Positions 1 to 64,000 of a stretch of DNA of 64,000 nucleotides are shown here, piece after piece. Positions within the stretch are counted from its first letter, which is position 1. Every line of letters starts with the position of its first letter. The stretch comes from Anadara kagoshimensis (Eukaryota > Mollusca > Bivalvia > Arcoida > Arcidae). Both the position numbers and the translations under genes were made by a program. The stretch covers positions 41,206,916 through 41,270,915 of the forward strand of contig CM037857.1 in assembly GCA_021292105.1 (NCBI GenBank), given 5' to 3'. The notes under the pieces are model-generated. The model did no database searches and was not told where the DNA came from. It saw only the letters and a program-made list of their open reading frames with translations.

Positions 1-1480
1 CAAAGTACATGTATATTCCTTTTTAAATTCCATGTAAACAGTTGAACATTATATTTCACAGAAATGTTGAAAATGGCCTTATTCAGGAAATTCGGGCTTT
101 TCGGTCAAATTAAAAAAAAATATTAGTGGAGGGTACAAGTGGAATTCTTTCCAAACCCAATTTTAACATATATGTAGCTCACAATACCTTAATATGCCAT
201 GTGCTCATTATAAAATTGAAAAAAGCACACGACAATTAAATTACCACCATTCCGCATGTTGCACAACCACTGTGGGCTTTTTAACATTAAAAATACAAGT
301 TCTTATTTACATAAATATGTAAAATTCCTTCTCGATTTAACATGTAATATATTATTTCAAGTTTTATAAGAAGGAGTGACACCTAGTTTAATATAATTTA
401 CATAATATATTAGTTTATATTTGTTACTCAGTGCTGTAGAGGAAGGTGATGTTTTTTATATCATTTCGATATACCATATGTCTTAGTCACCGGAATTTAA
501 ATAACAAACAGTAAAATGAGCGTTATATTGGTAAAAACTACAACAATTTATTTGATAAAATCAGACAATTTCATAAGGACAGACAAACTAGCAAATAACA
601 AAGAGTAAAAATGAACGCATGTTGATAAAAACTACATCAAAATAGTTGATAAAGTCAGACAATTTCAGAAGGTCAGACAAACTGGTTTTACAAAATTATC
701 AACATTTCACTGTTTTTTTTTTGTAAATTTAAAATAATATACAGAAATGTCATGATACCATGTGGTGTAAACTACCGAAATATGAGATATACATCTTATA
801 TTTCTGGACAAACAGTTTATCATCATGACAGAAAGTCACGTGGCTCGTGTTTTTGCATTAACTAGATTTAGACGCATAATGTGACAGTCTAAGTTTTTAA
901 AATGTTGAATTTTACCGCAAAAGAATGAACATGTAGATAAACACACCGCTTTTCACGTTGCATATAGACAAATTTCAGAAATAAAAACGACAATGGGTTG
1001 TGAATATAACAAAATGAGAGATGCCTTCCTTTCGTAAACCTCCACTCATTTGACTCCATGTAAAATAAAGTATAACCTCCACAGAATTGTTCAAAATTGC
1101 TTGACTCTATCATTTGAAGGCTTTTAAAATAAAATTAAAATTAAATTTTAGTAAATGGTACAAATGGAAGTATTTCACACAGTGGCTGTATCAATGGACA
1201 AAAAGCTACAGGTACTTTTTATCGGGTAAGTCAACTAGAAACCAGACACCAGAGGTAGTGTATGGTGTACTCCACACTCATTGATGCATACCAGCACTCA
1301 TTTTCACCAGAGACAATAAAATATAATATATAAAATTTATAAAGGTTTTATATGTCGCTGTTTTCCCCAAAACAACATTTTTCTGGAACCAGTTGCCAAA
1401 TTCGGTTGTAGCTGCACGAGATATTGCCAGTTTCAAGATCACACTCACTGGATAAACAACCATAAACAACCAATAACCCA
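1..1480. other. Non-coding AT-rich stretch with a local duplication
   Basis: No convincing gene is seen. Positions about 503-595 and 594-690 are two diverged tandem copies of a roughly 95-bp segment; both contain 'aaaactaca' and 'tcagacaatttca' followed by 'cagacaaact'. A short motif with 'ggtacaa(a/g)tggaa' occurs at about 130 and 1155 and again near 18250, so parts of this stretch are dispersed repeats. The short minus-strand ORF at 889-1113 has no recognisable features. Confidence 0.5.
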
Positions 1481-4068
1481 TGTACAGTGTATATACCAAT
1501 TTATTGTATACCAGTGACAGCTGCACACTACACACATGTACAGTGTATATACCCATTTGTTGTATATACCAGTGACAGCTGCACACTACACACATGTACA
1601 GCGTATATACCCATTTGTTGTATACCAGTGACAGCTGCACACTACACACAAGTACAGTGTATATACCCATTTGTTGTATACCAGTGACAGCTGCACACTA
1701 CACACATACAGTGTATATACCCATTTGTTGTATACCAGTGACAGCTGCACACTACACACATGTACAGTGTATATACCCATTTGTTGTATACCAGTGACAG
1801 CTGCACACTACACACATGTACAGTGTATATACCCATTTGTTGTATACCAGTGACAGCTGCACACTACACACATGTACAGTGTATATACCCATTTGTTGTA
1901 TACCAGTGACCTGCACACACACAGTACAGTGTATATACCCATTTGTTGTATACCAGTGACAGCTGCACACTACACACATGTACAGTGTATATACCCATTT
2001 GTTGTATACCAGTGACAGCTGCACACTACACACATGTACAGAGTATATACCCATTTGTTGTATACCAGTGACCGCTGCACACTACACACATGTACAGTGT
2101 ATATACCCATTTGTTGTATACCAGTGACAGCTGCACACTACACACATGTACAGAGTATATACCCATTTGTTGTATACCAGTGACAGCTGCACACTACACA
2201 CATGTACAGTGTATATACCCATTTGTTGTATACCAGTGACAGCTGCACATTACACACATGTACAGTGTATATACCCATTTGTTGTATACCAGTGACAGCT
2301 GCACACTACACACATGTACAGTGTATATACCCATTTGTGTATATACCAGTGACAGCTGCACATACACACATGTACAGTGTGTATATACCCATTTGTTGTA
2401 TACCAGTGACAGCTGCACACTACACACATGTACAGTATATACCATTTGTTGTATATACCAGTGACAGCTGCACACTACACACATGTACAGTGTATATACC
2501 CATTTGTTGTATACCAGTGACAGCTGCACACTACAACATGTACAGTGTATATACCCATTTGTTGTATATACCAGTGACAGCTGCACATTACACACATGTA
2601 CAGTGTATAACCCATTTGTTGTATACCAGTGACAGCTGCACACTACACACATGTACAGAGTATATACCCATTTGTTGTATACCAGTGACCGCTGCACACT
2701 ACACACATGTACAGTGTGTATACCCATTTGTTGTATACCAGTGACAGCTGCACACTACACACATGTACAGAGTATATACCCATTTGTTGTATACCAGTGA
2801 CAGCTGCACACTACACACCATGTACAGTGTATATACCCATTTGTTGTATACCAGTGACAGCTGCACATTACACACATGTACAGTGTATATACCCATTTGT
2901 TGTATACCAGTGACAGCTGCACACTACACACATGTACAGAGTATATACCCATTTGCTGTATACCAGTGACAGCTGCACATACACACATGTACAGTGTATA
3001 TACCCATTTGTTGTATATACCAGTGACAGCTGCACATTACACACATGTACAGTATATACCCATTTGTTGTATACCAGTGACAGCTGCACACTACACACAT
3101 GTACAGAGTATATACCCTTTTGTATATACCAGTGACAGCTGCACACTACACACACATGTACAGTGTATACCCATTTGTTGTATACCAGTGACAGCTGCAC
3201 ACTACACACATGTACAGTGTATATACCCATTTGTTGTATATACCAGTGACAGTTGCACACTACACACATGTACAGTGTATAAACCCATTTGTTGTATACC
3301 AGTGACAGCTGCACACTACACACATGTACAGTGTATATACCCATTTGTTGTATATACCAGTGACAGCTGCACACTACACACATGTGCAGTGTATATACCC
3401 AATTGTTGTATACCAGTGACAGCTGCACACTACACAAATGTACAGTGTATATACCCATTTGTTGTATACCAGTGACAGCTGCACACTACACACATGTACA
3501 GTGTATATACCCATTTGTTGTATACCAGTGACAGCTGCACACTACACACATGTGCAGTGTATATACCCATTTGTTGTATACCAGTGACAGCTGCACACTA
3601 CACACATGTACAGTGTATATACCCATTTGTTGTATACCAGTGACAGCTGCACACTACACACATGTACAGTGTATATACCCATTTGTTGTATACCAGTGAC
3701 AGCTGCACACTACACACATGTGCAGTGTATATACCCATTTGTTGTATATACCAGTGACAGCTGCACACTACACACATGTACAGTGTATATACCCATTTGT
3801 TGTATACCAGTGACAGCTGCACACTACACACATGTACAGTGTATATACCCTTTTGTTGTATATACCAGTGACAGCTGCACACTACACACATGTACAGTGT
3901 ATATACCCATTTGTTGTATACCAGTGACAGCTGCACACTACACACATGTACAGTGTATATACCCATTTGTTGTATATACCAGTGACAGCTGCACACTACA
4001 CACATGTACAGTGTATATACCCATTTGTTGTATACCAGTGACAGCTGCACACTACACATATGTACATG
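1481..4068. repeat. 56-bp minisatellite, about 46 tandem copies
   Basis: The unit reads 'atgtacagtgtatataccca' then 'tttgttgtataccagtgaca' then 'gctgcacactacacac' (56 bp). Copies are highly similar and differ by single substitutions (gtgtat/gagtat, cacact/cacatt) and small indels such as loss or gain of a 'ta' in 'gtatataccag'. Units in the middle (about 2330-3150) are more eroded than those at the right end (3480-4050), which are nearly identical. The array is open in several frames on both strands because the unit holds few stops; the resulting ORFs of up to about 200 codons are repeat artefacts, not genes. Confidence 0.97.
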
Positions 4069-4770
4069 TTTTTTTCTTTGCCGTGGTGGCTCCTTGCGGA
4101 TATTATATTATTAAGTATCAAAGTTGGAAGTTGAAGTTTACAAAATTAATGGCAATCTTACAGAAAGGGTGCGCTAATAAAGAAGCACTTCTACAAACCC
4201 TTGACTAACTATATGAGCAGTCTTTTTTCATATGTATTGTGTCTCAATGCACCTTAACACGTCTCTGTGGAATTAGAAAAATAAAAGGCCGTCTGGAGGA
4301 CGTTTTTTACAAGCTTTAAGAAGTGATTTGAGGCAGACTTTTATAATTATATATAAACCGATGTTTTTTCTGACAGTGTACGTGAAGTCAACCAAACTTT
4401 CTTAATAGATCTTATGAATGTTTTGATTCTGTAAGCTTGATTATATAATGGCTGTGTGAATGGCTTATTTAATACGTGATTTACTATATATATAACATTA
4501 ATTGATACCATTATATAATGTCTGAAATATTATCAGAGTACGTACTGAATAGAACTCGGTCATTAAGTATCTACTGATGATAAACTATTTAAATAGGAAT
4601 TACGCTACAATTCCAAATTCCGACACATTTGGCACCATTATAAATATCTGTCACCAAACTACTCAACAAATCATCTAATGTTAAGTACAATGTAATACAC
4701 TGCTCTTTTTAGTAACAGATTTGTTTCACAGTTAATACCTTTTTGGACCTTGTTTCCAATACGAACCTAC
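4069..4770. other. Non-coding AT-rich stretch
   Basis: No gene, RNA or clear repeat is seen between the 56-bp array and the SINE. An open frame leaving the array runs to about 4208 but is only a read-through of the repeat. Confidence 0.4.
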
Positions 4771-5055
4771 GTGCTATAAGTGGGAGGTCGTGGGTTCGAA
4801 CCCCGACCAGGTCTGACCCAAGACTTAAAAGCGGGTAGTGACTGTACACCACCATACCCTTGGCATTCCGAAATGAAAGCCACGATTCTTTCGGATGAAT
4901 TACCGAGGTCCAGTGTCATGGTAGGCTTGGCACGATAAAGAAACCTGCTGTATAATGCCATCAGCGCAACACACAGGCAAAATTTCTGCACCTTCGTCTA
5001 TAGCTGGCGACGTCTCAATATAAGTGACAGGGACATAAAACACCATTACTCAACA
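4771..5055 (+). mobile_element. tRNA-derived SINE (family S1), 5'-truncated
   Basis: A B-box-like segment 'gtcgtgggttcgaacccc' (about 4787-4804) is followed by a body shared with copies at 21.8, 39.1 and 44.2 kb: 'gcgggtagtgactgt', 'ggcattccgaaatgaaag', 'ctgctgtataatgccatcag', 'aaaatttctgcacctt', 'gacgtctcaatataa' and a tail with 'accattactcaac'. The A-box half of the tRNA-like head is missing here, so the copy is 5'-truncated. The order of tRNA head, conserved body and short tail is that of a Pol III SINE. The family name is not known to me; tRNA-headed SINEs are common in bivalves. Confidence 0.8.
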
Positions 5056-5151
5056 TTGTTTCTAATAAGGGATCGTTATACAACAAAACAAGGTATCACA
5101 ATATTGTTGATAAGTTTGATGTGTCTGTATCCACAATTATCGTGGACATAA

Positions 5152-5335
5152 ATTACCACTTTTTGAATTAAATCATAAAATACAATCAAAAAATGGTATA
5201 TGGCAATGAAAAAAACACAAAAAGTGGTATATGGCAATGAAAAAAGCACAAAAGTGGTATATGACAACGAAAAAAGCACAAAAAATGGTATTTGGCAATG
5301 AAAAAAGCACAAAAAGTGGTATATGACAGTAGTAT
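5152..5335. repeat. Short 31-bp tandem repeat inside a family D element
   Basis: About five imperfect copies of 'ggtatatggcaatgaaaaaa' + 'gcacaaaaagt'. The left edge carries 'ttgaattaaatcataaaata' and 'aaaaaatggtatatggcaa', which match the inverted-repeat elements at 38.0, 31.4 and 40.2 kb (family D). This looks like another case of a MITE whose end has been tandemly amplified, on a small scale. Confidence 0.7.
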
Positions 5336-7630
5336 TTGGCGTCCCATATATAGTTCAAGATTCCTTTTTTACTCATTTTTTTTTATTTCACTTGTAGCGC
5401 GTATAACTAGATAGACAGGAAAGGCAAACTCCCTTCTCTGATATGGGATTGTGATTTGAACATCTTGAGAAATATCTTAGTTGACGATTCGGTGGCGTAT
5501 TACTGAAAGAGATAGGGGCACGCCATTTTGAGGAGCGATTAAATTTGATGTATTTTTATATTATGATTTATGGTACCATCGAGTGTACACTGGTTTATGT
5601 TAATGTTGATATTGAAACAACTTGCTCACCCGTTACATACTAATAATAAATATTACCTGTTCAAATATATTGGACAGTTAAAATCTAAAACAAATAAACA
5701 CGCTGACAAAAGATGTTAACACTTTAGATGTGTATCGTATAAAACTGACATATTTAAATGAAAACATCTACATCTATTTTAAAACTGCACCAATATATAA
5801 TACTCGATTCCTTGATAAAGCAGTTACCAGACCCCCTTCCCCGCCCCACCCCCGCCCCACCCCATTTTTTAAAACATGCTTAGTGTACATGTACTTATAA
5901 ATCTAACAGTGTTACCTAAATACGAAGTTGTGAGGTATTGGGAAATGCTGCCGAATATGTAATTTGATAATGTGTGAACATATAAATGCAATGAACAGTT
6001 TACAAGAAAATGCATAGACTTGCAATTTCACTGAGTCAATATTTTACATGTATTTGTAATCAACTGCATAGCCGGCTTTATCGAATACGTTCCCATAGTG
6101 GCATAGCGTATTATAACTAAGATGATATGCGCATTATGATACATTAGATCCTGTCTCTGTTGTAATGTGTATGGGATTTTAATTCATAAAAGTTCGTACC
6201 ATACTTAAAATTATGCATATTTTACGGACAACATAAAATGCGTTAAAATGATTAATGCAGTGATCTGATAAATGATTTTCAATAATAAAATAACAAACCC
6301 AAAACGACACTGGTCACAGCTGTAGTCAGTTCTATTAATTGACTTTTAGGCCTTTTTTATAATAGTCGATAATAGTATATAGTATTTATAATGGAATAGT
6401 TGTGAATAAAACCAAGTAGCACTTGGTGAAACAAATACTGAACCGAAATGTAATGATATAGCATCTTTTCCATGACATTCCGAACATGGCTCAACGATAC
6501 GGATAATTTTCATGATTCCAATCCACCCAAGCTTCTCTTAGACCTTTTTCACCTAATTTTAACTATAATGCATCGTTCTGCAAAGAAAAAGCGTTAACCC
6601 TAGGTTATATCAAAAACAATCTTACCAATCTTTGTCAAATTACGACCCTCAAAACCAAGTAAAAACGTTGAAAACGGGAAAGTTAAGTTAAACACGTGAA
6701 CCAGGGAAGTGAGGTCGGGTGCAATGGATGTAACGCGTATCTAATCAAAATGAAAAGAACATGGAACAACTAAATTAACTTGGGATGCTTAATAATTCCA
6801 GGGTACTCTTGGGTATATAGAGACATCATACTTATCAACAATATTGTGATGAACACAATAACACTTTTCAGTGAGGACTGTGGTTACCCTTTAGGCTTGT
6901 TATCTTGCTAACAGACAGTCGTTGCAAAGTCAGTTCTAAATAGTTAATTCAATATAATAAAACAAGGCTAGGACTCGTCGGAACTTTTCTTACCATCTGG
7001 CTAGATTTTTCCGTCTTATACTGTGACATCATGACAAGGTCACTTGTACTTATCATTGAGTAATAATTTTCTGATTAAGATTAGAATAGGCAATAACTAA
7101 CTCAGTAGATTAAAACATATCGGCAATGAAAAATATCTAATGACAATTTGAGCGACGACATACAGCGTTTCATGTGGACAATTTTGTTATCAAGAAGAGT
7201 CTCATTTCTGTTTTTATTGTTTCTTTATTAACTTTGGTCGTTATATCACATCCTATAATAACGATTTATATTCCTCTCCGTATCAATTGATGTAATTAAA
7301 ACACGTGACAATATATATAGCCAAAATCAAACGTATTGACCCAGTATACTTGATGGTTACAAAGTGTCGTTTACAATTGAACACCTCGCCTTTAATCGAA
7401 TGTTATCATAACCACTGAATCTGTTTTTCTGAGCGGGGTAAGATCAATATTAGACTCATGTTTATGAAAACTGAGATATAGTCCATGTATATATAGAACA
7501 GATACTTGCCTGTCAAATCGATCTTCAGCAGTTCAAGTTTTCCGAAGTAAAATGTTGTAATTTAAGAGAAAATTTAATTGCAAGTGTTGGAAGTTTTTAA
7601 TCATCGGTGGGTTGTTGTCATAAAAACGTA
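5336..7630. other. Non-coding AT-rich stretch
   Basis: No supported gene. A C-rich tract lies at about 5831-5865. A short segment at about 6686-6726 ('gaccagggaag'-like, ending in 'tgaggtcgggtgca') resembles the dispersed motif that is tandemly duplicated at 25.65-25.82 kb. Otherwise nothing stands out. Confidence 0.4.
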
Positions 7631-7829
7631 ATGGGGTTCGCCGCTGTACCACGTGATCAATACCTCTTAACGTTTGTGAGGAACGTTTTGGAATACATTA
7701 ACGTCACAGATTCCTGGAATGACGTCGTTCTCGCGGGAAAACGTTGTCTCATGTTATTCCATATCCATTGGAAATAAGTGTTCCGCACAAACGTTAGAGG
7801 GTATCACGTGGTACAGCGACGAACCCCAT
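7631..7829. mobile_element. MITE with about 50-bp TIRs and TA target duplication (family E)
   Basis: The left end 'atggggttcgccgctgtacc' continues 'acgtgat' and is matched in inverse at 7782-7829 (reverse complement begins 'atggggttcgtcgctgtacc' + 'acgtgat'). The inverted arms also share 'aacgtttgtg(a/c)ggaac'. The element is flanked by TA on both sides (7629-7630 and 7830-7831), as expected for a Tc1/mariner-type non-autonomous element. It is about 199 bp long and has no coding capacity. Confidence 0.85.
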
Positions 7830-7831
7830 TA

Positions 7832-8761
7832 AACTCTTGTTTTTAACTTTATATTCCCAGCTATCAAGTTATTGAGTAATGCAATGGAAAGGGATAACAC
7901 AAACCCTCTCTTCTGGGTACATAAGGTACATGACAACTTAAGGAATTAGCCTACGAGCTAGTCAACATTTGTAGCTTCCATTAACTGAATAAAGTACTGA
8001 ATAAAGTCAGTTTTATCAAACCCGTGATTTGTTTTCTTCAAAAACTTGAAATAGAAGTATTGAAATTTTTATCAATTTTGTAAATTGAAGAAATACTTTT
8101 TTGTGCGAGTCTTTATACTTTGTGCGATTGTGTCAATGTGTAAACTTGCGACTAGATGTTTGATTTATTTGTAATGTTGGTTCTATCAGACATGCAAAAT
8201 CATAATTATATCCCTCGTTCTTTCTTGCTTAATTGTAGGCTTTTTGGTAACTGTTATTGAAAAAAAAACCTTCTACACTTGTACCTCGTCTCGGTTGAAC
8301 TTATTCCGGGTATTGACTAGCGTCTTGTTGCCAAGTGATATAACAGTGACTGACGGGTGCATAAAACAACATTTGCTCTTACAATGTTGTGAAATAGTAT
8401 GATATATAGTGCAATATTGACGTATCGCAGGTCATGCCTATATTTTACGACACTGGTCGTCATCACGGTATCAACGCAACGTCATGTCACCTAATGACGT
8501 ACTAGTGTCAGTAACGTCATAGAATGGCAGTATTCAGATCGTTTTTATTCATTTTGCGTGTAAATCAAGCATGATGGTCCTTTGTCGGATAATTTTGGGC
8601 ATGGTCGGCGATCAGTCAGTCAATCCTAGAACTGATCAGAATTAGTTATAACTAACTAAAGGTAAGGTTTGACTGGTTATCGTCAGTTAATTATAAACTT
8701 ACAAGATAAGAGTTATCTGAACCAATACAATTAATACAACAACTGTCTTAATTATCTGTAG
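7832..8761. other. Non-coding stretch with a cluster of TGACGT-type motifs
   Basis: No gene seen. Between about 8415 and 8520 there are four CRE-like half sites on alternating strands (gacgta, acgtcatg, tgacgtac, acgtcata). There is no adjacent gene to which this could be assigned, so it is only noted. Confidence 0.35.
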
Positions 8762-8763
8762 TA

Positions 8764-8973
8764 CAGACCTGTCGAAAGTTTAACACTGAACTAACGAAAA
8801 GGAGTCGAACTCTCGCTGCCGAGTGTCCGAGACATGGATAGCTAATGATCGAAGAAGCCGAGACGAAAAAGACGTTGTCAGGATATATAGCGAATGAGGC
8901 CGGGCCGAGATTAACTTCCCGGATTCGGTGCATTTAAATACGTTAGCTAAGTGATAAACTTTTGACAGGTTTG
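8764..8973 (+). mobile_element. Family A MITE, compact copy
   Basis: The left end is 'cagacctgtcgaaagtttaa' + 'cac', the right end is its inverse ('gtgataaacttttgacaggt' + 'ttg'), and TA lies on both sides. At 210 bp this is one of the shorter complete copies and serves here as a reference for the family. Its interior contains 'gatagctaatgatcgaag' (left-central) and 'gatatatagcgaatgagg' with 'ggtgcatttaaatacgttag' (right subterminal). Those two segments are the apparent sources of the 31-bp and 54-bp arrays elsewhere in the window. Confidence 0.85.
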
Positions 8974-8975
8974 TA

Positions 8976-9486
8976 CTTAACATGTATGTACGTCACTAAG
9001 GTGGGAGGTTGTCTTAAACAAAATTAAAAATAGCATTTATGTTACGCAAACATCAATGAACACACAAATAATCAAATGTCACAATCTGACTAAACAAACA
9101 AGACTTATTTAAGAGTACAAATTGTTGAAATTTCAAAGATCAACATTGCAGTTCTCCTACAAAAGTTTGAGCATTTCCGTAATAGTAATTATCTAACATT
9201 TGACTAGTTTTTCTATCTGATTTGACAAAATACAAGTTTTATCGAACACGTATGATACAGAATCTTGTACCACCACTGTGGTGATACAACACACATGCAT
9301 TTCTCATTGTGACGTCATTTGGGAATCTCCGATTTGTCAAATGAAAACAATTACGTTATTACAAAACATGTCATAACATAGTTCAGTGGTTTTCTGTGGT
9401 AAAATGTATTTTTTTCACATAAAGTATTGTTTTTTATTATTTTAAATAAACTAATTGGAAATGTTAGATAACAATATCATATACAT
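8976..9486. other. Non-coding AT-rich stretch
   Basis: Nothing recognisable apart from one perfect CRE palindrome (TGACGTCA) at about 9310-9317. Confidence 0.35.
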
Positions 9487-9608
9487 AGTGTGTATATATA
9501 CAACCCTTCGTATCAGGTCTCGTCCTTTTTTCGTAGTTGTATCACTACTCGTCGAGCAAGCGCGAAAAAAGGACTCGACCTGATACTGAGGGTTGTACAT
9601 ACACACTG
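9487..9608. mobile_element. Foldback/MITE-like hairpin of about 120 bp
   Basis: An inverted repeat: the left arm runs 'gtgtgtatatatacaaccct' then 'tcgtatcaggt' and 'cgtccttttttcg'; the right arm is its inverse ending 'agggttgtacatacacac'. The arms are about 45 bp and the loop about 30 bp. The length and high pairing suggest a small foldback element or an RNA hairpin; there is no evidence to decide which. Confidence 0.7.
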
Positions 9609-9657
9609 TATATAATATGTATTTATGACTCTAGATCTTTCTACAACTTCCGTCCTA

Positions 9658-9658
<1 letters not shown>

Positions 9659-9701
<43 letters not shown>
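9659..9701. repeat. Poly-C followed by (CT)n microsatellite
   Basis: A run of C followed by about 17 CT dinucleotides. Confidence 0.95.
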
Positions 9702-9703
<2 letters not shown>

Positions 9704-11185
9704 AAGTTATAAGTCCCTCTCTCGTCGGGAACATTCAAGTTTGCTTTGAATTTTTTTAGATGACTTTTAATTGTCCGAAATGGCATCGGAAGTCCACTAT
9801 GTACCCACTTACACCATTCCTTTTAACTTCAGTTGTCAAAGAGAAGGAGAAGACAACCTTAGGATTGTGTACATACTGTTCCTAGTTAGTCAGTTGAGTT
9901 GACAAGATAAAATTACTTTCTAATCATTAAACATTAAATGTTCAGTTGATTTATGTCAAATGTGAGTGTCCATCTAATAACGACCCTTATCTGTTTGTCT
10001 GTTTGATAAATCACCCAGGCTTACCGTAAACCTATCTTTACAGAGTACTTAAATGTTTACATAGTTTATATCTCCCTAAGAACATGTACTAGCCTTGTTT
10101 ATACCATGATAAAAAACTTTATTTTGACCTTTTTATTTTTCATTTATAAAACATAAAAAGAACATTACTGTTTAGAAATTGTCATATGATACCGCCCCTA
10201 TTACGACATGTCCAATGGCGGAAAATATTAAATGAAACCTTGTTTGTTTATTGTCAAACTGCTAACGTCATATATGTGTTGCTTATGAAGCACGCATAAG
10301 GGTTATGTGTGAGTGCGGATCAATTCGTCCCAACTTTGAAAAAATCTCAATTCTTTAGTCAATTCGTCCCAGATGCATTGTGGTACTTTGAGGGAAAAAA
10401 ACCCTCCATCCAAAGTCTGTCTTAAATTTACCATGGATTGGCCCCGTCTGAAGTTGTGTTTCCATTACGTTTTGTTGTAACACAATTTCCTTACCAAGAT
10501 ACACATTGTAGTCAATAAAACAGTTTAACATGATGAATAAGATTTAATAAGGTGAACTACCCACACTTAACAAGAACTTATAAATATACCTTCCCGACAA
10601 CACACACTATACATAAAATAACATAAAATCGAATTATAAAAAATACTTATGAAGCTTTATATAGAGGAAGCAGCTGTATTTCTGCTCTAATAGAATCCAG
10701 TACGACGTATTAAGTATTAAATTAACTCAATGTAGTTTATTCATTTATTCTTGTGGTGGACAAAATGAAAAACGAAGCCTACACGCCCAGAAGCCCATTA
10801 TCAAATCATCATAGAAAAGAAAAAAAACTGATGAAAGAAAGGAATAGGTAAACATGTGAAGTTCCGCCACTGAAGTGAGGCCAGGTGCTCTGAAAGAGCA
10901 AGTACTTCCTGTATAACTAGCTACACCCGTCAAGGTGGAATTGACATTTTTACTCCCATCTAGATATTTATGAGTTCTTTAGCATATGAAATTTATTATA
11001 AACAGAATTTTATTGGACACTTCCTTATCACCTCCAACCACTGTACACATCAATCATATTCACCAATCATTTAGTATACCTTACCTATATAATGACTTAC
11101 GTATATCAAGTTACACTAACGTTCTCTGCCCTGATGGGTCGATTATGAACAGTTCAATAGTCCGAGCCAAGCTGGTAACCTACTG
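9702..11185. other. Non-coding stretch with one dispersed-repeat motif
   Basis: No supported gene. At about 10855-10920 a segment with 'gaagtgaggccaggtgct', 'gaaagagcaagtacttcctg' resembles the 'gaggtcgggtgca..gaaaagataaatacct' motif at 25.7 kb. The pair 'caattcgtccca' at about 10322 and 10360 is a small local duplication. Plus-strand ORF 10986-11291 only reads into the CT microsatellite. Confidence 0.4.
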
Positions 11186-11239
11186 CAACTATAAATCTCT
11201 CTCTCTCTATCTCTCTCTCTCGTTCAATAGTTCGATGTC

Positions 11240-11289
<50 letters not shown>

Positions 11290-11322
11290 AATCCCAGGTC
11301 TCTCGTTCAATAGTCCGATCTC

Positions 11323-11355
<33 letters not shown>
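11186..11355. repeat. Interrupted (CT)n microsatellite cluster
   Basis: Three CT tracts are separated by 'cgttcaatagtt/ccgat' spacers that are themselves similar, so the cluster has partly grown by duplicating tract plus spacer. Confidence 0.95.
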
Positions 11356-11359
<4 letters not shown>

Positions 11360-12438
11360 AAGTCAAAGGGCGGAGTCCGAGATTAAAACGAAAGTAGTAA
11401 CACACAAATCTCATTAAAACATAAAACACCTGATTTTAAATCATAACATAATAGAATACTGTGACACAAATATTAACCACCTTAAATAAATATACGACCT
11501 ACCTGTTAACATTACACGTAAATAGTCCAAATATCCAAATCGTTGTCTCAGATTGTCCTACACAGAGCCACTTTTAAGTTGCAGATCTGAGAAAACGTCA
11601 GGTGTAATTGAAAACACACACAATGTCAAACTGTATGATAACTAGTACATTTTAAACTTTCTCCCGCATAGAATCCTATACGTATCATATAGACTGTATT
11701 ATTCTAATATAATATTAAGTTATAATAGGAGACACAGTCGTTACACATGGAAAATCACGAACTTTAAAAGTCGTCAACTTATGAAATAAGAATATTTAAG
11801 ATATACAGTAAATAGGTATGATCATACTGAGTGCTTACCGAGTTCTATAACAATAACAATGACATTGATTTGCCTATGTCCGCCTAACCTCGCTGATATT
11901 TGTTGATGCAAATAGAGGGTGTAGATTGAATAGCTATAGATGTATTATCCGTGTGAAAATGTTAGTAGCTGCAATCACAGTTCAGAAATCTGACAATCGA
12001 GGGGCGTAAACTCGCAGGTAGATATAGGGAACGAAAACCTAATTAAATTTTATACCTGGATTTCAGATAAACTATTTACCTGGTATACTTAAATTCAATC
12101 TTGCAGTTGTACCCCTCTGGGTTACAGATTTCTCTATATGATAAACTTACAACAAAAACTGCACATGTATTTATATTATATTTATATAGAATTTATTATC
12201 GATATACTGAGTTTGTCTGACATTGCCAGATGTGATTTAATTACACAATATAATATTGAAATCTTATCACCTACATCTCGTCTTATTGTTCAGCTATTAT
12301 TCTGTTATTTATCATATAAATAGTCTGGTCTGTATATTGACAAATACTTTATTATCACTTTTACATCAATGTAGTTCTGAATACTGGAAACGAAGATAAA
12401 ATAACTTGTATAGACTACTTGTACAAAGATAAACTGCC

Positions 12439-12440
<2 letters not shown>
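11356..12440. other. Non-coding AT-rich stretch
   Basis: No gene or repeat of note is seen. Confidence 0.35.
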
Positions 12441-12442
<2 letters not shown>

Positions 12443-12480
<38 letters not shown>

Positions 12481-12565
12481 GGTGGTAATGAAGATCAGAG
12501 AGAGAGGTGGGGTGGTAATGACGATCAGAGAGAGGGGGGATAGGTGGTAATGACGATCAGAGAGC
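12443..12565. repeat. (AG)n microsatellite with a small linked minisatellite
   Basis: About 17 AG dinucleotides (12443-12476) are followed by three copies of a roughly 37-bp unit containing 'ggtggtaatgacgatcagag'. Confidence 0.9.
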
Positions 12566-12589
12566 GAGAGAAAGAAACAAGTGACGTCC

Positions 12590-12757
12590 CAGTCAAATTC
12601 TTTCAGAGTCGGTCAGTTCATGAATCGTGGAGGAAACCGGAGTGCCCAGAGACGAACACCAATTTTCGACAAGCGAACTGGCAAATTCTGTCCCGGATGT
12701 GATTCGAGCCTAGGTGAGAAACGCTATGATCCGTAGACCACTCCGTCATCGATCGAT
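12590..12757 (-). mobile_element. tRNA-derived SINE (family S2), minus strand
   Basis: Read on the minus strand the segment begins with a tRNA-like head: 'gacggagtggtctacgga' as an A-box-like part and 'ggctcgaatcacatccggg' as a B-box-like part. The long distance between the two would suit a Leu/Ser-type class II tRNA. The head is followed by a body with 'gggcactccggtttcctcca', a string I associate with widespread invertebrate SINE bodies. A (GATC)n stretch sits at the head. The copy is diverged and the tail is not clear. Confidence 0.6.
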
Positions 12758-12759
12758 CG

Positions 12760-13540
12760 ATCGAGATTTGAAACCGTCACAGTCTGATATTAGCTGTATT
12801 ATTTCATAAGCAGATCAAACAACAGTCCAATCGTAATTAATTAGCATGTTAAGAATATTCATCGTTGCTTTATTATATGTTTTAGATTTTCTCCTATTTT
12901 TAAAGTTACGATCACATCTTCCACATCAAGCGATTCTAACAAAATACACGCTTATTAAGAAAAATATATTGAATTAATCGCTTCAACTGGTTAATTATGA
13001 ATCTTTAACAAACTGGAATGAAACCCTCTCCATGATACAAATGCATAATGTTTTTTTTTTCAATACACAGAGAAATAGACGCCAGGGGTTTCCAAAAAAT
13101 AAAAAGTTTCCTAAACACTATGAACGTGTAAAGTAAACCAAAGGTCAAGGTCATTAGGTAAACATTGGGACCGAAGAAATTTATATAAACCATAGGTTCA
13201 AAACTTGAGATCGTTGTGAAAAATATTAGTATTCGATATGTATTATGAACTTACCTAACAAAGTACAGTGCGTCAAGTTTGACATGGCAGTTTAACCTTT
13301 AATTTGAATATTCAAACAGACATCTACATTGTGTAATTTAGGGGCTATACAAAGTCGGTACATAGTAATACTGGTTACTGGGTGTTTATGGTAATGAAAA
13401 ATGATGTCTTACCTAGATCACACAGTCCAATAGTCAAATCTAATATTCAAATTAAGGGTCAAACGGACAGGTCAAACCTGACGCACTATAACTCGCAATC
13501 AGAAAACAAAACAAGTGACCAAACAAACGGAACACAGGAG
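12760..13540. other. Non-coding stretch with a family C end fragment
   Basis: No gene is seen. At about 13455-13482 'gggtcaaacggacaggtcaa' matches one terminus of the family C MITEs (22.2, 31.1 and 33.9 kb), a solo end fragment. Confidence 0.4.
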
Positions 13541-14759
13541 AGCAACCTTGTCGAAAGTTCAACACTAATAAACAGACGAATTGGTGATGAATCGGGAATT
13601 TATCTCGGACTCTCGTTAGCTTTGTATCGACAACATTTTGGTAGCTGCTACATGTATATCTAGCTTTCGGCAGTTTTTTGGTCATAAGCTATCTCTTTAT
13701 CGAGTTTTTCGATCATAAGCTACCCTTTTCTCGAGTTTTCCGGTCATACGCTACCCCTTTCTCGAGTTTTCCGGTCATTAGCTATCCCTTTCTCGAGTTT
13801 TCCGGTCATTAGCTACCCCTTTCTCGAGTTTTCCGGTCATTAGCTACCCCTTTCTCGAGTTTTCCGGTCATTAGCTATCCCTTTCTCGAGTTTTCCGGTC
13901 ATTAGCTACCCCTTTCTCGAGTTTTCCGTCCGTCATTAGCTACCCCTTTCTCGAGTTTTCCGGTCATTAGCTATCACTTTCTCGAGTTTTTCCGGTCATT
14001 AGCTACCCCTTTCTCGAGTTTTCCGGTCATTTGCTATCCCTTTCTCGAGTTTTCCGGTCATTAGCTATCCCTTTCTCGAGTTTTCCGGTCATAAGCTACC
14101 CCTTTCTCGAGTTTTCCGGTCATTAGATACCCCTTTCTCGAGTTTTCCGGTCATTAGCTATCCCTTTCTCGAGTTTTCCGGTCATTAGCTACCCCTTTCT
14201 CGAGTTTTCCGGTCATTAGCTACCCCTTTCTCGAGTTTTCCGGTCATTAACTATCCTTTTCTCTTCTCGAGTTTTCCGGTCATAAGCTACCCCTTTCTCG
14301 AGTTTTCCGGTCATTAGATACCCCTTTCTCGAGTTTTCCGGTCATTAGATATCCCTTTCTCGAGTTTTCGGTCATTAGCTACCCCTTTCTCGAGTTTTCG
14401 GTCATTAGCTACCCCTTTCTCGAGTTTTCCGGTCATTAGCTATCCCTTTCTCGAATTTTTCGGTCATTAGCTACCCCTTTCTCGAGTTTTCCGGTCATTA
14501 GCTACCCCTCTCTCGAGTTTTCCGGTCATTAGCTATCCCTCTCTCGAGTTTTCCGGTCATTAGCTATCCTTTTCTCGAGTTTTTCGGTCATTATCTACCC
14601 CTCTTTCGAGTTTTTCGGTCATTAGCTACCCCTTTTTGAGTTTTTCGGTCATTAGCTCTCCCTTTCTCGAGTTTTTCGGTCATTAGCTCTCCCTTTCTCT
14701 CGACCAATCTACAGCAAAGTTTCGAATACTTTTTCCTCAGCTTACTTTCGACAGGGCTG
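13541..14759 (-). mobile_element. Family A MITE (minus orientation) expanded by a 31-bp array
   Basis: The left edge (about 13541-13590, with 'ccttgtcgaaagttcaacac' and 'gacgaattggtga') is the reverse complement of the right end of family A. The right edge ('cttactttcgacagggctgt', ending near 14760) is the reverse complement of its left end. So a complete but inverted copy surrounds the 31-bp array. The interior outside the array still shows family words such as 'ctcgttagct'. Flanking TA is not intact here. Confidence 0.75.
13670..14702. repeat. 31-bp tandem array, about 33 copies
   Basis: The unit is 'ctcgagttttccggtcatta' + 'gctacccctttt/c' (31 bp, with a CTCGAG site in most copies). Variants include ctatccc/ctacccc and ttttcc/tttttc. 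On the minus strand the unit contains 'ggtagctaatgacc(g)gaaaa', which closely matches 'ggatagctaatgatcgaag' inside the unexpanded family A copies at 8.8 and 30.5 kb. Edges are more diverged than the centre, as expected for an array growing by unequal exchange. Confidence 0.95.
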
Positions 14760-14760
14760 T

Positions 14761-15422
14761 GCATTTATGATATACCTCCGGATAAATCCAACTAAGTTAT
14801 AATTAGAAGCGACTTAAATTGTTAGACCTTCACATCTATAGACAATTTGGAACGTTTATCTTAGCCAAACGGAATTAAGTTTGAATTTCCTCTTTATCAC
14901 CGTGACTTTATCCTGGAATCGTCATCTAGTCGTCTACAATAAGTAGACATACAATGTTGCGTGCAATGCCAATCGTTGAGCGCTACTCAAGTTTAACAAT
15001 GTTGTACTGTTGCTCCAAGCAAAAAGACGAGTTTTTGGATAATAGATTTGAATGTCATGGGTTATCGTCAATATAAAGATGTATATTGTAACCAGTTTAT
15101 TTTCTGCCAAAACGAAAAATGTCATAGACGTAGATTTATACATGCTTATCTTTGAAACTCAATTTTTTACTGGAACATTTTCGAAATCAATTGGTACCGA
15201 TGACCAACAGTATATATCGAAAAATGCCGAATTACCTCGTGTCGAAAGTTATATCATTGCTTAAGTTGTTTAGAAAGAATTTTCGTCTTGTCTCCATTAG
15301 TTTCATTTGGTTACGGGACGAATCTAGTTAATCATACTAATCTAGCTAGTTCACCCTTTTTATTGGACTATTTCGTTTAACACAGATAGTTACAGCTCTG
15401 CTTTACTGATTAATAATTACAG
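14761..15422. other. Non-coding AT-rich stretch
   Basis: No supported gene. The two overlapping short ORFs here (14934-15143 minus, 15052-15264 plus) show no recognisable domain. Confidence 0.35.
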
Positions 15423-15530
15423 TACACCCATGTCGACGGTTTAATGTACACTATCGAAGAAGAGCCAAAGCAGCTTGGCTACGTGGCCAAAATATTCAGA
15501 TAGTGGTCCAGAAAAGCTGTAGAGAGATAT

Positions 15531-15692
15531 TAACCATTGAACTGTCTATAAATGGCATTAATAGTGCTATAACTTCCATTGCCATGCAAAGCAAACTGAA
15601 TAACGCGCGCTAGCGTGTTATGACTAGTTTGCTTTGCACGGCAATGAAAGTTATAGCACTATTAATGCCATTTATAGACAGTTCAATGGTTA
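15531..15692. mobile_element. Near-perfect foldback element nested in a family A copy
   Basis: The left arm starts 'taaccattgaactgtctata' and continues through 'aatggcattaatagtgctat'; the right arm is its inverse, ending 'gacagttcaatggtta'. Arms are about 66 bp with only a few mismatches. The spacer (about 15598-15625) contains 'taacgcgcgctagcgtgtta', itself close to palindromic. The high arm identity suggests a young insertion, a strong hairpin, or both. Confidence 0.85.
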
Positions 15693-15804
15693 TATTTACA
15701 TTTCGTATTTTTTGAAAATTGTATTTTTGTTTTTGAATCCTGGAATAAATTTAAAACACTGTCGTGTACGACATGCAATTTCAATTCTTGGAACAGCCTA
15801 TCAA

Positions 15805-15847
15805 TGACGTCACGGGCATAGATGTCAGCAAGAAATGAGTGACGTCA
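15805..15847. promoter_or_regulatory. Pair of perfect CRE palindromes
   Basis: TGACGTCA occurs at 15805-15812 and 15840-15847, 35 bp apart. CREB/ATF-type factors bind this octamer. The nearest candidate coding region starts at 16231 on the plus strand, about 380 bp downstream. Function is inference only. Confidence 0.3.
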
Positions 15848-16172
15848 CATTAGCAAATGTAGTTATAGTCCATAACTTCATTTGGTCTTAAACAGAGTTT
15901 AATACAACGAAACATCATAATGTAAATATATGTATATAGCAGCTGCGGAAGAAGCTGTCGGGCTAGCTTATGATGTGTTGGTGTGCCGATTTGCTACTTA
16001 TTTTAGTTTACTGATAGCTTACCATAAACTTTCGACAGGTCTGTGTATGTAGTTGTTTCTGTTTGCTTTTAAATCTACATGTAGATGTTGGTCTTCAAGT
16101 GTAGCTTGAACTAATTTAAATATATGGATTTTGGATAAGATTTTTGTTGTAAACATGACAGATATATGCTTA

Positions 16173-16200
16173 ATTTGCATGCTTTTCCCTATATAAATAA
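16173..16200 (+). promoter_or_regulatory. Octamer plus TATA-like motif before a candidate ORF
   Basis: 'atttgcat' (octamer, about 16174-16181) is followed by 'ctatataaataa' (16189-16200), 31 bp before the ATG at 16231. The spacing would put a TATA-directed start very close to the ATG, giving a short leader, so the arrangement is suggestive but not strong. AT-rich DNA produces TATA-like strings often. Confidence 0.25.
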
Positions 16201-16230
16201 ATCTGATCATCAGCTTATGCGTTTGCAGTT

Positions 16231-16623
16231 ATGTCAATACGTGTGCTTATATTACTTTTGATGTTAGCTAAATACTACTCTTTATCTACGAGATACTGTG
16301 ATTTTGATGTGCACTTGTGCAAATCATATTTCTGGCTTGCATGTTATACATCAATGTTGTACATCCAAACTGAAAATTTTACACTTAAAATGCAAACCCT
16401 TTTTACAACGGTGATGACAACAATTCAAACCCCAGATCAGACACTAAATATACAAACAGAAACAATGATATTTAAATTGATACAAAAATTGAAAAATGTT
16501 GATAATGTATTATTTCATAAAAATTCAAAAGTATCACATGACAACTTCATACAGTTGAAAACCATGGACACCTCCACTGTATGGAAATCACAGTTACCTT
16601 CAAGTCAGTATTTTGTTCCATGA
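16231..16623 (+). CDS. Candidate small secreted protein, unknown family
   Basis: An uninterrupted 130-codon frame in DNA rich in stop codons. The first about 19 residues (MSIRVLILLLMLAKYYSLS) have the charge and hydrophobic core of a signal peptide. The rest is Thr/Gln-rich in the middle (around residues 55-80) and Lys-rich later, with three Cys near the N-terminus and no domain I recognise. A TATA-like motif with an octamer lies just upstream, and AATAAA (16638-16643) lies 14 bases after the stop. A 'gtttgcag' just before the ATG could instead be a splice acceptor, making this a terminal exon. It may also be a chance ORF: one frame of this length is not impossible in a window of this size. 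I do not recognise the product. Confidence 0.3.
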   Translation: MSIRVLILLLMLAKYYSLSTRYCDFDVHLCKSYFWLACYTSMLYIQTENFTLKMQTLFTTVMTTIQTPDQTLNIQTETMIFKLIQKLKNVDNVLFHKNSKVSHDNFIQLKTMDTSTVWKSQLPSSQYFVP

Positions 16624-19422
16624 CTATATCGGACACCAATAAAGCCAGATACCAAATTAATAATCTGATATTTTTGTGCTCAAATAAACAAATAAACAAA
16701 CAAATAAAACAATTCAAAGCAAACCATGTTTTGATAAAACACCATTCTTAGAAAGTAACACATAGAATGACTGCTTATCATTTGTGTTTTTTCAATTAAA
16801 ATATTTTTGACAATGCTCAACGGTTATATTTACTTTCACTTACTGAAATTCATTTTTTGCAAATTGAAACACAATAAATATAGACAGTAAGATAGTTTTA
16901 ATAAACATATACATATACTAAAACCATCAAATTAGTTCTCGACGCCCGCTATGTTTTTGTTCTCTTTGTTCAGATTGACAACATTAACTTTATTATCTTG
17001 TCATTAGTGTACTTTGTATCACTTTACAGACATCCCCCTATAATTATAACGAGTTTATTATTTCCTGTTATCATATTCCATACATATTTTGTTTATGCTC
17101 TTTTGGAGATTCACACACACATTAGCTGTTTACTTTGAACTACACCATTTTTACATTACCGCAGAGAATCAATTACCATACGTATTAATCTTTATAAAAA
17201 GAGTAGCGTATTTGGCACTGTGTGACTTTTTTATTCAGACTCAGTTTTTGATGATGGCAAGCATGTTAGTTTTCAAAGGATTTGAATGTATTTACTCGAC
17301 AAATAAATAAGTATACCTAACGATAAATCAAATTCCATGTAATCACGATATTAAATATATGTTAAAGAATGAACTTCGATTCTATTTCACGATTGTCTAA
17401 ATGAATTTTTTTTCTCTTTTTTGTGGTTTTATTGTATTGTATGGACATAAACAAGTCTCCGAAAGCGTCCCTACTTTGTTCCAGATAAAATATGATAAAA
17501 TAAAACACGCATATAACGTCTTCTGAGCTGTAAGCTTTGGAACCTACAACTAGTTAAGCGGTAGTTTCATTGGAGGTCATCATCTAGTTGTATGAAATCT
17601 TCAAATGGAAGTGTAACATAATAATGAATTTTGATGTGTGACGGTATGCGTCTAATGCATGAGGTATACTTGTATGTCCTTATCTCTGGTTGTTTGTTTT
17701 GAAACGGACGTACCGACATACTGGACTATCCTCTTTACTACTAGTACAATCATGTATTCTGGGTAACGTCTTTTATAACCCTTGTAGGTTTACGACTGGT
17801 GCAAAGAACTTCCGAAAGAAAGATTGTTTACCCCTGATAACCGATGGTTCATTTCACTGGCACTACTTCTGCCTTTATATATTTACCAATTTTACATACA
17901 ACTTTCTTGCAATTCTCGTAATGTAAGAAAAATGCCATTACTTTTCAAATTCAAAAATCAATTTTGAACATTTAAACTATAAATCTAAATAGTTAATTAA
18001 CTTCACAGCTAATTGAAATTACAAATATTTCCAGAGAGGCAGACAAAGGAAGCTATGGTTATTTAGAATCTAGTGGTCCTTACAGAAAGCTTCTCTAAAA
18101 TGACATGTGCGTGGGATAGGACTTCCTTTTGTACCACCAACCATTAAATTCTTTGTAATTTTTTTGGTAATTTTTTTCTCCACAGAAATGTACCAAATGG
18201 CTTTATTCCTTAATTTTAAGTCTTTTAAGGAAAAATAAAGTCTAAGTAGATGGTACAAATGGAAGTTGTGTTGGGGAAGTTTTTCTATTTTATACAACCG
18301 ATTAGAAGATTGCGTGATTCAATTACATAATGCGATTAGCGGATTTACGGTGTGATCAGTTTCTGACAAACGTAATACGGTATATATACAGTTAACTTAT
18401 GTTATAATGGTATACCTCACTTATAAGTCGCTAATAAAATACAAGTCACGATTACAGTACATGAGTCTGGTTATAATGAAGTGACAGTTAACGGATTTGA
18501 ACAATACTTAAGAAATGACATTGTTTTGGGGTCACTTTAGTTCCGTGTACAAACTGCATGAAAAGCGAAGACAATGTCATTTTTTATATTTACAATTCAT
18601 TTTTATATTAAACTTAAACTATCACTGCATTTAATTGTTATTAATTTACTTCCTCCATTGGGAACCCGTCTACCACATCCCAACGAAGGATAACGTCATC
18701 GATGAGTGGGATGACAGGTGACCCCGCCTACTTCCATTGATGAAAAAATCATCAGATCAAAAAGGTCAAACATACGTTTTCATAGACGTATGTAGCGAAT
18801 TTACAATAATGTCGATAAATAGCTTTCATAGACGGAAAATGGGTGCTATTGTAAATATTTATTTATAGGAATATTTAAATATTATAAGCATTGCAAAATA
18901 CAATATTGGTCGAATTTGTCCGATAGTTTTCCTTTGATCAAGAGGTCAATTGAAACGTCTTCCTATACACCCTTCCGATAAATCGCGACACACCTGGCGG
19001 GAGTGCCATGATTGATAGTAGAATGTGATGTCATACAGGGAGTTATGAAAAGGAAACTAGCATTTCGTATTTTCCCTCAATATAATATTGTTTTAAAATT
19101 AAATATTAAATTTCAATTTTAATTACATATCGCTGGTATTTTATTCCATGACTTTAAAAAATAATTTGAAATATTTTTCTTTAAAAATTTTAAAAATTCA
19201 TTTTAATTGTTACATAATAATAACTGTTCCATGACATATTTGTTATTGTAATACCAAGTCATGGGCAGTCATTCGGAACTAATTAGGGCACTGATTTTGA
19301 TTACCTGATTTACAGGAGAGAAAATGCTTCGGTCCAACCTAAGGCATGAATGAATCCAGGTGTTAGAAGTAGTCTAAGCTTTTCGTTAATCTCAGAAGAT
19401 TCTCAGTCGGTAGAATTATTTA

Positions 19423-19425
<3 letters not shown>
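16624..19425. other. Non-coding AT-rich stretch with two weak inverted repeats
   Basis: No supported gene. At about 18118-18270 'cttccttttgtaccacc' and, inverted, 'ggtacaaatggaag' bracket a MITE-like segment; related words occur at 60-150 and 1150. At 18513-18582 'gaaatgacattgttttg' is matched inverted by 'agacaatgtcatttt'. Plus-strand ORFs at 17089 and 17690 have no recognisable features. Confidence 0.4.

Positions 19426-19472
<47 letters not shown>
19426..19472. repeat. (GA)n microsatellite
   Basis: About 22 AG dinucleotides followed by 'cgcgcgc'. Confidence 0.95.
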
Positions 19473-19476
<4 letters not shown>

Positions 19477-19992
19477 CGCTAAAACATTGCATTTTAAGTA
19501 TTTTGTAACTCAGTGAATAATTATATAAACGAACAAATTATCTATCCGAAAAAATTATAACGAGTCATGGGATAATTATTTATCCGACATTTTGAAACTT
19601 AACATATTTGTGTTACAGTTTAAAGATGATAAATAATAATAAACACCGCGTAATTAGTATTAAAAGTTATTTATTTATTTATTTTCATTTTTATACTTTT
19701 TGATTTTTTGACAAATAAGTATAATATAGCCAAAGCAGTGATACGACACTACATGAGAATAAATCAGATATTTATCACTGTGTATTATAATCAAGTGTTG
19801 ACTTGTTCATCTCGTAATCAGATAATCTAGAGACTTGTTAATTGCAAATTGGATTAATGAAACCAATTAAAAGTCCTATTTTTTAAGTCAACTTAGGTAA
19901 GGATGCCATCATTTCTACTTAGAATCAGTTGTTATTTATATAAATTTGACCGAAATTTTAACCATACAACCGAAATTTCAATGTTGTTGTTG

Positions 19993-20024
<32 letters not shown>

Positions 20025-20597
20025 TTTTATTAATAATTTTGAAAATAAATTTTCAGAACCTTTAACATTTTTAGCAATAACGGATGTTTCTTTAATGAAA
20101 GTTTAATCCGTTGAACAATGATTTTTAAATACAACTTTAAGATGTCGCTAATTTGTAATCACAGGAAAATTTAAGTTTTCAAATTATTTTGACTATCAAT
20201 TATGTATCTGAATTGTTTAATTTGTATCAATATTTTGTAAATAAGTTTTATGAAAAATCCGATTTCATAAAATAAATAAAGATAAATAAGAAAAAAGTGG
20301 AAGGTGAACGTTTGTAGTAATTTGATTAAAAAATTAAAATATTTCCAGTCGGATAAAAATATGAATTTCAAATGTCCTTGAGGGTAATTAAATGGTCCAA
20401 GATATTAATAAATATACGTACATGTATTTTATATTTTTCAAATTTGAACATTTACAAATTGCAATTTTCTAGTAAAAATAAAACTTATTATTTTGTTGAA
20501 GAAATTACAACAAATTCTACACAATCCTTTACAATGTTAAGTGTCTTTTCGGATGATCATCTATGTGTTTAATTAGCCCATTCATAATTTGTAATTT
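19473..20597. other. Non-coding AT-rich stretch with poly-T
   Basis: A T run of about 27 lies at 19994-20020. No gene is supported. Confidence 0.35.
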
Positions 20598-20598
20598 A

Positions 20599-20776
20599 TT
20601 TAAAGTAATATTCGCTTTGTCGGTTTATCATCTCACCTGTAGCTTACATATGACACCTAACATATACTCGAACTGAGTGAATATACACCCTTTAAAGTAA
20701 TATTCGCTTTGTCGGTTCATCATCTCACCTGTAGCTTACATATGACACCTAACATATACTCGAACTGAGTGAATAT
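20599..20776. repeat. Recent 92-bp tandem duplication
   Basis: Two nearly identical copies (20599-20690 and 20691-20776) begin 'tttaaagtaatattcgcttt' and end 'gaactgagtgaatata'. They differ by about one substitution (ggttta/ggttca), so the duplication is recent. Confidence 0.95.
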
Positions 20777-21764
20777 ACTGTACATGATGATGGGATTGAT
20801 AGATAGCCTTCCCGGTGTGACGTCATATCAAGAGCGATAACCAGTTTCCGGCTATTTCTGGAAGGGTGTATACCTAGCCGTTTATTTTTTACCTATCAGA
20901 TAATATGACGCTATTTAACTAGTAAATTCATCAACAGACTGCCATCCATAAATGTCTGTTTTTACGAAGGTGTACAGAGAACATTTTAACAGTCAAAAAC
21001 ACCAAATGCAAAGTTGTCTGTGATTTGATTGATCAAAAATATAGGCGGGTGATTAACAATTGATAGAAGAGCTTGTTCTGCGAAAAACAGCAGTCAAATA
21101 CAGCCAATTGTTAATTCCAATTTAGTCTAATTTCCTTATCAGCAGACCGTAAACTTGATGATGACCATGTCAGTTTTCATGAACACTTTTCAGATAAAAA
21201 ATTATTAAACTGTTATCGTTAAGTTGGCGCTTTATAGATGGTATAATAGGATTATCATTGGTTGCGGAAAAGTATTTCGTATAAATTCATCTAAATGTTG
21301 CCTTGATTACGAAATAAAAGTGATTTTCTTAATTTGGTTAAACGCACATTTTTATATAAGCGGAGACCGCTGTCTAACAAAGCTACAAATTGAAATCAAT
21401 CTTGACACTCTGAACACATTATAAAATAATCACTTACTTTTTCAATCACCATTCTGGCAGTCATCAGATTCTGTTGTTGCTGAAACTCCTGATAACGTTG
21501 TAATTTTACAGTTTTTCTGCTGGTAAAAGACATTTTCGATCGTTTTGCTTCGAACGTAGCCATTTTTGATTAAAATTCACTGAAATAGCAAGATTAATGT
21601 ATTAAAACACGTTTTATGTTATCGTTTCTCATTTATTTCATCGTTTACTTGGGATAATAAAACCAGCTTATTGTGGTTAAACTTTAATAGTTCTATTCTA
21701 CCAAACAATAAGATTACATCTGGTTACAAAACAGACAAACAGTATTTATAAATAATTTCCATTA
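20777..21764. other. Non-coding stretch
   Basis: No supported gene; a TGACGTCA palindrome lies near 20819. ORF 21224-21424 (plus) has no recognisable features. Confidence 0.35.
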
Positions 21765-22020
21765 CTCGTCGAGTGCTCGATCGGCCGGCCGGGGTCTGAA
21801 CAAGTCTTTTCACCTTTCCTTCGTCAAGCACTCGGCATATAGAAATAAATATCACGGAGTCCTTCCGAAGAGACCTTAAAAACCGACAGGCTTGACACGT
21901 TTAAGAACCCTCCCCGCACATTGCCCAGAGCGCATTACAAAGGTAAAAATTTCTGCTACTTTACTTATAGCTGGTGACGCCTCGATGTAAATGAAATATT
22001 CTTGACTGGGACGTGAAACT
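21765..22020 (+). mobile_element. SINE family S1, diverged and headless
   Basis: Shares the S1 body: 'cgtcaagcactcggcatata', 'aaatttctgctactttactt', 'ctggtgacgcctcgatgtaa' and the tail 'atattcttgactgggacgtg'. The tRNA head is missing or unrecognisable, replaced by 'gatcggccggccgg'. Confidence 0.65.
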
Positions 22021-22153
22021 TCAATCAAACCAATCAATTTCAGTTACTCCGGTAAGACTTAAGTACACTCGCTCTGGTTTGCATACATGTAAATTTGTTT
22101 GCCCCACACTGCGTGTGTTTAAAAACAAGAGGGCAATATACACATGATGTATA

Positions 22154-22389
22154 GGTAAACAACAACGACCTGTCCGTTTGACCTTTCATAAGAAATATTC
22201 ATATAGAAGGATCCACCCAATAAATGGGTAGTAGTAGGATTCACTGTTAATAGTGTGTACTCAAGGTACATGGTTAGTGTTTACATTATGTAGACAAAAT
22301 AAACACCTATGCTCCCTATACATGGATGAACTTGGTCCGTGATAAATATTTAAATCAAAGGTCAAGCGGACAGGTCAAAGTTGTTTGCC
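22154..22389 (+). mobile_element. Family C MITE
   Basis: The left end 'ggtaaacaacaacgacctgt' + 'ccgtttgacctttca' and the inverted right end 'aaaggtcaagcggacaggtc' + 'aaagttgtttgcc' are flanked by TA (22152-22153 and 22390-22391). The interior has 'ggatccaccca', shared with the copies at 31.1 and 33.9 kb. About 236 bp, non-coding. Confidence 0.85.
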
Positions 22390-22460
22390 TATACGATTAG
22401 TGACCCCTGATTCTTAAATGAATGAGATGGTTAGTGTCTTAAATAATGCTTAAATCATCA

Positions 22461-23123
22461 CTACTGTTTAATTCATGTCCGGCAGAGCACATGTTTTTCA
22501 AGCTTTTAGATATGAAAATCAATTAATTTTCTATTATGTCATATACCGTTATGAAGTATGCATTTTGTCGTAATAAATGAGCACCAGGGTACATACCATG
22601 TCATTTAGAAAATAAAACGCAAAACTTTTTAAAATCCTTGCGGGGATCTAAACTATGCATTGGAGCCATACAGACGACAGGAAGTATAAAACATATGGCT
22701 CAGAAGTATTGAACTGCGCATGTACGACGACTCCATTTTTTCACACCGGTAGGATCGTCTGACTAAAGGGAGACTACCCAAAGAAAAACAGTAGCTGTAA
22801 ACAACCAAATTGTAGGAGTTGTTTCCCCTTGCTACGTTATCGTACCCACGATGAATAGACAAATCCAGGATAAACTTGAAATTGCCCGGATGATAACAAC
22901 TTCCGTTCGTCTGTTCCAAAAGTAAACAATGACAAATTCTCCGCAAGGATTTTAAAAAGTTTTGCGTTTTATTTTCTGAATGAGATGGTATGTACCTTGG
23001 TGCTCATTTATTACGACAAAATGCATACTTCATAACGGTATATGACATAATAGAAAATTTATTGATTTTCATATCTAAAAGCTTGAAAAACATGTGCTCT
23101 GTCGGACACGAATTAAACAGTAG
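22461..23123. mobile_element. Large foldback, about 186-bp inverted arms
   Basis: The left arm (22461-22646) starts 'ctactgtttaattcatgtcc' and ends 'aaaatccttgcgggga'; the right arm (22938-23123) is its inverse with few differences (for example ggcaga/cgacag, accaggg/accttgg). The loop is about 290 bp. A minus-strand ORF (22653-22946, 97 codons) fills the loop but shows no domain and no similarity I recognise. The outer edge of the right arm is followed within about 30 bp by the 29-bp array. Confidence 0.85.
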
Positions 23124-23149
23124 ATATTTTATAAGCATATAATAATAAT

Positions 23150-25385
23150 TGGACCATACCACTAGATACTCTAGCCACACCATAACACTTAAACATACCA
23201 CTGGCTACTACAAGCATGTGGTAGTACTTGGACCATACCACTGGAAACCATAAGTACGTTACTTGGACCGTTTCACTGGGAACAATAAGCACAAGGTAAT
23301 ATACATATAATACTTGGACCATACCGCTGGGAAGTATAATACTTGGACCATCCTACTTGGAAGTATAATACTTGAACCATACCACTGGGAAGTATAATAC
23401 TTGGACCATACCACTGGGAAGTATAATACTTGGACCATACCACTGGGAAGTATAATACTTGGACCATACCGCTGGGAAGTATAATACTTGGACCATCCTA
23501 CTGGGAAGTATATAAACACATAAAAATACTTGGACCATACCACTGGGAAGTATGATATTTGGACCATCCTACTGGGAAGTATATAAACACATAAAAATAC
23601 TTGAAACATACCACTGGGAAGTATAATACTTGGACCATCCTACTGGGAAGTATATAAACACATAAAAATACTTGGACCATACCACTGGGAGGTATAATAC
23701 GTGGACCATCCTACTAGGAAGTAAAATACTTGGACCATACCACTGGGAGGTATAATACTTGGACCATCCTACTGAAAAGTATAATACTTGGACCATACCA
23801 CTGGGAAGTATAATACTTGAACCATACCACTGGGAAGTATAATACTTGGACCATGTTACTGGGAAGTATTATACTTGGACCATACCACTGGGAAGTATAA
23901 TACTTGGACCATACCACTGGGAAGTATAATACTTGGACCATCCTACTGGGAAGTATATAAACACATAAAAATACTTGGACCATACCACTGGGAGGTATAA
24001 TACTTGGACCATCCTACTTGGAAGTATAATACTTGGACCATACCACTGGGAGGTATAATACTTGGACCATACCACTGGGAGGTATAATACTTGGACCATC
24101 CTACTGAAAAGTATAATACTTGAACCATGCCACTGGGAAGTAAAATACTTGGACTATGCCACTGGGAAGTATAATACTTGAACCATATCACTGGGAAGTA
24201 TAATACTTGGACCATACCACTGGGAAGTATAATACTTGAACCATGCCACTGGGAAGTATAATACTTGGATCATACCACTGGGAAGTATAATACTTGGACC
24301 ATGCCATTGGGAAGTATAATACATGGACCATGCCACTGGGAAGTATAATACTTGGACCATACCACTGGGAAGTATAATACTTGGACCATACCACTGCGAA
24401 GTATAATACTTGGACCATACCAATGGAAGTATAATACTTGGACCATGCCACTGGAAAGTATAACATCTTGATCATACCACTGGGAAGTATAATACTTGAA
24501 CCATACCACTGGGAAGTATAATACTTGAACCATGCCACTGGGAAGTATAATACTTGGACCATACCACTGGGAAGTATAATACTTAAACCATACCACTGGG
24601 AAGTATAATACTTGTACCATACCACTGGGAAGTATAATACTTGGACCATACCACTGGAAAGTATAACACTTTGATCATGCCACTGGGAAGTATAATACTT
24701 GGACCACACCACTGGAAGTATAATACTTGGACCATGCCACTGGGAAGTATAATACTTGGACCATACCACTGTGAAGTATAATACTTGAACCATACCACTG
24801 GGAAGTATAATACTTGAACCATGCCACTGGGAAGTATAATACTTGGACCATACCACTGGGAAGTATAATACTTGTACCATACCACTGGGAAGTATAATAC
24901 TTAGACCATACCACTGGAAAGTATAACACTTTGATCATGCCACTGGGAAGTATAATACTTGGACCACACCACTGGAAGTATAATACTTGGACCATGCCAC
25001 TGGGAAGTATAATACTTGGACCATGCCACTGGGAATTATAATACTTGGACCATACAATTCGGAAGTATAATACTTGAACCATGCCACTGGGAAGTATAAT
25101 ACTTGGACCATACCACTGGGAAGTATAATACTTGGACCATACCACTGGGAAGTATAATACTTGAACCATACCACTGGGAAGTATAATACTTGAACCATGC
25201 CACTGGGAAGTATAATACTTGGACCACACCACTGGGAAGTATAATACTTGAACCATACCACTGGGAAGTATAATACTTGAACCATGCCACTGGGAAGTAT
25301 AATACTTGAACCATACCACTGGGAAGTATAATACTTGAACCATACCACTGGGAAGTATAATACTTGGACCATACCATTTGGAAGT
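23150..25385. repeat. 29-bp tandem array, about 75 units
   Basis: The core unit is 'aagtataatacttggaccat' + 'accactggg'. Variants include tggacc/tgaacc, ataccac/atgccac and a longer form in the left third with 'tatataaacacataaaaata' inserted (23513, 23582, 23653, 23955). The left edge (23150-23330) is strongly diverged. A duplicated block is visible: about 24655-24720 and 24915-24975 both carry 'gtataacactttgatcatgc' followed by 'ggaccacaccactggaag'. Because 29 is not a multiple of 3 and the unit lacks stops on the minus strand, ORFs of up to 230 codons appear with an 87-bp period; these are not genes. Confidence 0.97.
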
Positions 25386-25640
25386 TTGAATTAGGGCATT
25401 CGCAATATGACTGTCGATGTATGATTGGTCACGTGAGCAGTTCTTGCTTATAATTATTGTTTCATTCGATTATGATCGAAACGGGTAAAAGTTAATTGTA
25501 CAGCATTTAATACATTCAAAATTTGTTATATGACAACAGACAATATATCCTTTTTTACTGTATCCAATGATAATATTTAAAAATGATATAAAACATTTTC
25601 AAAACCAAACATACCAATCCATGTCCTAATCGCAATTTTA
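25386..25640. other. Non-coding AT-rich stretch
   Basis: Nothing recognisable. Confidence 0.3.
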
Positions 25641-25647
25641 AAGCAAA

Positions 25648-25825
25648 TTGGCTAATAAAATTAAACACCCGAGCTTCCATTTAGGGAAATGAGGTCGGGT
25701 GCACCGAAAAGATAAATACCTAAAAAATAACATATTAAACAAATTAAACTGGCTAATAAAATTAAACACCCGAGCTTCCATTTAAGGAAATTAGGTCGGG
25801 TGTACCGAAAAGATAAATACCTGCC
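25648..25825. repeat. Tandem duplication of a short dispersed motif
   Basis: Two copies about 100 bp apart share 'ctaataaaattaaacacccg', 'agcttccattta', 'aggtcgggtg(c/t)accg' and 'aaaagataaatacct'. Inside each copy 'cacccga' and 'tcgggtg' form a short inverted pair. Single related motifs occur near 6690 and 10870. Confidence 0.85.
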
Positions 25826-26060
25826 CTAATTATAAGCATTGTACCTTTGTTTTGTTTTGTGTCTGAAAAAACTTTTAATCTATTACAATAGATAAGATTG
25901 TTGTAAACTAGAACATATGGCTACATTTCCTTCCATGATTCATTTGTCTGTAAATTCTTTGAAGAAGAAACTATTAATATTTTAATACACTTGGTAACCG
26001 TTTAACATTAGTATTTAGATAAATATGCCATATTGGTAGTCGAAAGTGTATAATTAGTAT
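25826..26060. other. Non-coding AT-rich stretch
   Basis: Nothing recognisable. Confidence 0.3.
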
Positions 26061-26170
26061 TGCCATGTGCTGATTTTGAATTTTTATTAAAATAATGCAT
26101 TCAAAATCAGCACATGACAACTGATTTTGAATGCAATTTCTTAATAAAAATTCAAAACCAGCACATGACA
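26061..26170. mobile_element. Nested inverted repeat, family D-like
   Basis: The outer arms 'tgccatgtgctgattttgaa' and, inverted, 'ttcaaaaccagcacatgaca' surround another inverted pair ('attcaaaatcagcacatgac' / 'aactgattttgaatgcaatt'). The word order (TGNCAT..tttgaatttttatt) resembles family D elements at 31.4, 38.0 and 40.2 kb. Confidence 0.7.
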
Positions 26171-27278
26171 GTATTTGATCTAAGCATTGTTACTTAAGCT
26201 GTTTCAATGTCTCCAATATTAAAACCTGTTCATCGTCATGCAAGGTGTTTTATCATGTAGAATTCTGTAAACTTGAAAAATATCTTGGTTCTTTTCCGAA
26301 TGAAATTATAAAAAATTGAAACATTGCAATATACCATTTTTGAATTTTATCATTGGAAACGATAAAAATGTCTAATGTTCCAAAGTTTGTATAGAAACAA
26401 GTAACTAATTACTATGATCTATTCAAAAGTAGATTTGTTACTTACCTTTTTTGCTTCTTGAAGGATTGAGGAAAAAATAAATAACTAAATCACTTTGAAA
26501 ATAAAAATTGTCATGTTAGCACAGAGTTCCATATTACAAATGATAAAAAGCACAAGAGTCCAAATTATAACTGATAAACTAAAATCCGAAAAATGGCTGA
26601 TATACAAAATTTAAGTTGGATCAACCGGACCTTCAAAGTAAAAACGATATTCCAGAAAATTACTGATGCACAAAATATAAGTTGGTAGGGTCAACTGGAT
26701 CTTCAAAATATAAAAATGATATTCCATAAATTACTGATACACAAAATCTGAGTTGGTTAGATCAACCGTACCTTCTATATAAAAACGATATGTATATTGA
26801 TCTTATATATAACTGTAGTTTCTATATTATTCCAGATTACAATTCTATAAATTATTTCTCGGGATCGGTCTGTAATTCCAAGATTACCCTATAGCCATTC
26901 AATTTTGATTTGGTTTACTGGAGAAAGCTTTTGCTAACCAGATGATGGGGTCAGTTGATAAGAAGGCCAGTTAGTTATCGGGTTTCTGTTTTAATTCGGT
27001 TTTCTCTGCTTTCTGATGGACACACGTTAACAAACTGATAATTAACACTGCCTGTATTGACCTTATCGAGTAGAGGATAATATCGACTGATGGTAAAACA
27101 ATCCAGAAATCAGAGTTGATGATGAAAGAATAATAAAGATGGAGTTACATGGATCAGGAGATATATATCACCGCAGACTTTTACTGATGGTCTCTGAAAT
27201 CAACATACCAAATCTGTGTTATATGTTATCGTACAGCTTGAAATTTACAATTTAGCAGTATATGTCATAAATAATTAA

Positions 27279-27280
<2 letters not shown>
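26171..27280. other. Non-coding stretch with a degenerate local repeat
   Basis: Between about 26590 and 26795 three diverged copies of a roughly 80-bp segment carry 'acaaaat(t/a)taagttgg', 'gatcaaccg' and 'aaaacgatattcca'. No gene is supported. Confidence 0.5.
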
Positions 27281-27336
<56 letters not shown>

Positions 27337-27364
27337 TAAAAGTATCAACATGACATGTCATAAT

Positions 27365-27402
<38 letters not shown>
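27281..27402. repeat. Two (GA)n microsatellites
   Basis: Tracts at about 27282-27333 and 27369-27401 are separated by a spacer whose ends ('gaatttaa(a/g)agtat') recur after the second tract, so tract plus spacer was duplicated. Confidence 0.95.
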
Positions 27403-27405
<3 letters not shown>

Positions 27406-27851
27406 TAAGAGTATCTACATGTACATGTATGATTTAATATAAAAATGGTGCAAAAATTCTATTTTAAACAATTTTATAGTCTAGCTTAGATCGATAAGCC
27501 CTGCATTTAGCAAATCATTGAAAATGTTTTGGATTTATATTACTGGCATAAATATAAACGCATGCATGTCAGCAATACTCATGTATGCCTTACATGAGAA
27601 ACTGTATGATTTCAAGTCCTTGAAATGACTTTGATATAACTTTGTGCACTTTTAAGCCTTTTCTGCGTACATTTATTTTGTTACTAGTTTTACATAAACG
27701 GGTACGCGAGGGACAAATACATGAACCTAGTTTCACAGCTAAGATTTTCTCTAGTTTTAGCAACTTTTGGCAACATCTTGTGGTACTGAAAAAAAAAGTT
27801 TTATCAAAAACAGAATAGAGGTACCATCCTCATTTTATCATGACCTCAAAT
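27403..27851. other. Non-coding AT-rich stretch
   Basis: Nothing recognisable. Confidence 0.3.
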
Positions 27852-27853
27852 TA

Positions 27854-28030
27854 CAGTCGAACCTGCTTTAAAGATCACATCTATATAAGGACCACCTGCT
27901 TATAAAGGACAGTATAATTGTATTTTAATTGTTCTTTATTCATATTATTTGAACCTGTATATAAAGGTCACCTGCCCATAAAGACCACTTTTACTGGTTC
28001 CCTTGGGTGGCCTTTATACAGGTTTGACTG
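27854..28030 (+). mobile_element. Family B MITE (CAGTC..GACTG, TA-flanked)
   Basis: Ends 'cagtcgaacctgctttaaag' and inverted 'caggtttgactg' are flanked by TA (27852-27853 and 28031-28032). The interior is made of short words repeated in both orientations ('ataaaggaca', 'cacctgc(t/c)tataaag', 'gaacctgtatataaaggtca'). CAGT..ACTG termini with TA duplication fit a non-autonomous Tc1/mariner element. Relatives lie at 34.5, 40.5 and 40.8 kb. Confidence 0.85.
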
Positions 28031-28032
28031 TA

Positions 28033-29320
28033 CTTGATATGATATCTGAACAATAACAGAATTTAATCAATTCAAAATTCTTAGAAGATTTAATATAATG
28101 TGACTCTATTACAAAGGGAAGTTAATAAAAGGGGTTCATTGCAAGATCCGAAAAGCGCCCGAAATTCGTATCTTTTATGACCGCGGCATACGGAGCTAGA
28201 AGGTAGACGCTGTTTCGGAGCTCTGGTCCATTGATGTATTACTTGCTGTAAATATATTGGTATTTTCAATTCAATGATTGTTAAGAAATTATACATTTTG
28301 TAAATTTTGTAGTTTGATTTTTTTCTATGGAGTATTTAATAATTTATTTAGCATTTATTTAACATTAGATGTTTTAAAATCGAGAACTAAACGGGTCATT
28401 TACAACAGCAATGCAAGATTATTCGAGTGACTAGTCTGCGAAGACTTTGTTAGTACTCTAGAGTATTAATTTGGTAAACGATTGACATCCCTAATACAGA
28501 TAATTTAAATCTAGGAAAAAGGTTTTGTTCAATTAAAGGAACGATTGTGAAAACGGGACTAGGCTGATTCCGGCAGGTTCCAGAAACCCTTGTATTTATC
28601 ATTAAAATCATCATTATTAGTTATGTACTGGGTAGTTTAATTACATCCAATCCGGGAATCTAAATATATATTTTATCGATAAACAGAATAATTTACACCA
28701 AAATGAAATAAATGAATAGAAATCAAACTGCCATCATCCTAAATCAACTTCACCTCTAGAGAATTATTACAATGTAACACTAACAAAAGATTTCAAAATT
28801 AAATGTTCTTACAATTTAGAATATCCGAAGTCATTACCAATATCCGACAACGAAACTCGTATAACTGTTGTATATATATTGTATACAGAGGCCGCTTAAA
28901 TACAATTTACTAACTAAAGCTAATTAGGCCTACGAGAATTGTGAATATATCGGGGAGCGATTTACATTTATTTTCTCTGATAATAATAAAACAGAACTTC
29001 ATATATTGGAATAGCTTTATTGATTTCTAGTATCACATTGCTATTCAAGAAACGTCCAGTTAGAGCGCTCAGTCATATTGGTTTTAATTCGCAAATAAAG
29101 TGCTGGATGGAAATCGAAAAATTTGTAATTTAGCGGAAGTCCCGACAGGTTCTCGTTAATATAGGATATATATATATGAAAACACTTGGTACCCTGTAGC
29201 GTTTTTATGATTACTTGAACGGCGTCATAATAACAAACAAGTACTATAAAATGAATGCAGGTTTTCCGTCATGTATAATAAGTTTTTATGCTCCTGATAA
29301 TTAGAAAGGGTACAGGACAT
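28033..29320. other. Non-coding stretch
   Basis: A short, somewhat GC-richer segment at 28130-28240 is open on the minus strand (68 codons in 28090-28296, with 'HKRYEFRALFGSCNEPLL'). It could be a dispersed repeat or an exon remnant; I do not recognise it. Nothing else is seen. Confidence 0.35.
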
Positions 29321-29324
29321 TTCG

Positions 29325-29925
29325 TCCCATGAAACATTTCATACCATACCATTTAGTACCATATCAGTGACATTTCATACCATGTCATTTCGTACCATAC
29401 ATTAGACTCTCCGTACTGAACCATTTGAACAATATACAAGACATTATGTACCATTTCATTTAAGACCATACACAAGACATTCCGTACCATGTCATTTTGA
29501 ACAATATACAAGACATTTCATACCATGTCATTTAGGACCATACACAAGACATTACGTACCATGCCATTTTGAACAATATACAAGACATATCGTACCATGT
29601 CATTTAGGACCATACACAAGACATTCCGTACCATGTCATTTTGAACAATATACAAGACATTTCATACCATGTCATTTAGGACCATACACAAGACATTCCG
29701 TACCATGTCATTTTGAACAATATACAAGACATTTCATACCATGTCATTTAGGACCATACACAAGACATTCCGTACCATGCCATTTTGAACAATATACAAG
29801 ACATTTCGTACCATGTCATTTAGGACCATACACGAGACATTCCGTACCATGCCATTTTGAACAATATACAAGACATTTCGTACCATGTCATTTAGGACCA
29901 TACACAAGACATTCCGTACCTACAT
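29325..29925. repeat. 36-bp repeat organised as a 72-bp dimer
   Basis: Two related 36-bp monomers alternate. One has 'gacattccgtaccatgtcat' + 'tttgaacaatatacaa'; the other has 'gacatttc(a/g)taccatgtca' + 'tttaggaccatacacaa'. About eight dimers, with less regular copies at the left (29325-29470). The regular alternation is a higher-order repeat: the dimer, not the monomer, is the current unit of amplification. Confidence 0.93.
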
Positions 29926-30450
29926 CTATATAGACTTTGGGTACTATCCCATTTTGGATCATATAGTAGGATTTTCGTACCATAGCTTGGACTTTTCATA
30001 TCCCATCTGACATCCGATATGTCGATATTCGAATTGTGTTAATTATAGTAGTTAATGTTTTAGATGTGTGTATCAGCTACGTCATACAAAATCAGTGGAT
30101 ACTACCGAATACTTTTACTTTTACCGAATATACTGGATCTGTACTTAATTTCACGCTGTTTTGTCATTTCCGATCTTTAAAGTAATATTTAGGGATTTAT
30201 AGAACAAACTTAGATCGACAATATATATTATGTTACGCTACGCGTGGTACACATTTTAGCGGGAAATTTTTGACAGCGAAAAAAGCGAAAATTAGTACAC
30301 CACGAATATAATACTACATTTACACAAACTTTTACTTTGCGCTCGTCAAATGTAGGTCGTTGAACTTAATTCGGTTGTTCTTTCGCCTCTTTTCCTGTGA
30401 CTTTGCTCGAATCTTGTCATTTTGATGATTCGGTTCATTATTTCATACAG
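29926..30450. other. Non-coding AT-rich stretch
   Basis: Nothing recognisable. Confidence 0.3.
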
Positions 30451-30452
30451 TA

Positions 30453-30660
30453 CAGACCTGTCGAAAGTTTAACACTGGGTTAACGAAAAGAGAGTCAAAA
30501 CTCGACTGCCGGGTGACCGAGATATGGATAGCTAGGGGTCGAAAAGCTGCTGAGAGGTAGATAGCAACTATCAAAACTTTTATAGCTAAGGGCGAGATAT
30601 GATTTGGCACCATTTCGTTAACTTTTTATTTTTTTTAGTTTTTTATTCAACCGTCACGTA
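30453..30660 (+). mobile_element. Family A MITE, right end degraded
   Basis: The left end 'cagacctgtcgaaagtttaa' + 'cac' is intact and preceded by TA. The interior 'gatatggatagctaggggtc' + 'gaaaagctgctgaga' and 'gcgagatatgatttggcacc' + 'atttcgttaac' matches the family. The right end is degraded beyond 'cgttaac', so the boundary is approximate. Confidence 0.75.
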
Positions 30661-31087
30661 CCTAAGCATACTTTTGAAGACTTATTAAAGCTAGTATACA
30701 TGTAGCTAGCTAGAAATGCGGTGCTTTCCCTTTCCGGAACACTCGAACTCACTCCAATGGTGGAGAAACTTTTTTCTTTGCTTTTGGGATTGTGATTTGA
30801 ACATTTTTGATTAATTTCAGTATAACTTGAAACTAGGAGTAACTTCAGTACGAGAGGAGATTTTATCTTCTATATAAGCTTGATATTGACGGTTTATTAA
30901 TTTTGTGAGAAGATAAACTTACAATGTTTGACTTAATGACAACATGATTGTGAGATGTTATCTCATGATAAACACCTTACTAACCCTTATTGATTAACAA
31001 GGGCTTTATTAAATATCAGTTCTACCAGCTCTGTCAGTACTTTGATTAATGATGACTATCAGATCTTCTGGATTGATTTCAAATACA
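30661..31087. other. Non-coding AT-rich stretch
   Basis: Nothing recognisable. Confidence 0.3.
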
Positions 31088-31295
31088 GGCAAACAACATT
31101 GATCTGTCCTCTTGACCTTTATTTAAAAAAATTGCATACGTTGATCCACCCAATGTTTTACAAATGCTAGGGTTCGCAGTTTTTACATAAACAATACATA
31201 TTCTTATGATAACCGAAATGAACACAAATATATAGATCTTATGATAATATCTATTTTATTTTAAAGGTCAAGCAGACAGGTCAATGTTGTTTGCT
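31088..31295 (+). mobile_element. Family C MITE
   Basis: The left end 'ggcaaacaacattgatctgt' + 'cctcttgaccttta' and the inverted right end 'aaaggtcaagcagacaggtc' + 'aatgttgtttgc' belong to family C. The interior shares 'gatccacccaatg'. Confidence 0.8.
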
Positions 31296-31368
31296 TACAC
31301 CATCATTTACATCAGTGCGTTTTCAGTTTTTACAGTTGTAAAACCAGATACATGTACATTTAACATTC

Positions 31369-31430
31369 TGTCATATAGCATTTTTGTTTTAAATTTAATG
31401 AAAAAATACATTTAAAAATGCTATATGGCA
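31369..31430. mobile_element. Short inverted repeat, family D
   Basis: 'tgtcatatagcatttttg' is matched inverted by 'aaaaatgctatatggca' with 'aaatttaatgaaaaaataca' between them. At about 62 bp this is a minimal family D element. Confidence 0.7.
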
Positions 31431-31682
31431 ATTTGATTAGTTTGGTTTTTTGCAGTTTTTATTGTCTTTTTAGCTGAATACTATTATAAAGTACATGTAT
31501 AATCTATAAACTCTGCATATTGATCTGAGTGAGTTTGATACCGCTTAGGTACGATTGGTATTTTAATAAAACGTTAGTTGTAATTACATTTCTTACTGAC
31601 AAGTTATACACTAACTTACGAGTCTTACTATTGATATGTTGGTTACAATACTTAAACGAACAGTCCATCTGAAGATACAGTA

Positions 31683-31728
31683 CGGAACTGTCGATAGTAT
31701 ACACCGAGCTATCGAAAAGAAGTCGAAG

Positions 31729-31765
<37 letters not shown>

Positions 31766-31821
31766 GGTAGGTGGGAGAAGTTAGAGAAGTTGTCGATTCA
31801 GCACTGATTCATACATGTCTG
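31683..31821 (+). mobile_element. Family A MITE carrying an (AT)n tract
   Basis: The left end is 'cggaactgtcgatagtatac' + 'accgagctatcgaaaagaag' and the right end 'gcactgattcatacatgtct' + 'g'. TA lies on both sides. The centre is replaced by an (AT)n tract at about 31731-31764. The copy is diverged but fits the family. Confidence 0.65.
31729..31765. repeat. (AT)n microsatellite
   Basis: About 17 AT dinucleotides inside a family A copy. Confidence 0.95.
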
Positions 31822-31867
31822 TACTGTATTGATTGGTTTGCTTATTACATACTAAATTAAAAACCTT

Positions 31868-32850
31868 TAATGAACGAGAACCACAATGTGTAATGAACTA
31901 GAGCCACAATGTGTATGAACTAAGGCCACAATGAACTAGAACCACAATGTGTAATGAACTAGAGCCACAATGTCTAATGGACTAGAGCCACAATGTGTAA
32001 TGAACTAGAGCCACAATGAACTAGAACCACAATGTCTAATGAACTAGAGCCACAATGAACGAGAACCATGATGTGTAATAAACTAGAACCACAATGTGTA
32101 ATGAACTAGAGCCACAACGTCTAATGAACTAGAGCCACAATGTGTAATGAACTAGAGCCAAATTGAACGAGAACCACGATGTGTAATGAACTAGAGCCAC
32201 AATGTGTAATGAACTAGAGCCACAATGAACTAGAACCACAATGTCTAATGAACTAGAGCCACAATGTGTAATCAACTAGAGCCACAATGAACTAGAACCA
32301 CAATGCTTAGTATACTAGAGCCACAATGAACTAGAACCACAATGTCTAATGAACTAGAGCCGCAATGTGTAATGAACTTCAGCCAAAATGAATTAGAGCC
32401 ACAATGTGTAATGAACTAGATCCAAAATGAACTAGAACCACAATGCCTAATGAACTAGAGCCACAATGAACTAGAACCACAATATGTAATGAACAAGAGC
32501 CACAATGTGTAATGAACTAGAGCCAAAATAAACTAGAATGACAATGTGTAATAAACTAGAGTCAAAATGAACTAGAGCAGCCACAATGTGTAATGAACAA
32601 GAACCACAATATGTAATGAACTAGAGCCACAATGAACTAGAACCACAATGTCTAATGAACTAGAGCCACAATGAACTAGAACCTTAATGTGTAATGAACT
32701 AGAGCCACAATTAACTAGAGCCACAATGTCTAATGACTTAGAGCCAAAATGAACTAGAACCACAATGTCTAATAAAGTAGAGCCACAATGAACTAGAACC
32801 ACAATGTGTAATGAACAAAAACCACAATGTGTAAGGAACTCGAGCCACGA
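31868..32850. repeat. Mixed 23-bp and 16-bp tandem array
   Basis: Two related units, 'aatgtgtaatgaactagagc' + 'cac' (23 bp) and 'aatgaactagaaccac' (16 bp), alternate irregularly over about 1 kb. The 16-bp unit equals the 23-bp unit lacking 'tgtgtaa'. Variants include gtgtaa/gtctaa and agagcc/agaacc. Minus-strand ORF 32572-32802 is a read-through of the repeat. Confidence 0.93.
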
Positions 32851-33138
32851 ACGTTATAGTAAAATGCCAAGGACTTGCAGCTTCCTGTTCTGCAGTGGTT
32901 CATTATTAGATAGAAAACAACAGGATAGCGAGTAAATAATGAAAATTGGTTTTCTGTATGATTATTTTATTTGTTTGCAACTCAATAACAATATTATTCC
33001 CCGTTGTAAAACGATTTTCGAATACTAAGAGAGCAGAGACACATTGACTACAATCATATATATATATCTATAAATCATAACCTTAATGAAAGAAAAACAC
33101 AACTTGGTTATTATGTACAATAACAAACAAAGTTAGAT
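32851..33138. other. Non-coding AT-rich stretch
   Basis: A short (AT)n lies near 33055-33068. Nothing else is seen. Confidence 0.3.
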
Positions 33139-33879
33139 ATGGGTTATGTCTTAAAAACGGTAGTAGAAAGCCGTAAGAAAGCACCTGCCAAAGACATTTG
33201 TGTTAAACCGTTGTTCATGCATATACATCAACCAGAAAAACAAATCGTTTGTGAAATGTTTGTCACAGAGAATGATAATTATCACAGCTTAAGGGAACAC
33301 ACTATAATGTACATTCCAGGTACATATAGTCCCCTCGGAATATATGTAAACAAAAAGTTAATAACAACTTATGATGTAATAATTAATACATTATTTACTT
33401 GTTTTTCTATTAATCAATTAACTTGTTTCATAGTTAATACGCTATATTGGAGCTTGTTCCCTACACGGGAACTTTATACAACGAAGCAAGCTGCTTGACC
33501 CAGAGATGTTTCATTCTCAGGCTTATCAAGCCAAAATGTATTATACTCGTCATCGCAATGCTGTTGGTGCTGCAATAACGTTTGCGCTAATTTTAACAAG
33601 CATCCATTAGTCCATTTCTGTAATCAGGATCATATACCTAAGTCTTGGTGCCATAAACAGGTACTAAAGGCAATTAACTATCCAGGTGTGTTGAACCTTG
33701 TAATTACTTTGTCTTTAACGACTACTACAAACAGTGCATTGTACTTTGCGGGCGATTTCCTCCTTGAAGACAGAACGTTTGAAAGACATGGCTGTTTACT
33801 CTTACCATCTGGTGTTGTGTATAAAACGCTCACTTCCATTGATCCTGTTATAGAAGCTGATAACCAAGATACTGGTTAA
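33139..33879 (+). CDS. Possible two-exon gene of unknown function
   Basis: Two open stretches sit 200 bp apart and can be joined by a GT..AG intron without a phase break: exon A 33139-33319 (ATG; in-frame stop TAA five codons upstream), donor CCAG|gtacat, acceptor 'tttcattctcag' at 33520, exon B 33521-33879 ending TAA. The product would be about 179 residues. Exon A part: Lys-rich start, then 'CVKPLFMHIHQPEKQIVCE'. Exon B part: a Cys/His-rich segment near its start with 'QCCWCCNNVC' and 'WCHKQ', then a Thr/Leu-rich stretch. AATAAA at 34069-34074, inside the downstream family C MITE, could serve as poly(A) signal. Without splicing, exon A stays open to 33498 and exon B is open upstream to about 33490. 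I recognise no family; it may be a decayed or TE-derived coding piece, or chance. Confidence 0.3.
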
Positions 33880-33905
33880 GAGAGAATACAACAGCATAGC
33901 ACATA

Positions 33906-34119
33906 AGCAAACAACTTTGACCTGCCCGCTTGACCTTTCATTAGGAATATTCGTATAGGACAGTCCACCCATTACTAATGTTCGCATTCGCAGTTAATGC
34001 ATATAAACTGTATGGGTTTAGTGATATGTAGACGAATTAATACATGTAGTTGTGTTCTTCTCGTTCATAATAAATATTTAAACTAAAGGTCAAGTGGACA
34101 GGTCAATGTTGTTTCCCTT
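33906..34119 (+). mobile_element. Family C MITE
   Basis: The left end 'agcaaacaactttgacctgc' + 'ccgcttgaccttt' and the inverted right end 'aaaggtcaagtggacaggtc' + 'aatgttgttt' are flanked by TA. The interior has 'agtccacccatt'. It starts 26 bp after the stop codon of the candidate gene above. Confidence 0.82.
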
Positions 34120-34490
34120 TACTAAACTAATACTCTTATCACCAATGTATAGAATTATATTTTATTGTGTAATGGATTCATAAATATATTAATGATGTAT
34201 TTAAACTCCAGCAATATTTTTCAAAGTACTAAAAACATATGCCACCGCATATCATAATTATGTCATAAACTGGAAAATTCATCGAAGAAAATTAAATTGT
34301 TTAATTTAGTTTCAAAACCGAAAATGGCACCTTTGATTATGACCTAAAAATAAACAGGTTTCTTACTTTGAGAATGTCTGTCATCACCATAAATATTATA
34401 AGTAGCTACTGACCGCAAATTTGTATTCCTTTGTCCAATATCAGAATTTAAAGAATAATTGATTTAAAAGTAACCGCATCGTAAATATAG
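34120..34490. other. Non-coding AT-rich stretch
   Basis: Nothing recognisable. Confidence 0.3.
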
Positions 34491-34492
34491 TA

Positions 34493-34763
34493 CAATTTGG
34501 CTTACTATAAAGGTCGCCTCTATGTAAGAGCCACCTGCTTATAAAGGCCAGTAGAAATGTATACCAATTGTTCTTTATTCATATTATTTGAACCTGTATA
34601 TAAAGGCCACGAAAAGAAACCAGTTAAAGTGACCTTTATAGGCAGGTGGCCTTTATATACAGGTTCAAATAATATAAATAAAGAACACTTGGTATACATC
34701 TCTACTGGCCTTTATAAACAGGTGGCTCTTATATAGAGGTGACCTTTAAGGAAGGTTGGACTG
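34493..34763. mobile_element. Family B MITE, long palindromic form
   Basis: Almost the whole 271 bp folds back: 'tatgtaagagccacctgctt' + 'ataaaggccagtaga' on the left pairs with 'tctactggcctttataaaca' + 'ggtggctcttatatagaggt' on the right, and 'ttgaacctgtatataaaggc' pairs with 'gcctttatatacaggttcaa'. The right end 'ggttggactg' + TA fits family B; the left end is diverged. It appears to be two head-to-head half-elements. Confidence 0.8.
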
Positions 34764-34765
34764 TA

Positions 34766-35190
34766 GGTTGTTAAGAACAAGTTCATAATGACCAAATAGA
34801 TCGACATAGCTGGTAAAAATTGAACATTGAAGACGAATACTGTATTTGATTGTTAAAAGAACTTGTACAAAAATGTTCTACATGTGCACAAAACTATTTC
34901 ATCTTGATTACTTTCATCAAGTTTCATGAAATCCAACAAGTGGTTTAAGTGAGCATGTCAAGACGAAACTCGAATTGACGTCATCACAAATGGCCTCGAA
35001 AATCCCATTCCAATAATAAGACAAGAGGCTTAAGGACAACGTAAACTGGTTGAAATATCGGTTTTATTTTTCAATTTTTAAGGGTTTACTAAATACAAAT
35101 GTAGTTTTGTTTACTTAATATTGGACATTCGGTCTGGTACGTAAAAGCCTTCCTACGTATCATTAAGTTCAAACTGTTAATAATGACTTG
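34766..35190. other. Non-coding AT-rich stretch
   Basis: A TGACGTCAT site lies near 34976. Nothing else is seen. Confidence 0.3.
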
Positions 35191-35194
35191 TCCT

Positions 35195-36475
35195 AGAATC
35201 GCCACTTCCTCGATGTAACGAAAAACCTCAGAGAAATCGTGTATAACCTCGCAGTCGCCTTAACTAGAATCGTCCCTCCCACGATGTAACGGAAATCCTT
35301 AGAGAAATCGTGTATTACCTCACAGTCGCCTTAACAAGAATCGCTCCTCCCACGATGTAACGGAAATCCTCAGAGAAATCGTGTATTACCTCGCAGTCGC
35401 CTTAACAAGAATCGCCCCTCCCACGATGTAACGGAAATCCTCAGAGAAATCGTGTATAACCTCGCAGTCGCCTTAACAAGAATCGCCCCTCCCACGATGT
35501 AACGGTAATCCTCAGAGAAATCGTGTATAACCTCGCAGTCGCCTTAACAAGAATCGTCTCTCCCACGATGTAACGGAAATCCTCAGAGAAATCGTGTATA
35601 ACCTCGCAGTCGCCTTAACAAGAATCGTCTCTCCCACGATGTAACGGAAATCCTCAGAGAAATCGTGTATTACCTCGCAGTCGCCTTAACAAGAATCGTC
35701 TCTCCCACGATGTAACGGAAATCCTCAGAGAAATCGTGTATAACCTCGCAGTCGCCTTAACAAGAATCGTCTCTCCCACGATGTAACGGAAATCCTCAGA
35801 GAAATCGTGTATTACCTCGCAGTCGCCTTAACAAGAATCGTCCCTCCCACGATGTAACGGAAATCCTCAGAGAAATCGTGTATTACCTCGCAGTCGCCTT
35901 AACAAGAATCGTCTCTCCCACGATGTAACGGAAATCCTCAGAGAAATCGTGTATTACCTCGCAGTCGCCTTAACAAGAATCGTCCCTCCCACGATGTAAC
36001 GGAAATCCTCAGAGAAATCGTGTATAACCTCGCAGTCGCCTTAACAAGAATCGTCTCTCCCACGATGTAACGGAAATCCTCAGAGAAATCGTGTATTACC
36101 TCGCAGTCGCCTTAACAAGAATCGTCCCTCCCACGATGTAACGGAAATCCTCAGAGAAATCGTGTATTACCTCGCAGTCGCCTTAACAAGAATCGTCTCT
36201 CCCACGATGTAACGGAAATCCTCAGAGAAATCGTGTATAACCTCGCAGTCGCCTTAACAAGAATCGTCCCTCCCACGATGTAACGGAAATCCTCAGAGAA
36301 ATCGTGTATTACCTAGCAGTCGCCTTAACTAGAATCGCCCCTCCCACGATGTAACGGAAATCCTCAGAGAAATCGTGTATAACCTCGCAGTCGCCTTAAC
36401 AAGAATTGCCCCTCCCACGATGTAACGGTAATCCTCAGAGAAATCGTGTATTACCTCGCAGTCGCCTTAACTAGA
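35195..36475. repeat. 71-bp tandem array, about 18 copies
   Basis: The unit is 'agaatcgtctctcccacgat' + 'gtaacggaaatcctcagaga' + 'aatcgtgtattacctcgcag' + 'tcgccttaaca'. It is GC-richer than the flanks. 'cacgat' and 'atcgtg' form an inverted pair 21 bp apart in each unit, so every copy can form a short hairpin. Two variable sites (gtctct/gtccct and tataacc/tattacc) mark units; from about 35768 to 36270 gtctct and gtccct alternate strictly over eight units, a 142-bp dimer. Outer units (35197-35340, 36330-36475) are more diverged. Confidence 0.96.
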
Positions 36476-36782
36476 AATGTTGGTGTATTTAGTTTTGCAA
36501 TCAAGATACAAGTTGATTTGACAGCTTGAAGAATATTACTATCGATATATGCTAGTTAATAGAAAAATATCAAATTTAGCTGTAACAAACGAAGATCCTT
36601 TTTGTATCTGGTTTGTATCTTGGCATCCAACTGAAAATTGGTTTTGCATTTCTTTAACCTCTTGAAAATTAGAAAAGTTGTAAAAATTATTGTAGCGAAA
36701 ATTGCTCGATCTTAAGTACGTTACATACATATATCAATATCTATACAATGGTACTCTGAAACTCGAATACACCATTGTAAGC
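36476..36782. other. Non-coding AT-rich stretch
   Basis: Nothing recognisable. Confidence 0.3.
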
Positions 36783-36784
36783 TA

Positions 36785-37021
36785 CAGACCTGTCGAAAGT
36801 TCAACACCAAGCTAACAAAAAGGAGTCCAAGCTCTGATGACGAGTGGCTGAGATATCAATAGTCAGCGACTGAAAAGCTGACGAGAGATAGATAAAAGTT
36901 GTCGAGATATTGCTAATGAGGGACCGACGAGAGATAGATAAAAGTTGTCGAGATATTGCTAATGAGGGACCTATGTTAGGCACCAATTCGTAAGCTTATT
37001 GTTAAACGTTCGACATGCCTG
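36785..37021 (+). mobile_element. Family A MITE with a two-unit internal duplication
   Basis: The left end 'cagacctgtcgaaagttcaa' + 'cac' and the inverted right end 'gttaaacgttcgacatgcct' + 'g' are flanked by TA. Inside, 'gacgagagatagataaaagt' + 'tgtcgagatattgctaatga' + 'gggacc' occurs twice in tandem (about 36880-36924 and 36925-36971). The duplicated piece overlaps the region that became the 54-bp satellite at 49.8-64 kb. Confidence 0.88.
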
Positions 37022-37379
37022 TATTGTAGTCTGGTGTATATATATATCAACACACATGTCGTTATATAAATGTCCAACCGTTTCCTTGTGAGAATTTGAA
37101 TCAAACGTTACAATAAATTTCATAAAACTGGTTCCATATATAAAGAACGCGTTTTATTGCAAACCGAACACAACGCTACTGCTGTTGTTTAAATTTAAAT
37201 CCTGTGAAAGGAGTCTGGAGTTCTATTGGAAGTAAAAACTTAATATCAAATAATATCCAGCTCACACAATACACAATGGTTACCTGAAAGGTTTAAATAA
37301 AACATTACACAGAAACCCCAAAGCCAAAATCTTTATATGTAACAAATATTTAAAGTTTTTTCGATATACCGTTATTTAC
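37022..37379. other. Non-coding AT-rich stretch
   Basis: A short (AT)n lies near 37037. No gene is seen. Confidence 0.3.
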
Positions 37380-38285
37380 CATTTCAGTATTATTTTGATA
37401 TGTGACAGATCTTTGAACCAATAACCTTCATCTATATGTCAAAATATTTGTTGTAGCAATATCAACAACTTTCTAATATAAATGCTTCTACAAAAGGTTT
37501 ATATAGATTTTATGATTATTAACCATTTTATAATTCTGTTGCATGTGTCCTTGACCTTTGAACCCATGACCTTTATCTGTATATCAAAATGATCGTACGT
37601 TTTACCAATACCACCAATATTCTTGTGTATATGCCTTTATAAAAGCTTTATACATGTAATAATCGAGATAACTTAAAAATGTCAAACATAAGGTCATGAC
37701 CTAGACCTTTGACTCCATTGTGATGATTATTACAAGAATATGTCAAAACTGAAAATTTCATGGCATTATCTGTTTAAATAGTCGTTATAAACATTTAAAG
37801 CTATTTTTCCAAAATTAAATGCATAATCACATAACCCATTTTTCGTCCCAATTTCACGAAATGAACAAACTAAGTTTAAAATCATAAAGAAGCCAAATGT
37901 CATACCAGTTTTTCTCTCCAATTATCGGTTTCAGAGATTTTTTTAAAGATTTCTGCAACCTAAGGTCACCTTGACCTAGTTTTAGTAACTATGGCAACGC
38001 CACTGTCATATACCATTTTTTGATTTTAATCATGAAATACAGTCAAAAAATGGTATACTATTTTTTGAATGTATTTTATGATTAAATTCAAAAATGGTAT
38101 ATGACACCACGAACAAATCTGAATTGCACCGATCTATATACTAGTATACTTTTGACCAAATTTCATTGAAATCTGTCTGGCATTTTAAGAGAAGTAGAAA
38201 ATAAGTGTTAATGAGACATACACACACACATGGTTCTCTATGCCATAAGCTCAAATGATCAGGTGAGCTAAAATTATTAAAATAA
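37380..38285 (+). mobile_element. Dispersed retroposon-like repeat (R1), interrupted by a family D element
   Basis: 'cttgacctttgaacccatga' + 'cctttatctgtatatcaaaa' (about 37551-37592) and 'tttcattgaaatctgtct' with terminal 'caggtgagctaaaa' (38160-38275) recur at 46.79-46.85 and 47.20-47.33 kb. The leading part is itself partly duplicated (37405-37500 and 37550-37660). It contains no ORF; it looks like a degenerate non-autonomous element. Confidence 0.6.
38004..38106. mobile_element. Family D inverted-repeat element
   Basis: 'tgtcatataccattttttga' on the left and its inverse 'tcaaaaatggtatatgaca' on the right, with an inner pair 'tcaaaaaatggtata' / 'tattttttgaa'. About 103 bp, nested in the R1 repeat. 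Confidence 0.82.
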
Positions 38286-38419
38286 ATCAAATAATTCGTA
38301 TTAAATTGAACTTGAGGTCCATGGGTCTGATATTGCTTAATATTGAAATAGAATCTCACAGCTGGCTTAGTGACTCAAGCTCAATCGTTTTCTTATGCAG
38401 GTGCTTTATTAAACGGGTG

Positions 38420-38840
38420 CTATAGATGAAGTTGGCCATGCAATATGAGAAAATTATAATTAAAATAGGATGTCATTTCAAAAGAAACAAAAATGGGAAA
38501 TATGTTTATCCAATCACGTCCAAGCACATGATCAAAATAGCCAATGACATGTTAACAAGGTCAAGTCCTGATGATGATGTAAAGTATAAACACAAAGTTT
38601 CCAAGTCTCTAAAGGGTTCAGTTCATTACAAATGTTTAACTACTTCATGTCACTTCATACCTTGCAGTATTACATCTCATTATCTGTAAAATATGCATTT
38701 ATTATATATGTATACATTTGTCAGTTACGTTTTTTATGATTTCTTGTTCATTATGTTTTATGTTTATTGAATTACTTGCCATAACCAATTATTTTAATTG
38801 AGTCCGAGCAATAAAGATATTATTATTATTATTATTATAA
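38420..38840 (+). mobile_element. Retroposon 3' end with (ATT)n tail
   Basis: 'gagtccgagcaataaagata' is followed by (TTA)n at about 38818-38837, the tail form seen in several LINE clades and their SINEs. An 87-codon ORF (38426-38689, plus strand) precedes it, Lys/His-rich with no recognisable motif. It may be the end of a LINE ORF, a processed copy of some gene, or chance. The 5' limit is unclear. Confidence 0.4.
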
Positions 38841-39112
38841 CATTGACCAGTGTACAAAGCTCAATAAGAGTTAAGTCATAAGGTCAAGCAACTTTACTTG
38901 GGCCTATCGCAAACCCTGCCAAGTATCATTGCTATAGGTTTACCAGTTCCAGGTAAGTCGTTTAAGTTGAAGGTTTATAGCTGACAGAGGGACAACCATG
39001 CTGACGACAAAAGCATTCAACAAGGTCACCTTTGGCTTAAAAGGCAGATAACTGCAACAGTTTGGTCTATCTATATTATATTAAATAGTGATGGTCTCTT
39101 TTAACTTGTTTA

Positions 39113-39445
39113 TCACTGCTCTAGCTCAGTTGGAAGAGTGCTTGCTCCGTAAGTAGGAGGTTGTGAGTTCAAACTCCGATCGGGTGCATTGAAAGTGGGT
39201 AGTGACTGTTTGTTCGTCAAGCACTAAGCATCGGGAAATGAAAGTCACGGTTTTAATTTTTCAAGTGGTAACTTAAAATAAACGAGGTCCCATGTCACGA
39301 TGGGCATGGCATGATAAAAGTTCTCTGCTGTATAATGCCATCAGTGCAATGCACAAACAAAATTTCTGCACCTTTGTCTATAGTTGACGACGTCTCGATA
39401 TAATTAAAATATTCTTGACTGAGACGTTAAATACCATTACACAAC
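39113..39445 (+). mobile_element. SINE family S1 with intact tRNA-like head
   Basis: The head has the A-box-like 'tagctcagttggaagagtg' and the B-box-like 'ggttgtgagttcaaactcc'. The body follows ('gtgggtagtgactgttt', 'caagcactaagcatcgggaa', 'ctgctgtataatgccatcag', 'gacgacgtctcgatataatt') and the tail 'atattcttgactgagacgtt' + 'aaataccatta'. This is the best-preserved head of the four S1 copies in the window. Confidence 0.85.
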
Positions 39446-40163
39446 TCTGCTCTATGATATTAATCTATGTATATATAATTATGACAAGTCTAACAGAGTT
39501 GTCTGTAATAAATGTTCACTGAAAATTTAACAAGCACACGATTTATACATGACACAAAATATAATTTCAAATACTTTTTTATCATAAAAAAATATTTAAC
39601 ATTCGAAAAATATAGTAACAAAAAAGTTGGTCTAACAGCAACAAAATAAGTAGCAACGATGTTAACAAATAAAACAATAACATTTGTATGTACATGTGAT
39701 GTCTGCTGGATTTCTCCCATGTTTATCTTCCCTTCTCAAACAACAAATATTCAATCTTATCTCATTGGTGTACCACAACAATATTCCAAGTATCACCAGA
39801 CCTGGCTCTATTATAAAATATAAGTTTATTTTCACTTGACATACAATATGTTCATTATTTAATTTTCAATCGCCTTGCAATTTTATTTCTAATTTATATC
39901 AAGTGTCTGTAAATGGCTAAAATTCCTGAGGTAGTTGAAAAATTCAAAGTGGTAGTTGAAAAATTCAAAGATGTTAAAACAATCACCCAGTCATTTATAT
40001 TTTATTAGGCTTTCTATGTAGATTGGTATACCAAACAAGAAAGGGGCTACTTAATGCAATCATACATGTAATAATCTATCAAATTGTCCTTAAATTCATG
40101 TTTAATTTACATAATCTACAATTTATGATTTTTTTTTCAGAAATAAATAATTTTCACTTTGGT
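39446..40163. other. Non-coding AT-rich stretch
   Basis: A 24-bp segment with 'gtagttgaaaaattcaaag' is tandemly duplicated at about 39931-39970. No gene is seen. Confidence 0.4.
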
Positions 40164-40350
40164 ATAGTTTTCATATACCATGTTTTGAATTTAATCGTAA
40201 AGTACATTAAAAAAAATTATATGTGACAATACCATAAACAGTCAACTCTCTTTATAACTGCCATCTCCGTGAACAGTAATTTTGCTGTTGTAAAACAATA
40301 TGCTATTGTAATGAATTTAGCAACATTTATCATTTTTGGAATGTATCAAA
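40164..40350. repeat. Diverged family D fragments
   Basis: 'catataccatgttttgaatt' + 'taatcgtaaagtacatt' (40171-40207) and 'aaaatatggtatatgaca' (near 40350) look like decayed family D ends. Confidence 0.45.
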
Positions 40351-40536
40351 ATATGGTATATGACATTGTGATTTTTTCATATTGAAAAAGGGAGGCAATT
40401 GAAAGTTTTCAAGCTTCACCAAAATTTTTTTTAACTTAAATGTTATTGTATAACTATCATAAAATATTCACTACTAATCTACAACTCAACATAGGAAAAT
40501 CTTACTTAAAATGGTTGAGAAAATTTCATATCATAA

Positions 40537-40713
40537 AGTCGCCTGTCTATAAATGTCAACCAAGGGAACCAGTAAAAGTGACCTATATAGACAGGTGCTC
40601 TTTATATACAGGTTCAAATGGTATGAATAAAGCACAATATGATACAATTCTACTGGTGTTTATAAGCAGGTGGTCCTTATATAGAGGTGGCCTTTAAGGC
40701 AGATTGAACTAGA
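40537..40713 (-). mobile_element. Family B MITE, partial copy
   Basis: 'accaagggaaccagtaaaag' + 'tgacctatatagacaggtg', 'tttatatacaggttcaaatg' and 'aggtggcctttaaggcagat' + 'tgaact' match family B in inverse orientation. The left end is missing. Confidence 0.65.
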
Positions 40714-40800
40714 ATATAGTTTAACCTTTTAACAAGCAGACACAACAATTGTTTTTCTGTCTAACTGGTCGTGTTAAAGGTCATGTAAAAGCTAAACCTA

Positions 40801-40917
40801 CAGTCCAATCTGCTTTAAAGGACACCTCTATATGAGGGCCACCAGCTCATAGAGGCCAGTAGAATTAAATTTTTTATTCATATTATTTGAACCTGTATAT
40901 AGCACCTGCCTATACAT
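40801..40917 (+). mobile_element. Family B MITE, truncated copy
   Basis: TA then 'cagtccaatctgctttaaag' + 'gacacctctatatgag', followed by 'attatttgaacctgtatata'; the right half is missing. Confidence 0.65.
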
Positions 40918-41425
40918 AAAGTGAGAGAAATGTCAAATATAATACTATAAAAATAATTGCTTTTTGTTTAGAGATCTGGTTCTGTGATTAAAGTGGATAT
41001 CCCTAATCATAAATTCAGTACCAACACAATCACATTAAAAGTAAGAAATAAAGTATTTATTTATTACATGTACACTGCTTACTAACATTGGTTTATAAGA
41101 TTAATAAACTAACAGAAAAGATTATGCTGGCTTAAACCTGATACATTGAATGCATTTCATAATAAATGAACATATATGTGGCACTTTTTATATAATTATA
41201 ATGTATAAGGATTTCAATGTAAATAATGCCCTTTGTAAAGCAATTTCATCCAATATCTAGTGTTCAATCCAAAAATGTATCTGGTAGTGGGGTCATCCTG
41301 GCTCGGGCCTTAAAAAAACCAGAGGCTGTGTGTTTTTAAAGTTGGGTTCACATTATGAAGTACATGTAACTCAATGTTTCATTCAAAAAGATCAATATTA
41401 GCTCAATGAATAAATGTAAACAAGA
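40918..41425. other. Non-coding, downstream of the PC-esterase gene
   Basis: No gene is seen. Further minus-strand AATAAA-like strings occur near 41055, so transcripts of the neighbouring gene could end here as well. Confidence 0.35.
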
Positions 41426-41431
41426 TTTATT
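41426..41431 (-). terminator. Possible poly(A) signal of the PC-esterase gene
   Basis: AATAAA on the minus strand, about 240 bases downstream of the outer stop codon at 41667. Confidence 0.3.
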
Positions 41432-41666
41432 AAAAACTCAAATATTAAAACTAAAATGATGGGCCAGGGTTGGCCTATAAACATTGATTTTTTTGGGCCA
41501 AAATCATCATTTTAAGGTCTATGGAGCCAGGGCCTATTCTAGATTAAACACTAAATATCATCAAAAACTTAAACACAACAACACAAACCTTATCCTAATG
41601 ACTGAGTTTATCTAGTTTACAACGTCAAAAAAACAATAATGATTTTAATGAAATGAATTAAGTAAA

Positions 41667-42000
41667 TCACCAGGGTGGACGCCTTCCATATGGGACATAA
41701 CGATGGATGTGTCCGTGTTCAGGGGGATGAGCTTTTCCATGATGAGGGTACTGACCATAAGGTGACCATCTGTCCTCCTGCCAGTGTGCTGGGGGCTGTG
41801 TGGATTGATAGTAATTTTCTGCAATGCTAGAGGTATAACGATCCTCAGCATACCTGTTTCTGGGTGGAGGTTCTACTGGGGGTAAATATTCCTCATGATT
41901 ATAAGGATATAAGTTATAATTTGTATCATACTCGTTTTCAGCATGATAATCATTCGATCCCGTCGATATCATAATTATCATTTTCATTATAATTGTCACC
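41667..42000 (-). other. C-terminal tail of the PC-esterase gene in a shifted frame
   Basis: After the main frame stops at 41950, the neighbouring frame continues for about 100 more codons to a stop at 41667. It carries a Tyr/Asn/Pro-rich segment with 'PPVEPPPRNRY' and a C-terminus 'GHIHRYVPYGRRPPW'. Vertebrate PCED1A likewise ends in a Pro-rich tail followed by an Arg-Tyr-Val-Pro motif (from memory, not searched), so this looks like the true end of the protein. Moving from the main frame to this one requires skipping one base, or a very small intron of length 3n+1, between about 42020 and 41950. Confidence 0.6.
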
Positions 42001-43236
42001 ATAGCCATGATTATAATCATAACTAACTGTATCTGTCTGGTTGCCATGGTGATACTGATGATTGGTCATGTGACTATCATTTATATTTTGAAAACTAGGA
42101 GAGTTACTTCTTGGAGGAACAGGTCTTTGTGATTGTCCCCTCATACGTGGAAATCTCATTGCCCTTCTTAACGCAGCACCACCCCTGGCTATTCTTCTAC
42201 CAGCAGGACCAAAACCATTAAATTTTTTGTGTTTATTTGGTTTATTTATTTTCTGTACAATTGTTGGAGTTGTATTGCTATCATCTTCAGCTTGGACTGT
42301 TACATTTTCCTTATCTTGGTTATCAACTGTTTTATTTTCTTTATTTTGATTTTCAGCAGTTTTGTTTTCAGAATATTTTCTCGCATTTTCAACATGTTTG
42401 GGTAAATCTATTTCCCAAGCTTCAGAGATATGTGTGAGTATTAGGTTTGTAATGCGACGGTGAGCTGTCATGTCCCAATGAATTCCATCCTCCGCTCGTC
42501 TGTGTACATGGTGCAAGAAGTAGTAATATAGGTCAATGACATCAAAACCATGACTAACAGCCAACTTCTGGGTATAAACATTAGCTTCTAGTAGATGAAG
42601 GCCCATTATACTTTTTAGATCCTCTGTACCTGGAACAAAAACCCCACCTTTACAGTCTTTAGCTATTGGGGGATTAGTATTCCATATACAAAGACACTCA
42701 GGTAAGGTCTCTTTAAACCTTTTAAACATTTTGTCTAGATTTTCTTTGTATTCAGTAATTGCACTCGCATCATTCCTGCCTTTGCCACCATATCTACAAC
42801 ACAAAAAGAAAGATGAATTTTTGTAGATAAAAGCAATTGATTTTGACAGTTATGAGAGCATTATACTTTAACAATGTGCATGTCATGTCTACAATACAAA
42901 GCTAGAACTGTCTTTTAAGAGCCAAATACCCCCCCCCCCCCCCTTTGACCTTGACTTTTGACTTGTGCACATTAATTTGGTATGCGACACATTGTCTCAT
43001 ATCATTAACCCAGAAGGTATAACAATGACAATCATGTATTGTCAGATAAACATTGTTCATCTAATTATCTGCTGCATAAATTTAAAATTTCTCAAAAAAC
43101 TCAACTATGCTTAAAGATTTCAGTCTTGCCTTAAGTTTATTTGGTAAAATAGACTTTTAAAATATTGGAACTTCTTGCATATGAACTGCAAAAGATCTGT
43201 AAGAGTGAGATTTGAAACTAGGTGGTGAGAGGCACT

Positions 43237-43271
<35 letters not shown>

Positions 43272-46200
43272 AGGGGGGTATAAGCCAGCACTTTTGACCA
43301 CTTAATCAGCCTCTCTGACTCTTTTTAAACTGTTGTGGAATATGTAAAACTGTACCAAATATAAGGTCATGTTAGTCACTAAACCCAATCCATTGTCAAA
43401 CTTGAAGAAAAGTAGGTTAAATATCACACTTCACTATTGCTAGTTTCCAAAAAGTCTTGTTTAATTATAATAAAGTTTTGAAAGATTACTCAAGACATGA
43501 ATTTCTAAAGTACATGTACAATAACTTCATGAAACATTGACACACACACATTTTATAAAATTGTAATTCATGGTTTTGGAAGATAAGAAGTTGGGTGGAT
43601 GAAAGGACAGAGGGAGAGATTAACAGAACTTCAGATTTAATATCCCCCCCTTTTTTTAGAAAGGCAGAACATTATACATGTAATAAGATAAATATTACGA
43701 TGTGAGATCCCAGAGGCAGGAGTTGATAATGATGACATCGGGTTTAATTTCTGCATCCTCATAATGCTTTAAAACTGATTCCACATAAGCGTTGTAACAT
43801 CGAGTTAAAAAAATAAATTTGAGGAAGTAGTGGTCTGTCATGTACTCCCGCTCCTCTCTGTATCCCGGTCCATTAACTGTTTGACTTTTAAATGTAAGCT
43901 TGTCATTTAACATTGTCTCCTCACCCTGAAATATCAAAAGAAACCATGTCACTTTCATGAACATTTATTCATATAAAAACAATTTCACAAATACATTTTT
44001 ATTTTGTTATATGGTCAAAATACCTATCATGCTAGCATCAGATAGAAATAGATCATTGTGTCCTTGTGGTTGCATTGACAGACATTTTTGACTGTACTAT
44101 ATATGGTCAAGGCGGAGGTGACTAGTATATGGATGCTTACTAAAATAGAATGTACTTTAAGAAAGCTAAACCACAGCGGTGGCTCAGTTGGTAGAGTGCT
44201 CACTCTTTAAGTGAGAAGTCCTGGATTCTAACCCAAGACTTGAAAGTGAGTAGTGTCTGTTCTTTTGCCAAGCACTCGGCATTTAGAAATGAAAGTACCA
44301 GTTCTTTTGAATAGGAACTTTAAATAAATGATGAGGTCCTGTTTTACTGTAGGTGTGGCATGATAAAGAACCCTGCTGTATAATGCCATCAGTGCAATGC
44401 ACAGGCAAAATTTTTCTGCACCTTTGTCTATATCTGGCGACATCTCAATATAAGTCAAATATTCTTGACTGGGATGTTAAATACCATTGTTCAACTCAAC
44501 TCAACTCATTATTTTATATCCTCATAATTATATGGAATAATAATTTTCAAAACTAATTTTGGAATAAAAATGTTATTACCACTGGGAATGAGGGAAGGAA
44601 ATGGCTATGTACAAGACATATGTGAAAGTTCAAAGATGTCAAACCAAGAGAAATGCAAAGCAGCAGTCCATAACACATGTACATGCAGACTGTCACTCAA
44701 AATTGTCATGAGGTACAAAATATTTCATAAATTAAATCTAGGTGAAAAGGGGCAGCATGTTTTCTAATTGCCAAAATATGCCACTGACCTTTTCTTAACA
44801 AAAATGCCAAAATTTAGAGCCGCCAAAATAACCAACTCTTATTTGTAAAATATTTAAGCAGTTTGACCATTTTATAATATGCACAATATAAGGTCATAAC
44901 AAATTTCATTAAACTCTATTTAAATCTGTATCATAAGTTAAGGTCACATCTTGTGTAAAAATAGATCCAAGTGGAAAAGTGACATAACTCCATTGAATAC
45001 TCCAGCAGCATCATGAATTAAAAAATATGCACATAATAGAATATACATTTTTGTGAATTTACAGAATTTTAAATGAAATAAAACAGAGTAGTTCATGTAA
45101 CTTTTAGAAATGGAATGTGGGATAAAACAAAAGACTTTTTCTGTCTTTGCAATTTTAGTGTGAAAAATACTGTCCTAAATTACTACTGTATTTCCACAAA
45201 TTGAGCATTGTTGAGTGCACATGGTTTTCAATATTTATTTCTTTCAATCGAATTTTTTTTCCATTAAACTATCATCAAAATGAATTTATTACACACTGAC
45301 CTAACCAAATTATATTTTTAAATGAAAACAGCATCATTCAGTTCTCCTGTGCATAGAGAAATTTTAGGAACATTTGGAAAATTTGTTCAAGTTTATACAC
45401 AAATTTGGCCAAATGTACATCAAGGTATTTAGGTAGGTCATTGTTGTTCAGATTTTTCAAGGTGTGATCATCATGAATATACAAATTATTACGTAACATT
45501 TATAGTTGTTCAGAGTAAGAAGGTACAGAGGGATAATTTTGACATAGTCATATTTGTTGTTTTGTTCATAAGTTCAAAAATTGCTCTATGTACAGAATTA
45601 AATTCACTTTTGGATGAATGAAAAATATTTTTCCTTATTAGGTCAGTATATTTTAACAAGTTTTGACATTTACAACCTTATTCTTGCACTTCCATATGCA
45701 CTCAATTTGTGGAAATACAGTAGTATGTTTGTCATGGATCTATTGTAGCTATCACAGCCTTACATTACTTTGATGAATTAAGGATCCATTGATAGTATAC
45801 TTCTTGTAAATTTATTGATGCATTTAATCCTTTAGTTAATAAAATAGTTGTTTTGAGTAATAACTTTTGATATCAAGTATAAATCCCCCATTTTCAAAAG
45901 ACTGACAAGGTTATCCAATACTCACTCAGAAAAGTTCCCCAGTATTAATTTGGGAACCAATTAACATGGAAAGTAAAATGTAGTTCTTCTATGAAAATGT
46001 AAGTTATCAAACCATCGTCTCAATCTGATTTTGTAATTTGCCCTTTTGAATCTCTCAGAGTTACCTACCTTTAGTCGAAGCTCTTTGTCTTTGAGGTAAA
46101 AATTTCCTTGGAGAAGTCGTACCAAGTCCTTATAAACAGATCTCTGGACTAATAGTAATTAAAATTGTATGAATTATTCAGTATGTCTAAACTAAACAAG

Positions 46201-46444
46201 CAAATTGAGAGGATCCTGTGTCCGAAGTTTTTTCAGTTTTATTGCAGCAATCAGGTTTTTGATGATGGAACAACTGATGAGTACCCAGAAAAAACCAATG
46301 ACCTTCTGCAAGTGAATGGACTCACTTTCTCACCCTAGGATCAGCGTTTAACAAGCAACTTTATATTTACAAATTTTTAAGAATTACAAAATTAAAGCAT
46401 GGGATTAAGGATTACTGTCTAGATTCCAGTGATTTGCTGTTTTT

Positions 46445-46482
<38 letters not shown>

Positions 46483-46671
46483 CAGAGAGCATACCCTCTT
46501 GTGTTATTGACATAATTTTTTATGAATGACACATCTTGGTTCTGATGGTGCATTATTTTCGAAACCCTTAATTGTGAATATCTACCGATACTTACTTGAG
46601 CCACCCATGACAACCACATGCTTATTTAAAAACAGTTTCTGTATATCTTCTTGGAGAAAAATACAAGACAT
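41950..46671 (-). CDS. PCED1: PC-esterase (SGNH/GDSL-like) domain protein, PCED1 family
   Basis: Four coding exons on the minus strand: exon 1 46671-46596 (ATG, in-frame TGA eight codons upstream, donor A|gtaagt), exon 2 46148-46069, exon 3 43925-43699, exon 4 42793-41950. Splice phases agree throughout (1, 0, 2). The product of about 408 residues shows the family hallmarks in order: an N-terminal strand plus nucleophile block 'HVVVMGGSIQRSVYKDL' (residues about 18-34), 'IIINSCLWDLTSYG' in the centre (about 116-129), and 'DGIHWDMTAHR' with the Asp/His pair of SGNH hydrolases. A low-complexity Lys/Asn/Glu- and Arg-rich tail follows. The usual GDS at the nucleophile reads GGS here; the Ser is kept. 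PC-esterases are thought to act on acylated carbohydrates; the substrate of animal PCED1 is not established as far as I know. Introns hold a SINE (44.17 kb), a (GT)n, a poly-C and a long poly-T. The tail seems frame-shifted (separate entry). Confidence 0.88.
42929..42945. repeat. Poly-C tract in PCED1 intron 3
   Basis: A run of about 16 C on the plus strand. Confidence 0.9.
43239..43270. repeat. (GT)n microsatellite in PCED1 intron 3
   Basis: About 15 GT dinucleotides followed by a G-rich stretch. Confidence 0.95.
43699..43925 (-). CDS. PCED1: PCED1 exon 3
   Basis: The acceptor 'ttgatatttcag' precedes 227 bases encoding 75 residues plus two bases, GEETMLNDK..YFLKFIFLTR..VIIINSCLWDLT. The donor is TC|gtaata, somewhat weak. 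Confidence 0.88.
44170..44505 (+). mobile_element. SINE family S1 in PCED1 intron 2, antisense to the gene
   Basis: Head with the A-box-like 'ggtggctcagttggtagagt'; the B-box region is eroded ('gtcctggattctaaccc'). The body and tail match the other S1 copies ('ctgctgtataatgccatcag', 'tattcttgactgggatgtta'). The tail ends in (caact)n-like repeats. Confidence 0.83.
44506..46062. other. PCED1 intron 2, remaining sequence
   Basis: AT-rich intronic DNA with no further exon or clear repeat. One pair of interest: 'actactgtatttccacaaat' + 'tgag' at 45181 and its inverse 'ctcaatttgtggaaatacag' + 'tagt' near 45701 form a perfect inverted repeat with about 500 bp between, possibly the termini of an insertion. 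Confidence 0.45.
46069..46148 (-). CDS. PCED1: PCED1 exon 2
   Basis: The acceptor 'attactattag' precedes 80 bases encoding (I)QRSVYKDLVRLLQG..KELRLK; the donor is AAG|gtaggt. The 'VYKDLV.LLQ' string is characteristic of PCED1 proteins. Confidence 0.85.
46447..46480. repeat. Poly-T tract in PCED1 intron 1
   Basis: A T run of more than 30 on the plus strand, i.e. poly-A in the sense of the gene. Confidence 0.95.
46596..46671 (-). CDS. PCED1: PCED1 exon 1 (start codon and nucleophile block)
   Basis: Encodes 25 residues starting MSCIFLQEDIQ and ending HVVVMGGS plus one base. The ATG is chosen because an in-frame TGA (46693-46695) lies just upstream and because the family begins with a short segment of this length before the nucleophile. 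The donor gtaagt is consensus. Confidence 0.8.
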
Positions 46672-46734
46672 GTCTTTAGAGGTTTCTGTTCTTCAGATTT
46701 TACTGCCTAAATAACCTGTAAATATACAAGACAT

Positions 46735-47335
46735 GACTTCAGTAGGTTTTCCAGGTATGAAACCATTTCAGTATTCTTTTGCATCTATGAACTTGACCTT
46801 TGAACCTATGACCTTCATTTATATATCAAATGATCGTTGTATCAATATCTACAATTTTCTATAGTTCGATCACTTATTCAGTAAGGAATAGATGTGACCT
46901 AAAAATATTTACTGAGCTACCCAGACCACTACATTCCTCCCTTCCTTTTTTTTGACTAAATTTACTCCCTTGAATCGAAACCACCAAGTTCCACCCTGGG
47001 ACCAACCTGTTGGTCGGCCACTTCCCTGGGTTGGACGAACCCCCAAATGTAACAGGAAAAAGAAAAAGTGCAGGGTCGGACCAGGGATCGAACCCGGGAC
47101 TTCCCACACTATAGGCGAGTGCTCTACCACTGAGCTACCCAGACTGCTACAAAAGCCAAATCAAATCTGAATAGCACCGGTCCATATATACTTTTATCCA
47201 AGTTTCAGTGAAATCTGTCTATGTATATAATTTTCAGAGAATTCGCAAACAGGTGTTATTGACACACCAACACACATACATGCCGGGCTATGCCATAAAC
47301 TTATGAACATTACCTTCTGTCAGGTGAGCTAAAAA
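46735..47335 (+). mobile_element. Dispersed repeat R1, split by a SINE
   Basis: The left part (about 46785-46865, 'cttgacctttgaacctatga' + 'ccttcatttatatatcaaa') and right part (47160-47335, 'gtttcagtgaaatctgtct' and 'caggtgagctaaaa') match the R1 copy at 37.4-38.3 kb. Between them lies the S3 SINE. Confidence 0.6.
46885..47150 (-). mobile_element. tRNA-derived SINE (family S3), minus strand, with a second partial head
   Basis: On the minus strand the element starts 'agtctgggtagctcagtggt' + 'agagcactcgcc' (A box), then 'gggaagtcccgggttcgatc' + 'cctgg' (B box). The D, anticodon and T arms can all be drawn with a 7-base anticodon loop; the acceptor stem is poor, so it is not a functional tRNA gene. 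A body of about 160 bp and a short A-rich segment follow, and then 'gtggtctgggtagctcagta', the start of a second head. This suggests a dimeric or tandem SINE, or a reused head sequence. Confidence 0.8.
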
Positions 47336-48040
47336 CTATAGGATATAAATTTTATATAGGTACTATGGGTATTTTTAAAGTTTATAATGAACCTGATTCC
47401 TATATCTGTTTATTATTGATAGTTTTAAATGCTGTGATCCATCACACATCCTTTGTCTCATCAATAATACTATCACCGTTTCCTGTATGGGGGTCACTTC
47501 GTGTAGGGGGACACCATACAAAGTTACAAACTTTCCCCCTTCTGGCAAACTGGTCAACGCTTATTTTTCATGAAATGTTAGTATTTACAGTTTGTTTTGT
47601 TTCGTAGACTTGTAAGTAAAATCTAACTTATATCCGCCATATAACTCACATGTTTACAATCGTCTGAACTCTTTTATCAGTTTATAACATATGGACCATG
47701 CTTTTCTTTATCACGAGTATTTGTAAAGGTTTGGAAGGGAGATAACTGCTGGAATATATCAACCAGGTGGTATATCTTAATTCCTCAGTGCTGTTGTTTC
47801 AACTTTAAACGGTGCCAGGAAATGGATTTTACTACCATTTCATTTGAAAAATCATAACTTGATTGTCAACATGGTTTAATTTCCTCCAAAAACACTGACC
47901 GGTTAAAATTCACGAGTTCTTCCACAGTCAGAAAATGTTTATCTCCCTGTGAATTTCACAGTGATCTTTATATTGTTACAGGTTTTATTTTCATTATTAT
48001 TTATTCACTAGATGTATTTACTTATTTACATTTTGTTTGT
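47336..48040. other. Upstream flank of PCED1, no supported gene
   Basis: Overlapping ORFs on both strands (47365-47607 plus, 47375-47557 minus) have no recognisable domain. The 5' UTR and promoter of PCED1 should lie somewhere between 46.67 kb and here; no core promoter can be identified. Confidence 0.35.
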
Positions 48041-48049
48041 TTTTTACCA

Positions 48050-48194
48050 GCCCCCGCCTTTCGAAGAAAGAGGAGGAGATCAAATTCAAGTTTACGTCCG
48101 TCGTTCCTTCTCGGACGGTCATTCCGTCTGCCCGAAACCCAGTCTCGGCTGGTTTGCAGCTGGTTTGCGCACTGAATATTCTCCAGAACTATGA
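48050..48194 (+). other. GC-richer, exon-like segment
   Basis: A good acceptor ('tttgttttttaccag') is followed by about 145 bp that is GC-richer than its surroundings and open in two frames. One frame reads PPPFEERGGDQIQVYVRRSF and ends at 48194; another reads KKEEEIKFKFTSVVPSR and stays open for about 20 bases longer. No family is recognised and no partner exon is certain. It may be an exon of an unknown plus-strand gene or part of a repeat. Confidence 0.25.
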
Positions 48195-48780
48195 AACACT
48201 CATGATTTCATGAAACTTAATACAAGGATGGGTAAATCGTATTTTAGCTAAATTTTGACAGAGATCCATTTGACCTGATGTAATGAAATGTAATGTCCGT
48301 CTGAAATTTTTGTCTGCAACTATGAATCACTATTTCAGGAAATTTGGTGCAAAGCATCAACATTGATAGGCGATATGCATATCATTAACCCGAGTCGATT
48401 TGCTAATTTTTCCTGGGAGTTTTTGCCCTTTGACAGATAAATCCAAAATGGTAATTTTTTTCTAAAACACTGTGACATGACTGGACCAAAAATCTGATAT
48501 GACATTTGGCTTTTTCTGTAGTCTTAAAGTTAAAATTCATTCATTTCTTGTAATTTAGTTGAAAAATTTGTTTTTGTGTTACATTTATTTTTAAAAATTT
48601 GAAAAATGCTTTCAAAATGTCCAGACTTCTTGTCAAGAGTTATTTTCCAAATTTTGTAGTACTATTTCACGTAACTTGATGCAAAGCAACAAAATTGACA
48701 GGAGATGTGCATGTCATTAACCAGAGTTGGTTTATTCATTTTTTTTAAGAATTATTTGCCTTCACTGAAACATCAGTGCA
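48195..48780 (+). repeat. Two diverged copies of a dispersed repeat segment
   Basis: About 48320-48432 and 48655-48755 share 'ctatttca(g/c)g(a/t)aa(a/c)ttg', 'gatgcaaagca' / 'ggtgcaaagca', 'atgtgcatgtcattaacc' / 'atatgcatatcattaacc' and 'cgagt(c/t)gatttgct'-like words. Strings of this kind are typical of dispersed non-coding repeats. Confidence 0.55.
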
Positions 48781-48785
48781 AATTA

Positions 48786-48926
48786 CAAAAAGAACCTGAC
48801 GGCGGGGATCCTAATTCACTGAATTTGGATGTTTTCGCCACTTGTCAATATTTTTTAAGCGTTATGTTGGACGACGAAGCACAGATTCTGTTAGCCATAA
48901 AACAAATTAAAAAAAATCACGTTTAA
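48786..48926 (+). other. Exon-like ORF fragment
   Basis: After a possible acceptor ('cactgaaacatcag') a frame reads LQKEPDGGDPNSLNLDVF and continues to KQIKKNHV before a stop at 48924-48926. The composition is protein-like, but it sits within repeat-derived DNA and no family is recognised. The plus-strand ORF at 49046-49246 behind another possible acceptor ('tatttggcag') is equally uncertain. Confidence 0.2.
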
Positions 48927-49400
48927 CAGGCTGAACAACTGCTTAAAGGCGCATATCTTTAACTTATTTTAGCCAGTGTGTTTAAGGCAATACCCCATAC
49001 ATTTTATTAATACCTTATATTAATTTCTAATTTAATTGTGCATATATGTCTATTTGGCAGGTGGTTTCTTTTCATGATGCATTGGAAAATCAGCATCATA
49101 TCTACACAGTCTCTGAGATTTATTATTGCAAATCTAAAAATACCAATATATTAAACAAAGTACTCTTTTTATATCCAATGGGCATTTTTTTAGAATATAT
49201 AATGAATCTGGTCCTTCTGATCATATACAGAGAAATTGCTAATTAAATGAAAATGCGTGGAATCCCAAGATCACGGTTTGTGCCGGTCGTACATTTTAAT
49301 GTTACTGGAAATAAAATAATAATTTGAAAATTCACACAATTTTTTCACCCCGACATCCATCGGAGTAAATCCTGAATAACAAAATTGTATGAATAATCAA
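48927..49400. other. Non-coding AT-rich stretch
   Basis: Apart from the weak ORF at 49046-49246, nothing is seen. Confidence 0.3.
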
Positions 49401-49403
49401 GTA

Positions 49404-49650
49404 TTTATACCCCCGCTTAAAAATGGGGGGTATATAGTGATAGGGGTGTGCGTCCGTCCTTCCGTTACACCTTAGGGTACCTATCTCTTATCCGCAACTC
49501 CTCCCAAAGCCTTCAATAGATTTTCATGAAACTTTCACACAATCTTTGTGATATAATGTAGAAGTGCATCTCCTATTTAAAAATTTGATCCAATGGATTT
49601 TTTTTATGTGAGGGGAGCGGGGGGTATTTTTGTGAGCTTGTGGCTAATAG
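49404..49650 (+). mobile_element. Dispersed non-autonomous element with C/G-rich termini
   Basis: The left end 'tatacccccgcttaaaaatg' + 'gggggtatata' is itself a short inverted repeat and is followed by 'gtgtgcgtccgtccttccgt'. The right side has 'gggagcggggggtattttt', inverse to the left terminus. This sequence type is a familiar dispersed repeat in bivalve genomic sequence (from memory, not searched). Confidence 0.65.
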
Positions 49651-49840
49651 TTTTTCTAGTTTGGATTGTGATCGTAACAAAAGTCGGTCTCAATAATGCT
49701 AGGACTTCTGACCCTAACATGCTACACACTTTTACAGTACAGACCTGTCGAAAGTTTAACATTTAACTTAAAGAAAAGGAGCCAAACGACAAACGATATG
49801 GATTACTAATGACAAAAAAGCTGCCAAGAAGTTGAAATTC

Positions 49841-52800
49841 TGTTGAGATATAGTCAAAATGAGCTTTCAATTCAGCACTAATTTGTTAGTTTAGTGTTGA
49901 GATATAGTCAAAATAAGCTTTCAATTCAGCACTAATTTGTTAGTTTAGTATTGAGATATAGTCAAAATGAGCTTTCAATTCAGCACTAATTTGTTAGTTT
50001 AGTGTTGAGATATAGTCAAAATAAGCTTTCAATTCAGCACTAATTTGTTAGTTTAGTATTGAGATAAAGTCAATATAAGCTTTCAATTCAGCACTAATTT
50101 GTTAGTTTAGTGTTGAGATATAGTCAAAATAAGCTTTCAATTCAGCACTAATTTGTTAGTTTAGTGTTGAGATATAGTCAAAATAAGCTTTCAATTCAGC
50201 ACTAATTTGTTAGTTTAGTGTTGAGATATAGTCAAAATGAGCTTTCAATTCAGCACTAATTTGTTAGTTTAGTGTTGAGATATAGTCAAAATGAGCTTTC
50301 AATTCAGCACCAATTTGTTAGTTTAGTATTGAGATATAGTCAATATAAGCTTTCAATTCAGCACTAATTTGTTAGTTTAGTATTGAGATATAGTCAAAAT
50401 AAGCTTTCAATTCAGCACTAATTTGTTAGTTTAGTGTTGAGATATAGTCAAAATGAGCTTTCAATTCAGCACTAATTTGTTAGTTTAGTATTGAGATATA
50501 GTCAATATAAGCTTTCAATTCAGCACTAATTTGTTAGTTTAGTGTTGAGATATATAGTCAAAATGAGCTTTCAATTCAGCACTAATTTGTTAGTTTAGTA
50601 TTGAGATATAGTCAAATAAGCTTTCAATTCAGCACTAATTTGTTAGTTTAGTGTTGAGATATAGTCAAATAAGCTTTCAATTCAGCACTGATTTGTTAGT
50701 TTAGTGTTGAGATATAGTCAATATAAGCTTCAATTCCGCACTAATTTGTTAGTTTAGTATTGAGATATAGTCAAAATAGCTCTCATTCAGCACTGATTTG
50801 TTAGTTTAGTTTTGAGATATAGTCAAAATGAGCTTTCAATTCAGCACTAATTTGTTAGTTTAGTATTGAGATATAGTCAAAATGAGCTTTCAATTCAGCA
50901 CTAATTTGTTAGTTTAGTGTTGAGATATAGTCAAAATAAGCTTTCAATTCAGCACTAATTTGTTAGTTTAGTATTGAGATATAGTCAAAATAAGCTTTCA
51001 ATTCAGCACTAATTTGTTAGTTTAGTATTGAGATATAGTCAAAATGAGCTTTCAATTCAGCACTAATTTGTTAGTTTAGTATTGAGATATAGTCAAAATG
51101 AGCTTTCAATTCAGCACTAATTTGTTAGTTAAGTGGAGATATAGTCAAAATGAGCTTTCAATTCAGCACTAATTTGTTAGTTAGTGTTGAGATATAGTCA
51201 AAATGAGCTTTCAATTCAGCACTAATTTGTTAGTTAAGTGTTGAGATATAGTCAAAATGCTTTCAATTGCACTAATTTGTTAGTTTAGTATTGAGATATA
51301 GTCAAAATGAGCTTTCAATTTAGCACTAATTTGTTAGTTTAGTATTGAGATATAGTCAAAATGAGCTTTCAATTCAGCACTAATTTGTTAGTTAGTATTG
51401 AGATATAGTCAAAATGAGCTTTCAATTCAGCACTAATTTGTTAGTTTAGTATGAGATATAGTCAAAATGAGCTTTCAATTCAGCACTAATTTGTTAGTTT
51501 AGTATCGAGATATATAATAAAGCTTTCAATTCAGCACTAATTTGTTAGTTTAGTGTTGAGATATATCAAAATGAGCTTTCAATTCAGCACTAATTTGTTA
51601 GTTTAGTGTTGAGATATAGTCAAAATGAGCTTTCAATTCAGCACTAATTTGTTAGTTTAGTGTTGAGATATAGTCAAAATGAGCTTTCAATTCAGCACTA
51701 ATTTGTTAGTTTAGTATTGAGATATATAATAATGAGCTTTCAATTCAGCACTAATTTGTTAGTTTAGTATTGAGATATAGTCAAATAAGCTTTCAATTCA
51801 GCACTTTTGTTAGTTTAGTGTTGAGATATAGTCAAAATAAGCTTTCAATTCAGCACTATTTGTTAGTTTAGTATTGAGATATAGTCAATAAGCTTTCAAT
51901 TCAGCACTAATTTGTTAGTTTAGTATTGAGATATAGTCAATATAAGCTTTCAATTCAGCACTAATTTGTTAGTTTAGTGTTGAGCTATAGTCAATATAAG
52001 CTTTCAATTCAGCACTAATTTGTTAGTTTAGTGTTGAGATATAGTCAAAATAGCTTTCAATTCAGCACTAATTTGTTAGTTTAGTGTTGAGATATAGTCA
52101 AAATGAGCTTTCAATTCAGCACTAATTTGTTAGTTTAGTGTTTGAGATATAGTCAAATAAGCTTTCAATTCAGCACTAATTTGTTAGTTTAGTATTGAGA
52201 TATAGTCAAATAAGCTTTCAATTCAGCACTAAATTGTTAGTTTAGTGTTGAGATATAGTCAAAATGAGCTTTCAATTCAGCACTAATTTGTTAGTTTAGT
52301 GTGAGATATATAGTCAAAATGAGCTTTCAATTCAGCACTAATTTGTTAGTTTAGTGTTGAGATATATCAAAATGAGCTTTCAATTCAGCACTAATTTGTT
52401 AGTTTAGTATTGAGATATAGTCAAAATGAGCTTTCAATTCAGCACTAATTTGTTAGTTAGTATCGAGATATAGTCAAAATGAGCTTTCAATTCAGCACTA
52501 ATTTTTAGTTAGTGTCGAGATATAGTCAAAATGAGCTTTCAATTCAGCACTAATTTGTTAGTTTAGTGTTGAGATATAGTCAAAATAAGCTTTCAATTCA
52601 GCACTAATTTGTTAGTTTAGTATTGAGATATAGTCAATATGAGCTTTCAATTCAGCACTAATTGTTAGTTTAGTGTTGAGATATAGTCAAAATGAGCTTT
52701 CAATTCAGCACTAATTTGTTAGTTTAGTAATGAGATATAGTCAAAATGAGCTTTCAATTCAGCACTAATTTGTTAGTTTAGTATGAGATATATCAAATGA

Positions 52801-55800
52801 GCTTTCAATTCAGCACTAATTGTTAGTTTAGTGTTGAGATATAGTCAAAATGAGCTTTCAATTCAGCACTAATTTGTTAGTTAGTGTTGAGATATAGTCA
52901 AAATGAGCTTTCAATTCAGCACTAATTTCTTAGTTTAGTATCGAGATATAGTCAAAATAGCTTTCAATTCAGCACTAATTTGTTAGTTAAGTGTTGAGAT
53001 ATAGTCAATAAAGCTTTCAATTCAGCACTAATTGTTAGTTTAGTATTGAGATATAGTCAAAATGAGCTTTCAATTCAGCACTAATTTGTTAGTTTAGTAT
53101 TGAGATATAGTCAAAAGCTTTCAATTCAGCACTAATTTGTTAGTTTAGTGTTGAGATATAGTCAAAATGAGCTTTCAATTCAGCACTAATTTGTTAGTTA
53201 AGTGTTGAGATATAGTCAAAATAGCTTTCAATTCAGCACTAATTTGTTAGTTTAGTATCGAGATATAGTTAATATAAGCTTTCAATTCAGCACTAATTTG
53301 TTAGTTTAGTGTTGAGATATATCAAAATGAGCTTTCAATTCAGCACTAATTTGTTAGTTTAGTATTGAGATATAGTCAAAATGAGCTTTCAATTCAGCAC
53401 TAATTTGTTAGTTTAGTGTTGAGATATAGTCAAAATAGCTTTCAATTCAGCACTAATTTGTTAGTTTAGTATTGAGATATAGTCAATAGCTTTCAATTCA
53501 GCACTAATTGTTAGTTTAGTGTTGAGATATAGTCAAAATGCTTTCAATTCAGCACTAATTTGTTAGTTAGTATTGAGATATAGTCAATGAGCTTTCAATT
53601 CAGCACTAATTTGTTAGTTTAGTGTTGAGATATAGTCAAATAAGCTTTCAATTCAGCACTAATTTGTTAGTTTAGTATTGAGATATAGTCAAAAGCTTTC
53701 AATTCAGCACTAATTTGTTAGTTTAGTGTTGAGCTATAGTCAATATAAGCTTTCAATCAGCACTAATTTGTTAGTTTAGTTGAGATATAGTCAAAATAAG
53801 CTTTTAATTCAGCACTAATTTGTTAGTTTATGTTTGAGATATAGTCAAATGAGCTTTCAATTCAGCACTAATTTGTTAGTTTAGTGTTGAGATATAGTCA
53901 ATATAGCTTTCAATTCAGCACTAATTTGTTAGTTTAGTGTTGAGCTATAGTCAAATAGCTTTCAATTCAGCACTAATTTGTTAGTTTAGAGTTGAGATAT
54001 AGTCAAAATAAGCTTTCAATTCAGCACTAATTTGTTAGTTTAGTGTTGAGATATAGTCAAAATGAGCTTTCAATTCAGCACTAATTTGTTAGTTTAGTGT
54101 TGAGATATAGTCAAAATGAGCTTTCAATTCAGCACTAATTTGTTAGTTTAGTGTTGAGATATAGTCAAAATGAGCTTTCAATTCAGCACTAATTTGTTAG
54201 TTTAGTATTGAGATATAGTCAAAATAAGCTTTCAATTCAGCACTAATTTGTTAGTTTAGTGTTGAGATATAGTCAAAATGAGCTTTCAATTCAGCACTAA
54301 TTTGTTAGTTTAGTATTGAGATATAGTCAAATAGCTTTCAATTCAGCACTACTTTGTTAGTTTAGTATTGAGATATAGTGAAAAGCTTTCAATTCAGCAC
54401 TAATTTGTTAGTTTAGTATGAGATATAGTCAAAATGAGCTTTCAATTCAGCACTAATTTGTTAGTTTAGTGTTGAGATATAGTCAAAATGAGCTTTCAAT
54501 TCAGCACTAATTTGTTAGTTTAGTGTTGAGATATAGTCAAAATGAGCTTTCAATTCAGCACTAATTTGTTAGTTTAGTATTGAGATATAGTCAATATAAG
54601 CTTTCAATTCAGCACTAATTTGTTAGTTTAGTATTGAGATATAGTCAAAATAAGCTTTCAATTCAGCACTAATTTGTTAGTTTAGTGTTGAGATATAGTC
54701 AAAATAGCTTTCAATTCAGCACTAATTTGTTAGTTTAGTGTTGAGATATAGTCATAAGCTTTCAATTCAGCACTAATTTGTTAGTTAGTATTGAGATATA
54801 GTCAAAATAGCTTTCAATTCAGCACTAATTTGTTAGTTTAGTATTGAGATATAGTCAATATAAGCTTTCAATTCAGCACTAATTTGTTAGTTTAGTATTG
54901 AGATATAGTCAAAATAAGCTTTCAATTCAGCACTATTTGTTAGTTTAGTGTTGAGATATAGTCAAAATGAGCTTCAATTCAGCACTAATTTGTTAGTTTA
55001 GTGTTGAGATATAGTCAAAATGAGCTTTCAATTCAGCACTAATTTGTTAGTTTAGTATTGAGATATAGTCAATATAGCTTTCAATTCAGCACTAATTTGT
55101 TAGTTTAGTATTGAGATATAGTCAAATAAGCTTTCAATTCAGCACTAATTTGTTAGTTTAGTATTGAGATATAGTCAAAATAAGCTTTCAATTCAGCACT
55201 AATTTGTTAGTTTAGTTGAGATATAGTCAAAATAGCTTTCAATTCAGCACTAATTTGTTAGTTTAGTGTTGAGATATAGTCAAAATAGCTTTCAATTCAG
55301 CACTAATTTGTTAGTTTAGTATTGAGATATAGTCAAATGAGCTTTCAATTCAGCACTATTTGTTAGTTTAGTATTGAGATATAGTCAAAATAGCTTTCAA
55401 TTCAGCACTAATTTGTTAGTTTAGTGTTGAGATATAGTCAAAATGAGCTTTCAATTCAGCACTAATTTGTTAGTTTAGTATTGAGATATAGTCAAATAAG
55501 CTTTCAATTCAGCACTAATTTTGTTAGTTTAGTGTTGAGATATAGTCAAAATGAGCTTTCAATTCAGCACTGATTTGTTAGTTTAGTGTTGAGATATAGT
55601 CAAATAAGCTTTCAATTCAGCACTTATTTGTTAGTTTAGTGTTGAGATATAGTCAAAATGAGCTTTTAATTCAGCACTAATTTGTTAGTTTAGTATTGAG
55701 ATATAGTCAATATAAGCTTTCAATTCAGCACTAATTTGTTTTAGTGTGTTGAGATATATAGTCAAAATGAGCTTTCAATTCAGCACTAATTTGTTAGTTT

Positions 55801-58800
55801 AGTGTTGAGATATAGTCAAAATAAGCTTTCAATTCAGCACTTTTTGTTAGTTTAGTGTTGAGATATATCAAAATGAGCTTTCAATTCAGCACTAATTTGT
55901 TAGTTAAGTATTGAGATATAGTCAAAATAAGCTTTCAATTCAGCACTAATTTGTTAGTTTAGTATTGAGATATAGTCAAAATAGCTTTCAATTCAGCACT
56001 ATTTGTTAGTTTAGTATTGAGATATAGTCAATATAAGCTTTCAATTCAGCACTAATTTGTTAGTTTAGTATTGAGATATAGTCAAAATAAGCTTTGAATT
56101 CAGCACTAATTTGTTAGTTTAGTGTTGAGATATAGTCAAAATGAGCTTTCAATTCAACACTAATTTGTTAGTTTAGTATTGAGATATAGTCAAAATGAGC
56201 TTTCAATTCAGCACTAATTTGTTAGTTTAGTATTGAGATATAGTCAAAATGAGCTTTCAATTCAGCACTAATTTGTTAGTTTAGTATTGAGATATAGTCA
56301 AAATGAGCTTTCAATTCAGCACTAATTTGTTAGTTTAGTGTTGAGATATAGTCAAAATGAGCTTTTAATTCAGCACTAATTTGTTAGTTTAGTATTGAGA
56401 TATAGTCAATATAAGCTTTCAATTCAGCACTAATTTGTTAGTTTAGTGTTGAGATATATAGTCAAAATGAGCTTTCAATTCAGCACTAATTTGTTAGTTT
56501 AGTGTTGAGATATATAGTCAAAATGAGCTTTCAATTCAGCACTAATTTGTTAGTTTAGTATTGAGATATAGTCAATATAAGCTTTCAATTCAGCACTAAT
56601 TTGTTAGTTTAGTATTGAGATATATAGTCAAAATGAGCTTTCAATTCAGCACTAATTTGTTAGTTTAGTATTGAGATATAGTCAAAATGAGCTTTCAATT
56701 CAGCACTAATTTGTTAGTTTAGTATTGAGATATAGTCAATATAAGCTCTTAATTCAGCACTAATTTGTTAGTATAGTGTTGAGATATAGTCAAAATAAGC
56801 TTTCAATTCAGCACAAATTTGTTAGTTTAGTATTGAGATATAGTCAATATAAGCTTTCAATTCAGCACTAATTTGTTAGTTTAGTGTTGAGATATAGTCA
56901 AAATAAGCTCTCAATTCAGCACTAATTTGTTAGTTTAGTGTTGAGATATAGTCAAAATGAGCTTTCAATTCAGCACTAATTTGTTAGTTTAGTATTGAGA
57001 TATAGTCAATATAAGCTTTCAATTCAGCACTAATTTGTTAGTTTAGTATTGAGATATAGTCAAAATAAGCTTTGAATTCAGCACTAATTTGTTAGTTTAG
57101 TGTTGAGATATAGTCAAAATGAGCTTTCAATTCAACACTAATTTGTTAGTTTAGTATTGAGATATAGTCAAAATGAGCTTTCAATTCAGCACTAATTGTT
57201 AGTTTAGTATTGAGATATAGTCAAAATGAGCTTTCAATTCAGCACTAATTTGTTAGTTTAGTATTGAGATATAGTCAAATGAGCTTTCAATTCAGCACTA
57301 ATTTGTTAGTTTAGTGTTGAGATATAGTCAAAATGAGCTTTAATTCAGCACTAATTTGTTAGTTTAGTATTGAGATATAGTCAATATAAGCTTTCAATTC
57401 AGCACTAATTTGTTAGTTTAGTGTTGAGATATATAGTCAAAATGAGCTTTCAATTCAGCACTAATTGTTAGTTTAGTGTTGAGATATATAGTCAAAATGA
57501 GCTTTCAATTCAGCACTAATTTGTTAGTTAGTATTGAGATATAGTCAATATAAGCTTTCAATTCAGCACTAATTTGTTAGTTTAGTATTGAGATATATAG
57601 TCAAAATGAGCTTTCAATTCAGCACTAATTTGTTAGTTTAGTATTGAGATATAGTCAAAATGAGCTTTCAATTCAGCACTAATTTGTTAGTTTAGTATTG
57701 AGATATAGTCATATAAGCTCTTAATTCAGCACTAATTTGTTAGTATAGTGTTGAGATATAGTCAAAATAAGCTTTCAATTCAGCACAAATTTGTTAGTTT
57801 AGTATTGAGATATAGTCAATATATTCTTTCAATTCAGCACTAATTTGTTAGTTTAGTTGAGATATAGTCAAATAAGTCTCAATTCAGCACTAATTTGTTA
57901 GTTTAGTGTTGAGATATAGTCAAAATGAGCTTTCAATTCAGCACTAATTTTAGTTTAGAATTGAGATATAGTCAATATAAGCTTTCAATTCAGCACTAAT
58001 TTGTTAGTTTAGTGTTGAGATAATCAAAATGAGCTTTCAATTCAGCACTAATTTGTTAGTTTAGTGTTGAGATATATAGTCAAAATGAGCTTTCAATTCA
58101 GCACTAATTTGTTAGTTTAGTGTTGAGATATAGTCAAAATAGCTTTCAATTCAGCACTAATTTGTTAGTTTAGTATTGAGATATAGTCAAATGAGCTTTC
58201 AATTCAGCACTAATTTGTTAGTTTAGTGTTGAGATATAGTCAAAATGAGCTTTCAATTCAGCACTAATTTGTTAGTTTAGTATTGAGATATAGTCAAATA
58301 AGCTTTCAATTCAGCACTAATTTGTTAGTTTAGTGTTGAGATATAGTCAAAATGAGCTTTCAATTCAGCACTAATTTGTTAGTTTAGTATTGAGATATAG
58401 TCAAAATGAGCTTTCAATTCAGCACTAATTTGTTAGTTTAGTATTGAGATATAGTCAAAATGAGCTTTCAATTCAGCACTAATTTGTTAGTTTAGTGTTG
58501 AGATATAGTCAAAATAGCTTTCAATTCAGCACTAATTTGTTAGTTTAGTATTGAGATTAGTCAAATAAGCTTTCAATTCAGCACTAATTTGTTAGTTTAG
58601 TGTTGAGATATAGTCAAAATGAGCTTTCAATTCAGCACTAATTTGTTAGTTTAGTGTTGAGATATAGTCAAAATGAGCTTTCAATTCAGCACTAATTTGT
58701 TAGTTTAGTGTTGAGATATAGTCAAAATGAGCTTTCAATTCAGCACTAATTTGTTAGTTTAGTGTTGAGATATAGTCAAAATGAGCTTTCAATTCAGCAC

Positions 58801-61800
58801 TAATTTGTTAGTTTAGTATTGAGATATAGTCAATATAAGCTTTCAATTCAGCACTAATTTGTTAGTTTAGTTGAGATATAGTCAAAATGCTTTCAATTCA
58901 GCACTAATTTGTTAGTTTAGTGTTGAGATATAGTCAAAATGAGCTTTCAATTCAGCACTAATTTGTTAGTTTAGTATTGAGATATAGTCAATATAAGCTT
59001 TCAATTCAGCACTAATTTGTTAGTTTAGTGTTGAGATATAGTCAAAATGAGCTTTCAATTCAGCACTAATTTGTTAGTTTAGTGTTGAGATATAGTCAAA
59101 ATGAGCTTTCAATTCAGCACTAATTTGTTAGTTTAGTATTGAGATATAGTCAAAATAAGCTTTCAATTCAGCACTAATTTGTTAGTTTAGTGTTGAGATA
59201 TAGTCAAAATGAGCTTTCAATTCAGCACTAATTTGTTAGTTTAGTGTTGAGATATAGTCAAAATGAGCTTTCAATTCAGCACTAATTTGTTAGTTTAGTA
59301 TTGAGATATAGTCAAAAGCTTTCAATTCAGCACTAATTTGTTAGTTTAGTGTTGAGATATAGTCAAAATGAGCTTTCAATTCAGCACTAATTTGTTAGTT
59401 TAGTGTTGAGATATAGTCAAATGAGCTTTCAATTCAGCACTAATTTGTTAGTTTAGTATTGAGATATAGTCAATATAAGCTTTCAATTCAGCACTAATTT
59501 GTTAGTTTAGTGTTGAGATATAGTCAATAAGCTTTCAATTCAGCACTAATTTGTTAGTTTAGTATTGAGATATAGTCAAAATAAGCTTTCAATTCAGCAC
59601 TAATTTGTTAGTTTAGTATTGAGATATAGTCAAAATGAGCTTTCAATTCAGCACTAATTTGTTAGTTTAGTATTGAGATATAGTCAAATAAGCTTTCAAT
59701 TCAGCACTAATTTGTTAGTTTAGTATTGAGATATAGTCAAAATGAGCTTTCAATTCAGCACTAATTTGTTAGTTTAGTATTGAGATATAGTCAAAATGAG
59801 CTTTCAATTCAGCACTAATTTGTTAGTTTAGTGTTGAGATATAGTCAAAATGAGCTTTCAATTCAGCACTAATTTGTTAGTTTAGTGTTGAGATATAGTC
59901 AAAATGAGCTTTCAATTCAGCACTAATTTGTTAGTTTAGTATTGAGATATAGTCAAATAAGCTTTCAATTCAGCACTAATTTGTTAGTTTAGTATTGAGA
60001 TATAGTCAATATAAGCTTTCAATTCAGCACTAATTTGTTAGTTTAGTGTTGAGATATAGTCAAAATGAGCTTTCAATTCAGCACTAATTTGTTAGTTTAG
60101 TATTGAGATATAGTCAAATAAGCTTTCAATTCAGCACTAATTTGTTAGTTTAGTATTGAGATATAGTCAATAAGCTTTCAATTCAGCACTAATTTGTTAG
60201 TTTAGTATTGAGATATAGTCAAAATGAGCTTTCAATTCAGCACTAATTTGTTAGTTTAGTATTGAGATATAGTCAAATAAGCTTTCAATTCAGCACTAAT
60301 TTGTTAGTTTAGTGTTGAGATATAGTCAAAATAAGCTTTCAATTCAGCACTAATTTGTTAGTTTAGTGTTGAGATATAGTCAAAATGAGCTTTCAATTCA
60401 GCACTAATTTGTTAGTTTAGTATTGAGATATAGTCAAAATAAGCTTTCAATTCAGCACTAATTTGTTAGTTTAGTGTTGAGATATAGTCAAAATGAGCTT
60501 TCAATTCAGCACTAATTTGTTAGTTTAGTATTGAGATATAGTCAAAATGAGCTTTCAATTCAGCACTATTTGTTAGTTTAGTGTTGAGATATAGTCAAAA
60601 TGAGCTTTCAATTCAGCACTAATTTGTTAGTTTAGTATTGAGATATAGTCAAAATAGCTTTCAATTCAGCACTAATTTGTTAGTTTAGTATTGAGATATA
60701 GTCAAATAAGCTTTCAATTCAGCACTAATTTGTTAGTTTAGTGTTGAGATATAGTCAAAATAAGCTTTCAATTCAGCACTAATTTGTTAGTTTAGTGTTG
60801 AGATATAGTCAAAATAAGCTTTCAATTCAGCACTAATTTGTTAGTTTAGTATTGAGATATAGTCAAAATAAGCTTTCAATTCAGCACTAATTTGTTAGTT
60901 TAGTGTTGAGATATAGTCAAAATGAAGCTTTCAATTCAGCACTAATTTGTTAGTTTAGTATTGAGATATAGTCAAAATAAGCTTTCAATTCAGCACTATT
61001 TGTTAGTTTAGTGTTGAGATATAGTCAAAATGAGCTTTCAATTCAGCACTAATTTGTTAGTTTAGTATTGAGATATAGTCAATAAGCTTTCAATTCAGCA
61101 CTAATTTGTTAGTTTAGTATTGAGATATAGTCAAAATGAGCTTTCAATTCAGCACTAATTTGTTAGTTTAGTATTGAGATATAGTCAAATAGCTTTCAAT
61201 TCAGCACTAATTTGTTAGTTTAGTATTGAGATATAGTCAAAATGAGCTTTCAATTCAGCACTAATTTGTTAGTTTAGTATTGAGATATAGTCAAAATGAG
61301 CTTTCAATTCAGCACTAATTTGTTAGTTTAGTATTGAGATATAGTCAAAATGAGCTTTCAATTCAGCACTAATTTGTTAGTTTAGTGTTGAGATATAGTC
61401 AAAATGAGCTTTCAATTCAGCACTAATTTGTTAGTTTAGTATTGAGATATAGTCAATATAAGCTTTCAATTCAGCACTAATTTGTTAGTTTAGTATTGAG
61501 ATATAGTCAATATAAGCTTTCAATTCAGCACTAATTTGTTAGTTTAGTGTTGAGATATAGTCAAAATGAGCTTTCAATTCAGCACTATTTGTTAGTTTAG
61601 TATTGAGATATAGTCAAATAAGCTTTCAATTCAGCACTAATTTGTTAGTTTAGTATTGAGATATAGTCAATATAAGCTTTCAATTCAGCACTAATTTGTT
61701 AGTTTAGTATTGAGATATAGTCAAAATAAGCTTTCAATTCAGCACTAATTTGTTAGTTTAGTGTTGAGATATAGTCAAAATAGCTTTCAATTCAGCACTA

Positions 61801-64000
61801 ATTTGTTAGTTTAGTATTGAGATATAGTCAAAATAAGCTTTCAATTCAGCACTAATTTGTTAGTTTAGTATTGAGATATAGTCAAAATGAGCTTTCAATT
61901 CAGCACTAATTTGTTAGTTTAGTATTGAGATATAGTCAAAATAAGCTTTCAATTCAGCACTAATTTGTTAGTTTAGTATTGAGATATAGTCAAAATGAGC
62001 TTTCAATTCAGCACTAATTTGTTAGTTTGTATTGAGATATAGTCAATATAAGCTTTCAATTCAGCACTAATTTGTTAGTTTAGTATTGAGATATAGTCAA
62101 AATGAGCTTTCAATTCAGCACTAATTTGTTAGTTTAGTATTGAGATATAGTCAAAATGAGCTTTCAATTCAGCACTAATTTGTTAGTTTAGTATTGAGAT
62201 ATAGTCAAAATGAGCTTTCAATTCAGCACTAATTTGTTAGTTTAGTATTGAGATATAGTCAAAATAAGCTTTCAATTCAGCACTAATTTGTTAGTTTAGT
62301 GTTGAGATATAGTCAAAATGAGCTTTTAATTCAGCACTAATTTGTTAGTTTAGTATTGAGATATAGTCAATATAAGCTTTCAATTCAGCACTAATTTGTT
62401 AGTTTAGTGTTGAGATATATCAAAATAGCTTTCAATTCAGCACTAATTTGTTAGTTTAGTGTTGAGATATAGTCAAATGAGCTTTCAATTCAGCACTAAT
62501 TTGTTAGTTTAGTATTGAGATATAGTCAAATAAGCTTTCAATTCAGCACTAATTTGTTAGTTTAGTGTTGAGATATAGTCAAAATGAGCTTTCAATTCAG
62601 CACTAATTTGTTAGTTTAGTATTGAGATATAGTCAAATAAGCTTTCAATTCAGCACTAATTTGTTAGTTTAGTATTGAGATATAGTCAAAATAAGCTTTC
62701 AATTCAGCACTAATTTGTTAGTTTAGTGTTGAGATATAGTCAAATAAGCTTTCAATTCAGCACTAATTTGTTAGTTTAGTGTTGAGATATAGTCAAAATA
62801 AGCTTTCAATTCAGCACTAATTTGTTAGTTTAGTGTTGAGATATAGTCAAAATGAGCTTTCAATTCAGCACTAATTTGTTAGTTTAGTATTGAGATATAG
62901 TCAAAATAGCTTTCAATTCAGCACTAATTTGTTAGTTTAGTATTGAGATATAGTCAAAATGAGCTTTCAATTCAGCACTAATTTGTTAGTTTAGTATTGA
63001 GATATAGTCAAATAAGCTTTCAATTCAGCACTAATTTGTTAGTTTAGTATTGAGATATAGTCAAAATGAGCTTTCAATTCAGCACTAATTTGTTAGTTTA
63101 GTATTGAGATATAGTCAAAATGAGCTTTCAATTCAGCACTAATTTGTTAGTTTAGTTTGAGATATAGTCAAAATGAGCTTTCAATTCAGCACTAATTTGT
63201 TAGTTTAGTGTTGAGATATAGTCAAAATGAGCTTTCAATTCAGCACTAATTTGTTAGTTTAGTATTGAGATATAGTCAAAATAGCTTTCAATTCAGCACT
63301 AATTTGTTAGTTTAGTATTGAGATATAGTCAAATAGCTTTCAATTCAGCACTAATTTGTTAGTTTAGTGTTGAGATATAGTCAAATGCTTTCAATTCAGC
63401 ACTAATTTGTTAGTTTAGTATTGAGATATAGTCAATATAAGCTTTCAATTCAGCACTAATTTGTTAGTTTAGTATTGAGATATAGTCAATATAAGCTTTC
63501 AATTCAGCACTAATTTGTTAGTTTAGTATTGAGATATAGTCAAAATAAGCTTTCAATTCAGCACTAATTTGTTAGTTTAGTGTTGAGATATAGTCAAAAT
63601 AAGCTTTCAATTCAGCACTAATTTGTTAGTTTAGTGTTGAGATATAGTCAAAATAAGCTTTCAATTCAGCACTAATTTGTTAGTTTAGTATTGAGATATA
63701 GTCAAAATGAGCTTTCAATTCAGCACTAATTTGTTAGTTTAGTATTGAGATATAGTCAAAATAAGCTTTCAATTCAGCACTAATTTGTTAGTTTAGTATT
63801 GAGATATAGTCAAAATGCTTTCAATTCAGCACTAATTTGTTAGTTTAGGTATTGAGATATAGTCAAATAAGCTTTCAATTCAGCACTAATTTGTTAGTTT
63901 AGTATTGAGATATAGTCAAAATAAGCTTTCAATTCAGCACTAATTTGTTAGTTTAGTATTGAGATATAGTCAAAATAGCTTTCAATTCAGCACTAATTTG
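49841..64000. repeat. 54-bp satellite, about 265 copies, continues past the window
   Basis: The unit is 'ttgagatatagtcaaaatga' + 'gctttcaattcagcactaat' + 'ttgttagtttagt(g/a)' (54 bp). Main variants are gtgttgag/gtattgag and aatgagc/aataagc/atataagc. Single-base and short deletions are concentrated at 'gtcaaaatgagc'; the 3' half of the unit ('tcaattcagcactaatttgt') is far more constant. The monomer corresponds to the right subterminal part of family A up to 'agtgtt', the inner edge of its right end. The array has no ORF of note and covers more than a fifth of the window. Confidence 0.98.
56030..57800. repeat. Duplicated block of about 975 bp inside the 54-bp satellite
   Basis: Rare variants recur in the same order at a fixed offset: 'agctttgaattcag' at 56090 and 57069, 'caattcaacacta' at about 56150 and 57128, 'aagctcttaattcag' at 56743 and 57715 with 'gttagtatagtg' just behind, and 'cagcacaaatttg' at about 56810 and 57782. 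The offset is 972-978 bp, i.e. 18 monomers. The second copy has extra single-base deletions. Confidence 0.88.

Follow-up and report, generated by a model that had tools for sequence, protein, structure and literature searches.

Satellite DNA is widely thought to be transposon-derived, often with only the spread-out end product to be seen, and satellites born from MITEs as well as foldback elements are already known. Several described systems resemble the array analyzed here. As summarized in PMC12628747 and PMC9659126, a Tc1/mariner MITE named miDNA4 drives a satellite in Xenopus tropicalis (Scalvenzi and Pollet 2014), and this element shares with the present family a MITE carrying one to many internal units, an array inside the element and microhomology as the proposed trigger; however, these summaries describe one captured unit, whereas the present MITE has amplified its own subterminal sequence, and many different segments have undergone expansion from copy to copy. 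Xstir/Xmix of Xenopus (Hikosaka and Kawahara 2004, cited through the same two articles) likewise comprise tandem repeats from MITE sequence and composite MITE-array structures, but a single repeat family is described there, in contrast to the present array, which is confined to a single insertion with an element end on either side. The account of the Tetris foldback transposon and TIR-220 satellite of Drosophila virilis (PMC4079207) offers a further parallel, with a satellite that stems from units repeated in tandem within terminal repeats, and with allelic unit-number differences (copies with 3 and 4 units); the present 54-bp array differs in being one-sided and just inside the outermost end, and another family copy has foldback-like arms. 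In bivalves, the Pearl/CvA MITE-like elements and HindIII/BIV160 satellites tabulated in PMC9659126 similarly link satellites to non-autonomous elements, from which the present element, with its 40-bp terminal inverted repeats (TIRs) and TA flanks, is set apart by description and not by sequence. New here is one MITE family seeding many different satellites in place; searches of the open-licence literature, judged by titles, abstract openings and passages, yielded no report of one MITE family giving rise to many satellite units from different segments.

The family consensus is 217 bp long, a majority consensus of 19 copies with strongly diverged interiors, with 5 bases at each end added from printed ends. 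Its TIR measures about 40 bp, with identity at 39 of the first 40 positions, and the family end matched the genome 36,881 times at ≤1 mismatch, ends within arrays included, against 0 for the control; the family is thus short, present in many copies and bounded by TIRs, as a MITE is. TA followed by CAGTACAGACC was present at most of the 75 printed family ends, which suggests a TA duplication. A CAGT-type start is a mark of the Tc1/mariner superfamily, and the family is a TA-flanked MITE with Tc1/mariner-like ends, too short to code for a transposase. Its 40-bp TIRs and TA flanks are unlike the ends of a Helitron or Helentron with central repeats, which have no terminal inverted repeats. In the window, the whole 64,000-nucleotide stretch analyzed, sequence comparison with the family identified a complete, unexpanded copy at 8762–8975, and the end pattern and alignment a copy at 30451–30660 whose left end is well preserved but whose right part has decayed, both on the + strand.

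The earlier note had described an array of at least 14 kb entered through an intact left end of this family, and both statements held. Tandem Repeats Finder (TRF) placed the start of the 54-bp array (94% matches) at 49843, from where it occupies the window to position 64000 on the + strand and runs past its end to an equivalent position of about 66110 (about 3110 in locus L009), giving a full length of 16,267 bp, or about 301 units by length; wrap-around alignment yielded 305 segments, partial ones included, head to tail in a single orientation. The left end of the MITE at 49738–49756 matched the family end with 0 mismatches in a pattern search that gave 8 matches in the window at ≤3 mismatches against 0.01 expected. 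The conserved terminus, taken from the printed ends, begins 5 bases outside this pattern with CAGTACAGACC... and is preceded by TA (49733–49734), so that the left part of the MITE (49733–49842, + strand) consists of the TA, the left terminal repeat CAGTACAGACCTGTCGAAAGTTTAAC... and the interior up to the first monomer. A right end of the same family, reading AACTTTTGACAG...ACTG-TA, closes the array outside the window at the equivalent of about 66111–66397 (L009 3111–3397, + strand), split by another, approximately 265-bp MITE (borders by eye). The insertion carrying the array, with TA on each side, therefore spans approximately 49733–66397, and no 54-bp monomers lie directly outside its ends.

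In unexpanded family copies, the right subterminal part aligns colinearly with the 54-bp monomer. In a comparison with 12 copies not picked by similarity to the array, the summed alignment score was 389, against a mean of 233.6 for shuffled sequence (sd 14.7, maximum 309); the alignment beat shuffles in 9 copies (at most 10 of 500 shuffles scored as well, and in five of these copies 0 of 500) and was not significant in the other three (74, 337 and 391 of 500). Copies of L004, L005, L006 and L008 were omitted from this count because they had been found by similarity to the array, as were two copies of L041 because they are nearly identical to those of L038. The right TIR had been thought to begin just where the unit stops; instead, the end of the unit lies 20–23 bp short of the usual right terminus, so that the unit takes in the inner part of the approximately 40-bp TIR. 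By eye, the pre-array part of the window element lacks some bases present in other copies, so the exact ancestral sequence is not visible. The array is a MITE-derived satellite in that its monomer comes from the MITE, and the shuffle test together with the right-end closure supports the proposal that it was amplified inside one transposon insertion; we consider it very probable that the satellite arose in place from the MITE.

A search for monomers outside the family, as suggested previously, gave 427 matches genome-wide (≤3 mismatches over 50 bases), all on the + strand and all within the array and a second assembled copy approximately 200 kb upstream (191 + 236). At this threshold the unit thus does not form arrays at several loci, as a classical satellite does. 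These data bear on the reverse order of events, in which the 54-bp satellite came first and was either entered or captured by the MITE. For miDNA4 in Xenopus, a review (PMC12628747) gives a model of this kind, with a tandem repeat that already existed being captured, but here the monomer and the right subterminal segment of the MITE itself are homologous and occupy the same place, monomers are found nowhere else at ≤3 mismatches and none border the MITE ends on their outer side; the simple form of this explanation is refuted, and in any form we regard it as extremely improbable.

The two assembled array copies (16,267 and 16,324 bp) have the same ends and flanks and correspond along their whole length without an indel larger than 5 bp, and they may be the same sequence assembled twice. 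They differ by 139 substitutions and 234 small gaps, and the substitutions make fine variant patterns unreliable. The gaps point to a noisy consensus, and with the presence of the stretch twice in one contig about 200 kb apart they would fit an assembly artefact, in which a mis-join lies behind the array length or the right-end closure; the shared ends and flanks of the two copies, perhaps not independent, and analogous closed arrays at other loci speak against this, and we judge it very unlikely. The search covered the assembly of one genome, on which the array length therefore rests, and that genome yielded no allele of the 54-bp insertion in unexpanded form. No lag was prominent in an exact-type autocorrelation of the array, and the longest internal repeats of one assembled copy are not those of the other, so that we make no claim of a higher-order repeat. 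A block of about 18 monomers appeared repeated by eye in one assembled copy only.

For both the first duplication and the subsequent growth, we infer the mechanism. In our reading, a 217-bp TA-flanked MITE inserted at the window locus, and the 54-bp segment just inside its right end, which is flanked by the 4-bp repeat TGTT, was duplicated in tandem, plausibly via slippage, template switching or end-joining at TGTT. The array then expanded at this site to about 300 units, presumably through unequal exchange or related copying, and remained a private satellite of one insertion; in other family copies, other segments grew in tandem, and where these were the terminal repeats, foldback-like elements resulted. 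We give slippage plus unequal exchange about an even chance of being the route of array formation. Small circles, copied by rolling circle and returned to the MITE by homology, would also yield a uniform head-to-tail array, and few substitutions are present across the monomer positions apart from three polymorphic sites; however, circles should also have entered other family copies with homologous segments, and the 54-bp unit is confined to this locus at ≤3 mismatches, which leaves this route unlikely. A hairpin of the monomer was rejected as a trigger, as the dimer folded no better than shuffled sequence (z −1.05, 27 of 200 as good). The TGTT microhomology is one case that could be due to chance, and none was seen by eye at a 46-bp duplication in the family.

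That duplication lies in a complete copy at 36783–37023 (+ strand), in which TRF found a 46-bp interior segment twice (36880–36971). The same insertion contains 29 units in a second copy about 201.7 kb upstream, and the units of both copies sit inside the same MITE. Another copy (13541–14761, − strand) carries a mid-element 31-bp unit 33 times (13672–14699; TRF) between two recognizable ends (13543 and 14743–14761, 3 mismatches), and this unit, when doubled, aligns to consensus positions 70–117. Other loci contain arrays of 25 bp (x19), 52 bp (x16), 58 bp, 63 bp and 78 bp; the first monomer of the 58-bp array on C5 adjoins a degenerate right end (by eye), and one element has 43/42-bp arrays at its two ends. 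Different consensus segments have thus been tandemly expanded in different copies, with units of 25, 31, 43, 46, 52, 54, 58, 63 and 78 bp among others, and consensus unit maps place their origins in nearly every part of the element. Genome-wide, tandem pairs of the end 16-mer numbered 2,404 at periods of 33–63 and 3,294 at periods of 64–94, with 0 in both for the reversed-pattern control. The foldback arrangement, in which both terminal repeats are tandem and inverted, is absent from the 54-bp element with its one-sided array, but present in a family copy at C1:824.6–827.8 kb (53 + 21 units). Unexpanded, 2-unit, 16–33-unit and 300-unit copies therefore coexist in one family and one genome, framed by element ends, so that different stages of satellite birth can be set against one another; together with one insertion at 2 versus 29 units, this makes the rate, segment choice and mechanism of satellite birth directly measurable.

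Arrays lay inside the element's ends at most edges seen; well-kept left ends are uninformative at loci picked by that end. This confinement and the origin of units from nearly every part of the element are consistent with transposase-driven repair, in which the break left by MITE excision is refilled from the sister and slippage duplicates internal segments. Such repair would account for the tendency of arrays to stay within the ends and for the frequent expansion of the family, but tandem growth is common here in any case, as shown by window arrays that do not resemble the family, and one of eight further arrays examined has a CA repeat at its edge instead of a family end (C1:22.999 Mb); we hold this explanation to be possible but rather doubtful. 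Equally tentative is the broader suggestion that the family is a general satellite nursery, in which almost any stretch of the 217 bp may become a new array, repeatedly and independently, mostly between the ends, via transposase excision and slip-prone gap refilling. If this were true, satellite birth would be a by-product of cut-and-paste transposition.

Kinship to the family was also screened against shuffles for 12 hand-chosen TRF units of the window, omitting simple repeats, alternative periods, the 94-bp repeat at 499 and several two-copy repeats; the target set lost 3 of the 19 family copies (two from L008, one from L015). No shuffles of 150 were as good for the 46-bp and 54-bp units, although the 54-bp score is not unbiased, since some of the target copies had been identified through their resemblance to the array, and the 12-copy test is fairer. 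The 31-bp unit gave 2 of 150 (z 3.2). Eight window units gave no clear signal as MITE relatives (7 to 135 of 150, the 7 belonging to the 56-bp unit at 1479), and the 29-bp unit at 23306 gave 1 of 150 (z 2.6), with no family ends noticed at its edges. Nine units from other loci were screened as well: for those of L003, L015, L016 and L044, 93 to 142 of 150 shuffles were as good, and five units scored 0 of 150.

The window corresponds to C1:41,206,916–41,270,915. Within it, the 54-bp array begins at position 49843 and reaches the window end (TRF); in 60 kb fetched from near the window end onward, it ends at equivalent position ~66110 (window numbering carried past the window end). The full array thus measures 16,267 bp, or ~301 units from its length, and wrap-around segmentation gave 305 rows, partial rows counted. 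No monomer words were seen on the reverse strand. Across the 305 rows, three monomer sites are polymorphic: position 16 (A 258, T 44), position 19 (G 152, A 114, gaps 39) and position 54 (A 160, G 138); elsewhere substitutions are few and gaps fall at homopolymers.

Comparison of the doubled monomer with 12 copies of the TA-flanked MITE family A, none picked by array similarity, revealed that in nine copies no more than 10 of 500 dinucleotide-shuffled sequences aligned as well, including five with 0/500; the alignment with the other three was not significant. The summed score was 389 vs 233.6 ± 14.7 for the shuffles (maximum 309), a result in favour of the earlier note, which had named an alignment no better than to shuffled sequence as a refutation. 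For two of the nine significant copies the best match was to the inverted repeat on the other strand, and for five of the remaining seven it ended exactly 20 bases before the copy's right end as cut. The 19-copy consensus is 217 bp long, with terminal inverted repeats (TIRs) of 40 bp equal at 39/40 positions. In local alignment the 54-bp unit matches this consensus best at 151–194 and so includes the inner part of the TIR; the note's placement of its end "exactly where the TIR would begin" was off to that extent. The monomer sequence comes from the MITE itself, and the array lies within one insertion.

A family A right end closes the array, as the note's suggestion of amplification inside one insertion had implied: the final monomer passes straight into AACTTTTGACAG, the family A right end, beyond which stand a second MITE of ~265 bp, with inverted ends like GCCCC(A/G)GTTTCACAATC, and then ACTGTA. 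Since the typical right end is GACAGGTCTGTACTG-TA, the terminal bases and TA of the array-bearing element are present, and the second MITE sits within its terminal repeat. On the left, the conserved terminus is TA-CAGTACAGACCTGTCGAAAGTTTAAC, according to 75 printed ends, a few rows of which are array units or chance hits. These ends come from 20 of the 21 sources, L066 being omitted as full of tandem ends. The insertion accordingly spans ~49733–66397. The second MITE (ends like CAGGCCCCGGTTTCACAATC; window-equivalent ~66124–66389) also occurs within another family A copy (locus L071).

Searching the whole genome (1.115 Gb, 36 contigs) with a 50-base monomer pattern at ≤3 mismatches gave 427 matches, all on the + strand (control, 0). 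Places were obtained for the first 100 of the 427, and per-array numbers came from separate counting: 191 in the window array and 236 in a second assembled copy, exactly accounting for all 427. The search for monomers outside family A that the note had called for thus found none at ≤3 mismatches, and at this threshold the 54-bp array is found nowhere else in this assembly; fainter family A similarity occurs at other places, as expected. The second copy sits ~200.4 kb upstream. Between the two copies, the left flanks differ by 5 mismatches and 9 gaps in 4,416 columns and the right flanks by 0 mismatches and 7 gaps in 4,859; the arrays are colinear, with 139 substitutions, 234 small gaps and no indels >5 bp. 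Judged from these alignments, the surroundings of the array look like a single sequence that entered the assembly twice, or like the product of a very recent duplication. The contig carries window 36.7–71 kb a second time, at C1:41,041,900–41,077,499. Around the 54-bp array the copies are almost identical; divergence is greater further left, reaching ~2% beside the insertion at 36.8 kb (12 mismatches in 553 aligned bases). The second occurrence may be an unpurged haplotype or a recent duplication.

The MITE at 36.8 kb holds two 46-bp units in the window (TRF) and 29 (1,328 bp) in the second copy, within the same element and between matching flanks. These versions may be alleles or paralogues, and growth and contraction are both possible. 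Further tandem arrays of the region also differ between the copies, so the MITE is not alone in being labile. In the second copy, L089 (C1:41,017,900–41,021,100) carries a 96-bp tandem array of ~5 units at 223–690; the TRF list has no 96-bp array at the window counterpart, ~25.6–25.8 kb.

Tandem repeats occur in three of the four window copies whose two ends can both be recognised: those at 13541–14761 (31 bp ×33) and 36783–37023 (46 bp ×2), and the element with the 54-bp array; the copy at 8762–8975 has none. The 31-bp unit by itself is a weaker case (2/150 shuffles as good), and family membership of its array is argued from its placement between two family A ends. Outside the window, expanded copies include a complete element with 52 bp ×16 (L007) and an element with 25 bp ×19 (L040), one of whose ends was identified by eye. 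Arrays of 58 bp lie on C5; one of them starts at what, by eye, is a degenerate right end. Arrays of 63 bp occur at C1:7.68 Mb, where the opposite family A end provides closure, and at C1:7.70 Mb, viewed from one side, and 78-bp end arrays at several places on C7 (23.96 and 24.89 Mb) and C16 (5.9–10.5 Mb). A foldback-like element at C1:824.6–827.8 kb (L017–L036) has direct copies of the left (53 × 43 bp) and right (21 × 41–43 bp) ends around a short middle. In local alignment to the consensus, the doubled units matched best over 1–39, 2–57, 1–77, 19–46, 70–117, 64–150, 140–185, 151–194 and 153–203. Because several arrays were found through resemblance to the query, this list describes a range, not a frequency. 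At C5:46.951–46.964 Mb, listed unit variants of the 58-bp right-subterminal satellite recur in the same order ~4.0 kb apart, which suggests a higher-order repeat. The two C7 loci have common sequence beyond the element, which suggests that a larger block was copied. A 29-bp array at window 23306–25385 has a unit weakly resembling family A (1/150 shuffles as good); family A ends were not noticed at its edges.

The 54-bp segment is bordered by TGTT (...CTGTT/GAGATAT and ...GTGTT/CAAC, slash at the border), where slippage, template switching or end-joining could have produced the first duplication, and growth would then have proceeded through unequal exchange. By eye, such microhomology is absent in the 46-bp case. 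Repair following transposase excision would fit as an alternative route, as arrays tend to remain between the element's ends whichever segment is used. Two reviews cover the MITE-born satellites Xstir and miDNA4 and the mechanisms proposed for them (PMC12628747, PMC9659126), and in Tetris a satellite has grown within a foldback element, with alleles of 3 and 4 units (PMC4079207); the present 54-bp case belongs with these. In the open-licence literature sampled, neither a single family giving rise to many different units nor an array confined to one closed insertion was apparent.

Exact pairs of an end 16-mer numbered 2,404 at periods 33–63 and 3,294 at periods 64–94, the latter range also taking in doubles of short periods (controls, 0); the first 100 of the 3,294, all on C1, formed 21 clusters, 15 with ≥2 pairs. 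Among 20 loci fetched at ~460 bp each (the complete set of 16 that match a 54-base left end exactly, plus the first four with one mismatch), four lay within tandem left ends, all on C16 (three in the stretch, one from neighbouring matches), three had a duplicated right end (two probably related loci, and one read partly by eye), and 13 showed neither within ~460 bp. These loci were selected by the left end, so their well-kept outer ends are no evidence. Both sides were fetched for eight end arrays on C1: three are closed by the opposite family A end (pattern match), and two by a degenerate end read by eye, one of which (5.111 Mb) shares a flank with 5.032 Mb of the pattern-closed trio. Of the others, one is without an assigned edge, one runs into a CA repeat, and one into family interior and a second array. 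At C1:44,103,300–44,106,100 (L096, L097), a 42–43-bp end array is followed by family interior and then a second array, apparently of the mid-element segment that also makes up the 31-bp array in the window.
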